Part shown: in pieces, positions 1 to 64,000 of the stretch
How the letters are laid out: every line of letters starts with the position of its first letter
Numbering within the stretch: position 1 is the first letter of the stretch
Assembly (NCBI RefSeq): GCF_000236705.1
Contig: NC_016599.1
Location: 1,674,001-1,738,000 of the forward strand
Source: Owenweeksia hongkongensis DSM 17368
GTDB taxonomy: Bacteria; Bacteroidota; Bacteroidia; Flavobacteriales; Schleiferiaceae
DNA: 64,000 bases
Direction of reading: 5' to 3'
Position numbers and translations under genes: made by a program
The notes under the pieces: generated by a model
The model's database searches: none
What the model was told of the DNA's origin: nothing
The model's input: the letters and a program-made list of their open reading frames with translations, nothing else

Positions 1-185
1 TTGCAACAAGCGTATCTGATGCAGAGAGCATTCCGGTTCCATTTGACCAAGCTCTTACACAAGAAACAGTTGGAGGCAATGGTCCGATTATGACTACTGT
101 TCACTCACTTCAAGATCAGGGTGATAAAATTGCTGAAGCAGCAGCGGCATTAGGAATTTCTATTTCTACTGACCTGCCTGACTAG
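1..185 (+). CDS. Imelysin-like protein, C-terminal end (partial)
   Basis: An open frame enters from the left edge (first full codon at 3) and ends at TAG 183-185, giving 60 residues. The pattern PFDQAL followed by a helix with SLQDQGDKIAEAAAALG resembles the last helices of imelysin (peptidase M75, IrpA-like) proteins, which bind metal at the cell surface. The gene lies 10 nt before the di-heme protein and close to a second imelysin, an arrangement that supports the call. The start and any signal peptide are outside the window. The family assignment rests on a short tail and on context, so it is moderate. Confidence 0.55.
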   Translation, partial: ATSVSDAESIPVPFDQALTQETVGGNGPIMTTVHSLQDQGDKIAEAAAALGISISTDLPD

Positions 186-195
186 AAAGTAAAAT

Positions 196-1608
196 ATGCG
201 AAAGCAAAGAATCGTACTGGGAGCCGCATTTCTCAGCGTATTTGTAGCTTTTGGCTCTTGCCAAAAAGACAAAGAACAAGTACATGAACTGAGCCCTGAA
301 GAAGGTGAGGAACTTTCTGCCGGCCCCGGTACGGTTTTTAATGATGGTCCAAATGCTTTTGGATTTCAAATAGATGGCCTTCAAGGAACCGATGAACTCG
401 AGTTTTTTGTGGGCAATTCTTTTTTTAATCAAAACTGGGTACAATCCCCCTCTTCTACCACGGCTCGCGATGGCCTCGGGCCTTTGTTTAATTCTCGTGC
501 TTGTAGTGGATGCCACTTTAAAGATGGTCGAGGACGTCCCCCTTTATATCCCGGAGAAGAAGCTACAGGGCTATTACTTCGCCTAACCAAAGCTGCAAAA
601 GATATCAATGGTCAAAATATTGGTGACTCCCATTACGGTGGCCAGTTTCAAGATAGAAGTATCGGTGGCGTAGATAAGGAAGGGACAATTTCTATTACCT
701 ACCAAAACATTGAGGGACAATTTGCAGATGGTACTTCCTATACTTTAAAACAACCCATCTATTCTGTTACTGATTTAGCTTATGGTCCGCTAGAAGCGGA
801 TGTTTTCATTTCCCCACGAATTGCAAATCAGGTAATCGGTCTTGGCTTTTTAGAAGCTATTTCTGAGCAACAGTTACTTTCTTGGGCAGACCCAAATGAT
901 GCAAATAATGATGGGATAAGTGGCCGACCAAACTATGTGTGGGATGAAGTAAGTAAAAGCCGCACCGTTGGCCGTTTTGGCTGGAAAGCCAATCAGCCCA
1001 ATTTACTACAGCAATCTGCAGGAGCATTTAATGGAGATATGGGGATTACCACTTCTGTTTTCCCAAATCAAAATTGCGCTGGTGGGCAACAAGCTTGTAA
1101 TGATGCTCCCACTGGTGGATACCCCGAAATTGATGATGATGATTTAGGAAAGGTAGTTCTCTACGTAGCCAGTTTAGCAGTGCCCGCAAGAAGAGATTAC
1201 AACACTCAAGCTGTGCTTGAAGGCAAAGCTATTTTTAACAAAATAAATTGTGGCAGCTGTCACCTCCCCAAAATTACAACAGGCCAGCATCCTACAATGG
1301 ATGAATTTTCAAATAAAACTATTCGTCCTTATACCGATATGCTCCTACATGATATGGGGCCTGATTTGGCCGATGGCGTGGGTGATTTTGAAGCAACCGA
1401 AACTGAATGGCGCACGCCTCCACTTTGGGGAATTGGACTTTTTGAAACTGTAAATGGACACACTCGCTATCTACATGATGGCCGTGCCGAAAACATAGAA
1501 CAAGCCATCCTTTGGCATGGAGGTGAAGCAGAAAATTCGCGCGAACGCTATAAGAAGTTACCTTTGGCCGATCGTGAAAAACTCATAAAATTCCTGGAAT
1601 CTCTATGA
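196..1608 (+). CDS. Di-heme thiol-oxidoreductase-like lipoprotein (DUF1111)
   Basis: 470 residues. An N-terminal signal ends in a lipobox-like FGSC (Cys22), so it should be a lipoprotein facing the periplasm or the cell surface. Two heme c attachment motifs are visible, CSGCH at 103-107 and CGSCH at 352-356. The C-terminal part carries the motif YLHDGRAENIEQAILWHGG, typical of the MauG-like DUF1111 family ('probable thiol oxidoreductase with two cytochrome c heme-binding sites'). The family is repeatedly found beside imelysin genes and is thought to do redox chemistry during metal uptake; its substrate is unknown. The stop overlaps the next start by 4 nt (ATGA), which implies translational coupling. 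Confidence 0.88.
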   Translation: MRKQRIVLGAAFLSVFVAFGSCQKDKEQVHELSPEEGEELSAGPGTVFNDGPNAFGFQIDGLQGTDELEFFVGNSFFNQNWVQSPSSTTARDGLGPLFNSRACSGCHFKDGRGRPPLYPGEEATGLLLRLTKAAKDINGQNIGDSHYGGQFQDRSIGGVDKEGTISITYQNIEGQFADGTSYTLKQPIYSVTDLAYGPLEADVFISPRIANQVIGLGFLEAISEQQLLSWADPNDANNDGISGRPNYVWDEVSKSRTVGRFGWKANQPNLLQQSAGAFNGDMGITTSVFPNQNCAGGQQACNDAPTGGYPEIDDDDLGKVVLYVASLAVPARRDYNTQAVLEGKAIFNKINCGSCHLPKITTGQHPTMDEFSNKTIRPYTDMLLHDMGPDLADGVGDFEATETEWRTPPLWGIGLFETVNGHTRYLHDGRAENIEQAILWHGGEAENSRERYKKLPLADREKLIKFLESL

Positions 1609-2711
1609 TTCAACTAAAGCCTACTCTGGCCATATTAGCGCTTCTTACACTTTTTGCCTGTGGCAAGGAGGATGAAAAAGATAAAGATCCCGTTGACAAT
1701 TTCAATCGCAAAGAGCTTTTTACCAATTTGGGAGACAAGGTTGTTCTGCCAACTTTCTTAGAGTTCGTAAATACTTCTGATTCCCTTTTTCAAAAGGCTT
1801 TAGCTTTTCAAAACCAACCTAGCACAAATACTTTAACCGAACTACAAACAGCTTGGGTGCAGGCAAAAACATCTTCCAAAAAAATTGAACAGCTAAAGTT
1901 TGGCCCACTCAATGATACCAAAATGTACAGTTTGGTGGACAAATGGGCTACCAATGATGGTTTTATAGAAGGCTTTATCAGCGGCACGGATCCCATCAAT
2001 AACAGTTTTATAAACGGCAAAGGTGCTACCTCCAAAGGTTTGCCCGCTATCGAATATTTGATTTTTAAAAATGGAGATAATGCTACTGTACTTTCCGAAC
2101 TCAGCAGCAACTCAAGACGAGTAGATTATGTAGTAGCCTGCTGCGAAAACCTCAGCCTGAAAGCACTCGAAATCGCTAGCTTCTGGTCTCCTCTTGGTGA
2201 TAATTACCTAGGTCAATACTCCGCAAATACTGGCGGTGGACTTGATGGATCTTTGAGCCAAACGGTAAACCAAATGAGCAGCCACATTGAGTTTATGACT
2301 GTAACCAAAGTTGGCAAACCTCTTGGAAAAGAATTAAACACAGGTATTAGAACCTCCCAACTTGAAGCCTATATCAGCGAAACTTCAAAAGAAGCGCTAA
2401 TTGCTAACATCAAGATTTTCAAAAGCCTTTTTACTGGAACAGAAAACAATACCGGCTTTGATGATTATCTGGATTATTTGGGAGCAATGAAGGATGGCAA
2501 GCTTTTAAGTACCGCCATTTTGGAACAAGCAGATTTGGTGCAATCCAATCTTGAAAACATGAACGGCTCATTGAGCAATGAACTCACCTCCTCACCTCAA
2601 AATGTAGAAGAACTCTATCAAAACCTGAAAGCTCTCTTGGTTTTGGTGAAAACTGATATGACCTCTGCCCTTTCGGTAACGCTTACCTTTAGTGATAATG
2701 ATGGAGACTAA
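1605..2711 (+). CDS. Imelysin family lipoprotein (peptidase M75-like)
   Basis: 368 residues with a lipoprotein signal ending LFAC (Cys19), followed by an acidic/lysine-rich linker. The middle contains GLPAIEYLIF at 145-154, which aligns with the imelysin GxHxxE signature but has Pro147 in the place of His. The C-terminus ends in the acidic motif FSDNDGD, usual for Bacteroidetes imelysins. Imelysins such as IrpA are iron-regulated surface proteins thought to bind metal; the peptidase activity is doubtful. It is translationally coupled to the di-heme protein and sits upstream of HTTM and TonB receptor genes, so a role in metal capture is inferred. Confidence 0.85.
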   Translation: MIQLKPTLAILALLTLFACGKEDEKDKDPVDNFNRKELFTNLGDKVVLPTFLEFVNTSDSLFQKALAFQNQPSTNTLTELQTAWVQAKTSSKKIEQLKFGPLNDTKMYSLVDKWATNDGFIEGFISGTDPINNSFINGKGATSKGLPAIEYLIFKNGDNATVLSELSSNSRRVDYVVACCENLSLKALEIASFWSPLGDNYLGQYSANTGGGLDGSLSQTVNQMSSHIEFMTVTKVGKPLGKELNTGIRTSQLEAYISETSKEALIANIKIFKSLFTGTENNTGFDDYLDYLGAMKDGKLLSTAILEQADLVQSNLENMNGSLSNELTSSPQNVEELYQNLKALLVLVKTDMTSALSVTLTFSDNDGD

Positions 2712-2738
2712 AACTGAGTTGGGAATAAGGAGTAGGGA

Positions 2739-4097
2739 ATGAAAACAAAAAATATCGTACAAGGAAGGTTCCTAACTACAAACTCCCGACTACAAACTTC
2801 TTTAGCCCCCCTCGCGGTTTTCCGCATCATATTTGGTTTGCTAATGTTGTTTGCAACCATACGTTTTTGGATCAAAGGCTGGATTTACGATTTATATATT
2901 GCTCCGCAGTTCCACTTCAAGTATTATGGTTTTGAATGGGTGCACGCCCTACCAGGTAACTGGATGTATGTGATTTTTGCCATCATGGCATTGGCCGCTA
3001 TTGGCATTGCTCTGGGTTTTTATTACCGTATTTCAGCCACGCTCTTTTTTCTCACTTTCACTTACGTGGAATTGCTGGACGTAGCCAATTATCTCAACCA
3101 TTACTACTTTGTAAGTCTTATTTCATTAATCATGATATTCCTTCCGGCACATCGCCTAAGCTCACTAGATGTAAGGTATGGCAGGGCTCCTTTGACCAAA
3201 GAAGGAAATTGGTGGTACGTCAATATTATACGCCTTCAACTCGCCATCGTGTATTTTTATGCAGGTGTAGCTAAGCTCAACCCCGACTGGCTTCTGGAGG
3301 CACTTCCACTAAAAATGTGGTTACCAGCCCAAGCCGATATGCCACTCATTGGTTTTCTGTTCGATTATGAATGGGTAGCCTATGCCTTCAGTTGGTTTGG
3401 TGCATTTTATGATCTTACCGTACCCTTTTTCCTTTGGAATAAAAAGACACGACCATATGCCTTTCTCGTTGTAGTAGTTTTTCATCTTCTTACTTGGATA
3501 CTTTTTCCTATCGGTGTTTTTCCATGGGTAATGATTTTCAGCACCCTCATTTTCTTTTCAGATGATTTTCACAAAAAGATTCTACACCTTTTGAAACCAG
3601 TTTTCAAAAACCACCAAATTTCTACTTCCCCATTAAAGCTCCCAGCATTACTACAAGGTGGATTTATAGTTTTCATTTGCTTCCAGTTAATTTGGCCTTG
3701 GCGCTTCCTCGCCTATCCTGGTCACTTATTTTGGACTGAGCAAGGCTACCGTCTAAGCTGGCGCGTAATGCTGATGGAAAAAGCAGGCTATGCCATTTAT
3801 CACATCACAGACCCAACAACCGGAAATACAGGCGAAGTTCATCCGGGTGATTATCTTACCCCAAACCAAGAAAAGCAATTGGCCACACAGCCAGACCTCA
3901 TCTTACAGTTTGCTCATTTCTTAGAAAAAGAATACCAAGAAAAGGGAATTGAGGACCCAATAATCACAGCCGAAGTGTACGTAACACTAAATGGTCAAGG
4001 CAGCCGACTTTTTATTGATCCAAACACTGATCTCACGAAAGTGAATGATAGCTTTGCCGCCAAAGAATGGATTTTACCTTATGAGGGTCGGGATTAG
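2739..4097 (+). CDS. HTTM domain membrane protein (gamma-carboxylase-like)
   Basis: 452 residues with several hydrophobic membrane segments in the first 300 residues and a soluble C-terminal part. The motif AGVAKLNPDWLLEALPLKMWL around 175-195 (Lys179) is characteristic of the HTTM / vitamin K-dependent gamma-carboxylase-like family. The bacterial members' substrate is unknown. The first 20 residues are encoded by low-complexity DNA with two copies of ACTACAAACT (2775-2784, 2789-2798), and no alternative ATG lies before the first membrane segment, so the start is uncertain. The gene overlaps the TonB receptor start. HTTM genes accompany imelysin and di-heme genes in this phylum, hinting at a shared metal-handling role. 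Confidence 0.82.
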   Translation: MKTKNIVQGRFLTTNSRLQTSLAPLAVFRIIFGLLMLFATIRFWIKGWIYDLYIAPQFHFKYYGFEWVHALPGNWMYVIFAIMALAAIGIALGFYYRISATLFFLTFTYVELLDVANYLNHYYFVSLISLIMIFLPAHRLSSLDVRYGRAPLTKEGNWWYVNIIRLQLAIVYFYAGVAKLNPDWLLEALPLKMWLPAQADMPLIGFLFDYEWVAYAFSWFGAFYDLTVPFFLWNKKTRPYAFLVVVVFHLLTWILFPIGVFPWVMIFSTLIFFSDDFHKKILHLLKPVFKNHQISTSPLKLPALLQGGFIVFICFQLIWPWRFLAYPGHLFWTEQGYRLSWRVMLMEKAGYAIYHITDPTTGNTGEVHPGDYLTPNQEKQLATQPDLILQFAHFLEKEYQEKGIEDPIITAEVYVTLNGQGSRLFIDPNTDLTKVNDSFAAKEWILPYEGRD

Positions 4098-6522
4098 CAT
4101 TTTACTTACTATCGTTTCTCTTTTTAGCTACGCTCAAGGCGCTGGGCTAAAGGGTGTTGTTTCCGATCAGGATGGTAAGCCCATTCCTTTTTCTAATGTG
4201 TATATCGCAGACACAAAACAAGGAACCAGCACCGATATCAATGGAGAATATTCCATTTCTAATATCTCTGCTGGCACCCACAAAGTGATTGTCAGTAGCA
4301 TTGGTTATTTAAAGCACACTGAAAAAATCACCTTCTCCACCACCCAAATTGTGTTGGATGTTCAACTAAAAATAAGTAGTGAAGAGCTGAGCCCCATAGA
4401 TATCACCGACCGTCCCGAGCAAACTTCTGTCTACAACCGACTCAAAAACATTGATGGAGTAGCTATTTATGCTGCCAAAAAAAATGAGGTTATTGAACTC
4501 AAAAACATTACGGCCAACCTCAGCAGCAACAATGCCCGCCAAGTATTTGCACGTGTGCCAGGCGTAGTAGTTTGGGAAAATGACTGCGCAGGACTTCAGC
4601 TAGGAGTTGGTGCCAGAGGCTTGAGCCCAAACAGAACTTCCAATTTTAACACCCGTCAAAATGGCTATGACATGGCCGCTGATGCTTTGGGTTACCCCGA
4701 AAGTTATTACGCTCCCCCCATGCAGGCTATCGATAGAATTGAAATTGTCCGTGGTGCCGCTTCCCTCCAATATGGAACCCAGTTTGGTGGAATGATAAAC
4801 CTGAAACTAAAGGAGGGAAACCCTGAGAAGAAATTCAGTGGAAGCACCATGAATACCTACAATTTTATAGGGAAAGACAATGGTTACTTTAACACATTTA
4901 ATGAAGCTGGTGGACAAATCGGAAAGTTGAATTATTACACCTTTATCAACTTTAGAAAAGGAGATTGCAACTGTCCCAACTCTGACTTTAGTGCCAATAC
5001 AAACTACGCTCATCTTGGGTATAAATTCAATGAGCAACTCACGCTAAAGCTGGATTATACCAATATGCAATATTTGGCGCAACAGCCCGGTGGGCTTACA
5101 GATGCGCTGTATGATCAAGACCCCTACCAAAGCTTTAGAACTCGCAATTTCTTTTATGTAAACTGGAACCTTATCGCTGCAGATTTAGACTTTCAGCTTA
5201 ATGAAAGAACCGCTTTGAACAGCCGAACATTTACCTTGATCGGCTCTAGAAAAGCACTTGGCATTCGCTCCAATCCTGGGCGTATTGACAACCTGAGCGA
5301 CCCTCGCGATTTATTGGTGGATTATTACCGAAATGTAGGAAACGAAACCCGCCTTTTGCACAAGTATAAACTTTGGAATAAACCCTCTGCATTTCTTGTT
5401 GGCTTTAGAGCTTATCGCGGTTATACCGAAAAAACGCAAGGCTATGGAAGTAACGGCACCGATGCTGATTTTGAATTTGAAACAGACTCACTTGGTCTAA
5501 AATCAGACTATAAATTTCCGAGCTACAACATTGCACTTTTCAGTGAAAACATCTTCAACATCACGGATAGGCTAAGCCTGACTCCGGGTGTGCGATATGA
5601 ATATATCCGCACCACCGCTGATGGTTTTTATGACAGTTCGGTGCGCATCCCAAATACTGGAGAAATTGTGATTGACAGCGCTACTTATGAAATCCGCCAA
5701 AGCAGCCGCTCCATAGTTTTATTTGGGCTGGGCCTTGCTTATCGCCTTACGGAAAAGCTGGAACTGTACAGCAATTTTTCCCAAAATTATCGAGCAATTA
5801 CCTTCAACGATATGCGCGTGGTTTCGCCCTCTGCTGCGGTTGACCCAAATTTACAAGATGAGAGCGGGTTCAATTTAGACCTTGGTGTACGTGGTGAATT
5901 GGGTAAAGCTTTTACTATGGACGCAGGGCTTTTTTGGCTAAGCTACAATGGCAGAATTGGCTCCGTGCTAAGGGTTGTAGAAGATGAGTTTTTTGGTGAC
6001 CGTTTAGTTCGCTATACCACCAATGTGGCTGATGCCAACATTCTGGGAACTGAGCTTTATCTGGAAAGTGACTTGATGAAGCTTTTCCATATCGAAAGCA
6101 AAAACTTCAGATCAAGTCTATTTGTGAATTTCGCTTATATCATTGGCACCTATCATAATTCTGAGGAACCCGCTATCGAGGGAAACCAGGTGGAGGAAGT
6201 CCCCAAGGTCAACCTAAAAACGGGTTGGTCCATTTCATATAAAGACATCAAGGCATCGTTGCAGTATTCTTTTGTTTCTGACCAATATTCAGAAGCTACC
6301 AATGCCGAGACCTCCCCCACTGGCATCTATGGAATAATCCCCGCTTATGATGTTTTGGATTTATCACTAAGCTACAGTATCAAGATGTTCAACTTTGAAG
6401 GAGGCATAAACAACATTACCAACAATACCTACTTTACACGCAGAGCCGATGGCTACCCCGGCCCTGGAATTATCACTGCTGCACCGAGAAGTATTTATGT
6501 GGGTGTTGGGGTTAAGTTTTAA
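4081..6522 (+). CDS. TonB-dependent outer-membrane receptor, FecA-like
   Basis: 813 residues from the ATG at 4081. An upstream in-frame ATG at 4045 exists, but starting at 4081 gives a clean signal peptide ending SYAQG. Order of domains: carboxypeptidase-regulatory-like beta-sandwich (about 22-100), plug domain (about 140-245, with IEIVRGAASLQYGTQFGG), then a 22-strand-type barrel ending in an aromatic VKF. The plug segment GARGLSPNRTSNFN resembles ferric dicitrate receptors of the FecA group. It should import an iron complex using TonB energy. The gene overlaps the HTTM gene by 17 nt and closes the imelysin operon. The ligand is not provable from sequence. Confidence 0.9.
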   Translation: MRVGISILLTIVSLFSYAQGAGLKGVVSDQDGKPIPFSNVYIADTKQGTSTDINGEYSISNISAGTHKVIVSSIGYLKHTEKITFSTTQIVLDVQLKISSEELSPIDITDRPEQTSVYNRLKNIDGVAIYAAKKNEVIELKNITANLSSNNARQVFARVPGVVVWENDCAGLQLGVGARGLSPNRTSNFNTRQNGYDMAADALGYPESYYAPPMQAIDRIEIVRGAASLQYGTQFGGMINLKLKEGNPEKKFSGSTMNTYNFIGKDNGYFNTFNEAGGQIGKLNYYTFINFRKGDCNCPNSDFSANTNYAHLGYKFNEQLTLKLDYTNMQYLAQQPGGLTDALYDQDPYQSFRTRNFFYVNWNLIAADLDFQLNERTALNSRTFTLIGSRKALGIRSNPGRIDNLSDPRDLLVDYYRNVGNETRLLHKYKLWNKPSAFLVGFRAYRGYTEKTQGYGSNGTDADFEFETDSLGLKSDYKFPSYNIALFSENIFNITDRLSLTPGVRYEYIRTTADGFYDSSVRIPNTGEIVIDSATYEIRQSSRSIVLFGLGLAYRLTEKLELYSNFSQNYRAITFNDMRVVSPSAAVDPNLQDESGFNLDLGVRGELGKAFTMDAGLFWLSYNGRIGSVLRVVEDEFFGDRLVRYTTNVADANILGTELYLESDLMKLFHIESKNFRSSLFVNFAYIIGTYHNSEEPAIEGNQVEEVPKVNLKTGWSISYKDIKASLQYSFVSDQYSEATNAETSPTGIYGIIPAYDVLDLSLSYSIKMFNFEGGINNITNNTYFTRRADGYPGPGIITAAPRSIYVGVGVKF

Positions 6523-6651
6523 ACCTTTATTTAGTTCACCTAACTAAAGTCTGTCCTCTATCTAAAACTAACTTATCCTTTCCTTAACCTCCCCTTTACA
6601 CGGTTACAGTCTCCATTCTTAAGATTTGCGGTTTACTAAAAAATAAATCAC

Positions 6652-8430
6652 ATGATGAGATTAACTACATTACTTTTTCTTTCACTTATGGCTGTTGCCG
6701 GCCAGGCACAAAACCTTATTGACCTTAGTGTAATTGGCACATACAAGACAGGTGTGTTTGATGATGGCGCTATGGAAATTGCTGCTTACGATGCCACCAC
6801 ACAGAAGGTATTTGCCGTAAACGGAAGCACCGGAACCATAGAAGTTCTTGACATTTCTGATCCAACCAATATTACCAAAACCGCAACAATAGATGTTTCT
6901 CCTTATGGAGATCACGCTAATTCTGTAGCATTCCAAAATGGTGTATTAGCTGCAGCTGTAGAGCATGATGATTTCGATAAAAATGGAAAAGCTGTTTTCT
7001 TCAACGCGACCGGAGCTTTTCTTGCTTCCGCAGAAGTAGGTGTTCTTCCGGATATGATCACTTTTACCCCTGATGGAAATAAAGTGCTTACAGCAAACGA
7101 AGGTGAGCCTGATGATGATTATACTGTAGATCCTTACGGAACGGTTTCTATTATTGATATTTCTGGAGGAGTACAAAACGTAACACAAACTGACGTTACT
7201 ACTTTGGACTTCATTTCTTTCAACACCAATTATGATCCAGCCATCAGAAACTTTGGCCCAACAGCTAATCCTGAATTAGCTCGTAACCTTGAACCAGAAT
7301 ACATCGCTGTTTCTCCTACTTCTGACAAAGCTTATGTTGTATGCCAGGAAAACAACGCCATGGCTATCATTGACCTTAGTACCAATACCATCACTTCTTT
7401 GAAGTCTTTAGGTTTTAAAGATTGGTCAACCGGTGACAATAAAATGGATGCCAGCAACAAACCAGCAACCGTAAACATCCGCAACTGGCCAGTGTTTGGA
7501 ATGTATCAGCCTGATGCCATGAAAGCTTTTGAAAACAACGGCTCTGTATATCTTATTACAGCTAATGAAGGTGACGCACGCGACTACAACGCATACTCTG
7601 AAGAAGAGCGTGTAGAAGATATCACTCTTGACCCGACTGCCTTTCCCAATGCAGCAGCTATTCAGCATGAAGATTCTTTGGGTCGTTTGAATATCACCAC
7701 TTCTTTAGGTGACATTGATAATGACGGAGACTACGATGAGCTTTATGCTTACGGTGCCCGCTCATTTTCTATTTGGGATGACCAAGCTAACCTAGTGTGG
7801 GATAGCAAAGGGCTTTTTGCTCAAACATTATTGAGCACCAACCCAAATGAATTTAACGCCAACAATGATGACAACGACTCTTTTAAAAGCCGTAGTGATG
7901 ACAAAGGTTGCGAGCCAGAAGCTGTAGAAGTTGCCATGATCAACGGTCAGCGTTTTGCCTTTATCGGCCTTGAGCGTATGGGTGGTGTAATGGTTTACAA
8001 TATTACAGACCCTACTAACCCAACGTTTGTTAGCTATTACATCAACCGTGATTTCAGCTTAGATGCAGATGATGCAAATGCCGGAGACCTAGGCCCTGAG
8101 AACCTAGTATTCATTCCGGCAAATGAAAGCCCAAATGGACAAAATCTTTTGCTTAACGCAAATGAAGTTTCTGGTACACTTTCAATTTACCAAGTAGGCG
8201 GAACTATTGGTTTGAATGAATTTTCACAAAAAGGCCTTTTACAAGCTTACCCAAATCCAGTAATGGACGAAGTAACTTTTACAAGAGAAGTAAGCAATGC
8301 TAAACTTTATGACATGGGTGGTCGTGAAATGATGATTATCAATGGCACTACCGCAAACCTTAAAAATCTACCTACAGGTATTTATACTTTGGTAGAAGGA
8401 GAGCTAAGCCTTCAGATCCTGAAGAAATAA
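6652..8430 (+). CDS. Choice-of-anchor I secreted protein with T9SS sorting domain
   Basis: 592 residues. Signal peptide ends near AGQAQ (about 20). The body is a long beta-propeller-like region with motifs such as LTANEGEPDDDYT and ITANEGDARDYNAYSEEER, which match the choice-of-anchor I domain. The last 75 residues form a type IX secretion sorting domain (AYPNPVMDEVTF ... LPTGIYTL ... ILKK), so the protein should be exported by the Por system and attached to the cell surface or released. There are two adjacent ATG codons; either may start. It is followed by a hairpin terminator and by a paralogue of the same length. The biochemical role is unknown; acidic Asp/Asn-rich loops suggest calcium binding. 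Confidence 0.85.
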   Translation: MMRLTTLLFLSLMAVAGQAQNLIDLSVIGTYKTGVFDDGAMEIAAYDATTQKVFAVNGSTGTIEVLDISDPTNITKTATIDVSPYGDHANSVAFQNGVLAAAVEHDDFDKNGKAVFFNATGAFLASAEVGVLPDMITFTPDGNKVLTANEGEPDDDYTVDPYGTVSIIDISGGVQNVTQTDVTTLDFISFNTNYDPAIRNFGPTANPELARNLEPEYIAVSPTSDKAYVVCQENNAMAIIDLSTNTITSLKSLGFKDWSTGDNKMDASNKPATVNIRNWPVFGMYQPDAMKAFENNGSVYLITANEGDARDYNAYSEEERVEDITLDPTAFPNAAAIQHEDSLGRLNITTSLGDIDNDGDYDELYAYGARSFSIWDDQANLVWDSKGLFAQTLLSTNPNEFNANNDDNDSFKSRSDDKGCEPEAVEVAMINGQRFAFIGLERMGGVMVYNITDPTNPTFVSYYINRDFSLDADDANAGDLGPENLVFIPANESPNGQNLLLNANEVSGTLSIYQVGGTIGLNEFSQKGLLQAYPNPVMDEVTFTREVSNAKLYDMGGREMMIINGTTANLKNLPTGIYTLVEGELSLQILKK

Positions 8431-8453
8431 TCTCAGCTCAAAATTAATTACAT

Positions 8454-8486
8454 GGCCGCCCTGTAGAAACTATGGGGCGGTTTTTT
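8454..8486 (+). terminator. Rho-independent terminator
   Basis: CCGCCC (8456-8461) pairs with GGGCGG (8475-8480) and is followed by six T. It ends the first choice-of-anchor I transcript. Confidence 0.75.
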
Positions 8487-8590
8487 CATTTTTAGTAATT
8501 AGTAAAGGTGAGGGTCTACTTATTCTGACTCACCTTCCATCCCAACCTTTCTTAGTAATTTGCGAGCCGTAAAATCGCAGAAACTAAACG

Positions 8591-10366
8591 ATGAAATATC
8601 TTTCCCTAGTAGCCTTACTTTTTAGCCTAAGCTTTAATAGCTTTTCGCAAACAATACCATTTGCTAAATTAAACACTCGTGGTACTGGCATTTTTGATGC
8701 CGGAGGTACAGAAATTGTAGCTTTTGATAAAAACAACAACTACGTTTATACCACTAATCGAAGCTTGAACCGCGTAGAGGTATATGATTACTCGGATGTA
8801 AGCAAACCCAAATTCTTACATTATCTTGATGTTTCTCCTTATGTAAGTACAATTACTGGTGTAGATGTGTACCTTCAGCAAGTAGCTGTAGTGGGATATA
8901 ATAATCCACAGTCACCAGGAAAACTTATGTTTTTTGATGAAAAAGGAACTCCTACGGGACAGTTTCCTGCTGGGGCAATGCCAAGCATGGTTACCTTTAG
9001 CATCTACGGAACATGGGTTTTAGTGGCCAACGAAGGTGAACCTAGTGATGACTATACTACTGATCCCGAAGGTTCTGTATCCATGCTAAACATTAGTAAT
9101 GGCGTAGCAAATACATCTCCATCTTCGGTGAAGTTTGTAAACTTCCAAGGGTTGGATACCACTGCTTATGACTACTTAATACACATCTATGGAAATAATG
9201 GCTTACAATTACCTTCTCAAGATTTGGAGCCTGAGCATATTGCCATAAACCCGGCTTCTACCAAGGCCTATGTTACACTTCAGGAAAATAATGCTGTAGC
9301 AGTAATTGACTTAGCTACAGCCACACTTGATACAGTACTTGCACTAGGCTACAAAGATTTTTCGGTTACAGGGCTAGATGCCAGCGACACGGAATCAGAT
9401 ATTGATATTAAACCCTACAATCGCCTATTTGGAATGTATCAGCCCGATGGAATAGCTTCTTACTCGGCAAATGGCAACATCTATTTTGCTACTGCAAATG
9501 AAGGTAAAGCGCGTGACTACTCTGCATACTCAGAACTCGCCAAGGTTACCGATTTCATTTTTGATGCGAACGCTTTTCCCAATTATGTCAATATATACCA
9601 AGACAGCGTATTAGGTAGGTTGGACATTACAAATACATTAGGAAATAATGATAATGATCTGTTTCAGGATTCACTATTCTGCTTTGGCGGACGTTCCTTC
9701 TCTATATGGGATGAAAATGGTCAATTAGTGTGGGATAGTGGAGATCAATTTGAGCAAATTACTGCACAGATGTTCCCCAATGAATTTAACTCTGACGATG
9801 ACGACAATAACTCTCGCAAAAGCACAAGTAATGAAAAAGGACCAGAGCCAGAGTCTATCGTTATTGGAGAAGTAGATGGCACGCCTTACGCCTTCATAAC
9901 TTTAAAGAAAATGGGAGGAATTATGATTTATGACATTTCTGACCCTACCAGCCCAAAATTTGAAATGTATGAGCTAAACCGTGACTTTAGTAAAGCTGCA
10001 AATAGTGCTGGAGCAGGAGATTTGGGACCTTCAAGTTTAGAGTTTATACCTGCTAACGTAAGCCCTACTGGTTTCGCTATGCTTTTGGTAGCCAATGAAG
10101 TGAGCGGTACTATAACTGCCTACGAAATGGGAATTGGCATTGGTATAGAAGAATATTACATGGTGGAAGATGAGGCCATTTTCCCAAATCCATCTACCGG
10201 GATTTTTAACACCACATATGAAGGAGATTATAAAGTATACAACATGGATGGAAAGTTGGTGAAAAGTATAACCAACCATACTGTAATTGATCTTAAAGAT
10301 CAGCCGGCCGGCATCTACATCATCAAAAATACAGAAGGCCAAGCCATAAAGGCCGTGAAGAAATAA
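8591..10366 (+). CDS. Choice-of-anchor I secreted protein, second copy, T9SS sorting domain
   Basis: 591 residues, colinear with the preceding gene over its whole length (shared blocks such as VANEGEPSDDYTTDPEG, ATANEGKARDYSAYSE, GGRSFSIWDENGQLVWDS), so the pair is a tandem duplication that has since diverged. Signal peptide ends SFSQ near residue 20. The C-terminal sorting domain has FPNPSTGIF and QPAGIYIIK and ends in KAVKK, as for type IX secretion cargo. It has its own leader and terminator, so the copies may be regulated separately. Function unknown beyond being a surface or secreted propeller-like protein. Confidence 0.85.
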   Translation: MKYLSLVALLFSLSFNSFSQTIPFAKLNTRGTGIFDAGGTEIVAFDKNNNYVYTTNRSLNRVEVYDYSDVSKPKFLHYLDVSPYVSTITGVDVYLQQVAVVGYNNPQSPGKLMFFDEKGTPTGQFPAGAMPSMVTFSIYGTWVLVANEGEPSDDYTTDPEGSVSMLNISNGVANTSPSSVKFVNFQGLDTTAYDYLIHIYGNNGLQLPSQDLEPEHIAINPASTKAYVTLQENNAVAVIDLATATLDTVLALGYKDFSVTGLDASDTESDIDIKPYNRLFGMYQPDGIASYSANGNIYFATANEGKARDYSAYSELAKVTDFIFDANAFPNYVNIYQDSVLGRLDITNTLGNNDNDLFQDSLFCFGGRSFSIWDENGQLVWDSGDQFEQITAQMFPNEFNSDDDDNNSRKSTSNEKGPEPESIVIGEVDGTPYAFITLKKMGGIMIYDISDPTSPKFEMYELNRDFSKAANSAGAGDLGPSSLEFIPANVSPTGFAMLLVANEVSGTITAYEMGIGIGIEEYYMVEDEAIFPNPSTGIFNTTYEGDYKVYNMDGKLVKSITNHTVIDLKDQPAGIYIIKNTEGQAIKAVKK

Positions 10367-10386
10367 AATGTCACAAACACACTCCC

Positions 10387-10416
10387 AAAGGCTGTCCATA
10401 TCGGGCAGCCTTTTTT
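10387..10416 (+). terminator. Rho-independent terminator
   Basis: AAAGGCTGTCC pairs with GGGCAGCCTTT, followed by a run of T. It separates the secreted protein gene from the DNA glycosylase gene, which starts only 12 nt later. Confidence 0.85.
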
Positions 10417-10427
10417 ATTTTAGCTAA

Positions 10428-11114
10428 ATGACAAAAGCCGAGCAAATCCTTGATTTCTATTCAAACCTCAATATTGATGTTTCTACGCTTCCGCTAAAAG
10501 TTGATGTGCTCAATCCTTACCAAAATCCTTCTCCCGAAATGGAAAAGGTACTTCACGAATTTTATCATAAATATTATGGAGACCATCACAAACGAGGATT
10601 GATTTTGGGTATAAACCCAGGAAGATTTGGAGCCGGAATCACTGGCATCCCATTTACTGATTCTTATCGCCTCAAAGAGTTTTGTGATATTGACTTCCCA
10701 ACTGACACCAGAGAAACTTCATCTGTGTTTGTTTATGATGTAATACAAGCATTTGGAGGTGCAAAAAAATTTTATAGCAATTGGTTTATTGGTGCCACAA
10801 GTCCGCTCGGATTCATCCATCAAAATTCCAAGGGCAATTGGGTAAACTACAATTATTACGATGACCCAAAACTTGAAAAAGCTGTTCGACCTTTTATCAT
10901 TGACAAGTTACAAGAACAACTAGAAATCTGTGGAAACCCAAGAAAATGTGTAGTACTCGGCACGGGTAAAAACTATAAATACCTTCAAAAGCTAAACAAG
11001 AAAATTCAACTGTTTGATGAAATTACTCCACTCGAGCATCCGCGCTACATTATGCAGTATAAGCTAAAAAGCAAGGAAAATTATGTAACAAAGTTTTTGG
11101 AAGCTTTGAGCTAA
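10428..11114 (+). CDS. Uracil-DNA glycosylase, SMUG2-type (DUF4918)
   Basis: 228 residues, no signal peptide, cytoplasmic. Motif 1 GINPGRFGAGITGIPF (about 62-77) closely parallels the SMUG-family GMNPGPFG motif, and the C-terminal EHPRYIMQY around 202-210 corresponds to the HPS/R loop that inserts into the DNA minor groove. The whole matches the SMUG2 group described in Pedobacter, which removes uracil (and some xanthine) from DNA to start base-excision repair. It is a single gene; its end is only 5 nt from the converging secreted protein gene. Confident as a UDG-superfamily enzyme; the substrate range is inferred. Confidence 0.85.
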   Translation: MTKAEQILDFYSNLNIDVSTLPLKVDVLNPYQNPSPEMEKVLHEFYHKYYGDHHKRGLILGINPGRFGAGITGIPFTDSYRLKEFCDIDFPTDTRETSSVFVYDVIQAFGGAKKFYSNWFIGATSPLGFIHQNSKGNWVNYNYYDDPKLEKAVRPFIIDKLQEQLEICGNPRKCVVLGTGKNYKYLQKLNKKIQLFDEITPLEHPRYIMQYKLKSKENYVTKFLEALS

Positions 11115-11119
11115 TTACT

Positions 11120-12598
11120 TTAGTTTTTTAATATCTTTTTAGAAACCCTCTTTCCTCTTGAATCTTGAAGAATTAATAAATAGGTACCCTGTACTAATTC
11201 ATCACATTTTTTATTGAATGGATACGCAAGCTCAAAGCGACTAATTAGATTACCTGAAACATCATACAGTCCTACCTGATACACCTCATGTTCATCCAAG
11301 CCGCTAAGTGCAAATCTGTCCTCTACTGGGTTAGGATAAATATTTACACTTTGCTCCCACATATAACTAAAGTCCTCAGAAGATATCGGACTATAATACC
11401 CAGTGCTATCCATGTGTATATAGTGCAAATCATTAAAAGAGCGGCTAATATCCTGAGTGGAGGAGTCGCGCAATGCAGAAATAATAGTAACCCCATTATC
11501 AGAGGTTCCCTCTGAAAACGTTGGTAGCATAAGTGTATTAGGTACCCTAACCGCTTTAGACCACTTAAGCTTCATATCTTCATCTATCCGGGTTACCAGC
11601 ATATTCCATTCCCCACCGTTATCCGCAACAGAGAGACCGGATGCAATTATGATATCACCATTTGTAGCAATTGAAACCGCATCCCTACTAAATATGTCCT
11701 CCCTTCCATCCTTGTCTCCTAAAACAACACTGGAATCTATTTTATTTCCTAAACTGTCAAACCGAAATACGCGAAGACCATAATGTGCATTGACAAAGTC
11801 AAAAGTGCTCCACTCGGCAACCAAATAGGTATATCCATTGGGGTGTGAAACAATGGACCCAGAATTTACCTCATCTAAAGTTGTATGATGAATAATGGTG
11901 TCAATCTTTGTAGCCAAAGACAAAGGATTGATGGAAAAATCAATTTCAAACTGCCCTCTCCAAATAAAGTAATTACCTACACCTTTAAAGGAACCGATAG
12001 GGCCAATGTGAAAACCATACAAACTATCTAGTATACTTTCCTTAAGTATACCATCCAATCCAAATACGCTCACTAATGTATTTATTGAACCTGTGAAAGT
12101 AGTTGACCTAATCATAAGGAGGCTATCTCCTAATACATCCATCGTTACATTGAAGTTATACACCCCCAAATCCCTTGTGATATCGTGTCTCCCTACAAGA
12201 TTTAGCAACGAATCATACACAAGTATTTCAGACTTCACCTGATTTCCAATTGTGTCGTATCTTTCCACATCACTTGTACGTGTTAAGCAGTATAAATAAC
12301 CGTTAGCCACACTCAAATTGGCTATAAAACGGAAGAAAGCAGAATCCAACGGAACCTTAACTGAATCTAATACATTGAGGCAATCATCTGTTTTTAGAAT
12401 ATAATTCTTTCTTGGCTGACTAATGCCCGGAGTATATCCGTCTGATTCAGCATACCCATGATACAGTGAGCCATTAAGAGACACTAACTCGGTGCTAAAA
12501 TGAAATAGGGGTGTCTGAATTGTTTGTTCACAATAATGCTGGGCAAACATTTCACAGTAACCAATTACCAAAATGAGTAAATATAAATATCGATGCAT
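11120..12598 (-). CDS. Secreted protein with T9SS C-terminal sorting domain
   Basis: 492 residues. Signal peptide of about 19 residues ending in MFAQ. The body has repeated short beta-blade-like segments (KLKWSKAVRV, RVFRFDSLGNK), suggesting a propeller, but I recognise no named domain. The C-terminal 75 residues are a type IX sorting domain with IYPNPVEDRFALSG, VGLYDVSGNLI and KKILKN. It is therefore probably exported through the outer membrane by the Por system. It stands alone between the converging glycosylase and the Rrf2 regulator gene. Function unknown. Confidence 0.8.
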   Translation of the reverse strand: MHRYLYLLILVIGYCEMFAQHYCEQTIQTPLFHFSTELVSLNGSLYHGYAESDGYTPGISQPRKNYILKTDDCLNVLDSVKVPLDSAFFRFIANLSVANGYLYCLTRTSDVERYDTIGNQVKSEILVYDSLLNLVGRHDITRDLGVYNFNVTMDVLGDSLLMIRSTTFTGSINTLVSVFGLDGILKESILDSLYGFHIGPIGSFKGVGNYFIWRGQFEIDFSINPLSLATKIDTIIHHTTLDEVNSGSIVSHPNGYTYLVAEWSTFDFVNAHYGLRVFRFDSLGNKIDSSVVLGDKDGREDIFSRDAVSIATNGDIIIASGLSVADNGGEWNMLVTRIDEDMKLKWSKAVRVPNTLMLPTFSEGTSDNGVTIISALRDSSTQDISRSFNDLHYIHMDSTGYYSPISSEDFSYMWEQSVNIYPNPVEDRFALSGLDEHEVYQVGLYDVSGNLISRFELAYPFNKKCDELVQGTYLLILQDSRGKRVSKKILKN

Positions 12599-12697
12599 TT
12601 TAAATAAAACTTAACGAATAATAACTAATAATTTTGTTGCATAATAATATCAATAATACAGAAATTAATAACTTCTTAACTATTTTAATTATTAGTT

Positions 12698-13147
12698 TTA
12701 TTTATGATTTGCAATCTTCCTATCCTCAGTATCAAGAATAGCCTGCAGCGTATTTTCCTTAAGAATTTCTACTGTTTTATTTCGGACTTCTAAGATAGCA
12801 TCGCGAATCCCACAGGTTTCCTCATCGCGGCACTCTTCGCACTTTTCATAATAATTATAAGTAACGCAAGGCAGCAATCCAATGGCTCCATCAAAAATGC
12901 GATAGACTTCGGCAAGATTTACTTCGGTAGCCGGCTTACGCAAATAATAGCCACCACCACGGCCCATTTTTGAACCAAGAATTCCATTGTTTTTAAGATC
13001 CAAAAGAATGGCCTCCAAAAACTTGCGTGGTATATGCTGTGCTTCAGAAATTTCAGCAATCTGCACCTTGCGATCAGGATCTACCTTCGCTTGACGAGCA
13101 AGGTATACCAAAGCGTTTATCGCGTATTTTGATCTTTTTGATAGCAT
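12698..13147 (-). CDS. Rrf2-family transcriptional regulator with a four-cysteine cluster
   Basis: 149 residues. N-terminal winged helix-turn-helix (about 1-75) with the Rrf2 hallmarks SKRSKYAINALVYLA and MGRGGGYYL. The dimerisation/sensor region has Cys94, Cys103, Cys106 and Cys112, spaced much as in Fe-S-binding members (IscR, NsrR, RirA), although IscR uses three cysteines. It may therefore sense iron-sulphur status, redox or NO. The gene is divergent from DNA polymerase IV across 130 nt, so it may regulate dinB, itself, or both. A CGAAAATA box (reverse of TATTTTCG) lies 9 nt upstream of the start. Confidence 0.88.
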   Translation of the reverse strand: MLSKRSKYAINALVYLARQAKVDPDRKVQIAEISEAQHIPRKFLEAILLDLKNNGILGSKMGRGGGYYLRKPATEVNLAEVYRIFDGAIGLLPCVTYNYYEKCEECRDEETCGIRDAILEVRNKTVEILKENTLQAILDTEDRKIANHK

Positions 13148-13251
13148 ATAGGGTGGCGAAAATACTGAATGTAAACATCAACCTAAGGGAATATTGGATA
13201 AGTAGTTTTAATATCCTGAAAATGAAACCTGAGCCCTGAATTTTCTATCCA

Positions 13252-13259
13252 TACCTTTG
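13252..13259 (+). promoter_or_regulatory. Probable -7 box (TAccTTTG) for dinB
   Basis: TACCTTTG matches the Bacteroidetes TAnnTTTG -7 element, 18 nt before the TTG start of dinB. No TTG -33 element is evident at the right distance, so it is a candidate only. Confidence 0.45.
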
Positions 13260-13277
13260 CGGAACTAATTCCCAAAC

Positions 13278-14363
13278 TTGATTCCCGAAGAGTACATCCG
13301 CAAAATAATCCATGTAGATATGGATGCTTTTTACGCTTCCGTAGAGCAGCGCGACAACCCAGAATTGATGGGCAAACCTGTGGCTGTGGGCGGCTCTAGA
13401 GAACGTGGAGTAGTAGCAGCCGCTAGCTATGAAGCGCGTAAATACGGGATACGATCTGCCATGGCTTCTTCCATTGCTTATCGCAAATGCCCTCACATCA
13501 TTTTTGTAAAACCTCACTTTGAAAAATACAAGGAGGTATCAAAGCAAATCAGGGAAATCTTTTTTGAATACACCGATTTGGTGGAGCCGCTTTCACTGGA
13601 TGAAGCTTATTTGGATGTAACCGAAAACAAGAAGGGAATTGCCACTGCCACCCGCATTGCCAAAGAAATCCGTCAGCGCATTTGGGAAGAAACCCAACTT
13701 TCCGCTTCTGCTGGAATTAGCATCAATAAGTTTGTGGCCAAAGTAGCATCAGACATCAACAAACCAAATGGCCAAAAAACCATAATGCCGGACGATGTGA
13801 TTCCCTTTTTAGAAAATTTACCCATCAAAAAATTTTACGGCATTGGTGAAAAGACAGCCGAAAAAATGAAAAAGCTTGGCATTCATTTTGGCCGCGACCT
13901 CAAGCAATGGGATTTACCACTTTTGGTAAGAGAGTTTGGAAAAAGCGGAACTCATTATTACAATATTGTCCGTGGCCTTCAAAAGAGTACAGTAAAACCT
14001 GACCGCATCCGAAAATCCATTGGAGCAGAACGTACTTTCTTTGATGACATTCACGCAGAAAGTGACCTGAAAGAAGAGCTTGAAAAAATTATGACCATTC
14101 TTCACAAAAGAATAGAAAGCTCGGAAGCCAGTGGAAAAACAGTTACACTAAAACTAAAAAGCTTTGACTTTGAGCAACACACCCGCAGCTTCACGTTTGA
14201 TCATTATATAAATTCTCAGGAAGAGATTTTTGACAAAATAATTCAGCTACTTTACCAGCCTTTCCCAGAAAAGCCGGTGCGACTTTTGGGAATTACACTT
14301 TCCAATCTCAAAAATGACGAAAGTGATAATTCGCAATCTGTGCAGTTAACTTTAGATTTTTAA
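13278..14363 (+). CDS. dinB: DNA polymerase IV (Y-family translesion polymerase)
   Basis: 361 residues, the usual length. The catalytic metal ligands are visible: Asp14 and Asp16 in HVDMDAFYAS, and Asp108-Glu109 in SLDEAYLD. The palm, fingers and thumb (with the helix-hairpin-helix KKFYGIGEKTAEKMKKLG at about 178-195) and the little-finger domain follow in order. The C-terminus ends VQLTLDF, a plausible beta-clamp-binding tail. It copies past damaged DNA with low fidelity. The start is a TTG at 13278: no in-frame ATG exists before Met15 inside the active-site motif. It is divergent from an Rrf2 regulator. Confidence 0.95.
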   Translation: MIPEEYIRKIIHVDMDAFYASVEQRDNPELMGKPVAVGGSRERGVVAAASYEARKYGIRSAMASSIAYRKCPHIIFVKPHFEKYKEVSKQIREIFFEYTDLVEPLSLDEAYLDVTENKKGIATATRIAKEIRQRIWEETQLSASAGISINKFVAKVASDINKPNGQKTIMPDDVIPFLENLPIKKFYGIGEKTAEKMKKLGIHFGRDLKQWDLPLLVREFGKSGTHYYNIVRGLQKSTVKPDRIRKSIGAERTFFDDIHAESDLKEELEKIMTILHKRIESSEASGKTVTLKLKSFDFEQHTRSFTFDHYINSQEEIFDKIIQLLYQPFPEKPVRLLGITLSNLKNDESDNSQSVQLTLDF

Positions 14364-14394
14364 AATATTTTAGAGGCTATCTAAACTTAGTTTC

Positions 14395-15528
14395 ATGCTG
14401 AAGTACCTCTATTTATTTTTTCTTTTGAATATTGCTATGCCAACCATTTTATTAGCACAGGATCAAAACATTCAAGTTCAGTTATCCTGGTGGACCGATA
14501 CTACAAATCATCCAGAGCTGAAGCCATTTGTGAACTTATACTCGAATTACATCAACTCCGCTCCTGACTCTATTTATGACAATCCCAATTGGAACAAACG
14601 GGAAAAAATTCTCTACAAAGATTTTGACCTGAGTCGGAACTCCATATTTCAAGGTACTTTAACAGCACAGGCAATTTTCAGCAGTTTTATTCCAGTCTTA
14701 TTGAAAATTGAAAAAAAGGATACCGTTTATCAACTCACCTCCCTTTTAAAAGCAAAAGCCCATTTAGGACCTCAATACACCTCTTACGACCCGTTGGCTA
14801 TAATGAAATATGCGGTGGTGAAAGAAAACGGAAAGTGGAAAATGGCCAATATATTACCTTATGAAACCTCCAACTGGAATAAATATCAACAGGACTATAT
14901 CACGTTTTACGCTCCCTCTGCTGATATAAATAATAAGCTTACAATCCAAAACAGTGTTAAGTTTTGCGACTCCATTTGTGATCATTACAACCTCAAAAAG
15001 CCAAGTCCATTTTCGGTATATACTGTAAATGGCACACATGAATTAGGACAATTGCTTGGCTACGAATACTACATTTATGGTAATGCTGAAGGCAAATCCA
15101 TCAACAACATTATATTAAGTGGCAATAGCAGCCCGTACTACCCGCATGAATTTGTTCATCAAATATGGCCTAAAAATGACAAGCGAAATCGCTTATTGGA
15201 TGAAGGTATAGCAACCTGGTTGGGTGGATCTATGAATCAAAACTATAAAGTCATATCCATGGACTTTTCATCTAGGGCTATTGAAAAAGTGGATGGGAAC
15301 TTTACAGATCTCTTAAAAGATCATACGCTTAGTTTTTATGCTCAAGGTGCCATTTTGTGCGACTTAATCCATCACTATTACGGAACAAAAAAACTGAAGC
15401 TCCTTTTAGAAAAAGACACTTCGGATGATGAAAAGCTCCTGCAAACAATCTTGGAAATCACAAAATGGGACCTTAGTACGTTTAACAAAAATTGGAAATG
15501 CTATCTAGAGAATATTTCAGATGGATAG
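14395..15528 (+). CDS. Secreted zincin-like metallopeptidase candidate
   Basis: 377 residues with a signal peptide (cleavage after LLAQ, about 22). The motif HEFVH at 251-255, followed by LLDEGIATWLG with Glu270, resembles the gluzincin active site (HExxH plus a downstream Glu in an EGxA helix, as in M1/M61 peptidases). The N-terminal half is an unassigned beta-rich domain, perhaps an SnoaL/NTF2-like or propeptide region (VVKENGKWKMANI). The gene follows dinB by 31 nt but is probably unrelated to it. Substrate unknown; I do not recognise a named family with certainty. Confidence 0.7.
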   Translation: MLKYLYLFFLLNIAMPTILLAQDQNIQVQLSWWTDTTNHPELKPFVNLYSNYINSAPDSIYDNPNWNKREKILYKDFDLSRNSIFQGTLTAQAIFSSFIPVLLKIEKKDTVYQLTSLLKAKAHLGPQYTSYDPLAIMKYAVVKENGKWKMANILPYETSNWNKYQQDYITFYAPSADINNKLTIQNSVKFCDSICDHYNLKKPSPFSVYTVNGTHELGQLLGYEYYIYGNAEGKSINNIILSGNSSPYYPHEFVHQIWPKNDKRNRLLDEGIATWLGGSMNQNYKVISMDFSSRAIEKVDGNFTDLLKDHTLSFYAQGAILCDLIHHYYGTKKLKLLLEKDTSDDEKLLQTILEITKWDLSTFNKNWKCYLENISDG

Positions 15529-15552
15529 CTCCACAGTAAGATTCATATACTT

Positions 15553-15560
15553 TAACTTTG
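15553..15560 (+). promoter_or_regulatory. Probable -7 box (TAacTTTG) for the DUF4197 gene
   Basis: TAACTTTG is a full match to TAnnTTTG and lies 17 nt before the ATG at 15578. The upstream gene ends at 15528, leaving just room for a separate promoter. No clear -33 TTG was seen. Confidence 0.45.
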
Positions 15561-15577
15561 TTTCAAAATCACAATTC

Positions 15578-16429
15578 ATGATAAAATTTGCCCGTCTAGC
15601 TGCAATTGCAGCTATTTCATTTTCATTTGCTTCTTGCGAAACTGCAGATGCTGTAAAAGATATATTAGACACTTCCCTTACGGATGAAGAGATTGTAGAT
15701 GGTCTAAAATCGGCACTTGCCGTGGGAACGGACACTTCTACCGCACAGCTTGGCACTGAAGACGGATATTACGCTGATCTTGCAGTAAAGCTTCTTTTAC
15801 CCACTGAGGTGCAAACCAGTATCGAGACCTTTAAATCAAAATCAATAAACCTTGGTTTTGTAACAGTTACAGGCGAAAATTTGTACGATGGCTACACTAA
15901 TACTGCCCTCGGCATCAATATCCCAGGCTTAAAAAGTAAAGAAGATGAACTTATAAAAGGAATAAACCGTGCGGCTGAAAGTGCAGCCTCCACAGCCGGC
16001 CCTATTTTTATTGATGCCATTACGGATATTACCATAGAAGACGGCTACGACATTCTGTTTGGTGGAGATTCCACTGCGGCCACCACTTACCTTCAAGGAA
16101 GAACACAAGCTACCTTGTTCAACAATTTTGAACCTAAAATTGATGCCGCTTTACAAGCTGTAAAAGTCGGTAACTCAAGTGTGGTGGATGAATATGAAGA
16201 TTTTATAACACAGTATAATGCCGTGCTAAATACTAGTGTTGGTATAGGTACAATTGGCTCCCTTATGGGAATCAATGCCATTGCCACCACTGACCTTTCT
16301 GCCTACAGCACTGAAAAAGGTTTGGATGGTTTATTCCTTAAAATATCTGAAGAAGAAGCTGACATTCGCAGTAATCCGCTGGCTCGTGTAAATGCTATTC
16401 TTCAAAAAGTTTTTGGGCAGTTAGACTAA
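15578..16429 (+). CDS. DUF4197 lipoprotein
   Basis: 283 residues from the ATG at 15578; the frame is open upstream to 15521, but the signal peptide (IKFARLAAIAAISFSFASC, Cys near 20) fixes this start. The mature part has the DUF4197 pattern: EEIVDGLKSALAVGTDTS, DGYYADLAVKLLLP, and a helical C-terminal half. DUF4197 proteins are predicted periplasmic or outer-membrane lipoproteins of unknown function, often single-copy and stable. It seems to be transcribed alone, ending before two hairpins at 16439-16508. Confidence 0.85.
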   Translation: MIKFARLAAIAAISFSFASCETADAVKDILDTSLTDEEIVDGLKSALAVGTDTSTAQLGTEDGYYADLAVKLLLPTEVQTSIETFKSKSINLGFVTVTGENLYDGYTNTALGINIPGLKSKEDELIKGINRAAESAASTAGPIFIDAITDITIEDGYDILFGGDSTAATTYLQGRTQATLFNNFEPKIDAALQAVKVGNSSVVDEYEDFITQYNAVLNTSVGIGTIGSLMGINAIATTDLSAYSTEKGLDGLFLKISEEEADIRSNPLARVNAILQKVFGQLD

Positions 16430-16438
16430 GCCTTAATT

Positions 16439-16508
16439 CCCCTTCAAAACTGAAGGGGTGGATTTCGCGCGGAGCATGTGAAAGACGGGGTAGTTTGTCC
16501 TCTACCCC
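16439..16508. repeat. Two adjacent perfect hairpins
   Basis: CCCCTTCA/TGAAGGGG (16439-16446 and 16451-16458, loop AAAC) and GGGGTAG/CTACCCC (16487-16493 and 16502-16508). Neither is followed by a T run, so they are not classical terminators. They may be a dispersed palindromic element or a processing/attenuation structure between the DUF4197 and ddl genes. Confidence 0.5.
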
Positions 16509-16558
16509 TAACGTTCTATTCATAAGACGAAAAACCTTTTTTCGGTTACTTTAAAATT

Positions 16559-16566
16559 TACCTTTG
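16559..16566 (+). promoter_or_regulatory. Probable -7 box (TAccTTTG) for ddl
   Basis: TACCTTTG lies 23 nt before the ddl start, a normal leader length for this phylum. No convincing -33 TTG. Confidence 0.45.
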
Positions 16567-16589
16567 CTTTCGTTTTTTTCAAATTTGCC

Positions 16590-17576
16590 ATGAAGTACAA
16601 CATCGCTGTAGTGATGGGTGGTTTTTCACCCGAATATGAAGTTTCTATCAATTCAGGAAACGTAGTTTACAAAAACCTGAGCAAAATAAAATTCGCTCCG
16701 TACAAAGTGATTATCACACGCGAAAAGTGGGTGATGATTGGAAATGACGAACAAGAATACCCAATAGATCTCAATGATTTTTCAGCCAACATCAATGGCG
16801 AAAAGCTAACATTTGATGCAGTGTTCAATGCTATCCATGGTGCACCCGGTGAAGACGGACCATTGGCTGGGTATTTTGAATTGATTGGTATGCCACAAAC
16901 TTCTTCAGGGCAATTTGAAAGTGCACTTACCTTTAACAAAGCTGAGTGTAGCATGCTGCTCAAAGGTCAAGGTGTAAACATTGCATCTGCCTATTATTTG
17001 GCTAGCCACGAAAATTACAACAGCGTTGAAATAATTTCGCAAGTAGGTCTTCCTTGCTTTGTGAAGCCTAACAGAAGCGGATCGAGCATTGGTGTAACCA
17101 AAGTTAGCCTTCCCGAAGAACTTTCTCCCGCTATCGAAAAAGCATTTTCTATTGACACCCAAGTGATAGTTGAAGCAATGGTAAAAGGTGTGGAAGTAGG
17201 CTGTGGAGTGACCAATCATCAAGGTTATATCAAAGCTTTAGCGGCTACTGATATTGTTCCAAAAAATGATTTCTTCGACTACGAATCCAAGTACAGCGGA
17301 CAGTCTGAAGAGATTACTCCTGCACGTATTTCTGAAGATACTTACAACCAAATTATGGAAGAAAGTGAATTCATATATGAAAGCTTAAACCTCAATGGCC
17401 TCGCCCGTGTAGACTATATCGTTAACGAAAGTGGTGTTCCATTTTTTATTGAAGTAAATACTGTTCCAGGCCTAAGCGAAGAAAGTATTTTGCCAAAACA
17501 GGCTAATTACGCTGGTATAAGTTTGGGAGATCTTTTTGATCAAACCCTAGAGCAAACCCTGGCCAGCAAAAAGTAA
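16590..17576 (+). CDS. ddl: D-alanine--D-alanine ligase
   Basis: 328 residues. ATP-grasp enzyme that joins two D-alanines for the peptidoglycan stem peptide, acting in the cytoplasm. N-terminal domain starts VVMGGFSPEYEVSINSG; the IHGAPGEDGPLAGYFELIG motif (around 90) is the D-Ala-binding loop region; PNRSGSSIGV is the ATP-grasp lysine/omega-loop region; the C-terminal metal site is FFIEVNTVPGLSEESILP. Length and motifs are those of an active enzyme. It is 41 nt upstream of coaD, probably with separate initiation signals (TACTTTG at 17586-17592). Confidence 0.95.
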   Translation: MKYNIAVVMGGFSPEYEVSINSGNVVYKNLSKIKFAPYKVIITREKWVMIGNDEQEYPIDLNDFSANINGEKLTFDAVFNAIHGAPGEDGPLAGYFELIGMPQTSSGQFESALTFNKAECSMLLKGQGVNIASAYYLASHENYNSVEIISQVGLPCFVKPNRSGSSIGVTKVSLPEELSPAIEKAFSIDTQVIVEAMVKGVEVGCGVTNHQGYIKALAATDIVPKNDFFDYESKYSGQSEEITPARISEDTYNQIMEESEFIYESLNLNGLARVDYIVNESGVPFFIEVNTVPGLSEESILPKQANYAGISLGDLFDQTLEQTLASKK

Positions 17577-17617
17577 AAGTATTAGTACTTTGCAGTAAAC
17601 GCACAAAACGCTTCAAC

Positions 17618-18073
17618 ATGAAAATTGCGGTTTTCCCCGGTTCCTTTGATCCCATTACACTTGGTCATTACGATGTCATCTCTCGTGGTCTTCCTTTATT
17701 TGATAAAATAATAGTAGCCGTGGGCGAAAATGCCAGCAAGAAATACATGTTTCCCTTAGAGCAGCGTATAGCCTGGATTAAGGAAACCTTTAAGGACGAA
17801 CCAAAAATTGAGACGGACACCTACAGCGGACTTACAGTAAAATACTGTAAAGAAAAAGACGCCAATTTTATTCTTCGTGGCCTGCGCAACCCTGCCGATT
17901 TTGAATTTGAAAAAGCTGTGGCTCAAACCAACCGAAAGTTGGAGCCAAGCTTGGAAACCGTTTTTCTATTAACTTCTTCTGGTCTCTCATCTATAAGCTC
18001 CAGCATTGTAAGAGATGTGCTAAGGCATGATGGCGATTACTCGCAGTTTGTGCCTGGTGCTGTGAAGGCCTAA
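17618..18073 (+). CDS. coaD: Phosphopantetheine adenylyltransferase
   Basis: 151 residues, normal length. Catalyses the reversible transfer of AMP from ATP to 4'-phosphopantetheine, the next-to-last step of coenzyme A synthesis. The nucleotidyltransferase signature TLGH (14-17) in FPGSFDPITLGHYDVI, the LRGLRNPADFEFE motif and the SSSIVRDV (ISSS-type) ATP-contact motif near 128-135 are all present. Preceded by a TACTTTG box 25 nt before the ATG. Confidence 0.96.
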   Translation: MKIAVFPGSFDPITLGHYDVISRGLPLFDKIIVAVGENASKKYMFPLEQRIAWIKETFKDEPKIETDTYSGLTVKYCKEKDANFILRGLRNPADFEFEKAVAQTNRKLEPSLETVFLLTSSGLSSISSSIVRDVLRHDGDYSQFVPGAVKA

Positions 18074-18094
18074 CCTTCGCTTATTTCATTTTCC

Positions 18095-18126
18095 GTAAAC
18101 CTTTATTTACTCTCTAGTAAACCTTT
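18095..18126. repeat. Direct repeat with an inverted repeat between coaD and a lipoprotein gene
   Basis: GTAAACCTTT occurs at 18095-18104 and 18117-18126, 22 nt apart start to start (two helical turns), and TTTACT-CTCT-AGTAAA forms a perfect inverted repeat at 18106-18121. This could be an operator for the lipoprotein gene at 18232, or a weak stem-loop. Nothing else is evident in the 158-nt gap. Confidence 0.35.
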
Positions 18127-18231
18127 TCCCCCAATGTTACGTATGTGTTAATGTAACCAGAGAAACGGTAATGGATAATATATCTGTTTCTATCTCTCTG
18201 TTATTTTTCAATCAATTTGATAATCGAAAAA

Positions 18232-19302
18232 ATGAAACACATGAAGTCTCTAAAATTTTTAACACTAAGCGCCTGCATGGCAACCTTTTTTATCACCACC
18301 AGTTGCGATGAGGATGATGACAAACAGACAACGAACCCAACTACCAAAAAGGAAGCTACGGTTTACGGATCAAGTAACTCTGAAGAGAAGGTTTCAAAAA
18401 CTGAATTTTCTGAAGATGAAAATGGGGAAAATGAAACCAATGAAATGAGTACTTACACGGTAGCTTATGCCGATGCCGATGGTATTTATTACGACTCTGA
18501 AGCAGATATTCTGTACCAAAATGATCGTAGTAATAACCAATTGCGAGCTTACACTAACTTTTCAGCAGAAACTGAAGGTTCAACTATTCAGGCATCATTG
18601 AGTACAGATGCTTCAGCGGTTATAGGTGCTTTGAGCCCACTCCAAAATGGACGTGAAATTGCCAAAAGCGGTAATAAGATTGTGATTGCTCAAAGTCCAG
18701 CTGGTGCAAGTGTGGTAAGCTCATTCTACATTTACACAAAAACCAATGACAGCCTTTATTTGTCGAATATTTATATCTCTCCTGTTTTACTTTGGGGAAT
18801 TCAACTTGAAGGAAATACCATGTATGCTGTAGAGGATCAATCTAATAATGTTGTGGTATTCAATGATTTTTTCAATAAAGGTATTGCCGCTGCAATCACT
18901 GCAGATATGACTGTTTCTATTGAAGGCCTTGTGCGTACTCATGGTATCAATTATGATGCAGATGCGGATGTGATGGTCCTTACCGATATTGGTGATGCCA
19001 GCTCTGATAATGATGGTGCCTTTACTGTAATTGCCGATTGGAATTCAAAAATGAATGCTGCCGGAAATGGAGGTATGATTGCTTTGAGCAACCAAATTCG
19101 TGTAGAAGATGCTGACGGAATGCTAGGTAACCCTGTAGACTGCGCGTATGATAGCCGTACCGACAAAGTATATATCGCAGAACGTGCCAATGCTGGTGGT
19201 CGCATTATGGCTTATGACGTGCCAAACAATAGTGGAAGTGAGAGCGCTTCTTACAACACACAGTTCAGTGGTGCATCAGCAGTTTATCTGCATAAAAAAT
19301 AA
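18232..19302 (+). CDS. Lipoprotein, predicted beta-propeller-like, unknown function
   Basis: 356 residues from ATG 18232 (a TTG five codons upstream is less likely). Lipoprotein signal ends TTSC, followed by a very acidic stretch (DEDDDK) and a Thr/Glu-rich linker. The rest has repeated short segments of the sort VTYDADADVMVLTDIG, NPVDCAYDSRTDKVYIAERA, typical of propeller blades that read as 'value of X at time Y', as in DUF4394/SMP-30-like folds. It is followed by a strong terminator. I cannot name a family or function. Confidence 0.7.
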   Translation: MKHMKSLKFLTLSACMATFFITTSCDEDDDKQTTNPTTKKEATVYGSSNSEEKVSKTEFSEDENGENETNEMSTYTVAYADADGIYYDSEADILYQNDRSNNQLRAYTNFSAETEGSTIQASLSTDASAVIGALSPLQNGREIAKSGNKIVIAQSPAGASVVSSFYIYTKTNDSLYLSNIYISPVLLWGIQLEGNTMYAVEDQSNNVVVFNDFFNKGIAAAITADMTVSIEGLVRTHGINYDADADVMVLTDIGDASSDNDGAFTVIADWNSKMNAAGNGGMIALSNQIRVEDADGMLGNPVDCAYDSRTDKVYIAERANAGGRIMAYDVPNNSGSESASYNTQFSGASAVYLHKK

Positions 19303-19328
19303 GATGTTGCGAAACATTTGAATTTTTC

Positions 19329-19362
19329 AAAAGCCGCTTCGAAAAATTTCGGGGCGGTTTTT
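19329..19362. terminator. Bidirectional rho-independent terminator
   Basis: A 16-bp stem with three G-T pairs (AAAAGCCGCTTCGAAA with TTTCGGGGCGGTTTTT) and a 2-nt loop; T runs lie on the plus-strand side and A runs on the other. It sits between the converging lipoprotein and Nudix genes and may serve both. Confidence 0.85.
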
Positions 19363-19403
19363 CTTTTTGCAATCTTCAGCTGATCTTAGAGGAAAAATAT
19401 TCT

Positions 19404-20015
19404 TTAATGCTCTAGCAGCTCCCTACTAGCCTCCAATAGCCAATGAATACTAGCATAGGTATTTCCCATATACTCATCCAAAAAGTCTGGCTTTACCCAT
19501 TGGGCTTTTTCGATGTGCTCTTCTATTTGAGGAACTAAATCACCAATAAACTTGGTGTGCATTTCAAACCAATAGGTTCGTTTTAAAATCTTCTTTCCGC
19601 CAATTTCATAAGTGTGATATGTAATAGGCAACTCGCGAATCACTCTTAGGTTGCTTATTCCGCACTCTTCAATTACTTCGCGTACGGCTCCTTCTTCTAC
19701 ACTTTCGCCTTCTTCGAGCTTGCCTTTTGGCAAATCCCATTTTCCTAATCTATAAATCATCAAAATCTCACCAGCACCATTTCTCACAATTCCACCAGCC
19801 GCTTCAATAATTTCATACATTTCTGTAAAATCATTCCACACCTCCTGAAGACTATCGACCCCAAAAGTGAGGTGCTTTATTTCTGAATTATTCTCCAAAC
19901 TCTTGATAGATTCTACCAGATGATCTTTGGATTCATAAGAAAGATGAGAAACCTCACCTGAAATCGGTTTTTCTATGAAGCTAATAGAGGAATCGTTGAT
20001 GAAAACTTTATACAT
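19404..20015 (-). CDS. Nudix hydrolase
   Basis: 203 residues from the ATG at 20013-20015; an ATG three codons upstream (20022-20024) is also possible and would overlap the pyrE start. The Nudix box is complete: GKLEEGESVEEGAVREVIEECGI (given here as positions about 110-132; key residues Gly, Glu, Arg-Glu, Glu-Glu, Gly). The N-terminal 75 residues are an extra domain with a phosphoesterase-like unknown role. It should hydrolyse a nucleoside diphosphate linked to another moiety; specificity unknown. Divergent from pyrE with almost no spacer. Confidence 0.9.
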   Translation of the reverse strand: MYKVFINDSSISFIEKPISGEVSHLSYESKDHLVESIKSLENNSEIKHLTFGVDSLQEVWNDFTEMYEIIEAAGGIVRNGAGEILMIYRLGKWDLPKGKLEEGESVEEGAVREVIEECGISNLRVIRELPITYHTYEIGGKKILKRTYWFEMHTKFIGDLVPQIEEHIEKAQWVKPDFLDEYMGNTYASIHWLLEASRELLEH

Positions 20016-20018
20016 TTG
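20011..20018 (+). promoter_or_regulatory. Possible -7 box (TAcaTTTG) for pyrE
   Basis: TACATTTG lies 4 nt before the pyrE ATG and inside the 5' end of the divergent Nudix gene. If it is used, transcription would start at or just after the ATG, so it implies either a leaderless mRNA or a chance match. Confidence 0.25.
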
Positions 20019-20022
20019 GCGC

Positions 20023-20667
20023 ATGATTTTTGACAAAGAAATAGCCCGACAAACGGCCGAACAACTCCTGCAAATAAAGGCAATAAAATTGCAACCCGAA
20101 GACCCTTTTACCTGGGCCAGCGGATGGAAATCTCCTATTTATTGTGATAACCGTATAATCCTCAGCTACCCAATGGTGCGCAACTATGTGCGTGAACATT
20201 TGGTAAAAGCTATTGAGGAAAAATATGGCACACCAGATGTAATTGCCGGAGTAGCCACAGGTGCCATTGCCATGGGAATATTGGTAGCTCAGGAAATGGG
20301 ACTACCCTTTGTATACGTTCGCCCGGAAGCCAAAAGCCACGGCCGCAAAAATCAAATTGAAGGAGTAATTGACTCTGGCCAAAGTGTGGTGGTAATAGAA
20401 GATTTGATTAGCACCGGAGGTAGCAGCCTAAAAGCTGTAGAAGCCCTTCGCGAAGAAAATGCTAAAGTGATAGGAATGGCCGCTGTTTTCACTTATGGTT
20501 TTCCAGTAGCTGATGAAAATTTCAAAAACGCTAATTGCGACCTTTTGACCTTAAGTGATTACAATCACCTATTGGAGCAAGTTCGTGACAATGGCTTTTT
20601 AGAAGACACCACTTTTGCCACACTTCAAGAATGGAGAAAAGATCCTTCTGCTTGGAAGGGTGTGTAA
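20023..20667 (+). CDS. pyrE: Orotate phosphoribosyltransferase
   Basis: 214 residues from ATG 20023; the frame is open upstream, but this start matches the usual N-terminus. It converts orotate and PRPP to orotidine 5'-phosphate in pyrimidine synthesis. Visible motifs: ASGWKSPIYCDNR (substrate/PRPP contact), YVRPEAKSHGRKNQIEG (catalytic flexible loop), and the PRPP-binding VVVIEDLISTGGSSLKAV. Followed after 36 nt by an SRPBCC-fold gene, a conserved neighbour in flavobacteria. Confidence 0.95.
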   Translation: MIFDKEIARQTAEQLLQIKAIKLQPEDPFTWASGWKSPIYCDNRIILSYPMVRNYVREHLVKAIEEKYGTPDVIAGVATGAIAMGILVAQEMGLPFVYVRPEAKSHGRKNQIEGVIDSGQSVVVIEDLISTGGSSLKAVEALREENAKVIGMAAVFTYGFPVADENFKNANCDLLTLSDYNHLLEQVRDNGFLEDTTFATLQEWRKDPSAWKGV

Positions 20668-20703
20668 TTCTTCTTTTCAAAATTAATTTCAAATAAATCA
20701 GGC

Positions 20704-21093
20704 ATGAATATAGAATCTAAAAAAGTGATCGTAAATAAATCTGCAACGGAGCTTTATAAGCAGTTGGAGAATTTTGAAAACTTTGGCAAAGCCATGCCTG
20801 AATCCGTTACCAAATTTGAAGCAGACGAAACTTCTTTCCTTTTTGGAATGAAAGGAATGCCAGAAGTTCGCTTGGTATTGGAAGAAAAGAATGAGCCAGA
20901 GCTTATTGCTTTCAAAGCCGCAAGCAGCAAATTAGATTTTAGTCTTGCATGCCGCATTCGCCCGATTGATGACAATAGCTGCGAAGCTTACTTTGATTTT
21001 AAAGGAAAGTTCAATCCTATGCTTCGCATGATGGTAGAAAAGCCGTTGAAGAATTTTATTGAAGTTTTAGCTGACAAGCTAAACACCATTTAA
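20704..21093 (+). CDS. SRPBCC-fold protein
   Basis: 129 residues, cytoplasmic, no signal. The layout of a START/SRPBCC ligand-binding fold is visible: N-terminal strand KKVIVNKSATELYKQLENFENFG, central strands, and a long C-terminal helix ending FIEVLADKLNTI. Such proteins bind small hydrophobic ligands or polyketides; ligand unknown. It lies downstream of pyrE, probably in the same transcript, and its stop overlaps that of birA by 4 nt on the other strand. Confidence 0.75.
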   Translation: MNIESKKVIVNKSATELYKQLENFENFGKAMPESVTKFEADETSFLFGMKGMPEVRLVLEEKNEPELIAFKAASSKLDFSLACRIRPIDDNSCEAYFDFKGKFNPMLRMMVEKPLKNFIEVLADKLNTI

Positions 21094-21851
21094 AGCTCAA
21101 AGCTTATTTCCTTAAACTGAAATAGCTCTGTCTTTCCATTTATTTCCGCTTTTAGGTGCCCATCGGCTAGCACATCTATTATGGTGGCCATTACCTTTTT
21201 ACCATTTATAAAGGCTGCCACGGTTTGTTTGTAGCCATACAAAAAGGCAAAATAATCCTGCAGTAAACCATACCTGTCGCGCTGAAGTTGGTGATACCTC
21301 TTTTCCAACATTTCCAAAACCTTATTGGTAAAATATCTCATTTCCACCTCATGGCCTAAAATCTGACGAAGAGAAGTTGCTTTGTTAGTGTTTTTATCAA
21401 AAATATTTTGATTTACATTCACGCCAATTCCCACAACGGAGTGTTGGATATTCTTTCCCATCAGTGAATTTTCAATCAAAATACCGCAAACCTTTTTGCC
21501 ATCAAAGAGAATGTCATTTGGCCATTTTACCTGAAAACCGGCATGAAAGAAATTTAGGGTATCCGCCACCGCAAGACAAACTGACATATTAAAATAGAAA
21601 GAATGAGAAGCATTCAGATAATGTGGCTTGAAAAACACACTCATCAGCAGGTTCACTCCCGGCTCCGAAGCCCATGTATTGCCAATTTGTCCTCGGCCTG
21701 ATGTTTGATAATCTGCGGTAACTACAAGTCCTTCTTGTACATCCTTCTTACCAATCAATTCTTTAAGATAATTGTTGGTTGAATCCAGAGATTCAAAATG
21801 CAGTCGATGATGACCGATGAACAGGGTGTTTAAATGAGAAGTGCTTGCCAT
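21090..21851 (-). CDS. birA: Biotin--[acetyl-CoA-carboxylase] ligase
   Basis: 253 residues from ATG 21851. Attaches biotin to the carrier protein of acetyl-CoA carboxylase. Conserved parts: ESLDSTNNYLKE, the biotinoyl-AMP loop SGRGQIGNTWAS (about 52-63; the GRGRxGR motif reads GRGQIGN here), and KWPNDI. It lacks the N-terminal winged helix of E. coli BirA, so it is a catalytic-only form and not a repressor. It ends in a short SH3-like C-terminal domain. Divergent from rsfS over 71 nt. Confidence 0.93.
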   Translation of the reverse strand: MASTSHLNTLFIGHHRLHFESLDSTNNYLKELIGKKDVQEGLVVTADYQTSGRGQIGNTWASEPGVNLLMSVFFKPHYLNASHSFYFNMSVCLAVADTLNFFHAGFQVKWPNDILFDGKKVCGILIENSLMGKNIQHSVVGIGVNVNQNIFDKNTNKATSLRQILGHEVEMRYFTNKVLEMLEKRYHQLQRDRYGLLQDYFAFLYGYKQTVAAFINGKKVMATIIDVLADGHLKAEINGKTELFQFKEISFEL

Positions 21852-21860
21852 ATTTACACA

Positions 21861-21868
21861 CAAAGATA
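21861..21868 (-). promoter_or_regulatory. Possible -7 box (TAtcTTTG) for birA
   Basis: On the minus strand TATCTTTG lies 9 nt before the birA ATG. It is a full TAnnTTTG match but leaves an extremely short leader. Confidence 0.3.
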
Positions 21869-21922
21869 ACTGATGCCGCTTGTATATTTTCTATTTTTAC
21901 AGGCTGTGACCAAAACAAGTAA

Positions 21923-22300
21923 ATGATCAAAGAAAATCAAAAAAACAAGTTCCCCGAGCTTGTAGAAGCCATCAAGGATGGTATGGAAAATTTGAAGGCT
22001 TCAAATATCACCATTTTAGATCTTACCGAGTTGGAAAATTCCGTTTGTGATTACTTTATTATCTGCGATGCCAACTCAAACACGCAAGTGAGAGCGATTA
22101 GTAACAGTGTAGAAGATAACGTTCGTAAAACCCTGAATGAAAAGCCTTGGCATGTAGAAGGACTTGATAATTCTCAGTGGATTTTGATGGACTATGTTCA
22201 TGTTGCGGCTCATGTTTTTCAAGCCGAAACCCGTGATTTTTATGATTTGGAAGGCCTGTGGGGCGATGCCAAAGTAACGGTGCTTGAAAACAATTTCTGA
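21923..22300 (+). CDS. rsfS: Ribosome silencing factor RsfS
   Basis: 125 residues. It binds ribosomal protein uL14 and blocks subunit joining in starvation. The typical core is visible: ILDLTELENSVCDYFIICDANSNTQVRAISNSV, then the conserved PWHVEGLDNSQWILMDYVHVAAHVFQ... region and the end YDLEGLWGDAK. Gene order rsfS-ftsH is usual in this phylum; the gap to ftsH is 20 nt. Confidence 0.95.
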   Translation: MIKENQKNKFPELVEAIKDGMENLKASNITILDLTELENSVCDYFIICDANSNTQVRAISNSVEDNVRKTLNEKPWHVEGLDNSQWILMDYVHVAAHVFQAETRDFYDLEGLWGDAKVTVLENNF

Positions 22301-22320
22301 TCTACTTTTTTAAAGAAACC

Positions 22321-24396
22321 ATGGAGACAAAAGATAAAAAACAACTGGATAAACTTAAAGAACAGTTTTCCAAAAATAACGGTAAAGGAGGCGGAAAGAA
22401 GCCCGGTGGGCCAAATAAGCGCTTCAACTTTTACTGGGTATATGCAGCCATTTTTATAGCATTTATTGGCATTCAAATCTTTGGAAGCTTTAGCCAATCC
22501 AGCACTACTATAGACTTTAGAGAGTTTACATCTATGGTAGAAGATGGTGATGTGAGCAAAGTAAAAATTGTGAACGAAAAACAAATCCAAGTTTTCGTAA
22601 AGAAAGATGTGATTGCTGAAAAGGATAAGTACAAGGAGCTTAAAGACAACAACTTGGGTGGTGCTGCGCATTACACTTTTGAGATGCCATTTGAAGCTTT
22701 TAACACTAACCTTCGTGAGTTTTATGAGGAACATCCGGAAGCTGTAGAAAACAAACCCGTAGTTACTTACGAAGAGCAAAAAGATTACTGGGGCGACATT
22801 CTCGCCTGGACTTTTCCATTCATCCTTATGATTGCTATTTGGATTTTCATCATGCGCAGAATGAGCGGTGGTGGCGGTGGAGCTGGTGCTCAGATTTTCA
22901 ATATTGGCAAATCTAAAGCACAGCTTTTTGACAAAAACACAAATGTAAAAATCACCTTTAAAGATGTAGCCGGATTGGAAGGCGCAAAAGAGGAGGTTGA
23001 AGAAATTGTTTCTTTTTTAAAAGACCCTGAAAAGTACACTAGCCTCGGTGGTAAAATCCCAAAAGGCGCACTACTTGTAGGCCCTCCCGGAACTGGTAAA
23101 ACGCTTTTGGCGAAAGCCGTAGCTGGAGAAGCCAAGGTTCCTTTTTACTCTCTTTCAGGTTCTGACTTTGTAGAAATGTTTGTAGGAGTTGGAGCTTCTC
23201 GTGTTCGTGACTTGTTTAAGCAAGCCAAAGAAAAATCTCCTGCTATTATATTTATTGATGAGATTGATGCGATTGGTAGAGCTCGTGGTAAAAACTCTTT
23301 TAGTGGAGGTAATGATGAGCGCGAAAATACGCTTAACCAACTGCTTACTGAGATGGATGGTTTTGCTACCAAAGAACACGTAATTGTAATTGCTGCCACC
23401 AACCGTGCTGACGTATTGGACAGAGCACTTATGCGTGCCGGCCGTTTTGATCGTCAGATATTTGTAGATCTTCCAGATCTTAATGAGCGTAAGGAAATCT
23501 TTCAGGTTCACCTTAAGCCATTAAAGCTTGCTGAAAATTTGGATACTGAATTTTTAGCTAAGCAAACACCAGGTTTTTCTGGAGCTGATATTGCAAATGT
23601 TTGTAATGAGTCTGCACTTATTGCAGCTCGCAAAAACAAGAAAGCAATTGATCAGCAAGATTTTCTTGATGCTGTAGACCGTATAGTTGGCGGGCTTGAA
23701 AAGAAAAATAAAATCATCACGCAAGAGGAAAAGAAAGTGATTGCCTTTCACGAAGCAGGTCATGCTACTACCAGTTGGATGCTGGAACATGCTGCTCCAT
23801 TGGTAAAAGTTACTATCGTTCCACGAGGCCGTTCATTAGGTGCTGCCTGGTATCTTCCTGAAGAAAGACAAATAACCAACACTGATCAGATTTTGGACGA
23901 GATGTGTGCTGCCCTTGGTGGTAGAGCTGCTGAAGAAATAGTGTTTGGTAAAATTTCTACCGGAGCACTTAGTGATCTAGAAAAAGTATATAAACAAGCT
24001 CGTGCCATGGTTACTGTATATGGCCTAAATGATAAGCTTGGAAACATCACTTATTACGACAGTCAAAACAATGACGATTACGGATTCAGTAAGCCTTACA
24101 GCGAAAAAACTGCACAGGTAATTGATGAAGAAATCAGTAAGATAATTGAGGCTCAATACATAAGAGCTAAGGAATTATTAACAAAGCACAAGGAAAAACT
24201 CTCTATCCTTGCCGACCTTCTGCTTGACAAAGAAGTTATCTTTAAGGAAAATTTAGAGGAAATTTTTGGCAAACGCCCCTGGAAAAATCAGGAAGAGAAA
24301 ATCCAAGAACAAAAAGCAATAGAGAAAATCGAAGCTGACTTGGAAAGTTCTAAAACTGAGGAAGAAGAAGTATCATCACCGGGGGAAAATAGCTAG
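22321..24396 (+). CDS. ftsH: ATP-dependent zinc metalloprotease FtsH
   Basis: 691 residues. Membrane-anchored AAA+ protease that degrades misfolded membrane proteins and some regulators. Two membrane segments (about 37-55 and 160-180) flank a periplasmic domain; Walker A GPPGTGKT is at 254-261; Walker B is IIFIDEID; the second region of homology carries [20 protein letters not shown]; the zinc site HEAGH is at 477-481. The C-terminal 60 residues are acidic and low-complexity. Upstream of the LUD, cdsA, psd and ACBP genes, pointing to a link with membrane lipid control. Confidence 0.97.
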
Positions 24397-24425
24397 AAAA
24401 ACCTCGCACAACCTTAAAAGTGCAA

Positions 24426-25061
24426 ATGGCAGAATCTAAGAAGAAGACCGGTTTTTTTGGTAAATTTCTTAATGTGCTAAGTGGAAGGCCAGAGGAAAAT
24501 TCTTCTGAGCCTGAAACTCAAAGCCTATTCAGCAGCTCTTCTAAAAAAGAGCCGGTTGACCTTTCTTTTGTAAAAAACTTTACCGCCTCTGGCGGTAAAT
24601 TTCTTTATTGTGAGGAGGAAAAAGATGCCTATGAATTTCTTGCTCAAATAGCCAAGGAGTCCCATCTCAATTCCATCTTTTGCAATGAAAGTAACTTGCA
24701 ATCTATTTTGCAAAAAGCTGGAATAAAAGTGCTGGCTGATGATGTAAAAAGTGCTGATGCCTTCTGCTCATCTTGCGAATATCTCATTTCGTTTAATGGT
24801 GGCATTATGATTACCGCCAACCAAACAATGGGAAATAAATTAAATGATCTTCCTGAAACCTTTATTACCGTAGCCCGCACCAGCCAGATTGTAGAGAATC
24901 TACGTTCGGGCCTTACCGGTATTCGTAATAAATATAGCGGAAACATCCCTTCGCAGATCACCACTATAAAAGGCCCAATAAAGGCCAGCGCCCCCGAAGA
25001 AGCTGGAGGTAGCACTTGTAACAAAGAAGTATATTTACTATTACTTGAAGACCAGCTCTGA
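24426..25061 (+). CDS. LUD domain protein (LutC/YkgG-like)
   Basis: 211 residues from ATG 24426 (a GTG two codons upstream is less likely). The N-terminal 40 residues are a basic/Ser-rich flexible segment, followed by a LUD (lactate-utilisation) domain with SCEYLISFNGGIMITANQ and a conserved C-terminal NIPSQITTIKGP. LUD proteins belong to the ribose-5-phosphate-isomerase-like fold; LutC acts in L-lactate oxidation, but without LutA/LutB nearby this copy is better read as an FtsH/CdsA operon partner of unknown role. Its stop shares one base with the cdsA start (TGATG). Confidence 0.82.
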   Translation: MAESKKKTGFFGKFLNVLSGRPEENSSEPETQSLFSSSSKKEPVDLSFVKNFTASGGKFLYCEEEKDAYEFLAQIAKESHLNSIFCNESNLQSILQKAGIKVLADDVKSADAFCSSCEYLISFNGGIMITANQTMGNKLNDLPETFITVARTSQIVENLRSGLTGIRNKYSGNIPSQITTIKGPIKASAPEEAGGSTCNKEVYLLLLEDQL

Positions 25062-25888
25062 TGTCAAACATGTTTATACGTACTATCAGCGGGGTGCTGT
25101 ATGTTGCCCTTGTAATTCTAACCACTTTTAGCGGAGAGTTTGGCCAGGTTTTCCTCTCGGCATTTTTAGTAATTGCCGCCATGACAGAATGGATGCAGTT
25201 TGACAAAGAAGCCAAGGACATATCATTTCCTACAGCACTAAGCATCGGTAGCATCTTTCTTTCCATCTACTGCTTTACAGGAATTTTTGATGTAGATGTG
25301 GAACAACTAAGATGGTTAAAAGCCCTACTTATTGTGATGCTGACCACCCTAATGATGAATTTAGCTTTTAATTCTAGAGACGTTCCTAAAAAACTCTTTC
25401 ACACCATTTTTGGTTTGGTATATATCGGCTTTCCACTAATAGTTTTACCAATGCTGCCCCAGTACATGGGCGAAAATCAACCATGGATGCTGGCCTCAGT
25501 ATTTATACTTATATGGTGTAATGACACCTTTGCTTATCTGTTTGGAAGAACATTTGGCAAACACAAACTTTATGAGCGTATTTCCCCCAACAAAACGTGG
25601 GAGGGTTTTATCGGTGGCGCCATATCAGCCCTTGTTGCCTCGACAATTATGTCCCACTACCTCACCTTTATGCCTATTGTGGGTTGGGTAGGTTTAGCCA
25701 TAATTGTTTTGATATTTGGTACTGTAGGAGATTTGTTTGAATCATCTCTTAAGAGAAGCTTTGATAGAAAAGATAGTGGAAAATTCATGCCCGGGCACGG
25801 TGGTATTTTAGATCGTATTGACAGTCTTTTATTTACCTTGCCCCTCTCTTATTTTTACATTCGCATTATTGAAAATTTAGCCCAATGA
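25061..25888 (+). CDS. cdsA: Phosphatidate cytidylyltransferase (CDP-diglyceride synthase)
   Basis: 275 residues, inner-membrane enzyme with about eight hydrophobic segments. Makes CDP-diacylglycerol from CTP and phosphatidic acid, the branch point of phospholipid synthesis. The C-terminal CDS signature is intact: S-LKR-x-FDRKDSGK-x-MPGHGGILDRIDSLLF (about 230-258, with the Asp residues that bind Mg2+). Coupled to the LUD gene by TGATG and to psd by a 4-nt overlap. Confidence 0.95.
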   Translation: MSNMFIRTISGVLYVALVILTTFSGEFGQVFLSAFLVIAAMTEWMQFDKEAKDISFPTALSIGSIFLSIYCFTGIFDVDVEQLRWLKALLIVMLTTLMMNLAFNSRDVPKKLFHTIFGLVYIGFPLIVLPMLPQYMGENQPWMLASVFILIWCNDTFAYLFGRTFGKHKLYERISPNKTWEGFIGGAISALVASTIMSHYLTFMPIVGWVGLAIIVLIFGTVGDLFESSLKRSFDRKDSGKFMPGHGGILDRIDSLLFTLPLSYFYIRIIENLAQ

Positions 25889-26544
25889 TAAGACTTCACA
25901 CAGAAGGAAAAACTATCCTCTTTAGAGCATTGCTCATACTTGCCGTAATTAATGTAGCTGTGTTTTTGCTTTTTACCAATGAGTGGGTAGAAAACATTGT
26001 GCTAATTGTTTCAATCGTCATCTACGCATTAGTGCTTCAATTTTTTAGAAATCCTAAGCGCTACCATCAGGTAGATAATAATCAAGTGATAGCACCATGT
26101 GATGGCAAGGTGGTTGTAATTGAAGAAATTGACGAACAAGAATATTTTAAAGACAGAAGAATACAAATCAGTATTTTTATGTCACCTTTAAATGTACACG
26201 TAAATCGCTACCCTATTTCAGGATTGGTGAAATACGCAAAATATCATCCTGGTGCATATTTGGTGGCGTGGCACCCAAAGTCGAGCTTACTTAATGAACG
26301 TACCTCAGTAGTGGTAGAAAACCCAGAAGGAACACCTGTAATGTACAAGCAGATTGCTGGAGCATTGGCAAGAAGAATAATAATGTATGCCAAAGAGGGC
26401 GCAAAAGTATTGCAGGGTACTGACTCAGGATTTATTAAGTTTGGATCTCGTGTAGATATTATTTTACCGCTTGACGCAAATGTGTTGGTAAAAGTTGGAG
26501 ACAAAGCTCGCGGAGGGGAGCAGATTTTAGCAGAACTAAAGTAA
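25885..26544 (+). CDS. psd: Phosphatidylserine decarboxylase (short, archaeal-type)
   Basis: 219 residues, the short PSD-A form. Converts phosphatidylserine to phosphatidylethanolamine. Two N-terminal membrane segments, the PCDGKVVVIEE and FMSPLNVHVNRYP motifs (catalytic His), and the self-cleavage site FGSR near the end, where Ser188 becomes the pyruvoyl group. Overlaps cdsA by 4 nt, so phospholipid head-group synthesis is co-translated with CDP-DAG formation. Confidence 0.93.
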   Translation: MIRLHTEGKTILFRALLILAVINVAVFLLFTNEWVENIVLIVSIVIYALVLQFFRNPKRYHQVDNNQVIAPCDGKVVVIEEIDEQEYFKDRRIQISIFMSPLNVHVNRYPISGLVKYAKYHPGAYLVAWHPKSSLLNERTSVVVENPEGTPVMYKQIAGALARRIIMYAKEGAKVLQGTDSGFIKFGSRVDIILPLDANVLVKVGDKARGGEQILAELK

Positions 26545-26549
26545 ATTTG

Positions 26550-26843
26550 ATGGCAAAGCTAGTAGTAATGGAGGACAAAAGTCTGGACACCGAATTTTGG
26601 AAGTATGTGGAAATTGGCAGCGGCCTTCCTCCTCAAACGGCAGACAACATGCTCATCGCTTACGCCTACTTTAAGCAAGGTACTATTGGTAACAATACCC
26701 ACACCCGCCCTCACGAATCTTCCAACGTAATTGAAACTTTCAAGCATGACGCCTGGTACCGCCTTCAAGGCATGCCCAAAGAAGAAGCCATGCAAAAGTA
26801 TATTGACACTATAAAGTTATTGGAGAAAGAAGGCGGTGAGTAA
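26550..26843 (+). CDS. Acyl-CoA-binding protein
   Basis: 97 residues from ATG 26550, 5 nt after psd. The four-helix ACBP pattern is clear: ADNMLIAYAYFKQGTIGNN (Tyr and Lys that contact the acyl-CoA), FKHDAWYRLQGMPKEEAM (Lys-x-x-Ala-Trp) and YIDTIKLLEKE. It binds medium- and long-chain acyl-CoA thioesters in the cytoplasm. Bacterial ACBPs are sparse but found in several Bacteroidota; here it sits at the end of the phospholipid operon. Converges with cmk, 1 nt apart. Confidence 0.88.
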   Translation: MAKLVVMEDKSLDTEFWKYVEIGSGLPPQTADNMLIAYAYFKQGTIGNNTHTRPHESSNVIETFKHDAWYRLQGMPKEEAMQKYIDTIKLLEKEGGE

Positions 26844-26844
26844 G

Positions 26845-27537
26845 TTAAGTAGTAGCCAAAGTTTCTTTAGCCCAATTTAGGCCAATTTCCAGCTGCTCTT
26901 TTAAGCTTAGTTCAGAGTTATCCAAAAGACGAGCATCTTCTGCTTGCATCAAAGGGCTGTCTTCGCGAGTACTATCAATCAAATCGCGCTGCATAAGGTT
27001 AGCTTCCACTTCTTGTTTGGTTACATCCTTTCCTCTACGGATAAGTTCACCATGTCTGCGTGAAGTACGCACCGCTTGTCTTGCTGTTACAAATATTTTG
27101 AGCTCTGCATCAGGCATTACCACCGTACCAATGTCGCGGCCATCCATTACCACCTCCTTTTTGCCAGCCATTTTTTGCTGAGCCTTCACCAAAAACTTTC
27201 GCACTTCTGAAATAGAAGCTACATCGCTCACGTACTTAGCAACTTCCAATTCACGAATTTCTTCCTCTACATCTTCACCATTTAAGTGTAAATCGGAGGC
27301 TCCTCGTTCACGATTGAAAATGAACTCTAAATGCATATCTTCTAGATAATCAGCAAGATTTTCGGCAATTCGGCCATTTTTGATAAGGCCATTTTTGAGG
27401 GCATAAAGAGTGACGCCTCTATACATTGCTCCGCTATCTACATAGCGATATCCAAGTGCTGCTGCTAAATCTTTGGCAAGTGTACTTTTTCCTGTAGAAG
27501 AATAGCCATCTACGGCTATATTGATAGATTTAGGCAT
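26845..27537 (-). CDS. cmk: Cytidylate kinase
   Basis: 230 residues. Phosphorylates CMP and dCMP. P-loop GYSSTGKST at 11-19; the YVDSGAMYRG substrate-binding segment; VMDGRDIGTVVMPDA; and the LID arginines RDLIDSTREDSPL are all present. It lies downstream of porQ (8 nt gap) on the same strand, an arrangement seen across Bacteroidota. Confidence 0.96.
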   Translation of the reverse strand: MPKSINIAVDGYSSTGKSTLAKDLAAALGYRYVDSGAMYRGVTLYALKNGLIKNGRIAENLADYLEDMHLEFIFNRERGASDLHLNGEDVEEEIRELEVAKYVSDVASISEVRKFLVKAQQKMAGKKEVVMDGRDIGTVVMPDAELKIFVTARQAVRTSRRHGELIRRGKDVTKQEVEANLMQRDLIDSTREDSPLMQAEDARLLDNSELSLKEQLEIGLNWAKETLATT

Positions 27538-27545
27538 GGCCCGCT

Positions 27546-28568
27546 TTACTTTTTAAAGTCACCAAGATTAGTGACCAAACTAAAATTGTTGGCACCTCCG
27601 GCAACGTGATACATATTTCGAGCGTAGTTAATTCTAAATTTTGAAATTTTCAAGCCCAAGCCAAAAGAAAATCCTGCTGAAGTCCTTCTGGTATCCAAAT
27701 TAAGCTCTTGTCTTTTTCTAAAATTATACCCAAACTGGATGTTGAAACTCTTAGTAGGCGCGAACTCAGCACCAATTACTAAGTGTCGCAATACGTTATT
27801 CATCACACCCGGCTTATCTTCTTCTATTTCTCCTGTAAGGCTATTCACTTTTACATTACTGGGGTCATCATACCTCAGGTCCCAAGTTTCCAACTGCTCC
27901 CATGTAAGTGACCACCTTAGCGGTAAATGCTCAAATCTATTGCTAATACCTAATTGTAATTCAAACGGAAGTTTTTCTCTTTGTGCATCATAGGCATTAA
28001 ACTGGAATCCTATATTTTTTGCCACCAAGGCAATAGAAAGTCTCTTTCGCGGAATTTGATAAGTAGCTGCTAAATCCAGTGCCATCCCTGTAGACGAGTA
28101 AGCTTCAAGAGTAGAGTTTATCACTTTTAAGTTTGCACCAAAACTCCAATTGGTGTCTAACTGATAACCATAACCAATGGTGAGGGCTACATCTGCTCCG
28201 CCAAATTCTCCAGCTCTTATACCCAAGGTATTTGCTCTGTCAAAATCACCATAATCTAAATAGCGTAAGCCAATTGAAAACGTACCAATACTATCATAAT
28301 GACGCGCGTAGGTTACATCTCCTAGCAAAATATCACTTAGATAATCTACCATGCTGATACTAACCTGACCGCTCATTTCTTTATTGAGAAGCGAAGGATT
28401 CCATAGGGCAAAATTTACGTCTTGCTCAGTATTAGCAATAGCTACTCCTCCTTGCCCCGCCACACGAGCCGAAGGAACAATGTTCAGAAATTGGTAAGCA
28501 TTTTGACCACCAATTTGGGCACTGAGTGTACCGGATAAAAGAATAAGCAGCGATAGCAGTTTCTTCAT
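27546..28568 (-). CDS. porQ: Type IX secretion system protein PorQ
   Basis: 340 residues. Signal peptide ends LSAQ (about 18); the rest is an outer-membrane-beta-barrel-like protein with NAYQFLNIVPSARVAGQGGVA and the repeated beta pairs of the PorQ/PorV (FadL-like) family. PorQ belongs to the attachment complex that fixes sorting-domain proteins to lipopolysaccharide at the cell surface, consistent with the sorting-domain cargo encoded at 6652, 8591 and 11120. Upstream of cmk. A TATTTTCG-like box lies 5 nt before the ATG. Confidence 0.88.
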   Translation of the reverse strand: MKKLLSLLILLSGTLSAQIGGQNAYQFLNIVPSARVAGQGGVAIANTEQDVNFALWNPSLLNKEMSGQVSISMVDYLSDILLGDVTYARHYDSIGTFSIGLRYLDYGDFDRANTLGIRAGEFGGADVALTIGYGYQLDTNWSFGANLKVINSTLEAYSSTGMALDLAATYQIPRKRLSIALVAKNIGFQFNAYDAQREKLPFELQLGISNRFEHLPLRWSLTWEQLETWDLRYDDPSNVKVNSLTGEIEEDKPGVMNNVLRHLVIGAEFAPTKSFNIQFGYNFRKRQELNLDTRRTSAGFSFGLGLKISKFRINYARNMYHVAGGANNFSLVTNLGDFKK

Positions 28569-28573
28569 AAATG

Positions 28574-28581
28574 CGAAAATA
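28574..28581 (-). promoter_or_regulatory. Possible -7-like box (TAttTTCG) before porQ
   Basis: Minus-strand TATTTTCG, one mismatch from TAnnTTTG, 5 nt before the start codon. The same TATTTTCGC word precedes the Rrf2 and DUF1015 genes. Confidence 0.25.
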
Positions 28582-28700
28582 TCTATTTATAGCTAATGGC
28601 AAGCTAAATATCTAAATCAGATTATAGAACGTACAAGGTTCAATTAAATTACCACCGTTTTATTTTCCAACAGCATTTTTTGATTTAGCTTTATAAAACA

Positions 28701-28727
28701 ATAGCCCCATGAAGTTCATGGGGCTAT
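28701..28727 (-). terminator. Rho-independent terminator downstream of lon
   Basis: A perfect 13-bp inverted repeat (ATAGCCCCATGAA / TTCATGGGGCTAT) with a 1-nt centre; on the minus strand it is followed by TTGTTTTAT. It separates lon from porQ. Confidence 0.8.
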
Positions 28728-28767
28728 CTTATATATCTTAAAGAGTAAACTCCTTTAATTCGCTATC

Positions 28768-31257
28768 CTAAGCTTGTTTCAAACCAATTGGCCTTTTATC
28801 AGACATGTCAATTGCATTTTTCACAGGTTTATCCGTCAATGCAAATTTTATCACATCCATCATATTCTCAACATAATGGAAGTTCAACCCTTCCAAATAG
28901 TCAGCACGGATTTCCTCGATATCCTTTCTGTTATCTTCACAAAGAATGATATTTTGAATATCAGCACGCTTGGCAGCAAGAATCTTTTCCTTAATACCTC
29001 CTACTGGCAGTACTTTTCCACGAAGAGTTATTTCACCAGTCATAGCTGTCTTTTCACGCACTTGCTTTTGAGCAAATAGCGAAGCCAAAGAAGTTAAAAT
29101 TGTAATACCGGCTGAAGGTCCATCTTTTGGTGTGGCACCTTCAGGGAAGTGAATATGCACATCCCATTGGTCAAACAAGTTGTAATTGATGTTAAATTCA
29201 TCAGCGTGGGCCTTCAAATATGCCATAGCTATGATAGCCGATTCCTTCATCACATCCCCCAAGTTTCCGGTCACGGTAAGCTTACCTTTCCCTTTGCTCA
29301 ATGATGATTCAATAAAAAGAATAGCGCCACCAACGGGCGTCCAGGCAAGGCCCGTAACCACCCCTGCAATATCATTACCTTGGTATTTGTCTTTATTAAA
29401 ACGCTCTGGCCCCAACACTTCCTTCACATCAGAAACCTTTAGCTTCTTGATGTAATCCTTCTCCATGGCTACATTTTTGGCCGCATAGCGAGCCACTTTA
29501 GCCATCACTTTATCAAGGCCACGTACACCTGATTCACGGGTGTAGTTGTCTACGATATATTCAAGCACTTTCTTGTCAGCAGATAAATCTTTTGGCTTAA
29601 TACCATGCTCTTTAAGCTGCTTTGGCAAAAGGTGTCTCTTTGCAATTTCCACCTTCTCCTCTACCGTGTAGCCATTTATTTCAATGATTTCCATTCTATC
29701 GCGAAGCGCGGGGTGAATCGAACTCAAATTATTAGCTGTAGCAATAAACATCACCTTGCTCAGGTCATAGCCCAACTCCAGGTAGTTATCATAAAATTCA
29801 CTGTTTTGCTCAGGGTCAAGCACCTCAAGCATGGCAGATTGTGGGTCACCATGCCCTCCTCCACTTGCTAATTTATCTATCTCATCCAGCACAAAAACCG
29901 GATTTGACGTACCAGCTTTCTTTATGCTTTGAATCAATCGGCCAGGCATGGCGCCAATGTAGGTTTTGCGGTGTCCACGGATTTCTGCTTCATCACGCAT
30001 TCCACCAAGAGACATACGAATATACTCGCGTCCCAAAGCTTCGGCTACAGATTTTCCAAGACTGGTTTTACCAACTCCCGGAGGGCCGTATAAGCAAAGG
30101 ATTGGCGCCTTCATATCACCCTTTAGCTTAAGCACAGCAAGGTGTTCCAAAATACGCTCCTTCACTTTTTCCAAACCGTAATGATCGCGGTCTAGTATTT
30201 TTTCCGCTTTCGCTAAATCAAAAGTGTCCTTTGAATATTCATTCCAGGGCAGGTCGAGCATAAACTCCAAATAGTTGCGCTGAATGCTAAATTCAGGAAC
30301 CTGTGGATTGATGCGCTGTATTTTTTTCAATTCCTTTTCAAAAACCTCCTTAATATTATCCGGCCACTTTTTCTTTTCGGCACGGGCACGCATTTCTTCA
30401 ATTTCTTCCTCCGAAGTATTTCCTCCAAGCTCTTCCTGAATCTGCTTCATCTGCTGATGCAAAAAGTACTCGCGCTGCTGCTGATCAAACTCGGTTTTTA
30501 CCTTGCTTTGGATTTCATTCTTCATCTCCAACATGCGAAGCTCATCATGTAGATGCTTCAATACCATATTGGCGCGCTCCTTCATGTCTCGGATTTCCAA
30601 AAGCTCCTGCTTCGCATCCACATCCAAATTCATATTGGATGAAATAAAGTTTAGCAAGAAAGTATCGCTCTCAATATTCTTTAAGGCGAAAGCCGCTTCA
30701 CTAGGAATATTTGGCGATTCCTTAATAATCTTAAGCGCCATATCCTTAATGGAATCAATAAGTGCCGCAAACTTTTGATTGTCTTTGCGTACTTTCTTTT
30801 CAGTAAGAATAGTAACGCGGGCCTTCATATAAGGCTCTTCTTCCGTTACCTCTTCTACTTCAAATCGCTTTTTCCCTTGAATGATAACAGTGGTGTTTCC
30901 ATCAGGCATTTTAAACATTCGTACTATGCGGGCAACGGTTCCTACACCATAAATATCCTCCTTTCCAGGATCTTCATTGTTGCCATCTTTTTGGCTCACT
31001 ACACCAATCAGGGTTTTATCCTTATTGGCTTGTTGCAAAAGTTGAATTGATTTATCGCGACCTGCTGTGATAGGAATTACCACACCTGGAAAAAGCACTG
31101 TATTTCGTAATGGTAAGATCGCAAGTGTTTCTGGCACCTCTTCCTTCTCCATGTTGTCCTCATCATCATGAGTCATTAACGGAATAAATTCCGTGTCTTC
31201 ACTTATCACCTGATCCAATGACAAGCTGTCCATATCAAAAATATCTCTGGATTTCAT
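28768..31257 (-). CDS. lon: ATP-dependent protease Lon
   Basis: 829 residues. Soluble AAA+ serine protease for damaged and regulatory proteins. N-terminal substrate-binding domain (about 40-250), Walker A GPPGVGKT at 391-398, and the Ser715-Lys758 catalytic dyad in [10 protein letters not shown] and GGIKEKIL. The N-terminus has an acidic 35-residue lead typical of Bacteroidetes Lon. Monocistronic between a terminator and the GlmU-like gene. Confidence 0.97.
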
Positions 31258-31349
31258 TCTTTGATTTTTTGAGCCATTATGTCACGCAAAAGGCGCAACC
31301 TTAATAGAGCCCTATGTAAGTCAATTGGTGTGCCAAAAGGCCTACCTAA

Positions 31350-32507
31350 TTATCGAGAAGCCTTGGTGGTATCGTAAACATGCTGAAGAATAGAACGTTC
31401 ATTTTCGTCAAGCTCAATTTTTCTGCGCTCCATTACCCTTCCGGCTGTGGCCAGGGCTTTGTCCAATTTATAATCAACAAAACCTCCGGAACCTCCCCAA
31501 CTAAATGATGGAATAAAGTTGCGGGGAAAACCTCCTCCATAAATATTGGCACTTACGCCAACCACGGTTCCTGTGTTAAACATGGTGTTGATTCCACATT
31601 TAGAATGGTCACCCATCATAAGACCACAAAACTGAAGGCCCGTACGCTCAAAGCCACCGCGAACGTAGCTCCAAATACGCACTTCATCATAGTTATTCTT
31701 AAGGTTAGAATTGTTGGTATCCGCTCCAATATTGCACCACTCTCCAATTACGGAGTTACCCAAAAAGCCATCATGCCCCTTGTTGCTGTAGCCAAATATT
31801 ACCGAATTATTTACCTCACCACCTACTTTACTGTGAGGTCCAATAGTAGTAGGGCCATATATTTTTGCGCTAAGCTTAAGTTGAGAATGCTCACCCAAAG
31901 CCAAGCCTCCTCGTACTACAGAACCCTCCATCACCGAACTATCCTTTCCTAAATAGATTGCTCCGCTTTTGGTATTAAATACAGCACATTCAGCCTCCAC
32001 GCCTTCTTCAACAAAAATGCGATCGCCAATTACAGTGTTGGTTTCACTTAATGGTTGCGACTTTCTTCCTTTGGTGATAAGGTCAAAATCGGATTCAAGC
32101 TCTGCTCCATTCAAAGAGAATATTTTCCATGGGCGATCAATAAGGTTGAATTCGCCTTCAAAACTTACCGCTTCAAGATTTGACTCCAAATCCTGACCTT
32201 CCAGTTTTGCGGCAAGGAAAGTGTCGCCAGCTACAAGTTTTTGCCCGAGCTTGAGATCACCTACAGCTTTCGCTAAAGCATCATTCGCACAAAGAGCACT
32301 ATTTATAAAAAGATTATCAGCACCAGTATTCATTGGGTATTTACCCTGAAGGTACTCTTCCGTTTGCCACGAATAATTTCCCTCAATGCGCTTTTCCCAC
32401 TTTTCCCTTAGGGTAATAATACCTACTCTGATTTCAGAAACAGGTCGTGTAAAAGTGAATGGTAGAAGGTGATTACGTGACGGGCCGTCAAAGAGTATAA
32501 TATTCAT
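31350..32507 (-). CDS. GlmU-like sugar-nucleotidyltransferase, Bacteroidetes type
   Basis: 385 residues. Begins NIILFDGPSRNHLLPFTFTRPVSEIRVG, the start of the distinct GlmU family of Bacteroidetes (alt_bact_glmU), thought to supply UDP-GlcNAc. The C-terminal half is a left-handed beta-helix of hexapeptide repeats (YLGKDSSVMEGSVVRG, KLSAKIYGPTTIGPHS), as in acyl-/acetyltransferases. The substrate residues of canonical GlmU are not all visible, so enzymatic detail is inferred. Downstream of L31 but cut off from it by a terminator. Confidence 0.85.
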   Translation of the reverse strand: MNIILFDGPSRNHLLPFTFTRPVSEIRVGIITLREKWEKRIEGNYSWQTEEYLQGKYPMNTGADNLFINSALCANDALAKAVGDLKLGQKLVAGDTFLAAKLEGQDLESNLEAVSFEGEFNLIDRPWKIFSLNGAELESDFDLITKGRKSQPLSETNTVIGDRIFVEEGVEAECAVFNTKSGAIYLGKDSSVMEGSVVRGGLALGEHSQLKLSAKIYGPTTIGPHSKVGGEVNNSVIFGYSNKGHDGFLGNSVIGEWCNIGADTNNSNLKNNYDEVRIWSYVRGGFERTGLQFCGLMMGDHSKCGINTMFNTGTVVGVSANIYGGGFPRNFIPSFSWGGSGGFVDYKLDKALATAGRVMERRKIELDENERSILQHVYDTTKASR

Positions 32508-32574
32508 GAATGCTAATTTTAATAAACGAGAGGGCTAATTTAAATGAAAGGAAGAAGGAATACCTATAAAAGCA

Positions 32575-32605
32575 AAACCCCGATTAATAAAATTAACCGG
32601 GGTTT
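32575..32605 (-). terminator. Rho-independent terminator downstream of L31
   Basis: AAACCCCG-(A)TTAAT / ATTAA-CCGGGGTTT stem spanning 31 nt, flanked by A/T runs on both sides; ends the L31 transcript before the GlmU-like gene. Confidence 0.75.
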
Positions 32606-32630
32606 AAAATTTATGCTAAAAAAGTAAATC

Positions 32631-32882
32631 TTACTTTTTGAATTTCGCGTAACGGTTGCGGAACTTGTCTACACGTCCTGCAGAATCCACAAGCTTCATC
32701 TTACCAGTATAGAAAGGGTGAGAAGTAGCAGAGATTTCCACTTTGAACAATGGATAAGTTTCACCGTCCTTTTCAATAGTATCCTTAGTCTCTAAGCATG
32801 AGCGAGTAAGGATCTCTTCGCCAGTACCCATGTCTTGGAATACTACAAAGCGATAGTTGTCTGGATGTATGTCTTTTTTCAT
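32631..32882 (-). CDS. rpmE2: 50S ribosomal protein L31, type B
   Basis: 83 residues. Type B L31 (the zinc-independent form): it has no CxxC pair, and it has the [25 protein letters not shown] segment. Single gene. In many bacteria this form replaces the zinc-binding type when zinc is scarce; in Bacteroidota it is usually the constitutive one. Confidence 0.97.
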
Positions 32883-33025
32883 AATACTTTAGTTTCTTTG
32901 CGCTAGGATTTTGCCCAGCCTTTTAAAGGGCTGCAAATATAGAACAAGCTATTTTTATAGGCAACCTTTTGATTTAAAGAATTTCACTCCTCAAAATATT
33001 GGTCGCAACTGACCGTTTCATTAAG

Positions 33026-34507
33026 ATGAAAAAACTTTTCCTACTTATTGCATTTATAAGTTTAGCTCTATACTCATGCCGCAAAGATGAGCCTGTAGCC
33101 AGTAACGGGGTGAATTTAAAATTTTCTACCGATACTGTTTTCCTTGATACCGTATTTACATCTATCGGTTCTAGCACTTACAATCTTAGAGTATTCAATC
33201 CAAGTGAAGATAAGGTGATTTTGGATCGGGTATATATTAACAACCCAGCAGGGTTTTACACCATGAACGTGAACGGCACAGCTGGTAATGACCTAAAGGA
33301 TGTAGAAATTTTAGGAAAAGATAGTATCCACATTTTTGTGGAGGTAAAGCATAACAAGAAGCCTACTTCATTAAACTTTATTGCTGAAGACAGCATAATA
33401 TTTGTGAATAAGGGAACCACCCAAAATGTAAAGCTTGTCACCACCGTCCGTGATGCATACTTTCACTTTCCCACAAGTTTTGTACTTATTGACGGTATCC
33501 CTATTCCTTATTCCATTATAGCCCCTGAAAATCAAACTACCACTTGGTCAAATGACAAACCCCATGTAGTATATGGTTACGGTGTAGTTGACGAGAATGC
33601 AAACTTTAACATTCCGGCTGGAACCGAGGTTTACTTTCATCAAAACAGTGGTATGTGGGTATTTGAAGGTGCTACCTTAAAAATTGCTGAAAATGCTATT
33701 TCAGGAATTGGAGACTCGGTAATTTTTGCAGGAGACAGACTAGAGCCGTTTTATGAAGATGTGCCCGGTCAATGGGGTGGTGTGCTTGGAGGCCTATTTA
33801 TTCAAGGAAATAGTGGGAACCACATCATTAATAATACTGTTATAAAAAACGCAACTACCGCACTTAGGTTGGATAGTAATGTAAGTTCGCTCACCACGCT
33901 TACCAATTCTTATATTCTCAACTCTTCGCGAGTAGGTATTTATGGTGGGTTTGGAAACCTAAAGGCTGAAAACGTGGTGGTAGCCAACGCTGGCGTCCAT
34001 CTTCTATATGCTTTTGGCGGGAGCTATGATTTTACCAATAGTACTTTTGCCAACTATTGGCAAGGTGGCACTCGTTCTGGTGGAGGTGTAACACTGAGCA
34101 ATTATTTGGAGCTAGTGGATGAAAACAACAAGACCTACCGTTTGGTACGAGATTTAAATCAGGCAAATTTTAGCAACTGTTTAATTGTAGGAAACAATCA
34201 AGAAGAGCTATCTATACTAGAGGACAACAGTGGAGCTTTGGAATACTTCTTACAATATAATATGATTGACATCTTTGATGATGTAGATGATAGAGCGTAT
34301 GATATTGATGATCAGACACACTTTCAAAACAATCTATATAATAAGGAACCAGGCTTTATAAATGCCTCAGAAAACATATACGCGCTGGATTCCGCTTCGC
34401 AAGCTACGGATCAGGGAACTGTAAGTAGGCAAACACCCATTGACATCATTGGATATCCACGCTTGGATGGACAACCTGATTTGGGAGCTTACGAAAGAAA
34501 ATACTAG
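33026..34507 (+). CDS. Right-handed beta-helix-like lipoprotein
   Basis: 493 residues from ATG 33026. Lipoprotein signal ends LYSC. N-terminal part is a pair of Ig-like/beta-sandwich segments (about 30-150); residues about 180-400 form parallel beta-helix rungs with repeats such as GNHIINNTVIKNATTALRLDSN and SRVGIYGGFGNLKAENVVVANAG. The end DLGAYERKY is a common tail of beta-helix proteins of this phylum. It may bind or cleave polysaccharide, but no catalytic triad is obvious. The 3' end overlaps the convergent barrel gene by 4 nt. Confidence 0.75.
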   Translation: MKKLFLLIAFISLALYSCRKDEPVASNGVNLKFSTDTVFLDTVFTSIGSSTYNLRVFNPSEDKVILDRVYINNPAGFYTMNVNGTAGNDLKDVEILGKDSIHIFVEVKHNKKPTSLNFIAEDSIIFVNKGTTQNVKLVTTVRDAYFHFPTSFVLIDGIPIPYSIIAPENQTTTWSNDKPHVVYGYGVVDENANFNIPAGTEVYFHQNSGMWVFEGATLKIAENAISGIGDSVIFAGDRLEPFYEDVPGQWGGVLGGLFIQGNSGNHIINNTVIKNATTALRLDSNVSSLTTLTNSYILNSSRVGIYGGFGNLKAENVVVANAGVHLLYAFGGSYDFTNSTFANYWQGGTRSGGGVTLSNYLELVDENNKTYRLVRDLNQANFSNCLIVGNNQEELSILEDNSGALEYFLQYNMIDIFDDVDDRAYDIDDQTHFQNNLYNKEPGFINASENIYALDSASQATDQGTVSRQTPIDIIGYPRLDGQPDLGAYERKY

Positions 34508-35172
34508 AAAAGTGCTTTACTGAAGCTGATATTTATGCCTCCGTAACTATCATTTTTGCCTTGCAAACCCGGAGTTTTGTTCATGATTCCATCTAAGTTA
34601 TCAGCACCAGAGTTGTGTACCTGAACACCCAGCGTAAGAATGTAATCATACGATACTCGGAATTTCACTCCAGTACCAGCGAAAAAGTTAACACCACTGT
34701 AAGCATCCGGCTCCACGTCAAATTCATCAGGATATGTTTTTGCAGCATTTGGAGTAGGATTATAGGCTAAAAATCCTGCACCTCCCCTAAGATAAATCGT
34801 GAACTTTCTATCCAAATGATACTTTCCAAACTTAATTAGGTTCACTTCTACAAAAGGATTTACCTGAAACATATCCGTTTTTACAGACAGACCTCTTGTT
34901 TGATTGTTGTGATTCTCATCATTAGCCACCGTCCAGCCATAGCTTGCCATTATTCCTAGTGCAAACCAATCATTAAAATGACGCTCGGCAAAGGCAGAAA
35001 AGTTTGGTCGAACTTCGGCCAGTAAAGCACCCGCACTTGTGGTGTTGGCAATTTCACTTTTCTGATTGAGGGTTCCAATACCAATACCCAACTCTGAATA
35101 CGCGGTACGAGCCTGGCCAAATAAACTTCCGCCAATACCCATCACCACTAAAAATGACCAAATTTTCTTCAT
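34504..35172 (-). CDS. Outer-membrane beta-barrel protein
   Basis: 222 residues with signal peptide ending SLFGQ. Alternating-hydrophobic strands and a final phenylalanine (SFSKALF) suggest an 8- to 10-strand barrel, similar to PorT-/OmpW-like proteins of Bacteroidetes. Role unknown. It lies 4 nt downstream of the yaaA stop and so is probably its operon partner. Confidence 0.7.
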   Translation of the reverse strand: MKKIWSFLVVMGIGGSLFGQARTAYSELGIGIGTLNQKSEIANTTSAGALLAEVRPNFSAFAERHFNDWFALGIMASYGWTVANDENHNNQTRGLSVKTDMFQVNPFVEVNLIKFGKYHLDRKFTIYLRGGAGFLAYNPTPNAAKTYPDEFDVEPDAYSGVNFFAGTGVKFRVSYDYILTLGVQVHNSGADNLDGIMNKTPGLQGKNDSYGGINISFSKALF

Positions 35173-35176
35173 TCTG

Positions 35177-35941
35177 TTATTTTTTATCTCTCAAAAATAC
35201 ATAATTACCTTCGGTGGATTCCTTTGCATCAAAATAGTATCCATCAGTGTCAAACTTCTTTAAGTCTTCGGCTGTGCTAATTCTATTTTTCACAATAAAA
35301 TCTGCCATTAAGCCTCTTGCCTTCTTCGCAAAGAAGCTAATTATTTTAAACTTACCATTTGAAAAATCCTTGAACTCAACGTTCAACACCTGATTCTTCA
35401 CCTTTGCTTTTTCAACGGCCTTAAAGTACTCTATGCTAGCAAGGTTTACAATAAGCTCTTCACTATCAATATTTTCCTTAAAGTAGGCTTTTATCTTATC
35501 CTGCCAAAAGTGATACAGGTCTTCCCTTCGTCCCACCTTTAGCCAAGTTCCCATCTCTAACCTGTAAGGCATTATCAAATCTGAAGGTTTCAAAATACCA
35601 TATAAGCCTGAAAGAATACGAACATGCTCGTTGGCAAAACTCATGTCCTGCTCATTCCAATTTTCGGCTTGCAAGCCAACATATACATCACCTTTAAAAC
35701 TAAATACTGCCTGCTTCACATTTTCATTGTGCTCCGCATTCCATTGCTGGTTGCGATCATAATTTAGTGAGGCCAGTTGCGTGCTAATACCTTGAAGTTC
35801 CATCAGTTTTTTCCTGGAAACTTTCTTTAGCTTGGCATTTACTTTTTGAGACTCTTCCAAAAACACAGGCTTGGTAACCTCCCCTATTTGCACATCTTTT
35901 TCAAAGTCAAGGGTTTTGGCTGGCGAAAGAAATAATATCAT
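35177..35941 (-). CDS. yaaA: Peroxide stress protein YaaA
   Basis: 254 residues. UPF0246/DUF328 family: starts ILFLSPAKTLDF and has conserved FNGDVY-like AVFSFKGDVYVGLQ, and NLASIEYFKAV and KFKIISFFAKKARGLMADFI. In E. coli YaaA lowers free iron and so limits Fenton chemistry under hydrogen peroxide. Overlap or near-contact with the barrel gene suggests a joint transcript. Confidence 0.92.
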   Translation of the reverse strand: MILFLSPAKTLDFEKDVQIGEVTKPVFLEESQKVNAKLKKVSRKKLMELQGISTQLASLNYDRNQQWNAEHNENVKQAVFSFKGDVYVGLQAENWNEQDMSFANEHVRILSGLYGILKPSDLIMPYRLEMGTWLKVGRREDLYHFWQDKIKAYFKENIDSEELIVNLASIEYFKAVEKAKVKNQVLNVEFKDFSNGKFKIISFFAKKARGLMADFIVKNRISTAEDLKKFDTDGYYFDAKESTEGNYVFLRDKK

Positions 35942-35954
35942 ATAGTATAAACTA

Positions 35955-35984
35955 AAAAAGGTGCCTCAAATTGAGACACCTTCA
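35955..35984 (-). terminator. Strand-specific terminator after the MORN-like gene
   Basis: AAGGTGCCTCAA/TTGAGACACCTT. On the plus strand one C-A mismatch breaks the stem; on the minus strand the same position is a T-G pair and is followed by a run of T, so it works for the minus-strand gene ending at 36006. Confidence 0.8.
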
Positions 35985-36005
35985 AAATTAAATTTTTTAA
36001 TGAGT

Positions 36006-36374
36006 TTACTTATCCGCTACATTATTTTCTTCCAACTTCCAGCGATTAGAGTTTTGAAGATAATTATCAGCATAAACTAGTTCGTACATTACTTCGCCTT
36101 CATCAGACCATACAAACCATTTTCCTTCTTTTTTGCCGTTTTCGTAAAACGCTTCAATCTTCACGCTTCCGTCTCTCTTGTATTCTACCCAACGACCATC
36201 GGCTACATTATTAGCAAAAGTTCCTTGTTCCCTCACTGCTCCATTCTCATAGTAGCGAGTTACCATCACTTTATCTCCTTTGCGGGTATATTCGTCTTTT
36301 ATCTCTTGAGCTTGAGTAGGTACTGCAAACAGGAAAACCATCATCACGCTCAATATTTTTGTCATTGCTTTCAT
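36006..36374 (-). CDS. Small secreted MORN-like repeat protein (YwqK-like)
   Basis: 122 residues from ATG 36374 (the frame is open further upstream but the signal peptide fixes this start; an ATG three codons later is an alternative). Signal peptide ends PTQAQ. Three MORN-like repeats follow (RYYENGAVREQGTFANNVADG, EYKRDGSVKIEAFYENGKKEG, WSDEGEVMYELVY), as in the YwqK family. Such proteins are often annotated 'toxin-antitoxin YwqK antitoxin' without evidence of toxicity. Its upstream region carries four phased TTAACATTG repeats (36441-36531). Confidence 0.75.
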   Translation of the reverse strand: MKAMTKILSVMMVFLFAVPTQAQEIKDEYTRKGDKVMVTRYYENGAVREQGTFANNVADGRWVEYKRDGSVKIEAFYENGKKEGKWFVWSDEGEVMYELVYADNYLQNSNRWKLEENNVADK

Positions 36375-36400
36375 CTGTTCCTGATTTAAATTATTCTTAA

Positions 36401-36408
36401 CAAATATA
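36401..36408 (-). promoter_or_regulatory. Probable -7 box (TAtaTTTG) of the MORN-like gene
   Basis: Minus-strand TATATTTG, 26 nt before the start codon, giving a leader of about 20 nt; no clear -33 TTG, which fits a need for an activator bound at the upstream repeats. Confidence 0.45.
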
Positions 36409-36440
36409 CCCAATAATTCACTTTGAGTAAACCTTCTCTT

Positions 36441-36531
36441 AACATTGAGATAACATTGAAAAACCAAAACACTAGCTACCAATGGTTTAGCCTCAAAAAC
36501 TTAACATTGAAACATAAAAATTTAACATTGG
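36441..36531. repeat. Four phased TTAACATTG-type repeats
   Basis: AACATTG[AG] occurs at 36441, 36452, 36503 and 36524 in the same orientation. Start-to-start spacings 11, 51 and 21 nt are close to 1, 5 and 2 helical turns. They lie 30-120 nt upstream (minus strand) of the TATATTTG box. On the minus strand the word reads TCAATGTTAA. Candidate operators. Confidence 0.5.
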
Positions 36532-36541
36532 AGCCTACAAA

Positions 36542-36574
36542 AAAAGCCGGATGTTGCATAAACACCCGGCTTTT
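36542..36574 (-). terminator. Rho-independent terminator downstream of pruA
   Basis: AAAAGCCGG (36542-36550) pairs with CCGGCTTTT (36566-36574); on the minus strand the stem is followed by seven T. Ends the pruA transcript. Confidence 0.85.
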
Positions 36575-36602
36575 GTATGTATTATTTGTTAGTTTCTAAA
36601 GA

Positions 36603-38234
36603 CTAATCTTCACCTAAAAAGGCGTAGCGATAATCAGTAGGACTAACAAAAGTTTCCTTAATAGTACGTGGACTTACCCAACGCAATAGGTTAAGCATAG
36701 AACCAGCCTTATCATTGGTTCCTGAAGCTCTACCTCCACCAAATGGCTGCTGACCTACAACAGCTCCGGTTGGCTTATCATTGATGTAAAAGTTACCCGC
36801 TGCATTTCTTAAGCGATGTGCAGTTTCAGCAACAACAGCTTTGTCTTTGCAGAAAATAGCTCCTGTAAGACCATAAATAGAAGTATTATCTACCAACTCA
36901 ACAGTAGCATCGTATTCATTTTCGTCATATACATATACTGTAAGTACTGGTCCAAAAAGCTCTTCGCACATGGTAGTGTACTTAGGATCTTTTGCCAAGA
37001 TTACCGTAGGTTCTACAAAGTATCCTACAGATTTATCATAGTTACCACCAGCAATGATTTCAGCATTTGCATCAGCTTTAGCTCCATCAATAAATGAGGC
37101 CAACTTATCAAAAGAAGCTTCGTGAATTACTGCATTTACAAAATTGGTAAAGTCTCTAGGAGTACCCATTTTGATGTCTTTCAAGTCAGCAATCATATAC
37201 TTCTTCACATCCTCCCATATATTAGAAGGAACATAAGCACGAGAAGCCGCACTACATTTTTGACCTTGGAATTCAAAAGCACCACGAACCATTGCAGTAG
37301 AAACTTGCTTGGCATCAGCTGAAGGATGAGCAAGGATAAAATCCTTACCGCCAGTTTCTCCAACTATACGTGGATAAGTTTTGTACTTATCAATATTGTT
37401 ACCAATGGTCTTCCATATATTTTTGAAAACTGTAGTACTTCCTGTGTAGTGAAGTCCAGCAAAATCTTTGTGACCAAATACGATATCAGCTGTTTCCTGA
37501 GGATCGGTGGCAATCATGTTGATTACACCAGCTGGAACACCAGCTTCTGTAAAAATTTCCATCAACACATGTGCAGAATACATCTGGCTGTAAGAAGGCT
37601 TCCAAACCACAGTGTTACCCAACATTGCCATAGAGGTAGGCAAGTTTCCAGCAATAGCTGTAAAGTTGAATGGAGAAATTGCAAAGGTGAATCCTTCTAA
37701 AGCTCTGTACTCTGTACGGTTCCACACACCTTCAGAAGATTCTGGCTGCTGGCTATATAGCTCAGCCATATATTGTACGTTAAAACGTAAAAAGTCAATT
37801 GTTTCACAAGCTGCATCAATTTCAGTTTGCATTGCGTTTTTACCCTGACCAATCATGGTAGCTGCATTGATTCTATCGCGGTAAGGCCCGGCAATAAGAT
37901 CTGCTGCTTTTAAGAAAATTGCAGCTCTGTGCTCCCATGGTAATCTTTCCCAACCTTCTTTAGCAGCAAGTGCAGCATCAATAGCTTGATGTACATGATC
38001 AGCAGTACCCAAGTGATAAGAACCTAAATCATGCTGATGGTCTTGTGGAGAAATTACGCGCTGAGTGTTACCTGTAGTTACATTTTTGCCAGCAATTACC
38101 ATTGGGATGTCAAGCTTCTGGTTCCACATTTCATCGTAGGCTTTTTGCAAGCTTTCGCGCTCTGGGGTGCCTGGCGCATAAGAGTTTACCGGCTCATTTA
38201 CCGCTAAGGGAATATCGTAATATCCTTTGGACAT
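36603..38234 (-). CDS. pruA: L-glutamate gamma-semialdehyde dehydrogenase (P5C dehydrogenase)
   Basis: 543 residues, the usual length of the type used with a separate proline dehydrogenase. Oxidises glutamate semialdehyde to glutamate with NAD in proline catabolism. The catalytic Cys327 sits in FQGQKCSAASR; the general-base region is IVGETGGKDF; the NAD-binding GSTTVFKNIW (Rossmann) and PFNFTAI motifs are present. No putA-like gene is near. It has its own well-formed promoter at 38268-38297 and a terminator. Confidence 0.95.
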   Translation of the reverse strand: MSKGYYDIPLAVNEPVNSYAPGTPERESLQKAYDEMWNQKLDIPMVIAGKNVTTGNTQRVISPQDHQHDLGSYHLGTADHVHQAIDAALAAKEGWERLPWEHRAAIFLKAADLIAGPYRDRINAATMIGQGKNAMQTEIDAACETIDFLRFNVQYMAELYSQQPESSEGVWNRTEYRALEGFTFAISPFNFTAIAGNLPTSMAMLGNTVVWKPSYSQMYSAHVLMEIFTEAGVPAGVINMIATDPQETADIVFGHKDFAGLHYTGSTTVFKNIWKTIGNNIDKYKTYPRIVGETGGKDFILAHPSADAKQVSTAMVRGAFEFQGQKCSAASRAYVPSNIWEDVKKYMIADLKDIKMGTPRDFTNFVNAVIHEASFDKLASFIDGAKADANAEIIAGGNYDKSVGYFVEPTVILAKDPKYTTMCEELFGPVLTVYVYDENEYDATVELVDNTSIYGLTGAIFCKDKAVVAETAHRLRNAAGNFYINDKPTGAVVGQQPFGGGRASGTNDKAGSMLNLLRWVSPRTIKETFVSPTDYRYAFLGED

Positions 38235-38267
38235 ATCTCGTTGATTTAGAAATTAATAAAGTGGCCA

Positions 38268-38297
38268 CAAAATTAGTATTCTAATGAGGACTGGCAA
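38268..38297 (-). promoter_or_regulatory. Promoter of pruA: TTG-N19-TAATTTTG
   Basis: On the minus strand a TTG (38295-38297) is followed after 19 nt by TAATTTTG (38268-38275), the exact spacing of flavobacterial promoters, leaving a leader of about 27 nt to the ATG. This is the best-formed promoter in the window. Confidence 0.7.
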
Positions 38298-38336
38298 GTG
38301 ATAAAACCATGGTGATTAACACAGTCTATTAAGAGT

Positions 38337-38984
38337 CTATTTTCTTTTGTCTTCAGGGTGTGTTTTCACCCGAACTGCTTTTAGCATTTCTCCTTTTGGA
38401 GACAAACGTATGGCGGAAAGATATTTCTTTGTCCAGGCCCCCGTATCTATATACCAAGCATTTTCACGAGGTACAAACACAGGTTTATCTCCTGCCACAA
38501 TAGAGTGTCCTTTCACCTGAAGCTTTTTCAAACATTTCAAAGGACCTTTATTATAAAGTACGCCTGTTTTATTTTCTGCAGAAAAAGGGTTGATACCGTT
38601 TTTGGCAACTCCGGCATGGGTAACTAAGATGTCATCATTTTCCCAGCCTAAGGGCAGATGAGTAAACCATTTTCTCAATGACTTTACTTTCATCCCTTGA
38701 GCTAAAGCATCCCTTTGCAACAGGGCATTCTCTAAATCACGAGGGTGCTCCAGGTTGTCTTTCACAAACTGCTGTTCGTGATTACCTCTTAGCATCACCA
38801 CATAATCGCCATGCTTAGCCTGCAGCTGCTGCCAATATTTGATGCATTCTATGGAATGAGACCCTTTATTTACCATATCTCCGAGCTGTATGAGCAACTC
38901 GTTTTCCACATCCCAGTGTTCCTCCACTAGTTGTTTTAAAGTATGATAGCATCCATGAACGTCACCAATCACCAGTAAATTCAT
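38337..38984 (-). CDS. Metallophosphoesterase (PPP-family-like)
   Basis: 215 residues. Complete calcineurin-like metal-site motifs: GDVHG at 7-11, QLGDMVNKG about 34, RGNHE about 65-69, and the C-terminal THAGV and GDKPVF motifs. Similar to bacterial serine/threonine phosphatases and ApaH-like enzymes; the substrate is unknown. It lies 16 nt downstream of dnaN and is probably co-transcribed with it. Confidence 0.88.
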   Translation of the reverse strand: MNLLVIGDVHGCYHTLKQLVEEHWDVENELLIQLGDMVNKGSHSIECIKYWQQLQAKHGDYVVMLRGNHEQQFVKDNLEHPRDLENALLQRDALAQGMKVKSLRKWFTHLPLGWENDDILVTHAGVAKNGINPFSAENKTGVLYNKGPLKCLKKLQVKGHSIVAGDKPVFVPRENAWYIDTGAWTKKYLSAIRLSPKGEMLKAVRVKTHPEDKRK

Positions 38985-39000
38985 AGGGAACGATAGCTTT

Positions 39001-40122
39001 TTAGCTATTCAACATCACTGGCATAACCAGCATCAAAATATCTTCGCCTTCTTCAAGGCCATCATTAGGTAAAATGATACCCGCACGATTTGGCGCAGAC
39101 ATTTCCAGGGTAACTACATCTGAATCAAGGTTGCTAAGCATTTCATTTAAGAAACGGCTATTAAAGCCAATTTCCATATCCTCACCGCTATAATTACAGC
39201 TAAGACGTTCATGAGCTTTATTAGAAAAGTCAAGATCCTCAGCGGAAAGCTGCAACTCCGAGCCAGCAATTTTTAGGCGAACTTGATGGGTAGTTTTATT
39301 AGAGAAAATAGCTACACGCTTAGCCGAGCTAAGAAACGTGGTTCGCTCAATCTCCATGGTATTAGGATTTTCTTTAGGGATTACCGCTTCGTAGTTTGGA
39401 TACTTTCCATCAATCAACCTACAGGTAAGAATGATGTTTTCAAACTCAAAGCGCGCATTGGTTTCATTGTAGTGAATAGTAACCTCCTCGCCTATAGAAG
39501 CCAAGGTAGACTTCAAAATAGTAAGTGGCTTACGTGGCATAATAAACTCTGCTGTTTGATCACTCTTCAAATCATTTCTGCGGTAACGCACCAACTTGTG
39601 TGCATCTGTAGCAACAAAGGTTAGACTATCGCTACTAAACTGAAAAAACACACCCGACATTACTGGACGAAGCTCATCATTACCAGCTGCAAAAAGCGTT
39701 TTAGTAATAGCATTCGCCATAATTTCCCCAGGGATTACGGTGGTGCTTACGTCTTCCATTTCTGGAAGTTTCGGAAATTCTTCACCTTCTACAAAAGCCA
39801 ATGAATACTTACCATAGTCCGAGCTCATCTCCAATGAGTTTGTCTTTGGATCAAGCACAAAAGTTACTGGTTGCTCTGGCAAAGCTTTTAGTCCGTCAAG
39901 CAATAGACGGGCCGGGATGGCGGCCAGACCTTCATCTTCACTATCTACCTCAAGGGTAGCGCTAATGGTTGTTTCCAAATCACTTGCAGAAAGGGTAAGT
40001 TCATTCTGCTTTAGATCAAAAAGAAAATTATCAAGAATGGCCAGGGTATTGTTATTATTCAATACTCCGCCTACAATTTGCAGTTGCTTTAATAATGCTC
40101 CGCTGGAAACGATAAACTTCAT
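39001..40122 (-). CDS. dnaN: DNA polymerase III beta subunit (sliding clamp)
   Basis: 373 residues, three structurally similar clamp domains; conserved segments MKFIVSSGALLKQLQIVGGVLNNN at the start, LPKLPEM... around 110 and MSAPNRAGIILP, LMPVMLNS at the end. Forms the dimeric ring that holds polymerase on DNA. Here it follows the gliding genes rather than dnaA, which is common in flavobacteria. A TATATTTG -7 box lies 41 nt upstream. Confidence 0.96.
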   Translation of the reverse strand: MKFIVSSGALLKQLQIVGGVLNNNNTLAILDNFLFDLKQNELTLSASDLETTISATLEVDSEDEGLAAIPARLLLDGLKALPEQPVTFVLDPKTNSLEMSSDYGKYSLAFVEGEEFPKLPEMEDVSTTVIPGEIMANAITKTLFAAGNDELRPVMSGVFFQFSSDSLTFVATDAHKLVRYRRNDLKSDQTAEFIMPRKPLTILKSTLASIGEEVTIHYNETNARFEFENIILTCRLIDGKYPNYEAVIPKENPNTMEIERTTFLSSAKRVAIFSNKTTHQVRLKIAGSELQLSAEDLDFSNKAHERLSCNYSGEDMEIGFNSRFLNEMLSNLDSDVVTLEMSAPNRAGIILPNDGLEEGEDILMLVMPVMLNS

Positions 40123-40162
40123 GGGACTATGTATTTTAATTGACCTTGGTTAGGTTAAAGAG

Positions 40163-40170
40163 CAAATATA
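40163..40170 (-). promoter_or_regulatory. Probable -7 box (TAtaTTTG) of dnaN
   Basis: Minus-strand TATATTTG 41 nt before the dnaN ATG, inside the 100-nt gap to the DUF4340 gene; no clear -33 TTG. Confidence 0.4.
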
Positions 40171-40222
40171 ATTTGAATTGAATCCCTAATGGACTTTTTG
40201 TTTTCAATTGTTTTTAACAAAA

Positions 40223-41239
40223 CTAGGGCGTTACAAAGAAGCTTATTGGCTTAATAATCTCTATCAAACCAGCATACTGTATAAGCACCATATCCTCTTT
40301 GTTTATAAAACCATGCATTCTATCCGGATCATACTTATGTTCTATTCCGGCATCATTGGTCATGCCTTCTGGCGCTTTAATATGGTAACCCTCCAGCGAA
40401 GTGGTTTTACCATTAGTATCCTTCACGGTAATTTCAAACACTGGATTTGATGCTAAAAGTGAATCTCTTCTTGCCGAAATAGGATCGGTTGGCAAAATAG
40501 CACCTTCATATTTCATACGTGCTGCCGAGCCAATGTATAACCGAGTCTTCACCTTATTCACGTTGCGTAAAACCTTTCCGGTAGAAAGTTGAGTTACAAA
40601 AATGCTATCAGGCGAAAACATTTGAATTTTAAAAGATGCAGATGACGAATCAGGATACACCATAGTAACCTCTCTAATATTGCGGGGATCCATGCGTGTT
40701 ACATCACGGCTTTTCCAAAGGTGCTGTTGTGTAAAAAATCGCGTGGATAGGAAACCATTAAAACCAGGCATATGCACAGCGTATGGAGCGTCAGAACCTT
40801 TAATCATCATGTAAGTTCCCATTTCGTCAGGCGTTTCTGTACCTACATAAATGGTTTTAAAAAGCTCCCCATTTTTATAAATCTGCACTTCTTTACCAAA
40901 AACCGCCATACGTTTTATCACAGTTTCTTTCATTCTTTCGGGAATGAAATTCTTGAGCTCCATTCTGTACAGAGTTCCCAACAAAGTTTTTACTGCCCCT
41001 TGTCTTGCTCTGTATTTATTATCCAGAATCCACTCCTTGCCTTCTCTAGTAAGAGTAACCTCAGCCGGAGATTTATCCTTGATTACAATCTTATCAATAT
41101 CAGCAGTGTCCTTTATGGTAAAGTTGTAATCCATCTTACGCTCCAACGTACCACCATCATTTCTACTGGTAAGAAGCCAGCCTGCTATGGCCAACAGAAC
41201 TACTAAAATTCCTAGATATACAAGATTTTTGTTCTTCAT
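40223..41239 (-). CDS. DUF4340 protein
   Basis: 338 residues. One N-terminal membrane segment (about 7-24), then a periplasmic region made of repeated LIKDKSPAEVTLTREGKEWIL-like modules, the DUF4340 pattern. Frequently found next to ABC-2-type GldF/GldG-like genes, where it probably acts as an accessory subunit of the exporter. Its start overlaps the gldG stop by 4 nt, so it belongs to the gliding operon. Confidence 0.8.
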   Translation of the reverse strand: MKNKNLVYLGILVVLLAIAGWLLTSRNDGGTLERKMDYNFTIKDTADIDKIVIKDKSPAEVTLTREGKEWILDNKYRARQGAVKTLLGTLYRMELKNFIPERMKETVIKRMAVFGKEVQIYKNGELFKTIYVGTETPDEMGTYMMIKGSDAPYAVHMPGFNGFLSTRFFTQQHLWKSRDVTRMDPRNIREVTMVYPDSSSASFKIQMFSPDSIFVTQLSTGKVLRNVNKVKTRLYIGSAARMKYEGAILPTDPISARRDSLLASNPVFEITVKDTNGKTTSLEGYHIKAPEGMTNDAGIEHKYDPDRMHGFINKEDMVLIQYAGLIEIIKPISFFVTP

Positions 41240-42957
41240 GCTTTTCCGTATTTCCTCTTTCTTAAATATATATACACCACCCCAAAAAGGAAAATTATAA
41301 GGATAGGTGCAACTGTATTAAGCAGCTGCCAAAACAGCTTATTATTGTTTATTCTATTTACATCCAAAAGGCGAATTTTCAATTCTCGAGAGCGAATATC
41401 TATAAGACCAGATTCATCCAGCATATAATCAACAGCATTCAAGAGGAAATTCTTGTTGCCATATTGGGCTTGAGTAAACTGATCAAAACCAAGTGGTAAT
41501 GGCGCTCCTTTTGGAATATTTGGGTTTACAATATTCAATTGGTTTTTGATAATATCACCATCAGCCACCACCAGCATCTGCGTAGATTGGCTCTCTTCCA
41601 CCAGGTTTGGCATTTCTTGTCCATTAGATTTTGGCTTTAGGCGATTTTTAAAAGCTGACTCAAACTTTCCTTCAAGTAACACAGCCAAAGGCACTCCTTT
41701 TGCTTTAAATCGATCTTCGCTTGGAGGCTCATACAAGGTTTGCAATCGCACCATATGCGGAGTAGCCACCACATTAGAGTACTGCGAACTCCTAAGCAAA
41801 AAAGTCTTCTTTACCCCCTTGGCAATAATGGTATCAATAGAAGAAGGAAACTCCAACTTTATCCCGCTCAAATCCTTAGTAATGGGGTTCTTGGACTGTG
41901 GCATTATCATAGGAAAATACACCCACGGATAAACACCTTGGCGATCAGCAACCCCGCCAGCGACCAAATCCTGTACAATGTTTGTATTTATTCGCACACC
42001 ATAGCGAAACAACATATCCTGAATATTGAGGCGATCATAAATAGGGTATGAAATAAACTGTGAGCTTTCGCTCAAACTATCCATATTGGCGTGAATGGCA
42101 TCTACCAGCCAAAGAACCTTCCCTCCGGTCATCAGGTATTGATCCAGCAGAAATTTATCTAAATCATTAAAAGATTTTTGTGGCTTAGCAATGATCAATC
42201 CATCAAAGCGATTTAATCTTCGCTGTTGCTCCATAATGCTTAAATCCTGACCTGTGCTGTCTGATTTAAACTTGCGGATATTAAACTTATCCACACTATA
42301 GTTTTCACTTAATGAACGAGCAAAATCAGCAACATACTTTAGATCCAATTCATCATGTCCCTGTAGGAATCCAACAAGCGGTTTTCTCTGACGAACCAAA
42401 CCTCGAATGGTATTGGCCAATGTGTACTCAAGATTTTGAACCGAAGCATTTACCTGTGCTTGCGGGGCTACTCCAAGCTGATCCATAAGAAGCTGAACGG
42501 GCACTTCCTTCTCTCCATAGGTAACCAAAGCCCCAGGAAAAACACGCTGCGTTTTGTTCCCGCCTTTTTCACTTACCCGAAGTTCATAATACTTAAGTCC
42601 TTTGTACTGGAGTTGCTCAAATACATCCTGATTAATCTTAGAATCTTCAGATGCTGAAGGATCTATAAATTCGTATTCAATCTTATTATTATAAGCTCTA
42701 AACTCATCCAGCATTTGACGCGTCTCACGCTGCAAACGTTGAAAATCTGCAGGGAAATTCCCTTCCAGGTATACCTTAATATACATTACATCATCAAAGC
42801 TTTCCAGCAGATCAATGGTAGCATCCGAAAGGCTAAACCTGTTTTCAGTGGTAAGGTCAATTCTAAAAAACTTGAGGGAGACAATCACATTCAGTACCAA
42901 AATGATGGCCGTGATCACCAAGAAGTTTATGATGTCTTTTGTTCTTCTACTCTTCAT
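41236..42957 (-). CDS. gldG: Gliding motility ABC transporter component GldG
   Basis: 573 residues from ATG 42957. One membrane segment near the N-terminus (about 15-35) and one near the C-terminus (IIFLFGVVYIYL); between them a large periplasmic substrate-binding-like domain (ABC-type uncharacterised, DUF/GldG). Together with GldF and the ATPase GldA it forms a transporter needed for gliding and chitin use in Flavobacterium; no GldA gene is seen here. Starts in a TGATG overlap with gldF, showing translational coupling. Confidence 0.92.
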   Translation of the reverse strand: MKSRRTKDIINFLVITAIILVLNVIVSLKFFRIDLTTENRFSLSDATIDLLESFDDVMYIKVYLEGNFPADFQRLQRETRQMLDEFRAYNNKIEYEFIDPSASEDSKINQDVFEQLQYKGLKYYELRVSEKGGNKTQRVFPGALVTYGEKEVPVQLLMDQLGVAPQAQVNASVQNLEYTLANTIRGLVRQRKPLVGFLQGHDELDLKYVADFARSLSENYSVDKFNIRKFKSDSTGQDLSIMEQQRRLNRFDGLIIAKPQKSFNDLDKFLLDQYLMTGGKVLWLVDAIHANMDSLSESSQFISYPIYDRLNIQDMLFRYGVRINTNIVQDLVAGGVADRQGVYPWVYFPMIMPQSKNPITKDLSGIKLEFPSSIDTIIAKGVKKTFLLRSSQYSNVVATPHMVRLQTLYEPPSEDRFKAKGVPLAVLLEGKFESAFKNRLKPKSNGQEMPNLVEESQSTQMLVVADGDIIKNQLNIVNPNIPKGAPLPLGFDQFTQAQYGNKNFLLNAVDYMLDESGLIDIRSRELKIRLLDVNRINNNKLFWQLLNTVAPILIIFLFGVVYIYLRKRKYGKA

Positions 42958-43688
42958 CACCACTTTCTGCTTTGAATTACCAATCGGGTAGCCAACGAAA
43001 AGAAAACGATAAGGCTAATAAAATACAGCATATCGCGACTATCCAACACCCCACGACTCATAGAAGTGTAATGCTCACTTATTCCCATAGAAAGGATAAA
43101 TAGATCCGCATTACCAAAAAGGTTTAGCTCGGACATTTGCTCAAAACCGATGTACATAAACAAACAAAGGAATACACCAATCAAAAAAGCTACAATCTGA
43201 TTTTCGGTAAGAGATGATGCAAATACACCAATACTCACATAACTGGCACCCAAAAACAATAGTCCGATGTACGAACCAAAAGCACCACCATTATCAATAT
43301 TGCCAACAGGATTACCGAGCTGATAAACCGATACATAATAGATGAGGGTTGGTAAAATTGAAAACAGTACCAAAATAAATCCAGCACTAAACTTGGACAG
43401 CACTATTTGCATATCAGTGACTGGCCGTGTAAGAAGAAGTTCCATGGTACCCGCCTTTTTTTCATCCGCAAACATGCGCATGGTAATAGCCGGAATTAAG
43501 AACATAAACACCCAAGGTGAAACAAGAAAAAGGCTGTCTATACTAGCGTAGCTTCCCTCCAAAATATTGAACACCCCAGGAAACATCCAGAGTAAAAAAC
43601 TATTGATGAGCAGGTAAACTACAATCACCAGATATCCGGTAATTGAATTTAAAAAGCTCCTGATTTCTTTGAGCATCAAAGCCCCCAT
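42957..43688 (-). CDS. gldF: Gliding motility ABC transporter permease GldF
   Basis: 243 residues with six hydrophobic segments, the ABC-2 permease layout. Begins MGALMLKEIRSFLNSITGYLVIVV; a second ATG at codon 5 is an alternative start that fits GldF homologues better. Contains FADEKKAGTMELLLTRPVTD, typical of GldF. Immediately downstream of the ABM-domain gene (1-nt gap). Confidence 0.92.
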   Translation of the reverse strand: MGALMLKEIRSFLNSITGYLVIVVYLLINSFLLWMFPGVFNILEGSYASIDSLFLVSPWVFMFLIPAITMRMFADEKKAGTMELLLTRPVTDMQIVLSKFSAGFILVLFSILPTLIYYVSVYQLGNPVGNIDNGGAFGSYIGLLFLGASYVSIGVFASSLTENQIVAFLIGVFLCLFMYIGFEQMSELNLFGNADLFILSMGISEHYTSMSRGVLDSRDMLYFISLIVFFSLATRLVIQSRKW

Positions 43689-43689
43689 A

Positions 43690-43983
43690 CTATTGCTTAT
43701 CTATTGATTGTACACTCCACGCTTGTGGTTTATCGGCAAACAAGGTTTTGGTAAATTTCCAAACCCCTTTAAAGAGCTGCGAATGTCGGTAATTTTCCAG
43801 AGCCTCCACATTTTGCCAGTAACTGTAGGTAAAGTACACGTCTTCACGGCCTTCTTCCTTTAGTAGTTCCAAATGTTCGCAACCTTCAAATCCGCGAATC
43901 TTGGCTTTATTGGCATCAAAATTCTCTAAAAAGTCTTTCACCTTTTCAGGCTGAAAAGTCATCTTCACTATGCGTACAATCAT
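43690..43983 (-). CDS. Antibiotic-biosynthesis-monooxygenase (ABM) domain protein
   Basis: 97 residues. Small alpha/beta ferredoxin-like fold with the ABM pattern IVRIVKMTFQPEKVKDFLENF ... HLELLKEEGREDVYFTYSYWQNVEALENYRHS. Such dimers act as quinol monooxygenases or heme-degrading enzymes; no heme-binding Asn/His pair can be assigned. Overlaps the upstream SAM-hydrolase gene by 4 nt. Confidence 0.82.
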   Translation of the reverse strand: MIVRIVKMTFQPEKVKDFLENFDANKAKIRGFEGCEHLELLKEEGREDVYFTYSYWQNVEALENYRHSQLFKGVWKFTKTLFADKPQAWSVQSIDKQ

Positions 43984-44774
43984 CTAAACTGTATAGTTAT
44001 TACATTTTGCACCTCTATCCCCAACAGGGTATTGGCGCCATTAAAAACTTTACCGCGCGAATCGCTCACCGCTATTTCCAGCAGATTTTGCGAATTAAAG
44101 AAAGCCATTACACTTCCCGAAGAAACTGAGTGATAAGATTCACTCAACTTGGAAATTCTTTGGCTTCTTGGCAACTGTATTTCAAAACTCCTATCCTGCC
44201 CCACTTCTCTAAAGGTCTTCTGCGAAATATTGCTAATCAAGTTTCCAAAATTATCAATGTACACCACCGATCCTTTTATTGAATTTTTATCATTACTGAT
44301 AATTGGGCGGCTAATAGTTTTTTGCACAATATCGCGCGCTTGCCTCCCCAGCAAATCTATAGACCCACCACGAGCCAAGTGGTTGGCTGCTCGGGTCAAA
44401 ATATCCTTGGCGGGAAAGTGTGACTTCTCCGCTCGAAGGTCTATCTCTATGGTTTTCTTGATCTTAAGATCTGGATTTATCATGGGTAGCAAACCGTTGT
44501 CGGCCATCAAAAAAAATTGACCGTCCATCTCGGCAGCTAAAAGTTTGCCATTCTCTGAAATTTCTTGAAAAGCTACTAAATGAACCGTCCCTTTTGGGAA
44601 GCTTGCGTAGCAATTACGCAGGATAAAAGCTGCTTCAAAAAAATTGCCCGGCTCAATAGTGTGGCTTATATCCACCAAAGTAAAGTCTGGAGACTCACTA
44701 AGTAAAGCCCCCTTTACCGAGGCCAGATAGTGATCCAGAATACCATAGTCAGATGTAAGCGTAATTATTGGCAT
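43980..44774 (-). CDS. SAM hydroxide adenosyltransferase (DUF62 / chlorinase-fluorinase superfamily)
   Basis: 264 residues. Begins MPIITLTSDYGILDHYLASVKG, the N-terminal motif of the SAM-dependent halogenase/hydroxide adenosyltransferase family; contains LVDISHTIEPGNFFEAAF and the C-terminal beta-barrel. The ordinary bacterial members split SAM with hydroxide into adenosine and methionine. The chlorinase/fluorinase-specific residues were not verified, so the hydroxide form is assumed. First gene of the ABM-gldF-gldG-DUF4340 cluster. Confidence 0.9.
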   Translation of the reverse strand: MPIITLTSDYGILDHYLASVKGALLSESPDFTLVDISHTIEPGNFFEAAFILRNCYASFPKGTVHLVAFQEISENGKLLAAEMDGQFFLMADNGLLPMINPDLKIKKTIEIDLRAEKSHFPAKDILTRAANHLARGGSIDLLGRQARDIVQKTISRPIISNDKNSIKGSVVYIDNFGNLISNISQKTFREVGQDRSFEIQLPRSQRISKLSESYHSVSSGSVMAFFNSQNLLEIAVSDSRGKVFNGANTLLGIEVQNVITIQFR

Positions 44775-44839
44775 TGAGGCATATAAACTTAAGTAGCTAA
44801 GAACAACACGTGGCTAGAAATGTTGTTACTTTGTGGCTT

Positions 44840-44867
44840 CAAAAGTATTAATATTTTACACCCTCAA
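44840..44867 (-). promoter_or_regulatory. Probable promoter of the SAM-hydrolase/gld operon: TTG-N17-TACTTTTG
   Basis: On the minus strand TTG (44865-44867) and, after 17 nt, TACTTTTG (44840-44847). It lies in the 125-nt divergent gap to phoH, which also holds a CCCTC-AATC-GAGGG inverted repeat (44861-44874) overlapping the -33 element and a plus-strand TACTTTG (44827-44833). Confidence 0.55.
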
Positions 44868-44899
44868 TCGAGGGTTTACCCTAATAGTTTTTTAATAAT

Positions 44900-45841
44900 T
44901 TGATCGAAAGAACGATAGTAATAGAGAATGCCGACCCTAGAGATATTTACGGCAGTAATAACAAATATCTTGATCTCATAAAGGCGCATTTTCCCGAGCT
45001 CAAAATTATTGGTCGCGGCCTAAATCTTAAGGTAAATGGCGAATCTGATCGCATAGATCATTTTGAGTCAAAAATTGAGGAAATCATTTTGCATCTCAAT
45101 AAATACAACTCACTTTCTATAAATCAGCTGGAGCGAATCCTAAAGGATGAAATGCCCGTGGCTGACGATTCGAATAATGAGGATGACACTATATTATATA
45201 GTACTACTGGTAGCCCAATAAAAGCCCGCACTCTAAACCAGCGAGCGATGGTGCGCGCCATGAAAGACAATGACATGCTATTTGCCATTGGCCCAGCCGG
45301 AACCGGAAAAACCTATACTGCTGTAGCTTTGGCCGTGAGAGCCTTAAAAACCAAACAAATCAAAAAGATAATTCTGACTCGACCTGCTGTAGAAGCTGGT
45401 GAAAACTTAGGATTTCTTCCTGGTGACCTTAAGGAAAAGTTAGATCCGTACATGCAGCCATTATATGATGCTTTGCGCGATATGATTCCACCAGAAAAGC
45501 TGGCTTACTATTTAGAAACCGGAACCATCCAAATTGCACCATTGGCATTTATGCGTGGACGCACTTTAGATCGTGCCTTTGTGATTTTGGATGAAGCCCA
45601 AAACACCACTCATAGCCAAATGAAAATGTTCCTTACGCGAATGGGGTCTGATGCTCAGTTTATCATTACCGGTGATGCAGGGCAGATAGACCTTCCGCGA
45701 AAGCAAGCCTCGGGACTGAAAGAAGCTATGGGCAGACTTCAAAACATAAAAGGGATAAAATTTGTGATGCTGGATGACCGCGATGTGATCCGCCATGACC
45801 TTGTAAAACATATTATCAGAGCATACCAAGACGAAGAATAA
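44900..45841 (+). CDS. phoH: PhoH family protein (ATPase)
   Basis: 313 residues. KH-like N-terminal region, then a P-loop ATPase with Walker A GPAGTGKT at 131-138, [21 protein letters not shown], and Walker [12 protein letters not shown]. PhoH-like (YbeZ) proteins work with the RNA-processing enzyme YbeY in ribosome assembly. The start is a TTG: no in-frame ATG is found before the ATPase region. Followed by purC after 1 nt. Confidence 0.93.
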
Positions 45842-45842
45842 G

Positions 45843-46799
45843 ATGAACGCTTTAAAAGAAACCAACTTCACCCTACCGGGGCAAACTAAGTTTTATCGTG
45901 GCAAAGTGCGCGATGTGTACACCATTGACAACAACCTTTTGGTGATGATTGCCAGCGACAGAATTTCTGCATTTGATGTAGTACTTCCTGAAGGAATACC
46001 TGGAAAAGGCCAAGTGCTAAATCAGGTTGCCAATAAGTTTTTGGACATGACTTCGGACATCGTTCCAAACTGGAAAATATCTACACCAGACCCTATGGTT
46101 ACCATTGGCCACATGGCGGATCCATTTAAAGTGGAAATGGTAATCCGTGGATTTTTGACAGGCCATGCCTGGAGAACTTATAAATCTGGCGAGCGCGTAC
46201 TTTGCGGAGTTACTCTTCCTGAAGGAATGAAAGAACATGATGCTTTTCCGGAGCCTATCATCACACCAAGCACCAAAGCTGATCAAGGTGATCATGATGA
46301 GGATATTAGCCGTGAAGAAATTTTGAAGCAAGGCATTGTTTCAGAAGAAGATTACGTGCAGCTCGAAAAATATACCCGTGCGCTATTTGCCCGCGGACAA
46401 GAATACGCCAATGAGCGCGGTTTGATTTTGGTAGACACCAAATATGAGTTTGGAAAAACAGAAGATGGTACCATCGTACTGATTGACGAAATTCACACAC
46501 CCGATAGCAGCCGCTATTTTTATCTTGATGGCTATGAAGAAAACCAAAAGAATGATGTGCAGCAAAAGCAACTAAGCAAGGAGTTTGTGCGCCAATGGTT
46601 GATTGAAAATGGCTTTCAGGGAAAGGAAGGACAACAAGTTCCTGAAATGACTGAAGAATATATCACCTCCGTTTCTGATCGCTATGTAGAGCTTTACGAG
46701 CAAATCACTGGCGAACCTTTTAAGCGCCATGATTCTTCAGATCTTGAAAAGAGAATTGAGGAGAATGTGGTGAAGGAGTTGGAGAAGTTGAGAAAGTAG
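45843..46799 (+). CDS. purC: Phosphoribosylaminoimidazole-succinocarboxamide synthase
   Basis: 318 residues, longer than the short bacterial form and similar to the plant/bacteroidetal SAICAR synthases. Catalyses the eighth step of purine synthesis. Conserved parts: [45 protein letters not shown], the [11 protein letters not shown] metal loop and [11 protein letters not shown]. It directly follows phoH with 1 nt between stop and start and ends before a palindrome and a strong terminator. Confidence 0.96.
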
Positions 46800-46817
46800 T
46801 CCCGATAGCTATCGGGA
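46800..46817. repeat. Perfect 18-bp palindrome
   Basis: TCCCGATAGCTATCGGGA sits immediately after the purC stop. Such short palindromes are common between genes of Bacteroidota; it could be a dispersed element or a hairpin that stabilises the purC mRNA end. Confidence 0.6.
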
Positions 46818-46830
46818 TTAGATATTAGAC

Positions 46831-46863
46831 AAGCCCTGCTAGTGAAAACTGGCGGGGCTTTTT
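46831..46863. terminator. Rho-independent terminator after purC
   Basis: AAGCCCTGC (46831-46839) pairs with GCGGGGCTT (46852-46860) with one T-G pair, followed by a T run. It may also act for the converging minus-strand gene at 46881. Confidence 0.85.
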
Positions 46864-46880
46864 AGTTTATTAACCCTAAC

Positions 46881-47264
46881 TCACCTCAACAATACGTATA
46901 GAATCATGAAGATTACATTTGCAAAGAATAAATACAAGGAATTCCTGTAACCCAAAAGCATTTTCCGTTCTTCTCCTTTCAATTTATCAGAACCAATCTC
47001 CCTAAAAATACTTGTTGTTACCAGCTCTATCCCATTCATACTTCCTAATCCTAAATACTGATTAAAGAAAGTGTCTCCTTTAGCTTTAATCATTTTAGAA
47101 AGCTCATACCGATATAACGCATAAGCAAATATTAAAACAATAGTAAATGCCATGCCAACTCCCTCTACTACTGAGCTAAATTTATCGGCAAAAGTAAACA
47201 CAACAATCCACCATAGTACGAGTACAACCAATAGACACTTCCATAAACCACTAATATTTTTCAT
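46881..47264 (-). CDS. Small integral membrane protein, unknown function
   Basis: 127 residues with three hydrophobic segments (about 8-25, 35-52, 108-126) and a cytoplasmic middle loop with FREIGSDKLKGEERKML. No family recognised. It lies alone after the purC terminator, upstream of nothing obvious; its own start is a normal ATG. Confidence 0.6.
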   Translation of the reverse strand: MKNISGLWKCLLVVLVLWWIVVFTFADKFSSVVEGVGMAFTIVLIFAYALYRYELSKMIKAKGDTFFNQYLGLGSMNGIELVTTSIFREIGSDKLKGEERKMLLGYRNSLYLFFANVIFMILYVLLR

Positions 47265-47328
47265 TAGAAATTAAGTGTTATTCCCAAGAAACTATAGAGA
47301 TTAGTCAGGTTAGCATGACGCACACTTT

Positions 47329-47937
47329 TCAATAAGGCTGATTAAACATATACCTCACACCTACAAAACCTGCGATTGAGTTGTAATAGGTATTCCCATA
47401 TTTAACGTCCACTTTTTCGAGACTAATTACAGGAGTAATACTAGCAGACACGCCCGCATTAATAGAGAGCCCTCTAAATAGTTTAAAACGCAACCCCAAA
47501 TTACCGGCCAAATGATAAGTGTTTGCCGATTTTGAGTTTACATAATTAGGCCGGTTACCTTCATCCATCCACAGAAAAAATCGATTTTCTAACCCTGGTT
47601 CTAACCACACACTTCCCATCTTAATTTGCATCCGTAAGGGCAACACAGCATAATACAATTGTTTATCCCCTCCTACACTACTTCCTATTGAACTAATGCC
47701 CAGGCCTACACCAACACCAAACCACTTTTTTACTCCATTATCATAATGAGCGATGACGTCAAAACCCCGACCTGCTTGGCCGGTACTCGTCAATTCGACA
47801 TCCTCCCTATCCTTTACGTTTAAATTCGTAAACCTTTTAGATACCTGTAATCCAAATGCCTTGTAAGATTCAAAGTCCTGAGCTTTGACGGCAAAACTTA
47901 CAAGCAGTAGAGCCACTATTGAAATAAGCTTTTTCAT
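47329..47937 (-). CDS. Outer-membrane beta-barrel protein
   Basis: 202 residues, signal peptide ending AVKAQ (about 20), barrel-like alternation of strands and a terminal aromatic. Last of three consecutive small barrel genes; its stop codon and the next start overlap by 4 nt, so the three may form one transcript. Less alike to the other two than they are to each other. Function unknown. Confidence 0.65.
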   Translation of the reverse strand: MKKLISIVALLLVSFAVKAQDFESYKAFGLQVSKRFTNLNVKDREDVELTSTGQAGRGFDVIAHYDNGVKKWFGVGVGLGISSIGSSVGGDKQLYYAVLPLRMQIKMGSVWLEPGLENRFFLWMDEGNRPNYVNSKSANTYHLAGNLGLRFKLFRGLSINAGVSASITPVISLEKVDVKYGNTYYNSIAGFVGVRYMFNQPY

Positions 47938-48599
47938 CCCTTTAGAAAGTTAAAACGGTAAGCAATTGTAAGCACATACATGTATTCCCCATATTCCAAC
48001 AGGCCGCCATCAATTACATCTTCAAAACCTCCCCATAGATTCTGCGAAAACTGAAAATCTATATCATTAGAATTATCACGCATGTGAAAAGTCACCCCAA
48101 TCGAAGGTTTGATCCCCACAATAAAATAACTGTCCTTATACTTAGATACATCCTCTTCGCCATCTACACTGCGCATTATTCTCTTATTATATTGTGTGTG
48201 ATCTCCAGCCAATATACCCAAGCTCAGATAAAATGAAGCAGCGTTAGTTCTTAGATACAGTATAGGCTCCAAACTAAGAGTAGTGTTTAACTTTTTAGTG
48301 ATTTGCTCAACATTCACGGGACTACTTCCACTAGAACTGGTGTAAGAATTCCTATCTGGTAAAAAATAATTCGCCTCAATACTTGTACGGAACGAGAAAA
48401 ATCTTGACCAATTTCTTTGGTGGTCAAAGTGCAGACCAATAGCTTCATGGTCAACATCAAAATTGCTTCCGTTGGTTGCCACGGCACCATTAATACCTAT
48501 ACCCAAACCATGAGGGAAATAATCTTGCGACCATGAAACCTGAGAGAAAGAGAGTGCTATTGCAGTAAAGAGCAAAAGCTTTTTGAGATTCAAATTCAT
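47934..48599 (-). CDS. Outer-membrane beta-barrel protein, paralogue pair member
   Basis: 221 residues. Signal peptide ends VSWSQ. Shares the blocks FDHQRNWSRFFSFRTSIEANYFLP and SIGVTFHMRDN...FSQNLWGG with the neighbour at 48651-49319, so the two are paralogues. Ends in a barrel-closing strand VLTIAYRFNF. Unknown function; the pair may be a lipid or peptidoglycan-associated porin family. Confidence 0.7.
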   Translation of the reverse strand: MNLNLKKLLLFTAIALSFSQVSWSQDYFPHGLGIGINGAVATNGSNFDVDHEAIGLHFDHQRNWSRFFSFRTSIEANYFLPDRNSYTSSSGSSPVNVEQITKKLNTTLSLEPILYLRTNAASFYLSLGILAGDHTQYNKRIMRSVDGEEDVSKYKDSYFIVGIKPSIGVTFHMRDNSNDIDFQFSQNLWGGFEDVIDGGLLEYGEYMYVLTIAYRFNFLKG

Positions 48600-48650
48600 G
48601 TGTTAGTTTAATTGAGAGCGAACGAATATAAATAAGATTTGTACACTTCC

Positions 48651-49319
48651 TTATCTTGAAAAACCAAAACGGTAGGAAAGTGTAACTGAAAACAAGCTAA
48701 CATCAGGCTCCCAAAAATCATCATCAGCAAGATCCTGTGCTTCCTTCCAAAAATTCTGCGAAACCTCAAGCTGCAGTTCATCAGATTCAAATACATTAAA
48801 ACTAACCCCTATTACAGGTCTTAAGTTGACCATCAAGTAATTTCGCACAGTTCTGCTTTCATCACTTATTATTTCGCCCACACCAATATCTGCTTCCTCG
48901 ACCACCTCTGTACTAGTAATATGACCTCCTACCCCAGATGCAACTCCAAAATATACAGACACCGCTTCTGCTCTTATATAAAAGACCGGCATCGCAAAAA
49001 AGGTAGCGTTCATGTGTACTTGATTATACTCAGTTGATGACCAATTAGTACCGTTTTCGTTATAATATTCTAAGTGGGTTGGCAAAAAGTAATTCAAACC
49101 AAGACCGATTCGCAATGAGAAAAAATCGGAAAAATTCCTCTGATGATTTATATCTAACCCAAGTGTGAAATTAGGGCCTTCATCCATCCCTGTGGATGTT
49201 ACTCCCGTTCCCATTCCTACACCTAAACTCCTAAAAGAAACCTCTTGTGCCAAGGAAGTTAAACTGAATAACAAGATGATTGAGACTACATGAAAAAGCT
49301 TTTGAGAGAAAATAAGCAT
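48651..49319 (-). CDS. Outer-membrane beta-barrel protein, paralogue pair member
   Basis: 222 residues from ATG 49319 (the frame is open upstream to 49412, but the signal peptide LIFSQKLFHVVSIILLF...LAQ fixes this start). Shares INHQRNFSDFFSLRIGLGLNYFLP and VIGVSFNVFES...VSQNFWKE with the gene at 47934. Ends FSVTLSYRFGF. The start lies 46 nt downstream of the exonuclease gene stop on the same strand. Confidence 0.7.
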   Translation of the reverse strand: MLIFSQKLFHVVSIILLFSLTSLAQEVSFRSLGVGMGTGVTSTGMDEGPNFTLGLDINHQRNFSDFFSLRIGLGLNYFLPTHLEYYNENGTNWSSTEYNQVHMNATFFAMPVFYIRAEAVSVYFGVASGVGGHITSTEVVEEADIGVGEIISDESRTVRNYLMVNLRPVIGVSFNVFESDELQLEVSQNFWKEAQDLADDDFWEPDVSLFSVTLSYRFGFSR

Positions 49320-49365
49320 GTTAGTTTTTATTTTTATCTGGCAAATAATAAAGTTGAAATCGAAT

Positions 49366-50637
49366 CTATTTAATTCTTTCCACAACTCCTTCAAACTTTT
49401 TAAACTCTCCACTCAGTATACCCAACTTCAAAAGCTCGGTATAAGCTTCTTTAGGCTTTATGCTCGTCATGCTTTTGTGCAGTCTTTCTGCATGACTTAT
49501 TTGATCGTTTAGATTGTAATAATAGTAGCCAATCAAATCACCATCTTCTACTATAAATGCACAGTATTCGGTTCGCGTTCTACCTGAACCATAATACACA
49601 GCTTCCGCTGGAAAATCAGACAATAAATCTATAATAGCTTGGCGTGATTCCGACTTTCTAAAGTTTCGACCAAACATGGCCAAAGCTCTAGAAGTAAGCT
49701 TTTGATTAATACTTTTAATCAAAGGTTTTTTCTTGCCTGCATCTTTTATATCACGCTGAATAAGCTTTGGAGACTTTCCTCTCTTATCTATATAAATCCC
49801 TCTCTCCAGATGTGTTTCAGAAATACGATTGAAAGGAGGACGGGTATTTTCTAGTTCCTGCTCACGCTTGACGCGACCAATAAGCCAGTTGCCCACAGCC
49901 TCAGCATGCACAGAATGTACGCGTTCGCGCAAGTCATCAGCGCGCTTGCTATCGGCCACAAAAACCCTATTGAGGGCACTCTTTATATTATCAGAGGCAG
50001 CTAAATAAAGAACCTTCCCGTCTTTATCGTGTAAATAAAAAATTCCTTTTTGGGTTTTGATAGAACGTGCCAAATCGCTCAGCTTGTCCCGCATGTAATT
50101 TCCTTCCTGTATGCTTTGCCCTAGCACACTTATATCTTTCTTGCTATCTTTTTCTCTTAAGATTTTAAACAGCTCTAAAGTAGCCAAGGCATCATCTTCA
50201 GCTCTATGTTTGTTAGGCATGTGAATACCCAGTTCTTTACAGATTTTTGACAAACCATAGGCAGGTAAACCAGGTATGAGTTCTTGAGCAGTTTCAATTG
50301 TATCCAAGGTTTCACGCTCATATTCATAACCCAAACGAGCAAATTCCTGACGTACCATGCGGTAATCAAACTCCACATTGTGGCCTACCAAAATTGCTCC
50401 TTCCGTAATTTCAATAATGCGCTTAGCGATTTCTTGAAAACGAGGAGCCCGCTGCAACATTTTGGGAGTAATCCCAGTTATCTTGGTTACAAATTTTTGA
50501 ACTTCCCGATGCGGATGCACCAAACTAATGAGTTGATCTACCACCTCGTGGCCATCAAAACGGTATACGGCAATCTCAATCATGGCCTCTTTGCCAAAAG
50601 GACCGCCAGACGATTCTATATCTAATATGCAAAACAC
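49366..50637 (-). CDS. DnaQ-type 3'-5' exonuclease fused to a degenerate GIY-YIG domain
   Basis: 423 residues. N-terminal exonuclease with the complete DEDDh set: Asp6 and Glu8 (CILDIESSG), Asp91 (HNVEFD), His144 and Asp149 (HRAEDDA). From about 200 to 290 comes a UvrC N-terminal-like module: GIFYLHDKDGKVLYLAAS, where a normal GIY-YIG domain has GIY...YIG, so the two tyrosines and the glycine have been partly replaced and the nuclease centre is probably lost or altered. The last 130 residues are like the UvrC-associated region. Such DnaQ-GIY fusions occur in Bacteroidota (as in PolC-epsilon/UvrC-like proteins); the role may be DNA repair. Confidence 0.83.
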   Translation of the reverse strand: MFCILDIESSGGPFGKEAMIEIAVYRFDGHEVVDQLISLVHPHREVQKFVTKITGITPKMLQRAPRFQEIAKRIIEITEGAILVGHNVEFDYRMVRQEFARLGYEYERETLDTIETAQELIPGLPAYGLSKICKELGIHMPNKHRAEDDALATLELFKILREKDSKKDISVLGQSIQEGNYMRDKLSDLARSIKTQKGIFYLHDKDGKVLYLAASDNIKSALNRVFVADSKRADDLRERVHSVHAEAVGNWLIGRVKREQELENTRPPFNRISETHLERGIYIDKRGKSPKLIQRDIKDAGKKKPLIKSINQKLTSRALAMFGRNFRKSESRQAIIDLLSDFPAEAVYYGSGRTRTEYCAFIVEDGDLIGYYYYNLNDQISHAERLHKSMTSIKPKEAYTELLKLGILSGEFKKFEGVVERIK

Positions 50638-50761
50638 TCGGCAAAGGTAATCATTAATAGAGCCTGACTTTAATACCTGAATCCCAAATAATATTCGAAC
50701 TCAGGTTTATACTTTAGCAAATGCTTAATCATTAAGTAAAACATCCACACGGAGCTATAAT

Positions 50762-53209
50762 TTGAGACCGAAACTCTATCTGTTAATACTATTTTTTGCG
50801 CTAAGCAACATTGCTTTGGCTCAGCCTAAAAGTATATACGGAAGCGTGAGAGACAAAGATGGAGAACCTATTTCGCAGGCTCTACTTTGGGTTTCAGATA
50901 TGGATACTATTTTTTACTCCGACAATAATGGAGATTTTAACATCCCGATACTTTCTCACAAACATTATTTGAAAGTAACTGCTCCAGAGTTTTCATCCAA
51001 AAGAATAGTATTGCCATATAATCATAATCAGCCTTTGCTTATTTACTTGGAACAAAACATTACTGATGAATATTTCAACCCTTATGAAGTAGTACGACTG
51101 GCAAAAAACAAAAGAGCAGAAAACGAAGAGAAATACACAGCCTACACCGGAACAGCATTCAAATCCACTACTGCCAATCTTTTCAATGTCCCTTTTCAGA
51201 TACCCATCGCCAGCGGTTTTATCCTTCCCGGAAAGGGAGACACGGGAATAATGTTTTACTCAGAGCAAATCAGTAAACACAACTTTCAAAATGAATACAG
51301 TTTTAGCGACAGCGTGATAGCCTACAGAGCTGGTGGCAACCTCCCCGTTCCTAATTTCAATTATGTATCGGATAAAGACTTGTCATTATACCACAATCAG
51401 CTGTCCTTGCCTGAGTTGGATTATCGCAAGTACTTTTCACCTCTTGGTGATAGAGGTTTGCGTTACTACAAGTTTTCCGCCAAGGGTACTTATATGGATG
51501 GAAATCGCAAAGTCTTTCGCATAAGCTTTGAACCAAAAAAATACGGTAGCGCTACCTTAAAAGGATATATGGAGCTTTATGACTCTACCTACACCTTGGC
51601 TTTCGCCAAATTTAGTTTTGACAATGCACACCACCTCAAATCATTGGATAGCGTTGCCGTGGAGCAATTTTTTGTTTACCAAAATGATGAATACCGCCAG
51701 GTTCACAATCACCTTACCCATTATCTACACATCACCGGATTTAGTGGAAACTATGAATCCAACACCTATTTTTCGGATTATGAGTATCAAAATTCTAACC
51801 CTGAAATAAAGCTAGGAACAGAGGTTTACCATTTAGATTCTTTAGCAATAAATGGTGATAGCAACATTTGGAAAAACCATGCTCCTAAACCTATATCTAC
51901 ACAAGCCGAAAGAGTTTTAACAAGTGAGAATCTCAATAAAATATTTAGAGGAAAATACGCTAGAAACCTACACTTTCACACTGAATTTAAACCTTTTCAG
52001 CTGCTCTATAAGAGATACATTTACAGAGAAGATGATCTGTATTTTAATCTTTCTCCTCTGTATTACATGCCAGGGTTCAACACAGTAGAAGGCGCCTATC
52101 TCACTTACAAAGTTCCGATAAAGGTATACAAACCAAATACGGAATGGAGCCTTACCCCTATGGTGCGTTATGGTTTTGCGGACAATGAGTTTAAATCAAG
52201 GATGACAGCTGAGCTCACGTACGACCTCAAAAACCCAAAAAAAGTATCACTGGAAGTAGGCCATGTTTTTGACCAGTTTAATGAAGAAGATCCCATATCG
52301 CCATTTATCAATACCTACTACAGCTTGGTTCTTGGCAAAAACTACATGAAGCTATATGGCAAAGACTACATTCGTGCGGGATACCAGCTTGAAATTGTGA
52401 ACGGCCTGGAGTTCCAGTCGTCACTGGAATATGGTAACCGCTTTGCTGTGTATAATAATACAGATTACACCTTTTTTGGTGATGGAAGTAATTTTACTCC
52501 AAACAACCCCACGGCTGATGATGTGATTGATGAAAATGGATTCAAGGAACATCATGCTTTAACATTTAGAACTCAGCTAGCTTATCAATTTCATCAGAGA
52601 TACAAAACCATAAATGGTAAAAAGGTAGCTCTACAAATGAATACTCCGCGAGTGTACCTCAATTACCGACAAGGAATAAAATCCAGCTTTAGCGACACAA
52701 GGTTTGCTTTTGCCTCAGCAGGGATTTCCTTCAATACTGATTTAGGAAATGCAGGTCACACCAAATGGGATTTTAGTGCAGGTGGTTTTATGGACAACAA
52801 GTACATGGAATTTATCGATTATCAACATTTTAATGGTACTCAAACTTTTTACCTGCAGCAAAGTGCCTATTCTTATAGTTCCATCAAACGATTTAGCACT
52901 TTGGGATATTATAGCTACAGTACCGATCAGGCCTTTATTGAAGCGCACGTAGAACATCATTTTGACGGAGCGCTTTTATCAAAGATTTCTTTTTTAAGAA
53001 ATACCGGAATTCATGCGTTTGGCGGTGCTAATTATCTGAATAATTTCAGTGACCCTCAGTTTTTGGAAGTAGTTTTTGGAATAGATAATATCATGGATAT
53101 TCTAAAAATAGAAATTGCAAGTAGCATACACAATATCAACGATGTACGCCCAACCATTCTGGTGGGTATCGACTTCAATTATCTTTATTACGTTCGTAAT
53201 AAAAGGTAA
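50762..53209 (+). CDS. DUF5686 / carboxypeptidase-regulatory-like outer-membrane protein
   Basis: 815 residues. Signal peptide ends IALAQ (21). An N-terminal carboxypeptidase-regulatory-like beta-sandwich (about 24-95, SIYGSVRDKDGEPISQALLWV) precedes a large DUF5686 domain with RYYKFSAKGTYMDG, a barrel-like C-terminal part and end LYYVRNKR. DUF5686 proteins are predicted outer-membrane proteins. The start is a TTG at 50762, with no in-frame ATG before the mature domain. It is followed after 66 nt by a lipoprotein gene. Confidence 0.85.
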   Translation: MRPKLYLLILFFALSNIALAQPKSIYGSVRDKDGEPISQALLWVSDMDTIFYSDNNGDFNIPILSHKHYLKVTAPEFSSKRIVLPYNHNQPLLIYLEQNITDEYFNPYEVVRLAKNKRAENEEKYTAYTGTAFKSTTANLFNVPFQIPIASGFILPGKGDTGIMFYSEQISKHNFQNEYSFSDSVIAYRAGGNLPVPNFNYVSDKDLSLYHNQLSLPELDYRKYFSPLGDRGLRYYKFSAKGTYMDGNRKVFRISFEPKKYGSATLKGYMELYDSTYTLAFAKFSFDNAHHLKSLDSVAVEQFFVYQNDEYRQVHNHLTHYLHITGFSGNYESNTYFSDYEYQNSNPEIKLGTEVYHLDSLAINGDSNIWKNHAPKPISTQAERVLTSENLNKIFRGKYARNLHFHTEFKPFQLLYKRYIYREDDLYFNLSPLYYMPGFNTVEGAYLTYKVPIKVYKPNTEWSLTPMVRYGFADNEFKSRMTAELTYDLKNPKKVSLEVGHVFDQFNEEDPISPFINTYYSLVLGKNYMKLYGKDYIRAGYQLEIVNGLEFQSSLEYGNRFAVYNNTDYTFFGDGSNFTPNNPTADDVIDENGFKEHHALTFRTQLAYQFHQRYKTINGKKVALQMNTPRVYLNYRQGIKSSFSDTRFAFASAGISFNTDLGNAGHTKWDFSAGGFMDNKYMEFIDYQHFNGTQTFYLQQSAYSYSSIKRFSTLGYYSYSTDQAFIEAHVEHHFDGALLSKISFLRNTGIHAFGGANYLNNFSDPQFLEVVFGIDNIMDILKIEIASSIHNINDVRPTILVGIDFNYLYYVRNKR

Positions 53210-53275
53210 TTTTTTCTCTTCTTCAGCCAACCTTTCAGGCTAAGCTTTCGTGTACGCTCATAAATCTATCAACCT

Positions 53276-53764
53276 ATGAAGCTACTGTATTTACTAATCC
53301 CTGCCCTACTTCTCACAGCATGTGGCGAAGAGCCCGAAACCTACACAGAATACACACCTGTACTCCTCAAAAGATCTGACCTTGAAAAATCTATTAAAGT
53401 AGAAAGCGCCCGTCCAATAAAGGATGCTGGTAAAATCTACCGCAAGGGAAGCCTTCTTTTTATCAATGAAAAATTTGAAGGTGTGCACGTATACAACAAT
53501 GGTGATCCGAAAAAACCTGTGGCCTTAGGGTTAATCAAAATTCCGGGCAATGTTGACATTACCATTAATAACGACATTATTTATGCAGACAATGCTGTAG
53601 ACCTTGTGGCACTGAGATATTCTAATGAGCAAATTCAAATTTTGGATCGCGACAGAGATGTCTTTCCAGAAATCGTGGCTCCTGATTTTGGAAATATACC
53701 AGATGAATATACCGCCACAAATCGTCCTGAAAATACCGTAATCGTAAAATGGGAAAAACTATGA
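53276..53764 (+). CDS. Small LVIVD-like lipoprotein
   Basis: 162 residues; lipoprotein signal ends LTAC. Contains one or two blades such as SLLFINEKFEGVHVYNNGDPKKPV, resembling the LVIVD repeat of bacterial surface propellers. It is 4 nt overlapped by the next gene (ATGA), so the two are co-translated. Reads like a shortened partner of that protein. Function unknown. Confidence 0.7.
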   Translation: MKLLYLLIPALLLTACGEEPETYTEYTPVLLKRSDLEKSIKVESARPIKDAGKIYRKGSLLFINEKFEGVHVYNNGDPKKPVALGLIKIPGNVDITINNDIIYADNAVDLVALRYSNEQIQILDRDRDVFPEIVAPDFGNIPDEYTATNRPENTVIVKWEKL

Positions 53765-54495
53765 AAAAGCTACTCTTACTTACTGCGTCCATCCTTTTTT
53801 TAGTGAGCTGCCAAGATGGAGTTTCAGACACAAGCGCTATCCCCGGAACTGGCCAAGGCGGCAGTTTAGCACGTTTCGCCATTTCATCTGATTTTATGTT
53901 TGCCGTAAATGGTCAATCTCTAAAAGTATTCAGTCTTAGTGACCCGGAAAACCCACGGTTGCTTTCTACCCAAAACCTTGGTGTAAATGTAGAAACCATC
54001 TTTTTGAGAGACTCCGCAACATTGTTTATCGGCTCTACAGATGGCATGTTTATTTATGACATTAGCAATGCTCCGAACATTATACACCTCAGCACTTACA
54101 GGCACGTAACAAGCTGCGACCCTGTGGTGGCAAATGAAAATTACGCTTATGTAACATTGCGCTCTTCGGTAAATAACAATGCTTGCAGCCGAGGTGTAAA
54201 CCAGCTTGACATTCTGGATATTTCAGACCTAACTATGCCGCAGGAAGTAAACCGCATACCCATGGATCACCCCATCGGGCTAGGTTTGTATGGCGACACC
54301 CTGCTGGTTTGCGATGATGGGATAAAAGTTTTTAGCACCGTTGATCCTCGCAACCCTTACCTCATTACCACTCAAAAGGAAATAGATGCTGTGGATATTA
54401 TTCCTTACGGTAAGCAAATGATTATCTCCACCAGCACCGGATTTGAGCAGTACGAATATCACAAAGGCGAACTCAAATTTCTAAGCAAAATATGA
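53761..54495 (+). CDS. LVIVD-repeat lipoprotein
   Basis: 244 residues from ATG 53761; lipoprotein signal ends LVSC. Several propeller-type repeats, e.g. VNGQSLKVFSLSDPENPRLLST, GMFIYDISNAPNIIHLSTY, DILDISDLTMPQEVNRI, which match the LVIVD repeat family. Coupled to the previous lipoprotein and overlapping the next barrel gene by 4 nt, so all three are one translational unit. Surface binding role inferred. Confidence 0.82.
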   Translation: MKKLLLLTASILFLVSCQDGVSDTSAIPGTGQGGSLARFAISSDFMFAVNGQSLKVFSLSDPENPRLLSTQNLGVNVETIFLRDSATLFIGSTDGMFIYDISNAPNIIHLSTYRHVTSCDPVVANENYAYVTLRSSVNNNACSRGVNQLDILDISDLTMPQEVNRIPMDHPIGLGLYGDTLLVCDDGIKVFSTVDPRNPYLITTQKEIDAVDIIPYGKQMIISTSTGFEQYEYHKGELKFLSKI

Positions 54496-55163
54496 AACGA
54501 TTAACCCAACTTCTCTTGTTGTGTGCTAGCTTTTTTGCCCAAGCACAGCAAGTAGATGAACTTGTTATCAGAAATAGTTTTCCTGAAAATCGCCTAAGTA
54601 TAGGCTTTGTTCTTTCTGACTTTATTGTAGATCGCTTTCGAATGGAAGGAGCTTACCGTATTGCTGGCCCACATACCTTAATTCTTGGGGTAGGCACCCA
54701 CCTCGGCCGTATGGACATGGATGACAACCCTTTTAACCGAAGCAACTATCCTGCAAATAGTATTTACACCAACTTAGGCTACAAATACTATGTCTTTAGT
54801 TCAGAAAAGGGAAACACTTTTGCATTTACCAAATTGCATTTATCCTATGAAAATGCTGATATAAAATACTTTGAAAAAGATTGGGTAACCGAACCATCAG
54901 GTGGTCTCACATACTACTATTATCGAGATGTGGCAAAGTATTATCACGTAGAAAATATTGCCTTTGGAATGGAAATGGGCGTGGAGCTCAAGGCCGGTAT
55001 TTTCTTTACTGAGTTTTCATTTGGCGCACAGTATAAAGGTGTAATTTCTAACGATACCCCTCCGGAAGAGTTTAGCGAAAACAGTGGTGATTTTTTTGAT
55101 GACCTCGATTACTCTGGAATTGCACCGAGGCTGAGCATCAAAATGGGTTTTTACTTAGACTGA
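54492..55163 (+). CDS. Predicted outer-membrane beta-barrel protein (DUF3575-like)
   Basis: 223 residues. Signal peptide ends FAQAQ. Strand-like alternation and the last residues IKMGFYLD suggest a barrel. It is the third gene of the LVIVD unit and may anchor or export the two lipoproteins. Its 3' end overlaps the converging yggS gene by 13 nt. Family assignment is tentative. Confidence 0.6.
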   Translation: MKRLTQLLLLCASFFAQAQQVDELVIRNSFPENRLSIGFVLSDFIVDRFRMEGAYRIAGPHTLILGVGTHLGRMDMDDNPFNRSNYPANSIYTNLGYKYYVFSSEKGNTFAFTKLHLSYENADIKYFEKDWVTEPSGGLTYYYYRDVAKYYHVENIAFGMEMGVELKAGIFFTEFSFGAQYKGVISNDTPPEEFSENSGDFFDDLDYSGIAPRLSIKMGFYLD

Positions 55164-55828
55164 TAATTGCGCTCGCCAAAAATTGATGAGCCAATTCGCA
55201 CCATATTTGAACCCTCATCAATAGCTAATTGATAATCACCACTCATCCCCATAGAAAGAATGTCAAAATGCGGAAGCCCTAACTGGGCTTTTGCTTTTGA
55301 ATAGATTTGAAATAAGCCTTTAAACTCATTTCTCACCTGTAGCTCATTATCGGTAAAAGTGGCCATCCCCATTAATCCACGAATACGAACGTTTGGGTAT
55401 TTTTCTTCTGGAGATTCGGTCAACACCTCTGTCAATTCAACTTCATCAAAACCGAATTTGGTGTCTTCTTTAGCAATATGCACCTGCAGCAAGCAATCGA
55501 TTACCCTATCATTTTTAGCTGCTTCTTTATCCAGTTCTTTAAGGCGCTTGGCTTTATCAATACCATGCACCAAGTGTACAAATGGCGCCATGTATTTTAT
55601 TTTATTACCCTGCACATGACCTATCATGTGCCAGCGAATATCTTTTGGCAATTGCTCATATTTATCCGCCATTTCCTGAATCTTATTTTCGCCAAAGTCA
55701 CGATGACCAGCTTCATAAGCTTCTGCAATATCTTCTACAGGTTTGGTTTTGCTCACAGCAATAAGCGTGGCTTTTCCTTCCAAAGCTTTGGAAAATTGCT
55801 TGATATTTTCGGCTACAAGTGAAGACAT
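55151..55828 (-). CDS. YggS-family PLP-binding protein
   Basis: 225 residues. PLP homeostasis protein of the PLPBP/YggS family. The PLP lysine is Lys27 in LIAVSKTKP; WHMIGHVQGNK, RGLMGMATF and LSMGMSGDYQLAIDEGSNMVRIGSSIFGER are the standard motifs. Converges with the barrel gene. It has a normal start with 45 nt to the DUF1015 stop. Confidence 0.95.
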   Translation of the reverse strand: MSSLVAENIKQFSKALEGKATLIAVSKTKPVEDIAEAYEAGHRDFGENKIQEMADKYEQLPKDIRWHMIGHVQGNKIKYMAPFVHLVHGIDKAKRLKELDKEAAKNDRVIDCLLQVHIAKEDTKFGFDEVELTEVLTESPEEKYPNVRIRGLMGMATFTDNELQVRNEFKGLFQIYSKAKAQLGLPHFDILSMGMSGDYQLAIDEGSNMVRIGSSIFGERNYQSK

Positions 55829-55873
55829 ATTCAGGAGTGTTTTTAAAATGAACAGCTTAAAAATTGGAAAGTT

Positions 55874-57100
55874 TTAGTTTTCCAAAATTTGATAAATAGT
55901 AAGTCCACTTCTCAGTTTTGGCTCAATGTAAGTGCTCTTTGGCGGCATAGTTTTTCCAGCATCGGCAACCTGCTTTATTTGCTCCACCGCTACAGGATAT
56001 AAAGCAAAAGCAATATCAAAGGCACCACTGTCTACCTTGCTCTTTAAACCTGATACACCTTCGGTTCCCGGCAAAAATCCAGCACGGCTATCCGTTTTTA
56101 GGTTTTGAATACCCAGAATTGGTTTCAATATTTTCTTGCTCAAGATTTCAGCATCCAATCGTCCTACGGGGCTTTGCGGATTGAAGCTACCGGTTTTTGG
56201 AACTAGCTTGTACCAATTTCCATTGATGTACATTCCAATCTCATGAAACTTTTCAGGCTTGTACACATCAGCCTCAATAGGCTCTACCAAAAATTCATGA
56301 TGAAGCTCTTCTACCAGCTGCTCTTCACTTTTACCATTAGTTCCCTTTATCAGCCTATTAAAGTCGTACACCTTCATTTGCTCTTCACCTATAAGGAAAG
56401 CCATAAAATGACGATGATCTTGCCCAGGCTTATCGGCAAGTCGCTCGGCCAAAAGCGATGAGCTTGAGCAACGATGGTGCCCATCTGCAATGTATAAAGC
56501 CTCCTGATCTTTAAATGCCTCAGTAATTTGCTTTATATGTTTTTGGTCTTCAATAAGCCAAAGCTGATGCAAAACCTTGTCGGTACTGGTAAATTCGTAC
56601 TCTGAACGCTGCTCAATGTATTCAGCAAAAATTTTATTTAGACGAAAGTCGTCACGATAAGTAAGTAAAACCGGCTCGGCATTAAACCCTGTACTTTCAA
56701 GGTAATCAGTGAACATCTTTTCCCTGTTGGTCAAAGTGTTTTCATGCTTCTTTATTTTACCTTCAAAGTAATCTTCTACAGAAACAGCAGCGATAAGTCC
56801 GATGTATTCATTCCCTTCTTTTACCTGACGATACAGGTAATAGTTTTCAGTTGAATCTTGAATAAAAACCCCTTGGTTAGCAAACTTCTTAAAACACTTT
56901 TTTACCTCTTGATATTTCTCCTTTCCAAAAGGCAAACTTCTTCCTTTTGAAGGATTGATAACATGAAGAAAGGTAAAAGGGTTGTTTTGCAACTTTTCGT
57001 CAAGCTCATCTTCTGAATAACTAAGGTATGAGCGCGTAGCAACTAAGTATGCTTTATCGCGTGGAGGACGAATGGCCTTGAAGGGTTTTATACTTATCAT
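55874..57100 (-). CDS. DUF1015 protein
   Basis: 408 residues, the usual size. Begins IKPFKAIRPPRDKAYLVA and contains NPSKGRSLPFG, YIADGHHRCSSS (around 220) and the SPVGRLDAEILSKKILKPILGI segment. DUF1015 genes often travel with serC/serA (phosphoserine) genes; none is present here. Function unknown. A TATTTTCG box lies 4 nt before the start. Confidence 0.92.
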   Translation of the reverse strand: MISIKPFKAIRPPRDKAYLVATRSYLSYSEDELDEKLQNNPFTFLHVINPSKGRSLPFGKEKYQEVKKCFKKFANQGVFIQDSTENYYLYRQVKEGNEYIGLIAAVSVEDYFEGKIKKHENTLTNREKMFTDYLESTGFNAEPVLLTYRDDFRLNKIFAEYIEQRSEYEFTSTDKVLHQLWLIEDQKHIKQITEAFKDQEALYIADGHHRCSSSSLLAERLADKPGQDHRHFMAFLIGEEQMKVYDFNRLIKGTNGKSEEQLVEELHHEFLVEPIEADVYKPEKFHEIGMYINGNWYKLVPKTGSFNPQSPVGRLDAEILSKKILKPILGIQNLKTDSRAGFLPGTEGVSGLKSKVDSGAFDIAFALYPVAVEQIKQVADAGKTMPPKSTYIEPKLRSGLTIYQILEN

Positions 57101-57104
57101 GCTG

Positions 57105-57112
57105 CGAAAATA
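57105..57112 (-). promoter_or_regulatory. Possible -7-like box (TAttTTCG) before DUF1015
   Basis: Minus-strand TATTTTCG followed by GC, 4 nt before the ATG; same word as before porQ and the Rrf2 gene. Very short leader, so uncertain. Confidence 0.25.
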
Positions 57113-57193
57113 CTAAAGCTTTGAACCAATTAGCAAACCGATTTTTATAAGTGATACAACTGTGTTGATTCATAATATTTATACCAACCAACA

Positions 57194-57219
57194 TTGACCT
57201 ACAAAACGTGGTTACTTTG
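57194..57219 (+). promoter_or_regulatory. Probable promoter: TTG-N16-TACTTTG
   Basis: TTG at 57194-57196 and TACTTTG at 57213-57219, followed by 21 nt to the ATG of the thioesterase gene. It has the layout of flavobacterial promoters. Confidence 0.55.
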
Positions 57220-57240
57220 TACAAACAAATAATTACAATT

Positions 57241-57651
57241 ATGAATAAAGATCAAGCCCCATTAAGATTTCATACCCGCAAATGGGTAAAACCAGAAGAT
57301 TTGAACCCAAACAACACACTTTTTGGCGGAAGCCTGTTAAAGTGGATTGATGAGGAAGCAGTAATTTATGCCATTGTGCAGCTTGATAACCCCCATGTAG
57401 TGACCAAACTTATTTCTGAAGTGGAATTTATCAATGCCCCAGTACAAGGCGACATTATTGAAATGGGCTTTACAGCCACTCATTTTGGAAAAACATCCAT
57501 CACCCTCAAATGTGAAGTGAGAAATAAATTAACACGTGCACAAATCCTTACTATTGAACGTCTCGTATTTGTAAACTTAGGAAAAGATGGGAACCCTGCT
57601 CCACATGGAAAAACAGGCATTACTTTAGGAAGTGAGAAATTTGACCGATAA
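57241..57651 (+). CDS. Acyl-CoA thioesterase (hotdog fold)
   Basis: 136 residues from ATG 57241. Hotdog-fold thioesterase of the YciA/BACH type: the motif NPNNTLFGGSLLKWIDEEA carries the catalytic Asn/Gly/Asp/Glu, and VEFINAPVQGDIIEM is the second conserved segment. Hydrolyses acyl-CoA. The frame is open 11 codons upstream, but the promoter lies there, so this ATG is preferred. Confidence 0.92.
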   Translation: MNKDQAPLRFHTRKWVKPEDLNPNNTLFGGSLLKWIDEEAVIYAIVQLDNPHVVTKLISEVEFINAPVQGDIIEMGFTATHFGKTSITLKCEVRNKLTRAQILTIERLVFVNLGKDGNPAPHGKTGITLGSEKFDR

Positions 57652-57765
57652 AAAGTAAAAACCGTTTATCGAAAAAAGAAGCAATAAAAATGCTGATTTA
57701 GTTGCAAGTGCCTTCCGTAATTATATTTTTGAAATAATTTAAAAACTCAAATACTCCAAATTATC

Positions 57766-58350
57766 ATGAACACTACTACTCTTGGCGCAAGTCGCTATGG
57801 CATTGTTGAATATCAAAATGCTCCCGAAACCATTCAGGCTATTTATGACGACACGATGCAAACGCTGCAATTACCTTTTGTACTAAACTGGTTTAAATGT
57901 CAAGGGAATAATGCTACCCTATTAAAAGGAAACTGGGCAAAGCTAAAGTCTACCCTTATGGAGGGAGATGTGCCTAATGTACTTAAGCAACTTATTATTT
58001 ACAACGTTTCAAAACTTAGAGGTTGCCAATACTGCGCTCACGCACATGGCATATTTGCCGACAGTATGGCCTCTATGCTTTCTGAGGAGCCAGGATTCAA
58101 ACCTAGTCAAGATATGGACTCACCACATATACCAGCCAGCTACAAAACGGCAATTAGTGTGGTTACCAAAGCTGCACTAAATCCTCAGGATGTAGATGAA
58201 AAAGATTTTGCAAAGTTGCAAGAGGCAGGTTTCTCTAACAATGAAATTCAAGAGCTTATGGCTCAAGCGGATTTGGTAAATATGCTCAACACCATTGCCG
58301 ATGTTTCAGGCATAAAGGTAGACAACGAATTACTTGAAGCTGAAATGTAA
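57766..58350 (+). CDS. Carboxymuconolactone decarboxylase / AhpD-like protein
   Basis: 194 residues. The AhpD-type active site CxxCxxxH is intact: Cys87, Cys90 and His94 in GCQYCAHAHG. All-helical fold. Could act as an alkylhydroperoxidase-like reductase or a decarboxylase homologue; partner unknown. It lies 17 nt upstream of the kinase-like gene, so could share its transcript. Confidence 0.88.
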   Translation: MNTTTLGASRYGIVEYQNAPETIQAIYDDTMQTLQLPFVLNWFKCQGNNATLLKGNWAKLKSTLMEGDVPNVLKQLIIYNVSKLRGCQYCAHAHGIFADSMASMLSEEPGFKPSQDMDSPHIPASYKTAISVVTKAALNPQDVDEKDFAKLQEAGFSNNEIQELMAQADLVNMLNTIADVSGIKVDNELLEAEM

Positions 58351-58367
58351 TTTCCAAATGAGCTCCT

Positions 58368-59222
58368 GTGAATCAGCACCAGCAAATATATAGGGTAACT
58401 TACGAAGCCTTTTCGCAATTTTCGAGTAGCCTGGCACGAACTAGCACTCTCGATGAACTTCGTGAATGCCTACAAATAAAGGCCAAGTACCTTTTTGACT
58501 ATAAATATTTGCGGATAAGTTCTTTTCTTGGCGAAAAATGGATTCACATAAATGTTAGTTCTCAGGAAAGCACAGCTATTATATCCGATTCTCCGGAGCT
58601 TTACCCACATGAGGTAGAGCTTCAGAGAAAAGGAATTCCTCGGGTTTGGGATTTATCAGAACTTGAAACATATGCGACAGCTTTACAAATTCCAGCAAAG
58701 GATTTAAAAGCTTGGGGATGGCAGTTTAATAACTCTGATCAAAGTGGTATAACCCTCACTTTGGTCGCTAACGCCAGCCAATCTTTTTTAGAAAGAGAGG
58801 TGCCTTACATCAAACTTTTTATTGAGATACTAGAGTCTAAGCTCATGCAGATTTTATTGTTTGATCAAATAGCCTCTAAAAATGATGAGCTCAATAATGC
58901 GTTGGTTACAATTCAAGAAAGAAATTCTGAAATTCAAACAATCATTGAGCATCAGGACGAAATAATTTCGCGGCAAACCAATGACTTAGAGCAGCAAAAT
59001 AAGCAGCTTCGAAAAATTGCTGTACTAAATGCCCATCAAGTGCGCGAGCCCCTATCGCGAATATTGGGACTGATGGAAATATCACCTTACTATAGTGCTG
59101 ATGCTTTAAAAGAGGAAATACTGCCAAAACTCGTTCAGTCTTCAGACGAACTAGACATTGCCTTAAAGGAAGTAATATTAACAGCTGAAAAACCTACTAA
59201 TACCAAACAAATACCATCATGA
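58368..59222 (+). CDS. GAF-like / DHp protein without an ATPase domain
   Basis: 284 residues, GTG start at 58368. N-terminal 165 residues resemble a GAF-type sensor; a coiled coil follows (about 165-215, KNDELNNALVTIQERNSEIQ); then a single DHp helix hairpin with His223 in NAHQVREPLSRILGL, the phospho-acceptor motif H-x-x-R-x-P. The protein ends about 50 residues later: no N, G1, F or G2 box of a HATPase domain is present. It could accept phosphate from another kinase or act as a histidine-phosphotransfer module. It overlaps the receiver gene by 4 nt (ATGA), showing tight coupling. Confidence 0.8.
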   Translation: MNQHQQIYRVTYEAFSQFSSSLARTSTLDELRECLQIKAKYLFDYKYLRISSFLGEKWIHINVSSQESTAIISDSPELYPHEVELQRKGIPRVWDLSELETYATALQIPAKDLKAWGWQFNNSDQSGITLTLVANASQSFLEREVPYIKLFIEILESKLMQILLFDQIASKNDELNNALVTIQERNSEIQTIIEHQDEIISRQTNDLEQQNKQLRKIAVLNAHQVREPLSRILGLMEISPYYSADALKEEILPKLVQSSDELDIALKEVILTAEKPTNTKQIPS

Positions 59223-59587
59223 AAATAATGCTCGTAGATGATAAGGACATCTCAAACTTCATAATGAGAAAGTTCATAGAAATAAGGAAGCCGGATGCTA
59301 CAGTAAAGGAATTTACCGACCCCGCGGAAGCCTTTAATGGTATTAATGACTTCAATCCTGACATCATCTTTTTAGACCTTAATATGCCTATAATGAATGG
59401 GTGGCAATTTTTGGACAAAATGCTGACCGATAAATTATCTCAAAAAGTGGCCATTCTTACCTCTTCTACCAGTAATGAGGATATGGAGAAAAGCAAAAGC
59501 TATGGTAACGTTGTAAACTTTTATGTGAAGCCTCTTACTCCCGATGAATTGGCACGAGTATTTGCTGATTTAAACACACAGTCATAG
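59219..59587 (+). CDS. Single-domain response regulator (CheY-like)
   Basis: 122 residues, receiver domain only. Phospho-acceptor Asp53 in FLDLNMPIMNGW; acidic pocket at Asp7-Asp8 (VDD); Thr81/Ser82 (LTSS) and Lys104 (YVKPLT) are in place, so it should be phosphorylatable. No output domain. Translationally coupled to the ATPase-less DHp protein and followed 101 nt later by a full histidine kinase. Presumably a phosphate shuttle or sink. Confidence 0.93.
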   Translation: MKIMLVDDKDISNFIMRKFIEIRKPDATVKEFTDPAEAFNGINDFNPDIIFLDLNMPIMNGWQFLDKMLTDKLSQKVAILTSSTSNEDMEKSKSYGNVVNFYVKPLTPDELARVFADLNTQS

Positions 59588-59688
59588 CCCTGAAGCGAGA
59601 TGGCAAACCCACTCCTTAAAGATAATCACATTGTAGCTCTTTCCTAATTAAATTACCTTTAAACGCTTCAACCCACGTTGAGCTTTTT

Positions 59689-61179
59689 ATGGAAAAAAAA
59701 CCAGACTGGCAGCTTGCCGAAAACAATTACTACAAACTACTACTGGACGATACCTTAGCCGGTTATTGGGTTAGGAATTTTAAGGATAACACTGGGTACC
59801 TCAGTCCTGCATTCAAGAAAATGTTTGGCTACCAAGACGAGGAAATGCTCACCTCCATTGAAAGCTGGGAACAAATCATTTTTCCTGAAGATCTGGATAA
59901 ACTGTACAAAAACTTTGAACAGCACGTAAAAAGCCGAGGAGAAATACCTCACCGGATAGAAGTAAGGTATAAACACAAAGATGGATCAACAGTTTGGGTG
60001 CAAGCTATAGGCCGAGTAGTAGAATGGGACGAAGATTTCAATCCTGTTCGAATGATAGGTTGTCATATAGATATTAGCAAGCAAAAGAAAATTGAGGATG
60101 ACCTAAAAATAAGTGAACAACAGTTTAAAGGGGCTTTTCAATATTCATCTATCGGAATGGCACTAGTATCGCTGGAGGGTAAATGGATCAGGGTTAATAA
60201 TAAGATTTGCGATATACTAGGCTACAGCAATGACGAACTGCTTGCCACCACTTTTCAAGACATAACACACCCTGAAGACTTACGTCTCGACTTGGATTTA
60301 CTTCAGGAAGTGATTGATCGAAAGCGGAATCATTATCAAATAGAGAAGCGCTATTTTCATAAAAATGGAGAGATAATATGGGTGCAACTGAACGTTTCCA
60401 TTATCACTAATGATGCAGGCGACCCGCTTCACTTTGTTTCTCAAATACAAGATATCACCAAAAGAAAACAAACAGAAGCCAACTTAATTGCCCTCACTGA
60501 AAAACTAACTGCTCGAAATAAAAAACTTGGAGATTTTGCCCACATAGCTTCGCATAACTTAAGGGCTCCTGTGAGCAATCTTACCACATTGATAAATATG
60601 TACAATCAAGTGGATGAACTGGAAGATCGCGAAGAAGTGTACAAGAATTTTCAGCGGGTTGTGAATCATCTTTCTTCTACTTTAAATGACCTCATCGATT
60701 CTTTAAAAATTCAGGAGAACCTAGATCAGACTCGTGAGTCGATTTCTTTTGAAGAAGTTTTAGGCAAGACTAAAGAAATTCTAGTTGCTCAAATTTTGGA
60801 GACAGACACGGTAATTGAAACTGACTTTAGTGAAGTTCACAGTATAATTTACCACCGTCCCTATTTGGAAAGTATTTTTCTAAATCTGCTTTCTAACGCT
60901 ATCAAATATCGCTCTCCCGACCGTAACCCCATCATCAGGATTTCTACAGGGAAATTAGGAAAAGGTGTAACCTATTTAAAAATATCTGACAACGGTATAG
61001 GTATAAACCTAAAAAGACATGGCCATAAGGTTTTCGGTCTTCATAAAACTTTTCATCGCCATAAAGAAGCAAAGGGGGTGGGACTTTTTATGACACGAGC
61101 TCAAGTAGAAGCTATGGGCGGGCAAATTTCTGTAGAAAGCGTAGAGCATGAAGGCACTACTTTCACCATACTTTTCTAA
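59689..61179 (+). CDS. PAS-PAS sensor histidine kinase
   Basis: 496 residues, no membrane segment. Two PAS/PAC modules (about 17-135 and 140-265), DHp with His289 in DFAHIASHNLRAPVSNL, and a HATPase domain with N box NLLSNAIKY, G1 SDNGIGIN, F region VFGLHKTFH and G2 GVGLFM. Cytoplasmic, so it senses an internal signal, perhaps redox or small molecules. It probably phosphorylates the neighbouring receiver or DHp protein. Converges with the heme-binding protein gene: their stops are adjacent. Confidence 0.93.
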   Translation: MEKKPDWQLAENNYYKLLLDDTLAGYWVRNFKDNTGYLSPAFKKMFGYQDEEMLTSIESWEQIIFPEDLDKLYKNFEQHVKSRGEIPHRIEVRYKHKDGSTVWVQAIGRVVEWDEDFNPVRMIGCHIDISKQKKIEDDLKISEQQFKGAFQYSSIGMALVSLEGKWIRVNNKICDILGYSNDELLATTFQDITHPEDLRLDLDLLQEVIDRKRNHYQIEKRYFHKNGEIIWVQLNVSIITNDAGDPLHFVSQIQDITKRKQTEANLIALTEKLTARNKKLGDFAHIASHNLRAPVSNLTTLINMYNQVDELEDREEVYKNFQRVVNHLSSTLNDLIDSLKIQENLDQTRESISFEEVLGKTKEILVAQILETDTVIETDFSEVHSIIYHRPYLESIFLNLLSNAIKYRSPDRNPIIRISTGKLGKGVTYLKISDNGIGINLKRHGHKVFGLHKTFHRHKEAKGVGLFMTRAQVEAMGGQISVESVEHEGTTFTILF

Positions 61180-61608
61180 TTACAGAGACTTAAAGTAGCT
61201 TATCAAAGTAGCTCGCTGATCTGCAGAAAGTTCAGCCTCGCTGTGCAGCCAAACATATTTTTCCAGAGGCATTTCCTTTTCTTCAACCATTTCTACAAGC
61301 TCTTCTATTTTATGTGCTTTTTTCTTTGGCTCATAATTTTCCCATTCTGATAAGTTAAAATGCTCACGCCCTTCTTCCACATGATCACCGATCCAAAATG
61401 AAAGTGGGGCTACATGCGCATACCAAGGCCAAATTGCAGAACTAGAGTGGCAATCATTACAAGCCGATTTCAATATTGATTGCACATCTTTTGGAATATC
61501 TTCTCGTATCAAAAGACTCGATTGTGGCTCGGGGCTGTTTTCAGGCAAGGCTGGAATAAATTGAATGACCACCAAAATTAGAACTAAAGCCAATATTATC
61601 TTTTTCAT
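61180..61608 (-). CDS. Heme-binding domain protein (c-type cytochrome-like)
   Basis: 142 residues. N-terminal signal/anchor segment, then one heme motif CNDCH (Cys50, Cys53, His54) and the conserved WPWYAHVAPLSFWIGDHVEEGREHFNLSEW of the Haem_bd domain. Probably a periplasmic monoheme protein anchored in the inner membrane. It is not linked to another cytochrome gene here. Its 3' end abuts the PAS kinase. Confidence 0.88.
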   Translation of the reverse strand: MKKIILALVLILVVIQFIPALPENSPEPQSSLLIREDIPKDVQSILKSACNDCHSSSAIWPWYAHVAPLSFWIGDHVEEGREHFNLSEWENYEPKKKAHKIEELVEMVEEKEMPLEKYVWLHSEAELSADQRATLISYFKSL

Positions 61609-61778
61609 GATATAAATTGTTAACTTAAAAACCCTGTGAAATTACATATTTACCCCACATCTGAAAGATCAAAGAAAGAATGTACGGCATTATGCGTATT
61701 GATTTCAACAAAGTAAAATTTCATTTTAGTGAATAGAAAAAAGCTCAGAACTTTAACCTAGTGAATGCTGCATTTTTC

Positions 61779-61792
61779 TGACCCTTGGGTCA
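61779..61792. repeat. Palindromic site TGACCC-TT-GGGTCA
   Basis: A perfect 6+6 inverted repeat with a 2-nt centre in the 222-nt gap upstream (minus strand) of the heme-binding gene, just outside the GNAT terminator. Could be a dimeric regulator site; no other strong signal is seen in this gap. Confidence 0.35.
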
Positions 61793-61797
61793 ACCAA

Positions 61798-61829
61798 AAA
61801 GGTCGCTACATCACACTGTAGTGACCTTT
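61798..61829 (-). terminator. Rho-independent terminator after the GNAT gene
   Basis: AAAGGTCGCTACA pairs with TGTAGTGACCTTT with one wobble; the minus strand continues into a run of T. It ends the S41-GNAT unit. Confidence 0.85.
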
Positions 61830-61830
61830 A

Positions 61831-62403
61831 CTATTTAAGGTGTGAAGGATTGATAATGGAGAACTGAAGAAGGTCATAAAACTTACCTTCAAAAAAGTGA
61901 ATATCCTTAAAATGCGCCTCTTGCATCATGCCCATTCCTCTTACAATTCTTTGTGAGCCCTCATTTTGTGGAGAGATCATTGCAAAAACGGTATGAAGGT
62001 TTATATCTTCAAAAGCATATTGAAGCACCCGCGCTGCAGCTTCTTTTCCATAGCCTTTGCGCCAATGTTCTTTTAAAATTGAATAGCCAATTTCACCTCT
62101 ACACACCGAAATTTCAATTTCTTTAATGGTCAGAAGGCCTATATACCTATCTGTCTTTTTATCAAAAACACACCACTGCACAGCTTTTCCTGTGTTTCTC
62201 CATTCAGAGAATTTTTGCCACCACGCGTCCTGCTTCTCCTTAGTATTCAAAGTAGGCAACTGCATATTGTGCCTCACTTCATGATCTGACAAACCCTGAA
62301 ACACATAATCCCGAAGGCCTTCCGAAACCGGCTTTAAAATCAATCGTTCGCTGTATAAGATTGAAGGACTGGTTATACCTTTCTTGTTAACTTCATAATT
62401 CAT
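61831..62403 (-). CDS. GNAT N-acetyltransferase (RimJ/RimL type)
   Basis: 190 residues from ATG 62403; the frame is open upstream, but that region belongs to the preceding gene. The RimJ/RimL pattern is clear: SERLILKPVSEGL at the start, GEIGYSILKEHWRKGYGKEAA (acetyl-CoA loop) and the C-terminal NEGSQRIVRGMGM. Acceptor unknown (ribosomal protein N-terminus or a small amine). It starts 2 nt after the stop of the S41 gene, so it is co-transcribed with it. Confidence 0.9.
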   Translation of the reverse strand: MNYEVNKKGITSPSILYSERLILKPVSEGLRDYVFQGLSDHEVRHNMQLPTLNTKEKQDAWWQKFSEWRNTGKAVQWCVFDKKTDRYIGLLTIKEIEISVCRGEIGYSILKEHWRKGYGKEAAARVLQYAFEDINLHTVFAMISPQNEGSQRIVRGMGMMQEAHFKDIHFFEGKFYDLLQFSIINPSHLK

Positions 62404-62405
62404 TA

Positions 62406-63867
62406 TCACAAATGACAGGTTGCACAATCCTTTATTAGGTTAATCACCTTTTGCATTTCCAAATCTATCTCATCCATATAAGTCCCCAATGTAGGATAGG
62501 TAGGGAAATCGGGAATCAACCCACGGTTGGAAGGTATCTCTTTTTTAGAATTTGGAAAGACATATACATATCTTGGAATTCCAACCTTAATACCTGAGCT
62601 GGGCAAATTAACAGCTTGCTTGGATCCTGCTGCAAATCCTTCGTATCTACTGCCTGTTTCTGAGCCAACAGAGAATGCACCACCATACTCTGCTAAATAG
62701 CGAGCTAAGGAAGCTCCTGCAGAATAGGTCCAGGCATTAGTAAGAGTAAATATTTTTCCATCAAAGGCCAACCTACTCCTCTTCGGCATCTTATACGTCT
62801 TACTCTTCACTTTCCATGAAATGCTGGTTTTATAAACCTCACCTTGGTCATTCCCTTTTATGATGTAGGGAATCATCTCCATTGCAAATTCGTTTCGACC
62901 ACCGGTATTGTCACGCAAATCAATTACTAAAACCTCAGCTCCATTCTCTTTAATCTGGGTAAACAATTTTTTGTACAACTTTTTAGCATCATATTTTCCA
63001 TCCTCCACCACTTTCCAGTCAAAAGTTTTTAGAACAAGAAAAGCCACACTGTCCTGAAAACTTAAATCGTACAGTTCTCCTTTTTTTTCCGGCTCACTTC
63101 CTTTTTTAGTTTCATTTCGGGAAGAAAAATTACTACCCATTTGAGACCTTGTCAAAGCTTCAACATTTACTTTGGTTTTCGTTTGACTTGAAAATTTTAT
63201 CACTGCCAAGTCGAAAAATTCTGGCTGGGCCTCAAACAAATAATACATCCATGCAAAACCAGACTGCAACCTCACTCTCAGGTTATTCTCAATATTTCCA
63301 TCAGAAGAAATGCATTTGTACATGCGTCCAATAATGCTCTGAATTGAATTTCCATTTATTGAGATTATTTCATCACCTCTTTTCAGGCTTGAATCATTCG
63401 AATAGTTGTCCCAAATAAAAACTCTCCCGTCCACCATCTTTATTGAAAAAGGAAAGTAGCGGTAGTTATTTTTCAAAAAACCATAATGCACGGTATCCTC
63501 CCAGTCGCCCACATTAAAATGCCCTTCATTACTCAAAGCGCATAATTGCGAAATCTTGGTGAAATATTGGTGAAATATTGGTGAAATATTGGTGAATATC
63601 TAAATCGCTGTCTACAGCTGCAATAAGACTATCCGCCCTTTTATCAAAGTCAGGATTGAAGCGATAAACCCCGGGGTTGTACGTAATGATAGACTCCTTT
63701 AGAAAACTAAGGTCTTCTAACGTGGCATTTTTGCTAAACAACTGGGAGTAGCTAAACAAAGGAAAAAGGCAGCAAAATAGAAATGCGTGTATCATGACCA
63801 CTCTAAAGGCTGACATTATTTGTTTAAAATCGTAACGAATAAAATGCTGCTTTCCATTCATACCCAA
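62406..63867 (-). pseudogene. S41-family peptidase (PDZ-containing), frameshifted by an 11-bp tandem repeat
   Basis: The 5' part (63529-63867) encodes a signal peptide and helical region but runs into a stop; the 3' part (62406-63536) encodes a PDZ-like segment (LKRGDEIISINGNSIQ) and an S41 catalytic domain with LVIDLRDNTGG and the Ser region TYSAGASLA. The two frames meet in the repeat at 63556-63598. Without two of the 11-bp units the frame reads DIHQYFTKISQLCALSNEGH, a normal S41 helix. The gene ends in a CxxCH motif (CATCH, 62412-62426). In the present state no full-length protein is made unless frames are joined or TTG 63536 is used. Start uncertain (63867, 63861 or 63816). Confidence 0.8.
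63556..63598. repeat. 11-bp tandem repeat inside the S41 gene
   Basis: TTGGTGAAATA repeated three times without error (63556-63588) plus a 10-bp degenerate fourth copy (63589-63598). Since 11 is not a multiple of three, gain or loss of units changes the reading frame; losing two units or gaining one would restore it. Confidence 0.9.
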
Positions 63868-63913
63868 ATTTATTTCGGTTTGGAAGCAGAAAGATAGCCG
63901 AATTAAAAAAGTA

Positions 63914-64000
63914 TTATTCGCGCGTCAGAGAAGAAATTATCTTAGAATGATTGGGAAACAAATCAATTAAACTCTCCCTTTTTGCCAACTCAAAATCACG
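63914..64000 (-). CDS. Unknown protein, C-terminal end (partial)
   Basis: An open minus-strand frame enters from the right edge and ends with TAA at 63914-63916, coding for 28 residues ending ISSLTRE. The sequence is compatible with a protein end and stands 47 nt upstream of the S41 start, but it is too short to name. Confidence 0.35.
   Translation of the reverse strand, partial: RDFELAKRESLIDLFPNHSKIISSLTRE

Follow-up and report, generated by a model that had tools for sequence, protein, structure and literature searches.

A three-gene cassette of Bacteroidota with an AhpD-like protein, a GAF/DHp sensor devoid of an ATPase domain and a lone receiver

The window, i.e. the whole 64,000-nucleotide stretch of Owenweeksia hongkongensis DSM 17368 DNA that was analysed, carries on its forward strand a cassette of three genes followed by a histidine kinase gene. 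Their features, numbered as in the window, are:

57766..58350, + strand: CMD/AhpD-like 'peroxidase-related' protein of 194 aa with CxxCxxxH (C87, C90, H94), encoded first in the cassette (Pfam CMD, 2.2e-06)
58368..59222, + strand: HATPase-less protein of 284 aa made up of GAF-like sensor, coiled coil and DHp, GTG start
58368..58787, + strand: GAF-like sensor domain, residues about 1–140 (AlphaFold2 model and fold comparison)
58989..59189, + strand: DHp helical hairpin, about residues 208–274, with the His223 codon at 59034–59036 (model; His invariant in 55/55)
59219..59222, + strand: ATGA shared by the end of the DHp gene and the start of the REC gene, a 4-nt overlap (sequence)
59219..59587, + strand: lone receiver (REC) of 122 aa, ATG start, with the Asp53 codon at 59375–59377 (Pfam Response_reg, 6.5e-18)
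59689..61179, + strand: PAS-PAS histidine kinase, neighbour of the cassette (Pfam PAS_3, HATPase_c and a weak HisKA match)

An earlier note on this DNA had described the protein encoded at 58368–59222 as a GAF-like sensor with a coiled coil and an H-x-x-R-x-P helix bearing His223, and modelling and fold comparison bear this out; His223 is where the note had placed it, in the context H-Q-V-R-E-P. The AlphaFold2 model (pLDDT 92.2, pTM 0.71), made from a 55-row alignment of the window's protein and 54 relatives, consists of an alpha/beta N-terminal domain, a helix spanning residues 142–241, a second helix spanning residues 244–274 and then the C-terminus. Its N-terminal part resembles solved GAF domains (best match 8jrc_A, Z 13.0, rmsd 3.0, 153 residues aligned); the fold-comparison list is filled by GAF domains, and the match concerns that part of the model. 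As a single query, the window's protein found no match in Pfam, NCBIfam or the PDB sequences. Pfam HisKA matched 45 of the 55 aligned members, the window's protein not among them, at E ≤ 0.01, a count made by E-value only and without per-member curated cut-offs. At the same threshold Pfam GAF families matched 0/55, and Hpt was not among the five families matching any of the 55 members. In the model, the DHp hairpin of the window's protein is complete and carries the predicted phosphoacceptor His223.

The earlier note also held that the ORF ends before any HATPase domain, and this is borne out. A HATPase domain hidden in the C-terminal part can be ruled out, since no HATPase family matched any of the 55 members, the window's included (Pfam, E ≤ 0.01), and the predicted structure ends after the hairpin, with no domain beyond residue 274 and no room for one of this kind. 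A pseudogene, a sequencing error or a broken kinase was likewise ruled out, as 54 other loci have the same architecture.

The receiver answers to the description given of it earlier, with its 4-nt overlap, its Asp53 at the position then named and a full catalytic set (D7, D8, D53, T81/S82 and K104). It has the make-up of a single-domain response regulator, being a receiver only, with an acidic pair, a phosphoacceptor Asp, a Thr/Ser and a Lys; D7, D8, D53, S82 and K104 are invariant in 55/55 rows of an alignment that includes the window. The earlier note took this receiver and the DHp protein to be a single unit, and their partnership is strongly supported: all 54 related loci keep the order, and 23 of them the 4-nt overlap. 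Since the same pair recurs in 54 loci besides the window, it is more than a chance neighbourhood.

The first gene of the cassette, absent from the earlier note, ends 17 nt upstream of the GAF/DHp start. By profile and by CxxCxxxH it codes for an AhpD/CMD redox enzyme of predicted activity: AhpD-core structures match the CMD profile, and the protein matches NCBIfam peroxid_rel at 6.2e-14, under the curated cut-off. C87, C90 and H94 are invariant in 66/66 cassette CMDs, an invariance partly favoured by the scan, one of whose two patterns contains C90 and H94. GTDB species genomes were scanned with the CMD alignment for relatives, which led to 69 loci. In 54 of these, CMD is followed by a HATPase-less GAF/DHp protein (252–294 aa) and then by a receiver, so that the conserved unit is CMD, GAF/DHp and REC; in 11, CMD is followed by a full kinase of 425–475 aa, after which no receiver was seen as the next same-strand ORF. 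The remaining four were set aside before counting, two cut at contig ends (L075 and L124) and two with broken frames (L123 and L129). In these last two, from Mesonia draft assemblies, a piece with H..REP and a piece of REC can still be made out downstream in spite of the broken frames.

The 54 loci are not independent, for L112, L115 and L132 are on the same contigs as L010, L009 and L033 and many are congeners. They come from Flavobacteriaceae (Zunongwangia, Salegentibacter, Gillisia, Christiangramia/Gramella, Leeuwenhoekiella, Mesonia and others), from Pontibacter, Segetibacter, Spirosoma and Owenweeksia relatives, and from one Verrucomicrobiota MAG. In this MAG (Puniceicoccaceae bacterium 5H, L085) the cassette is whole, and gene transfer or a misbinned or contaminant contig could explain its presence. 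The distribution is patchy. CMD was found in 3/88 genomes of the family and is absent from three other genomes of the genus. Among 60 genomes including that of the window, strong CMD matches (E ≤ 1e-20) and a full-length GAF/DHp protein coincide in the window's own genome, G015 and G029. Among 395 genomes of the phylum, again including its own, the full-length GAF/DHp protein occurs in its own genome and G328, and CMD in these two and weakly in G246. G015, G029 and G328 each have CMD, GAF/DHp and REC. In G246 (L065, 261–2037), a distant CMD without CxxC is followed 13 nt on by a gene that by eye resembles a GAF-cyclase, whose product has weak similarity to the GAF/DHp family (hhalign probability 12). 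At 16 other distant CMD loci no GAF-like next gene was seen by eye in the printed residues, which show the next same-strand ORF in 12 (for L263, the wrong ORF).

The 11 loci with a full kinase (L113, L114, L117–L121, L125, L130, L131 and L134; Mucilaginibacter, Cesiribacter, Thermoflexibacter and others) provide a natural counterpart to the window. Like it, they have CMD upstream and a sensor with homologous GAF, coiled coil and DHp parts, the two sensor types aligning over all three (hhalign probability 99.9, E 1.4e-36). Since the alignment runs from the start through DHp, what the short form lacks relative to the long one is the ATPase domain. In the kinase form, Pfam detects HATPase in 11/11, HisKA in 10/11, GAF_2 in 3/11 and GAF in 1/11 (E ≤ 0.01). 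In contrast, REC is the gene after the sensor in 54/54 HATPase-less loci and the next same-strand ORF in 0/11 kinase loci; at 3/11 an ORF with the receiver motif lies at another place within about 5 kb. One branch parts the two forms in an unrooted CMD tree of 66 rows (bootstrap 100, SH-aLRT 99). The same holds for a quick tree made from the sensor columns that precede the His (SH-aLRT 100), for which long-branch warnings were given. When L065 served as outgroup in a quick CMD tree, the bare-DHp form was one clade (99) inside the kinase form, which needs two changes; so rooted, the tree would make the kinase form the older one, but L065 is a very long branch and the root is unsafe. Loss of HATPase with gain of REC would be the simpler reading of the switch, on a root that is not safe.

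The alignment of GAF/DHp proteins has the phosphoacceptor His, Glu at H+4 and Arg at H+8 in 55/55 rows. The residue at H+1 is Gln in the window, Asn in 34/54 relatives and acidic in 7/55, whereas in the kinase form H+1 is Asp in 11/11 and H+4 is Ala, Arg or Gly. In full kinases of the window's own genome, H+1 is Asp or Glu in 19/23, Asn in 3, Gln in 1 and aliphatic in 0/23, a count that covers the 23 loci with a His found by motif, out of 30 loci from 51 HATPase matches. With Glu at H+4, the GAF/DHp proteins have neither the Thr of the HisKA-type phosphatase position nor the Asn that also serves there. According to PMC7005713, autophosphorylation of HisKA kinases uses an acidic residue beside the His as its general base, and the phosphatase step relies on a conserved polar residue, shown as Thr, that activates water together with the His. 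Such an acidic base is absent from 48/55 GAF/DHp proteins. Because Asn stands at H+1 in 3/23 full kinases of the same genome, the commonest H+1 residue here is no proof of lost kinase chemistry. Altered H+1 and H+4 positions beside a preserved His and Asp favour phosphotransfer and leave room for a phosphatase.

The reading that we prefer, and to which we would give about an even chance, is that the GAF/DHp protein is a sensor-gated His phosphotransfer protein exchanging phosphate between His223 and Asp53 of the receiver, with an unlinked kinase as the source. This kinase would charge Asp53, which would exchange phosphate with His223 of the co-translated GAF/DHp protein; from His223 the phosphate would pass to an unlinked acceptor or be discharged. 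The GAF domain would gate the transfer, perhaps tuned by the AhpD-like enzyme. The route from kinase to Asp53, His223 and acceptor is proposed because of the analogy with PhyT–SdrG (see below), and DHp–REC fusions without HATPase, which exist in a wider class of sensors (L016 and L028), lend it support. A phosphate shuttle, one of two roles suggested in the earlier note, is plausible and consistent with the invariant His and Asp; the other, a decoy, is less likely given that all 55 rows have the His and the REC Asp and Lys. A redox link of the cassette is suggested by gene order, and on the precedent of ECF41 the CMD protein could be its output or its input.

Other readings differ in the source or the fate of the phosphate. 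Were the kinase split, a separate ATPase-domain protein would phosphorylate His223 in trans. The complete DHp hairpin around His223 would suit this, but it is barely credible: no stand-alone ATPase-domain ORF is present among the 51 HATPase matches of the window's own genome (E ≤ 0.01; shortest open frame 265 aa), and the acidic H+1 is missing in 48/55. The earlier note had proposed a possible three-protein relay with the PAS-PAS kinase, whose gene starts at 59689, on the same strand and 101 nt downstream of REC. This position makes it a candidate donor, but not a conserved part of the cassette. At none of the other 54 cassettes was the next same-strand ORF seen to be a kinase, and a motif scan that recovers 10/11 known cassette kinases found a HATPase-motif ORF within about 5 kb at 2/54. 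Of the gene order that the earlier note wished to see surveyed, DHp followed by REC recurs in 54/54 loci, and the kinase was not seen next to them; it is CMD, on the upstream side, that is conserved as a neighbour. In the interval between REC and the kinase gene, sigma-70-like and terminator-like sites were not clearly above those of shuffled sequences, and a Bacteroidota-type promoter pattern was not above chance in the window. The relay has a slim chance, and it might hold in this organism alone.

More weight is due to a signal-gated phosphatase or phosphate sink, in which REC would be charged by other kinases or by small phosphodonors and the GAF/DHp protein would only discharge it. The invariant His and the REC site would fit this as well, since the His may help activate water, and a form of HK853 stripped of its CA domain acted as a phosphatase (PMC7005713); the Glu at H+4, being polar, might also serve there. 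Against this, H+4 is Glu in 55/55 and not Thr or Asn. Moreover, His mutants of HisKA kinases lose phosphotransfer and keep phosphatase activity (PMC7005713), so that an invariant His points more to transfer, and we consider a phosphatase unlikely, though a serious contender. Distinctly unlikely in our view is a non-catalytic partner, whose DHp hairpin would heterodimerise with another kinase or dock REC, His223 being kept for fold or binding. Precedents are a ChrS variant whose CA domain is frameshifted and which affects signalling, and heterodimers of ChrS and HrrS (PMC9491836), but a His kept in 55/55 and a REC Asp and Lys kept in 55/55 would be unneeded for mere docking.

The preferred reading, i.e. 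phosphotransfer between His223 and Asp53, has counterparts among known systems. Like Spo0B, ChpT and PhyT, the GAF/DHp protein has a DHp-like domain with a conserved His and no working ATPase domain. ChpT is a DHp-type His phosphotransferase, and Spo0B and ChpT both keep a degenerate ATPase-like domain and lack a GAF sensor; the window's protein differs on both counts, as nothing follows residue 274. Spo0B is described as a DHp-type His phosphotransferase in PMC11210211. PhyT of Sphingomonas melonis is a kinase-derived phosphotransferase with a conserved His that obtains phosphate from the single-domain regulator SdrG (PMC5898713). PhyT/SdrG thus resembles the cassette in combining a kinase-derived protein that has a conserved His with a single-domain response regulator; unlike the GAF-like sensor of the cassette, PhyT is membrane-bound, is encoded at the phyR locus and has PhyR as the recipient of its phosphate (PMC5898713). 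The ChrS pseudokinase also affects signalling with no working CA domain, but it is a laboratory-evolved mutant whereas the GAF/DHp proteins are a conserved family (PMC9491836). ECF41 sigma factors, for which a neighbouring CxxC CMD gene is the sole detected target, resemble the cassette in that a signalling gene is linked to a CxxC CMD enzyme, but they are sigma factors and not two-component proteins (PMC3426412). A search of titles and the beginnings of abstracts, in which subscription literature is thinly covered, returned no paper on a CMD, GAF/DHp and REC cassette or on a class of HATPase-less DHp sensors in Bacteroidota. On the preferred reading the pair is of a known kind, a kinase-derived phosphotransfer protein with a single-domain regulator. 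It is set apart by the complete lack of an ATPase domain (a contrast drawn with Spo0B and ChpT), by its CMD enzyme, by the attached GAF-like sensor and by the contrast between ATPase and receiver forms.

A GAF/DHp protein of this sort is easily mistaken for a truncated kinase, and the window's protein receives no Pfam or NCBIfam name. It belongs to a stable family with a built-in contrast: the same CMD and the same sensor go either with an ATPase domain and no adjacent REC or with REC and no ATPase domain. This contrast allows the source of phosphate to be asked directly for a sensor that is unable to use ATP.

A profile of the DHp C-terminus, built from the relatives, matched at least 67 of the 395 phylum genomes at E ≤ 1e-12. 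The sample considered here is 60 of the best 62 matches listed, the window's own protein and a gene at 1799765 of its genome being left out; 10/60 come from one genome (G079) and 1/60 from the window's own. All 60 of these best-scoring proteins stop 52–79 residues beyond the His, too early to accommodate an ATPase domain; bare-DHp C-termini made up most of the profile, and the sample leans accordingly. In the sampled Bacteroidota, PAS-type sensors with a bare DHp at the end are common. Among the 60 proteins, H+1 is aliphatic in 39/60 and acidic in 14/60, versus aliphatic in 0/23 full kinases of the window's own genome. A receiver just downstream was flagged at 13/60 loci, 11 of them clear (L187 and L189 are doubtful); on that side, which is the one covered, none was seen at the other 47. 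By eye, the receiver of the natural DHp–REC fusions, which lack HATPase, is intact in L016 (G017) and degenerate in L028 (G006). Tentatively, and at rather less than even chances, HATPase-less PAS/GAF sensors that exchange phosphate with neighbouring or fused lone receivers may be a widespread class in Bacteroidota, many sensors gating a shared phosphate pool fed by unlinked kinases; the CMD cassette would be its clearest case, in which one evolutionary step lies between the form with an ATPase domain and no adjacent receiver and the form with a receiver and no ATPase domain. If this were true of the wider class, censuses based on HisKA together with HATPase would overlook some of the two-component wiring in Bacteroidota.

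At least two more bare-DHp genes, at 1444414 and 1799774, are found in the window's own genome. Both have a receiver next to them, and of the three receivers in the genome that are closest to the window's REC, two are these. Further lone receivers close to the window's REC adjoin full kinases, so that this type of receiver is not exclusive to bare-DHp partners. At 1799774–1800034 of the genome (+ strand, L002), a bare-DHp sensor with an open frame of 923 aa abuts a lone receiver (L307), the same architecture as in the window. At 1444414–1446415 (− strand, L003/L305) the order is reversed: an open frame of 527 aa ends in a bare DHp (H-H-V-R-E-P) and has a lone receiver directly upstream.
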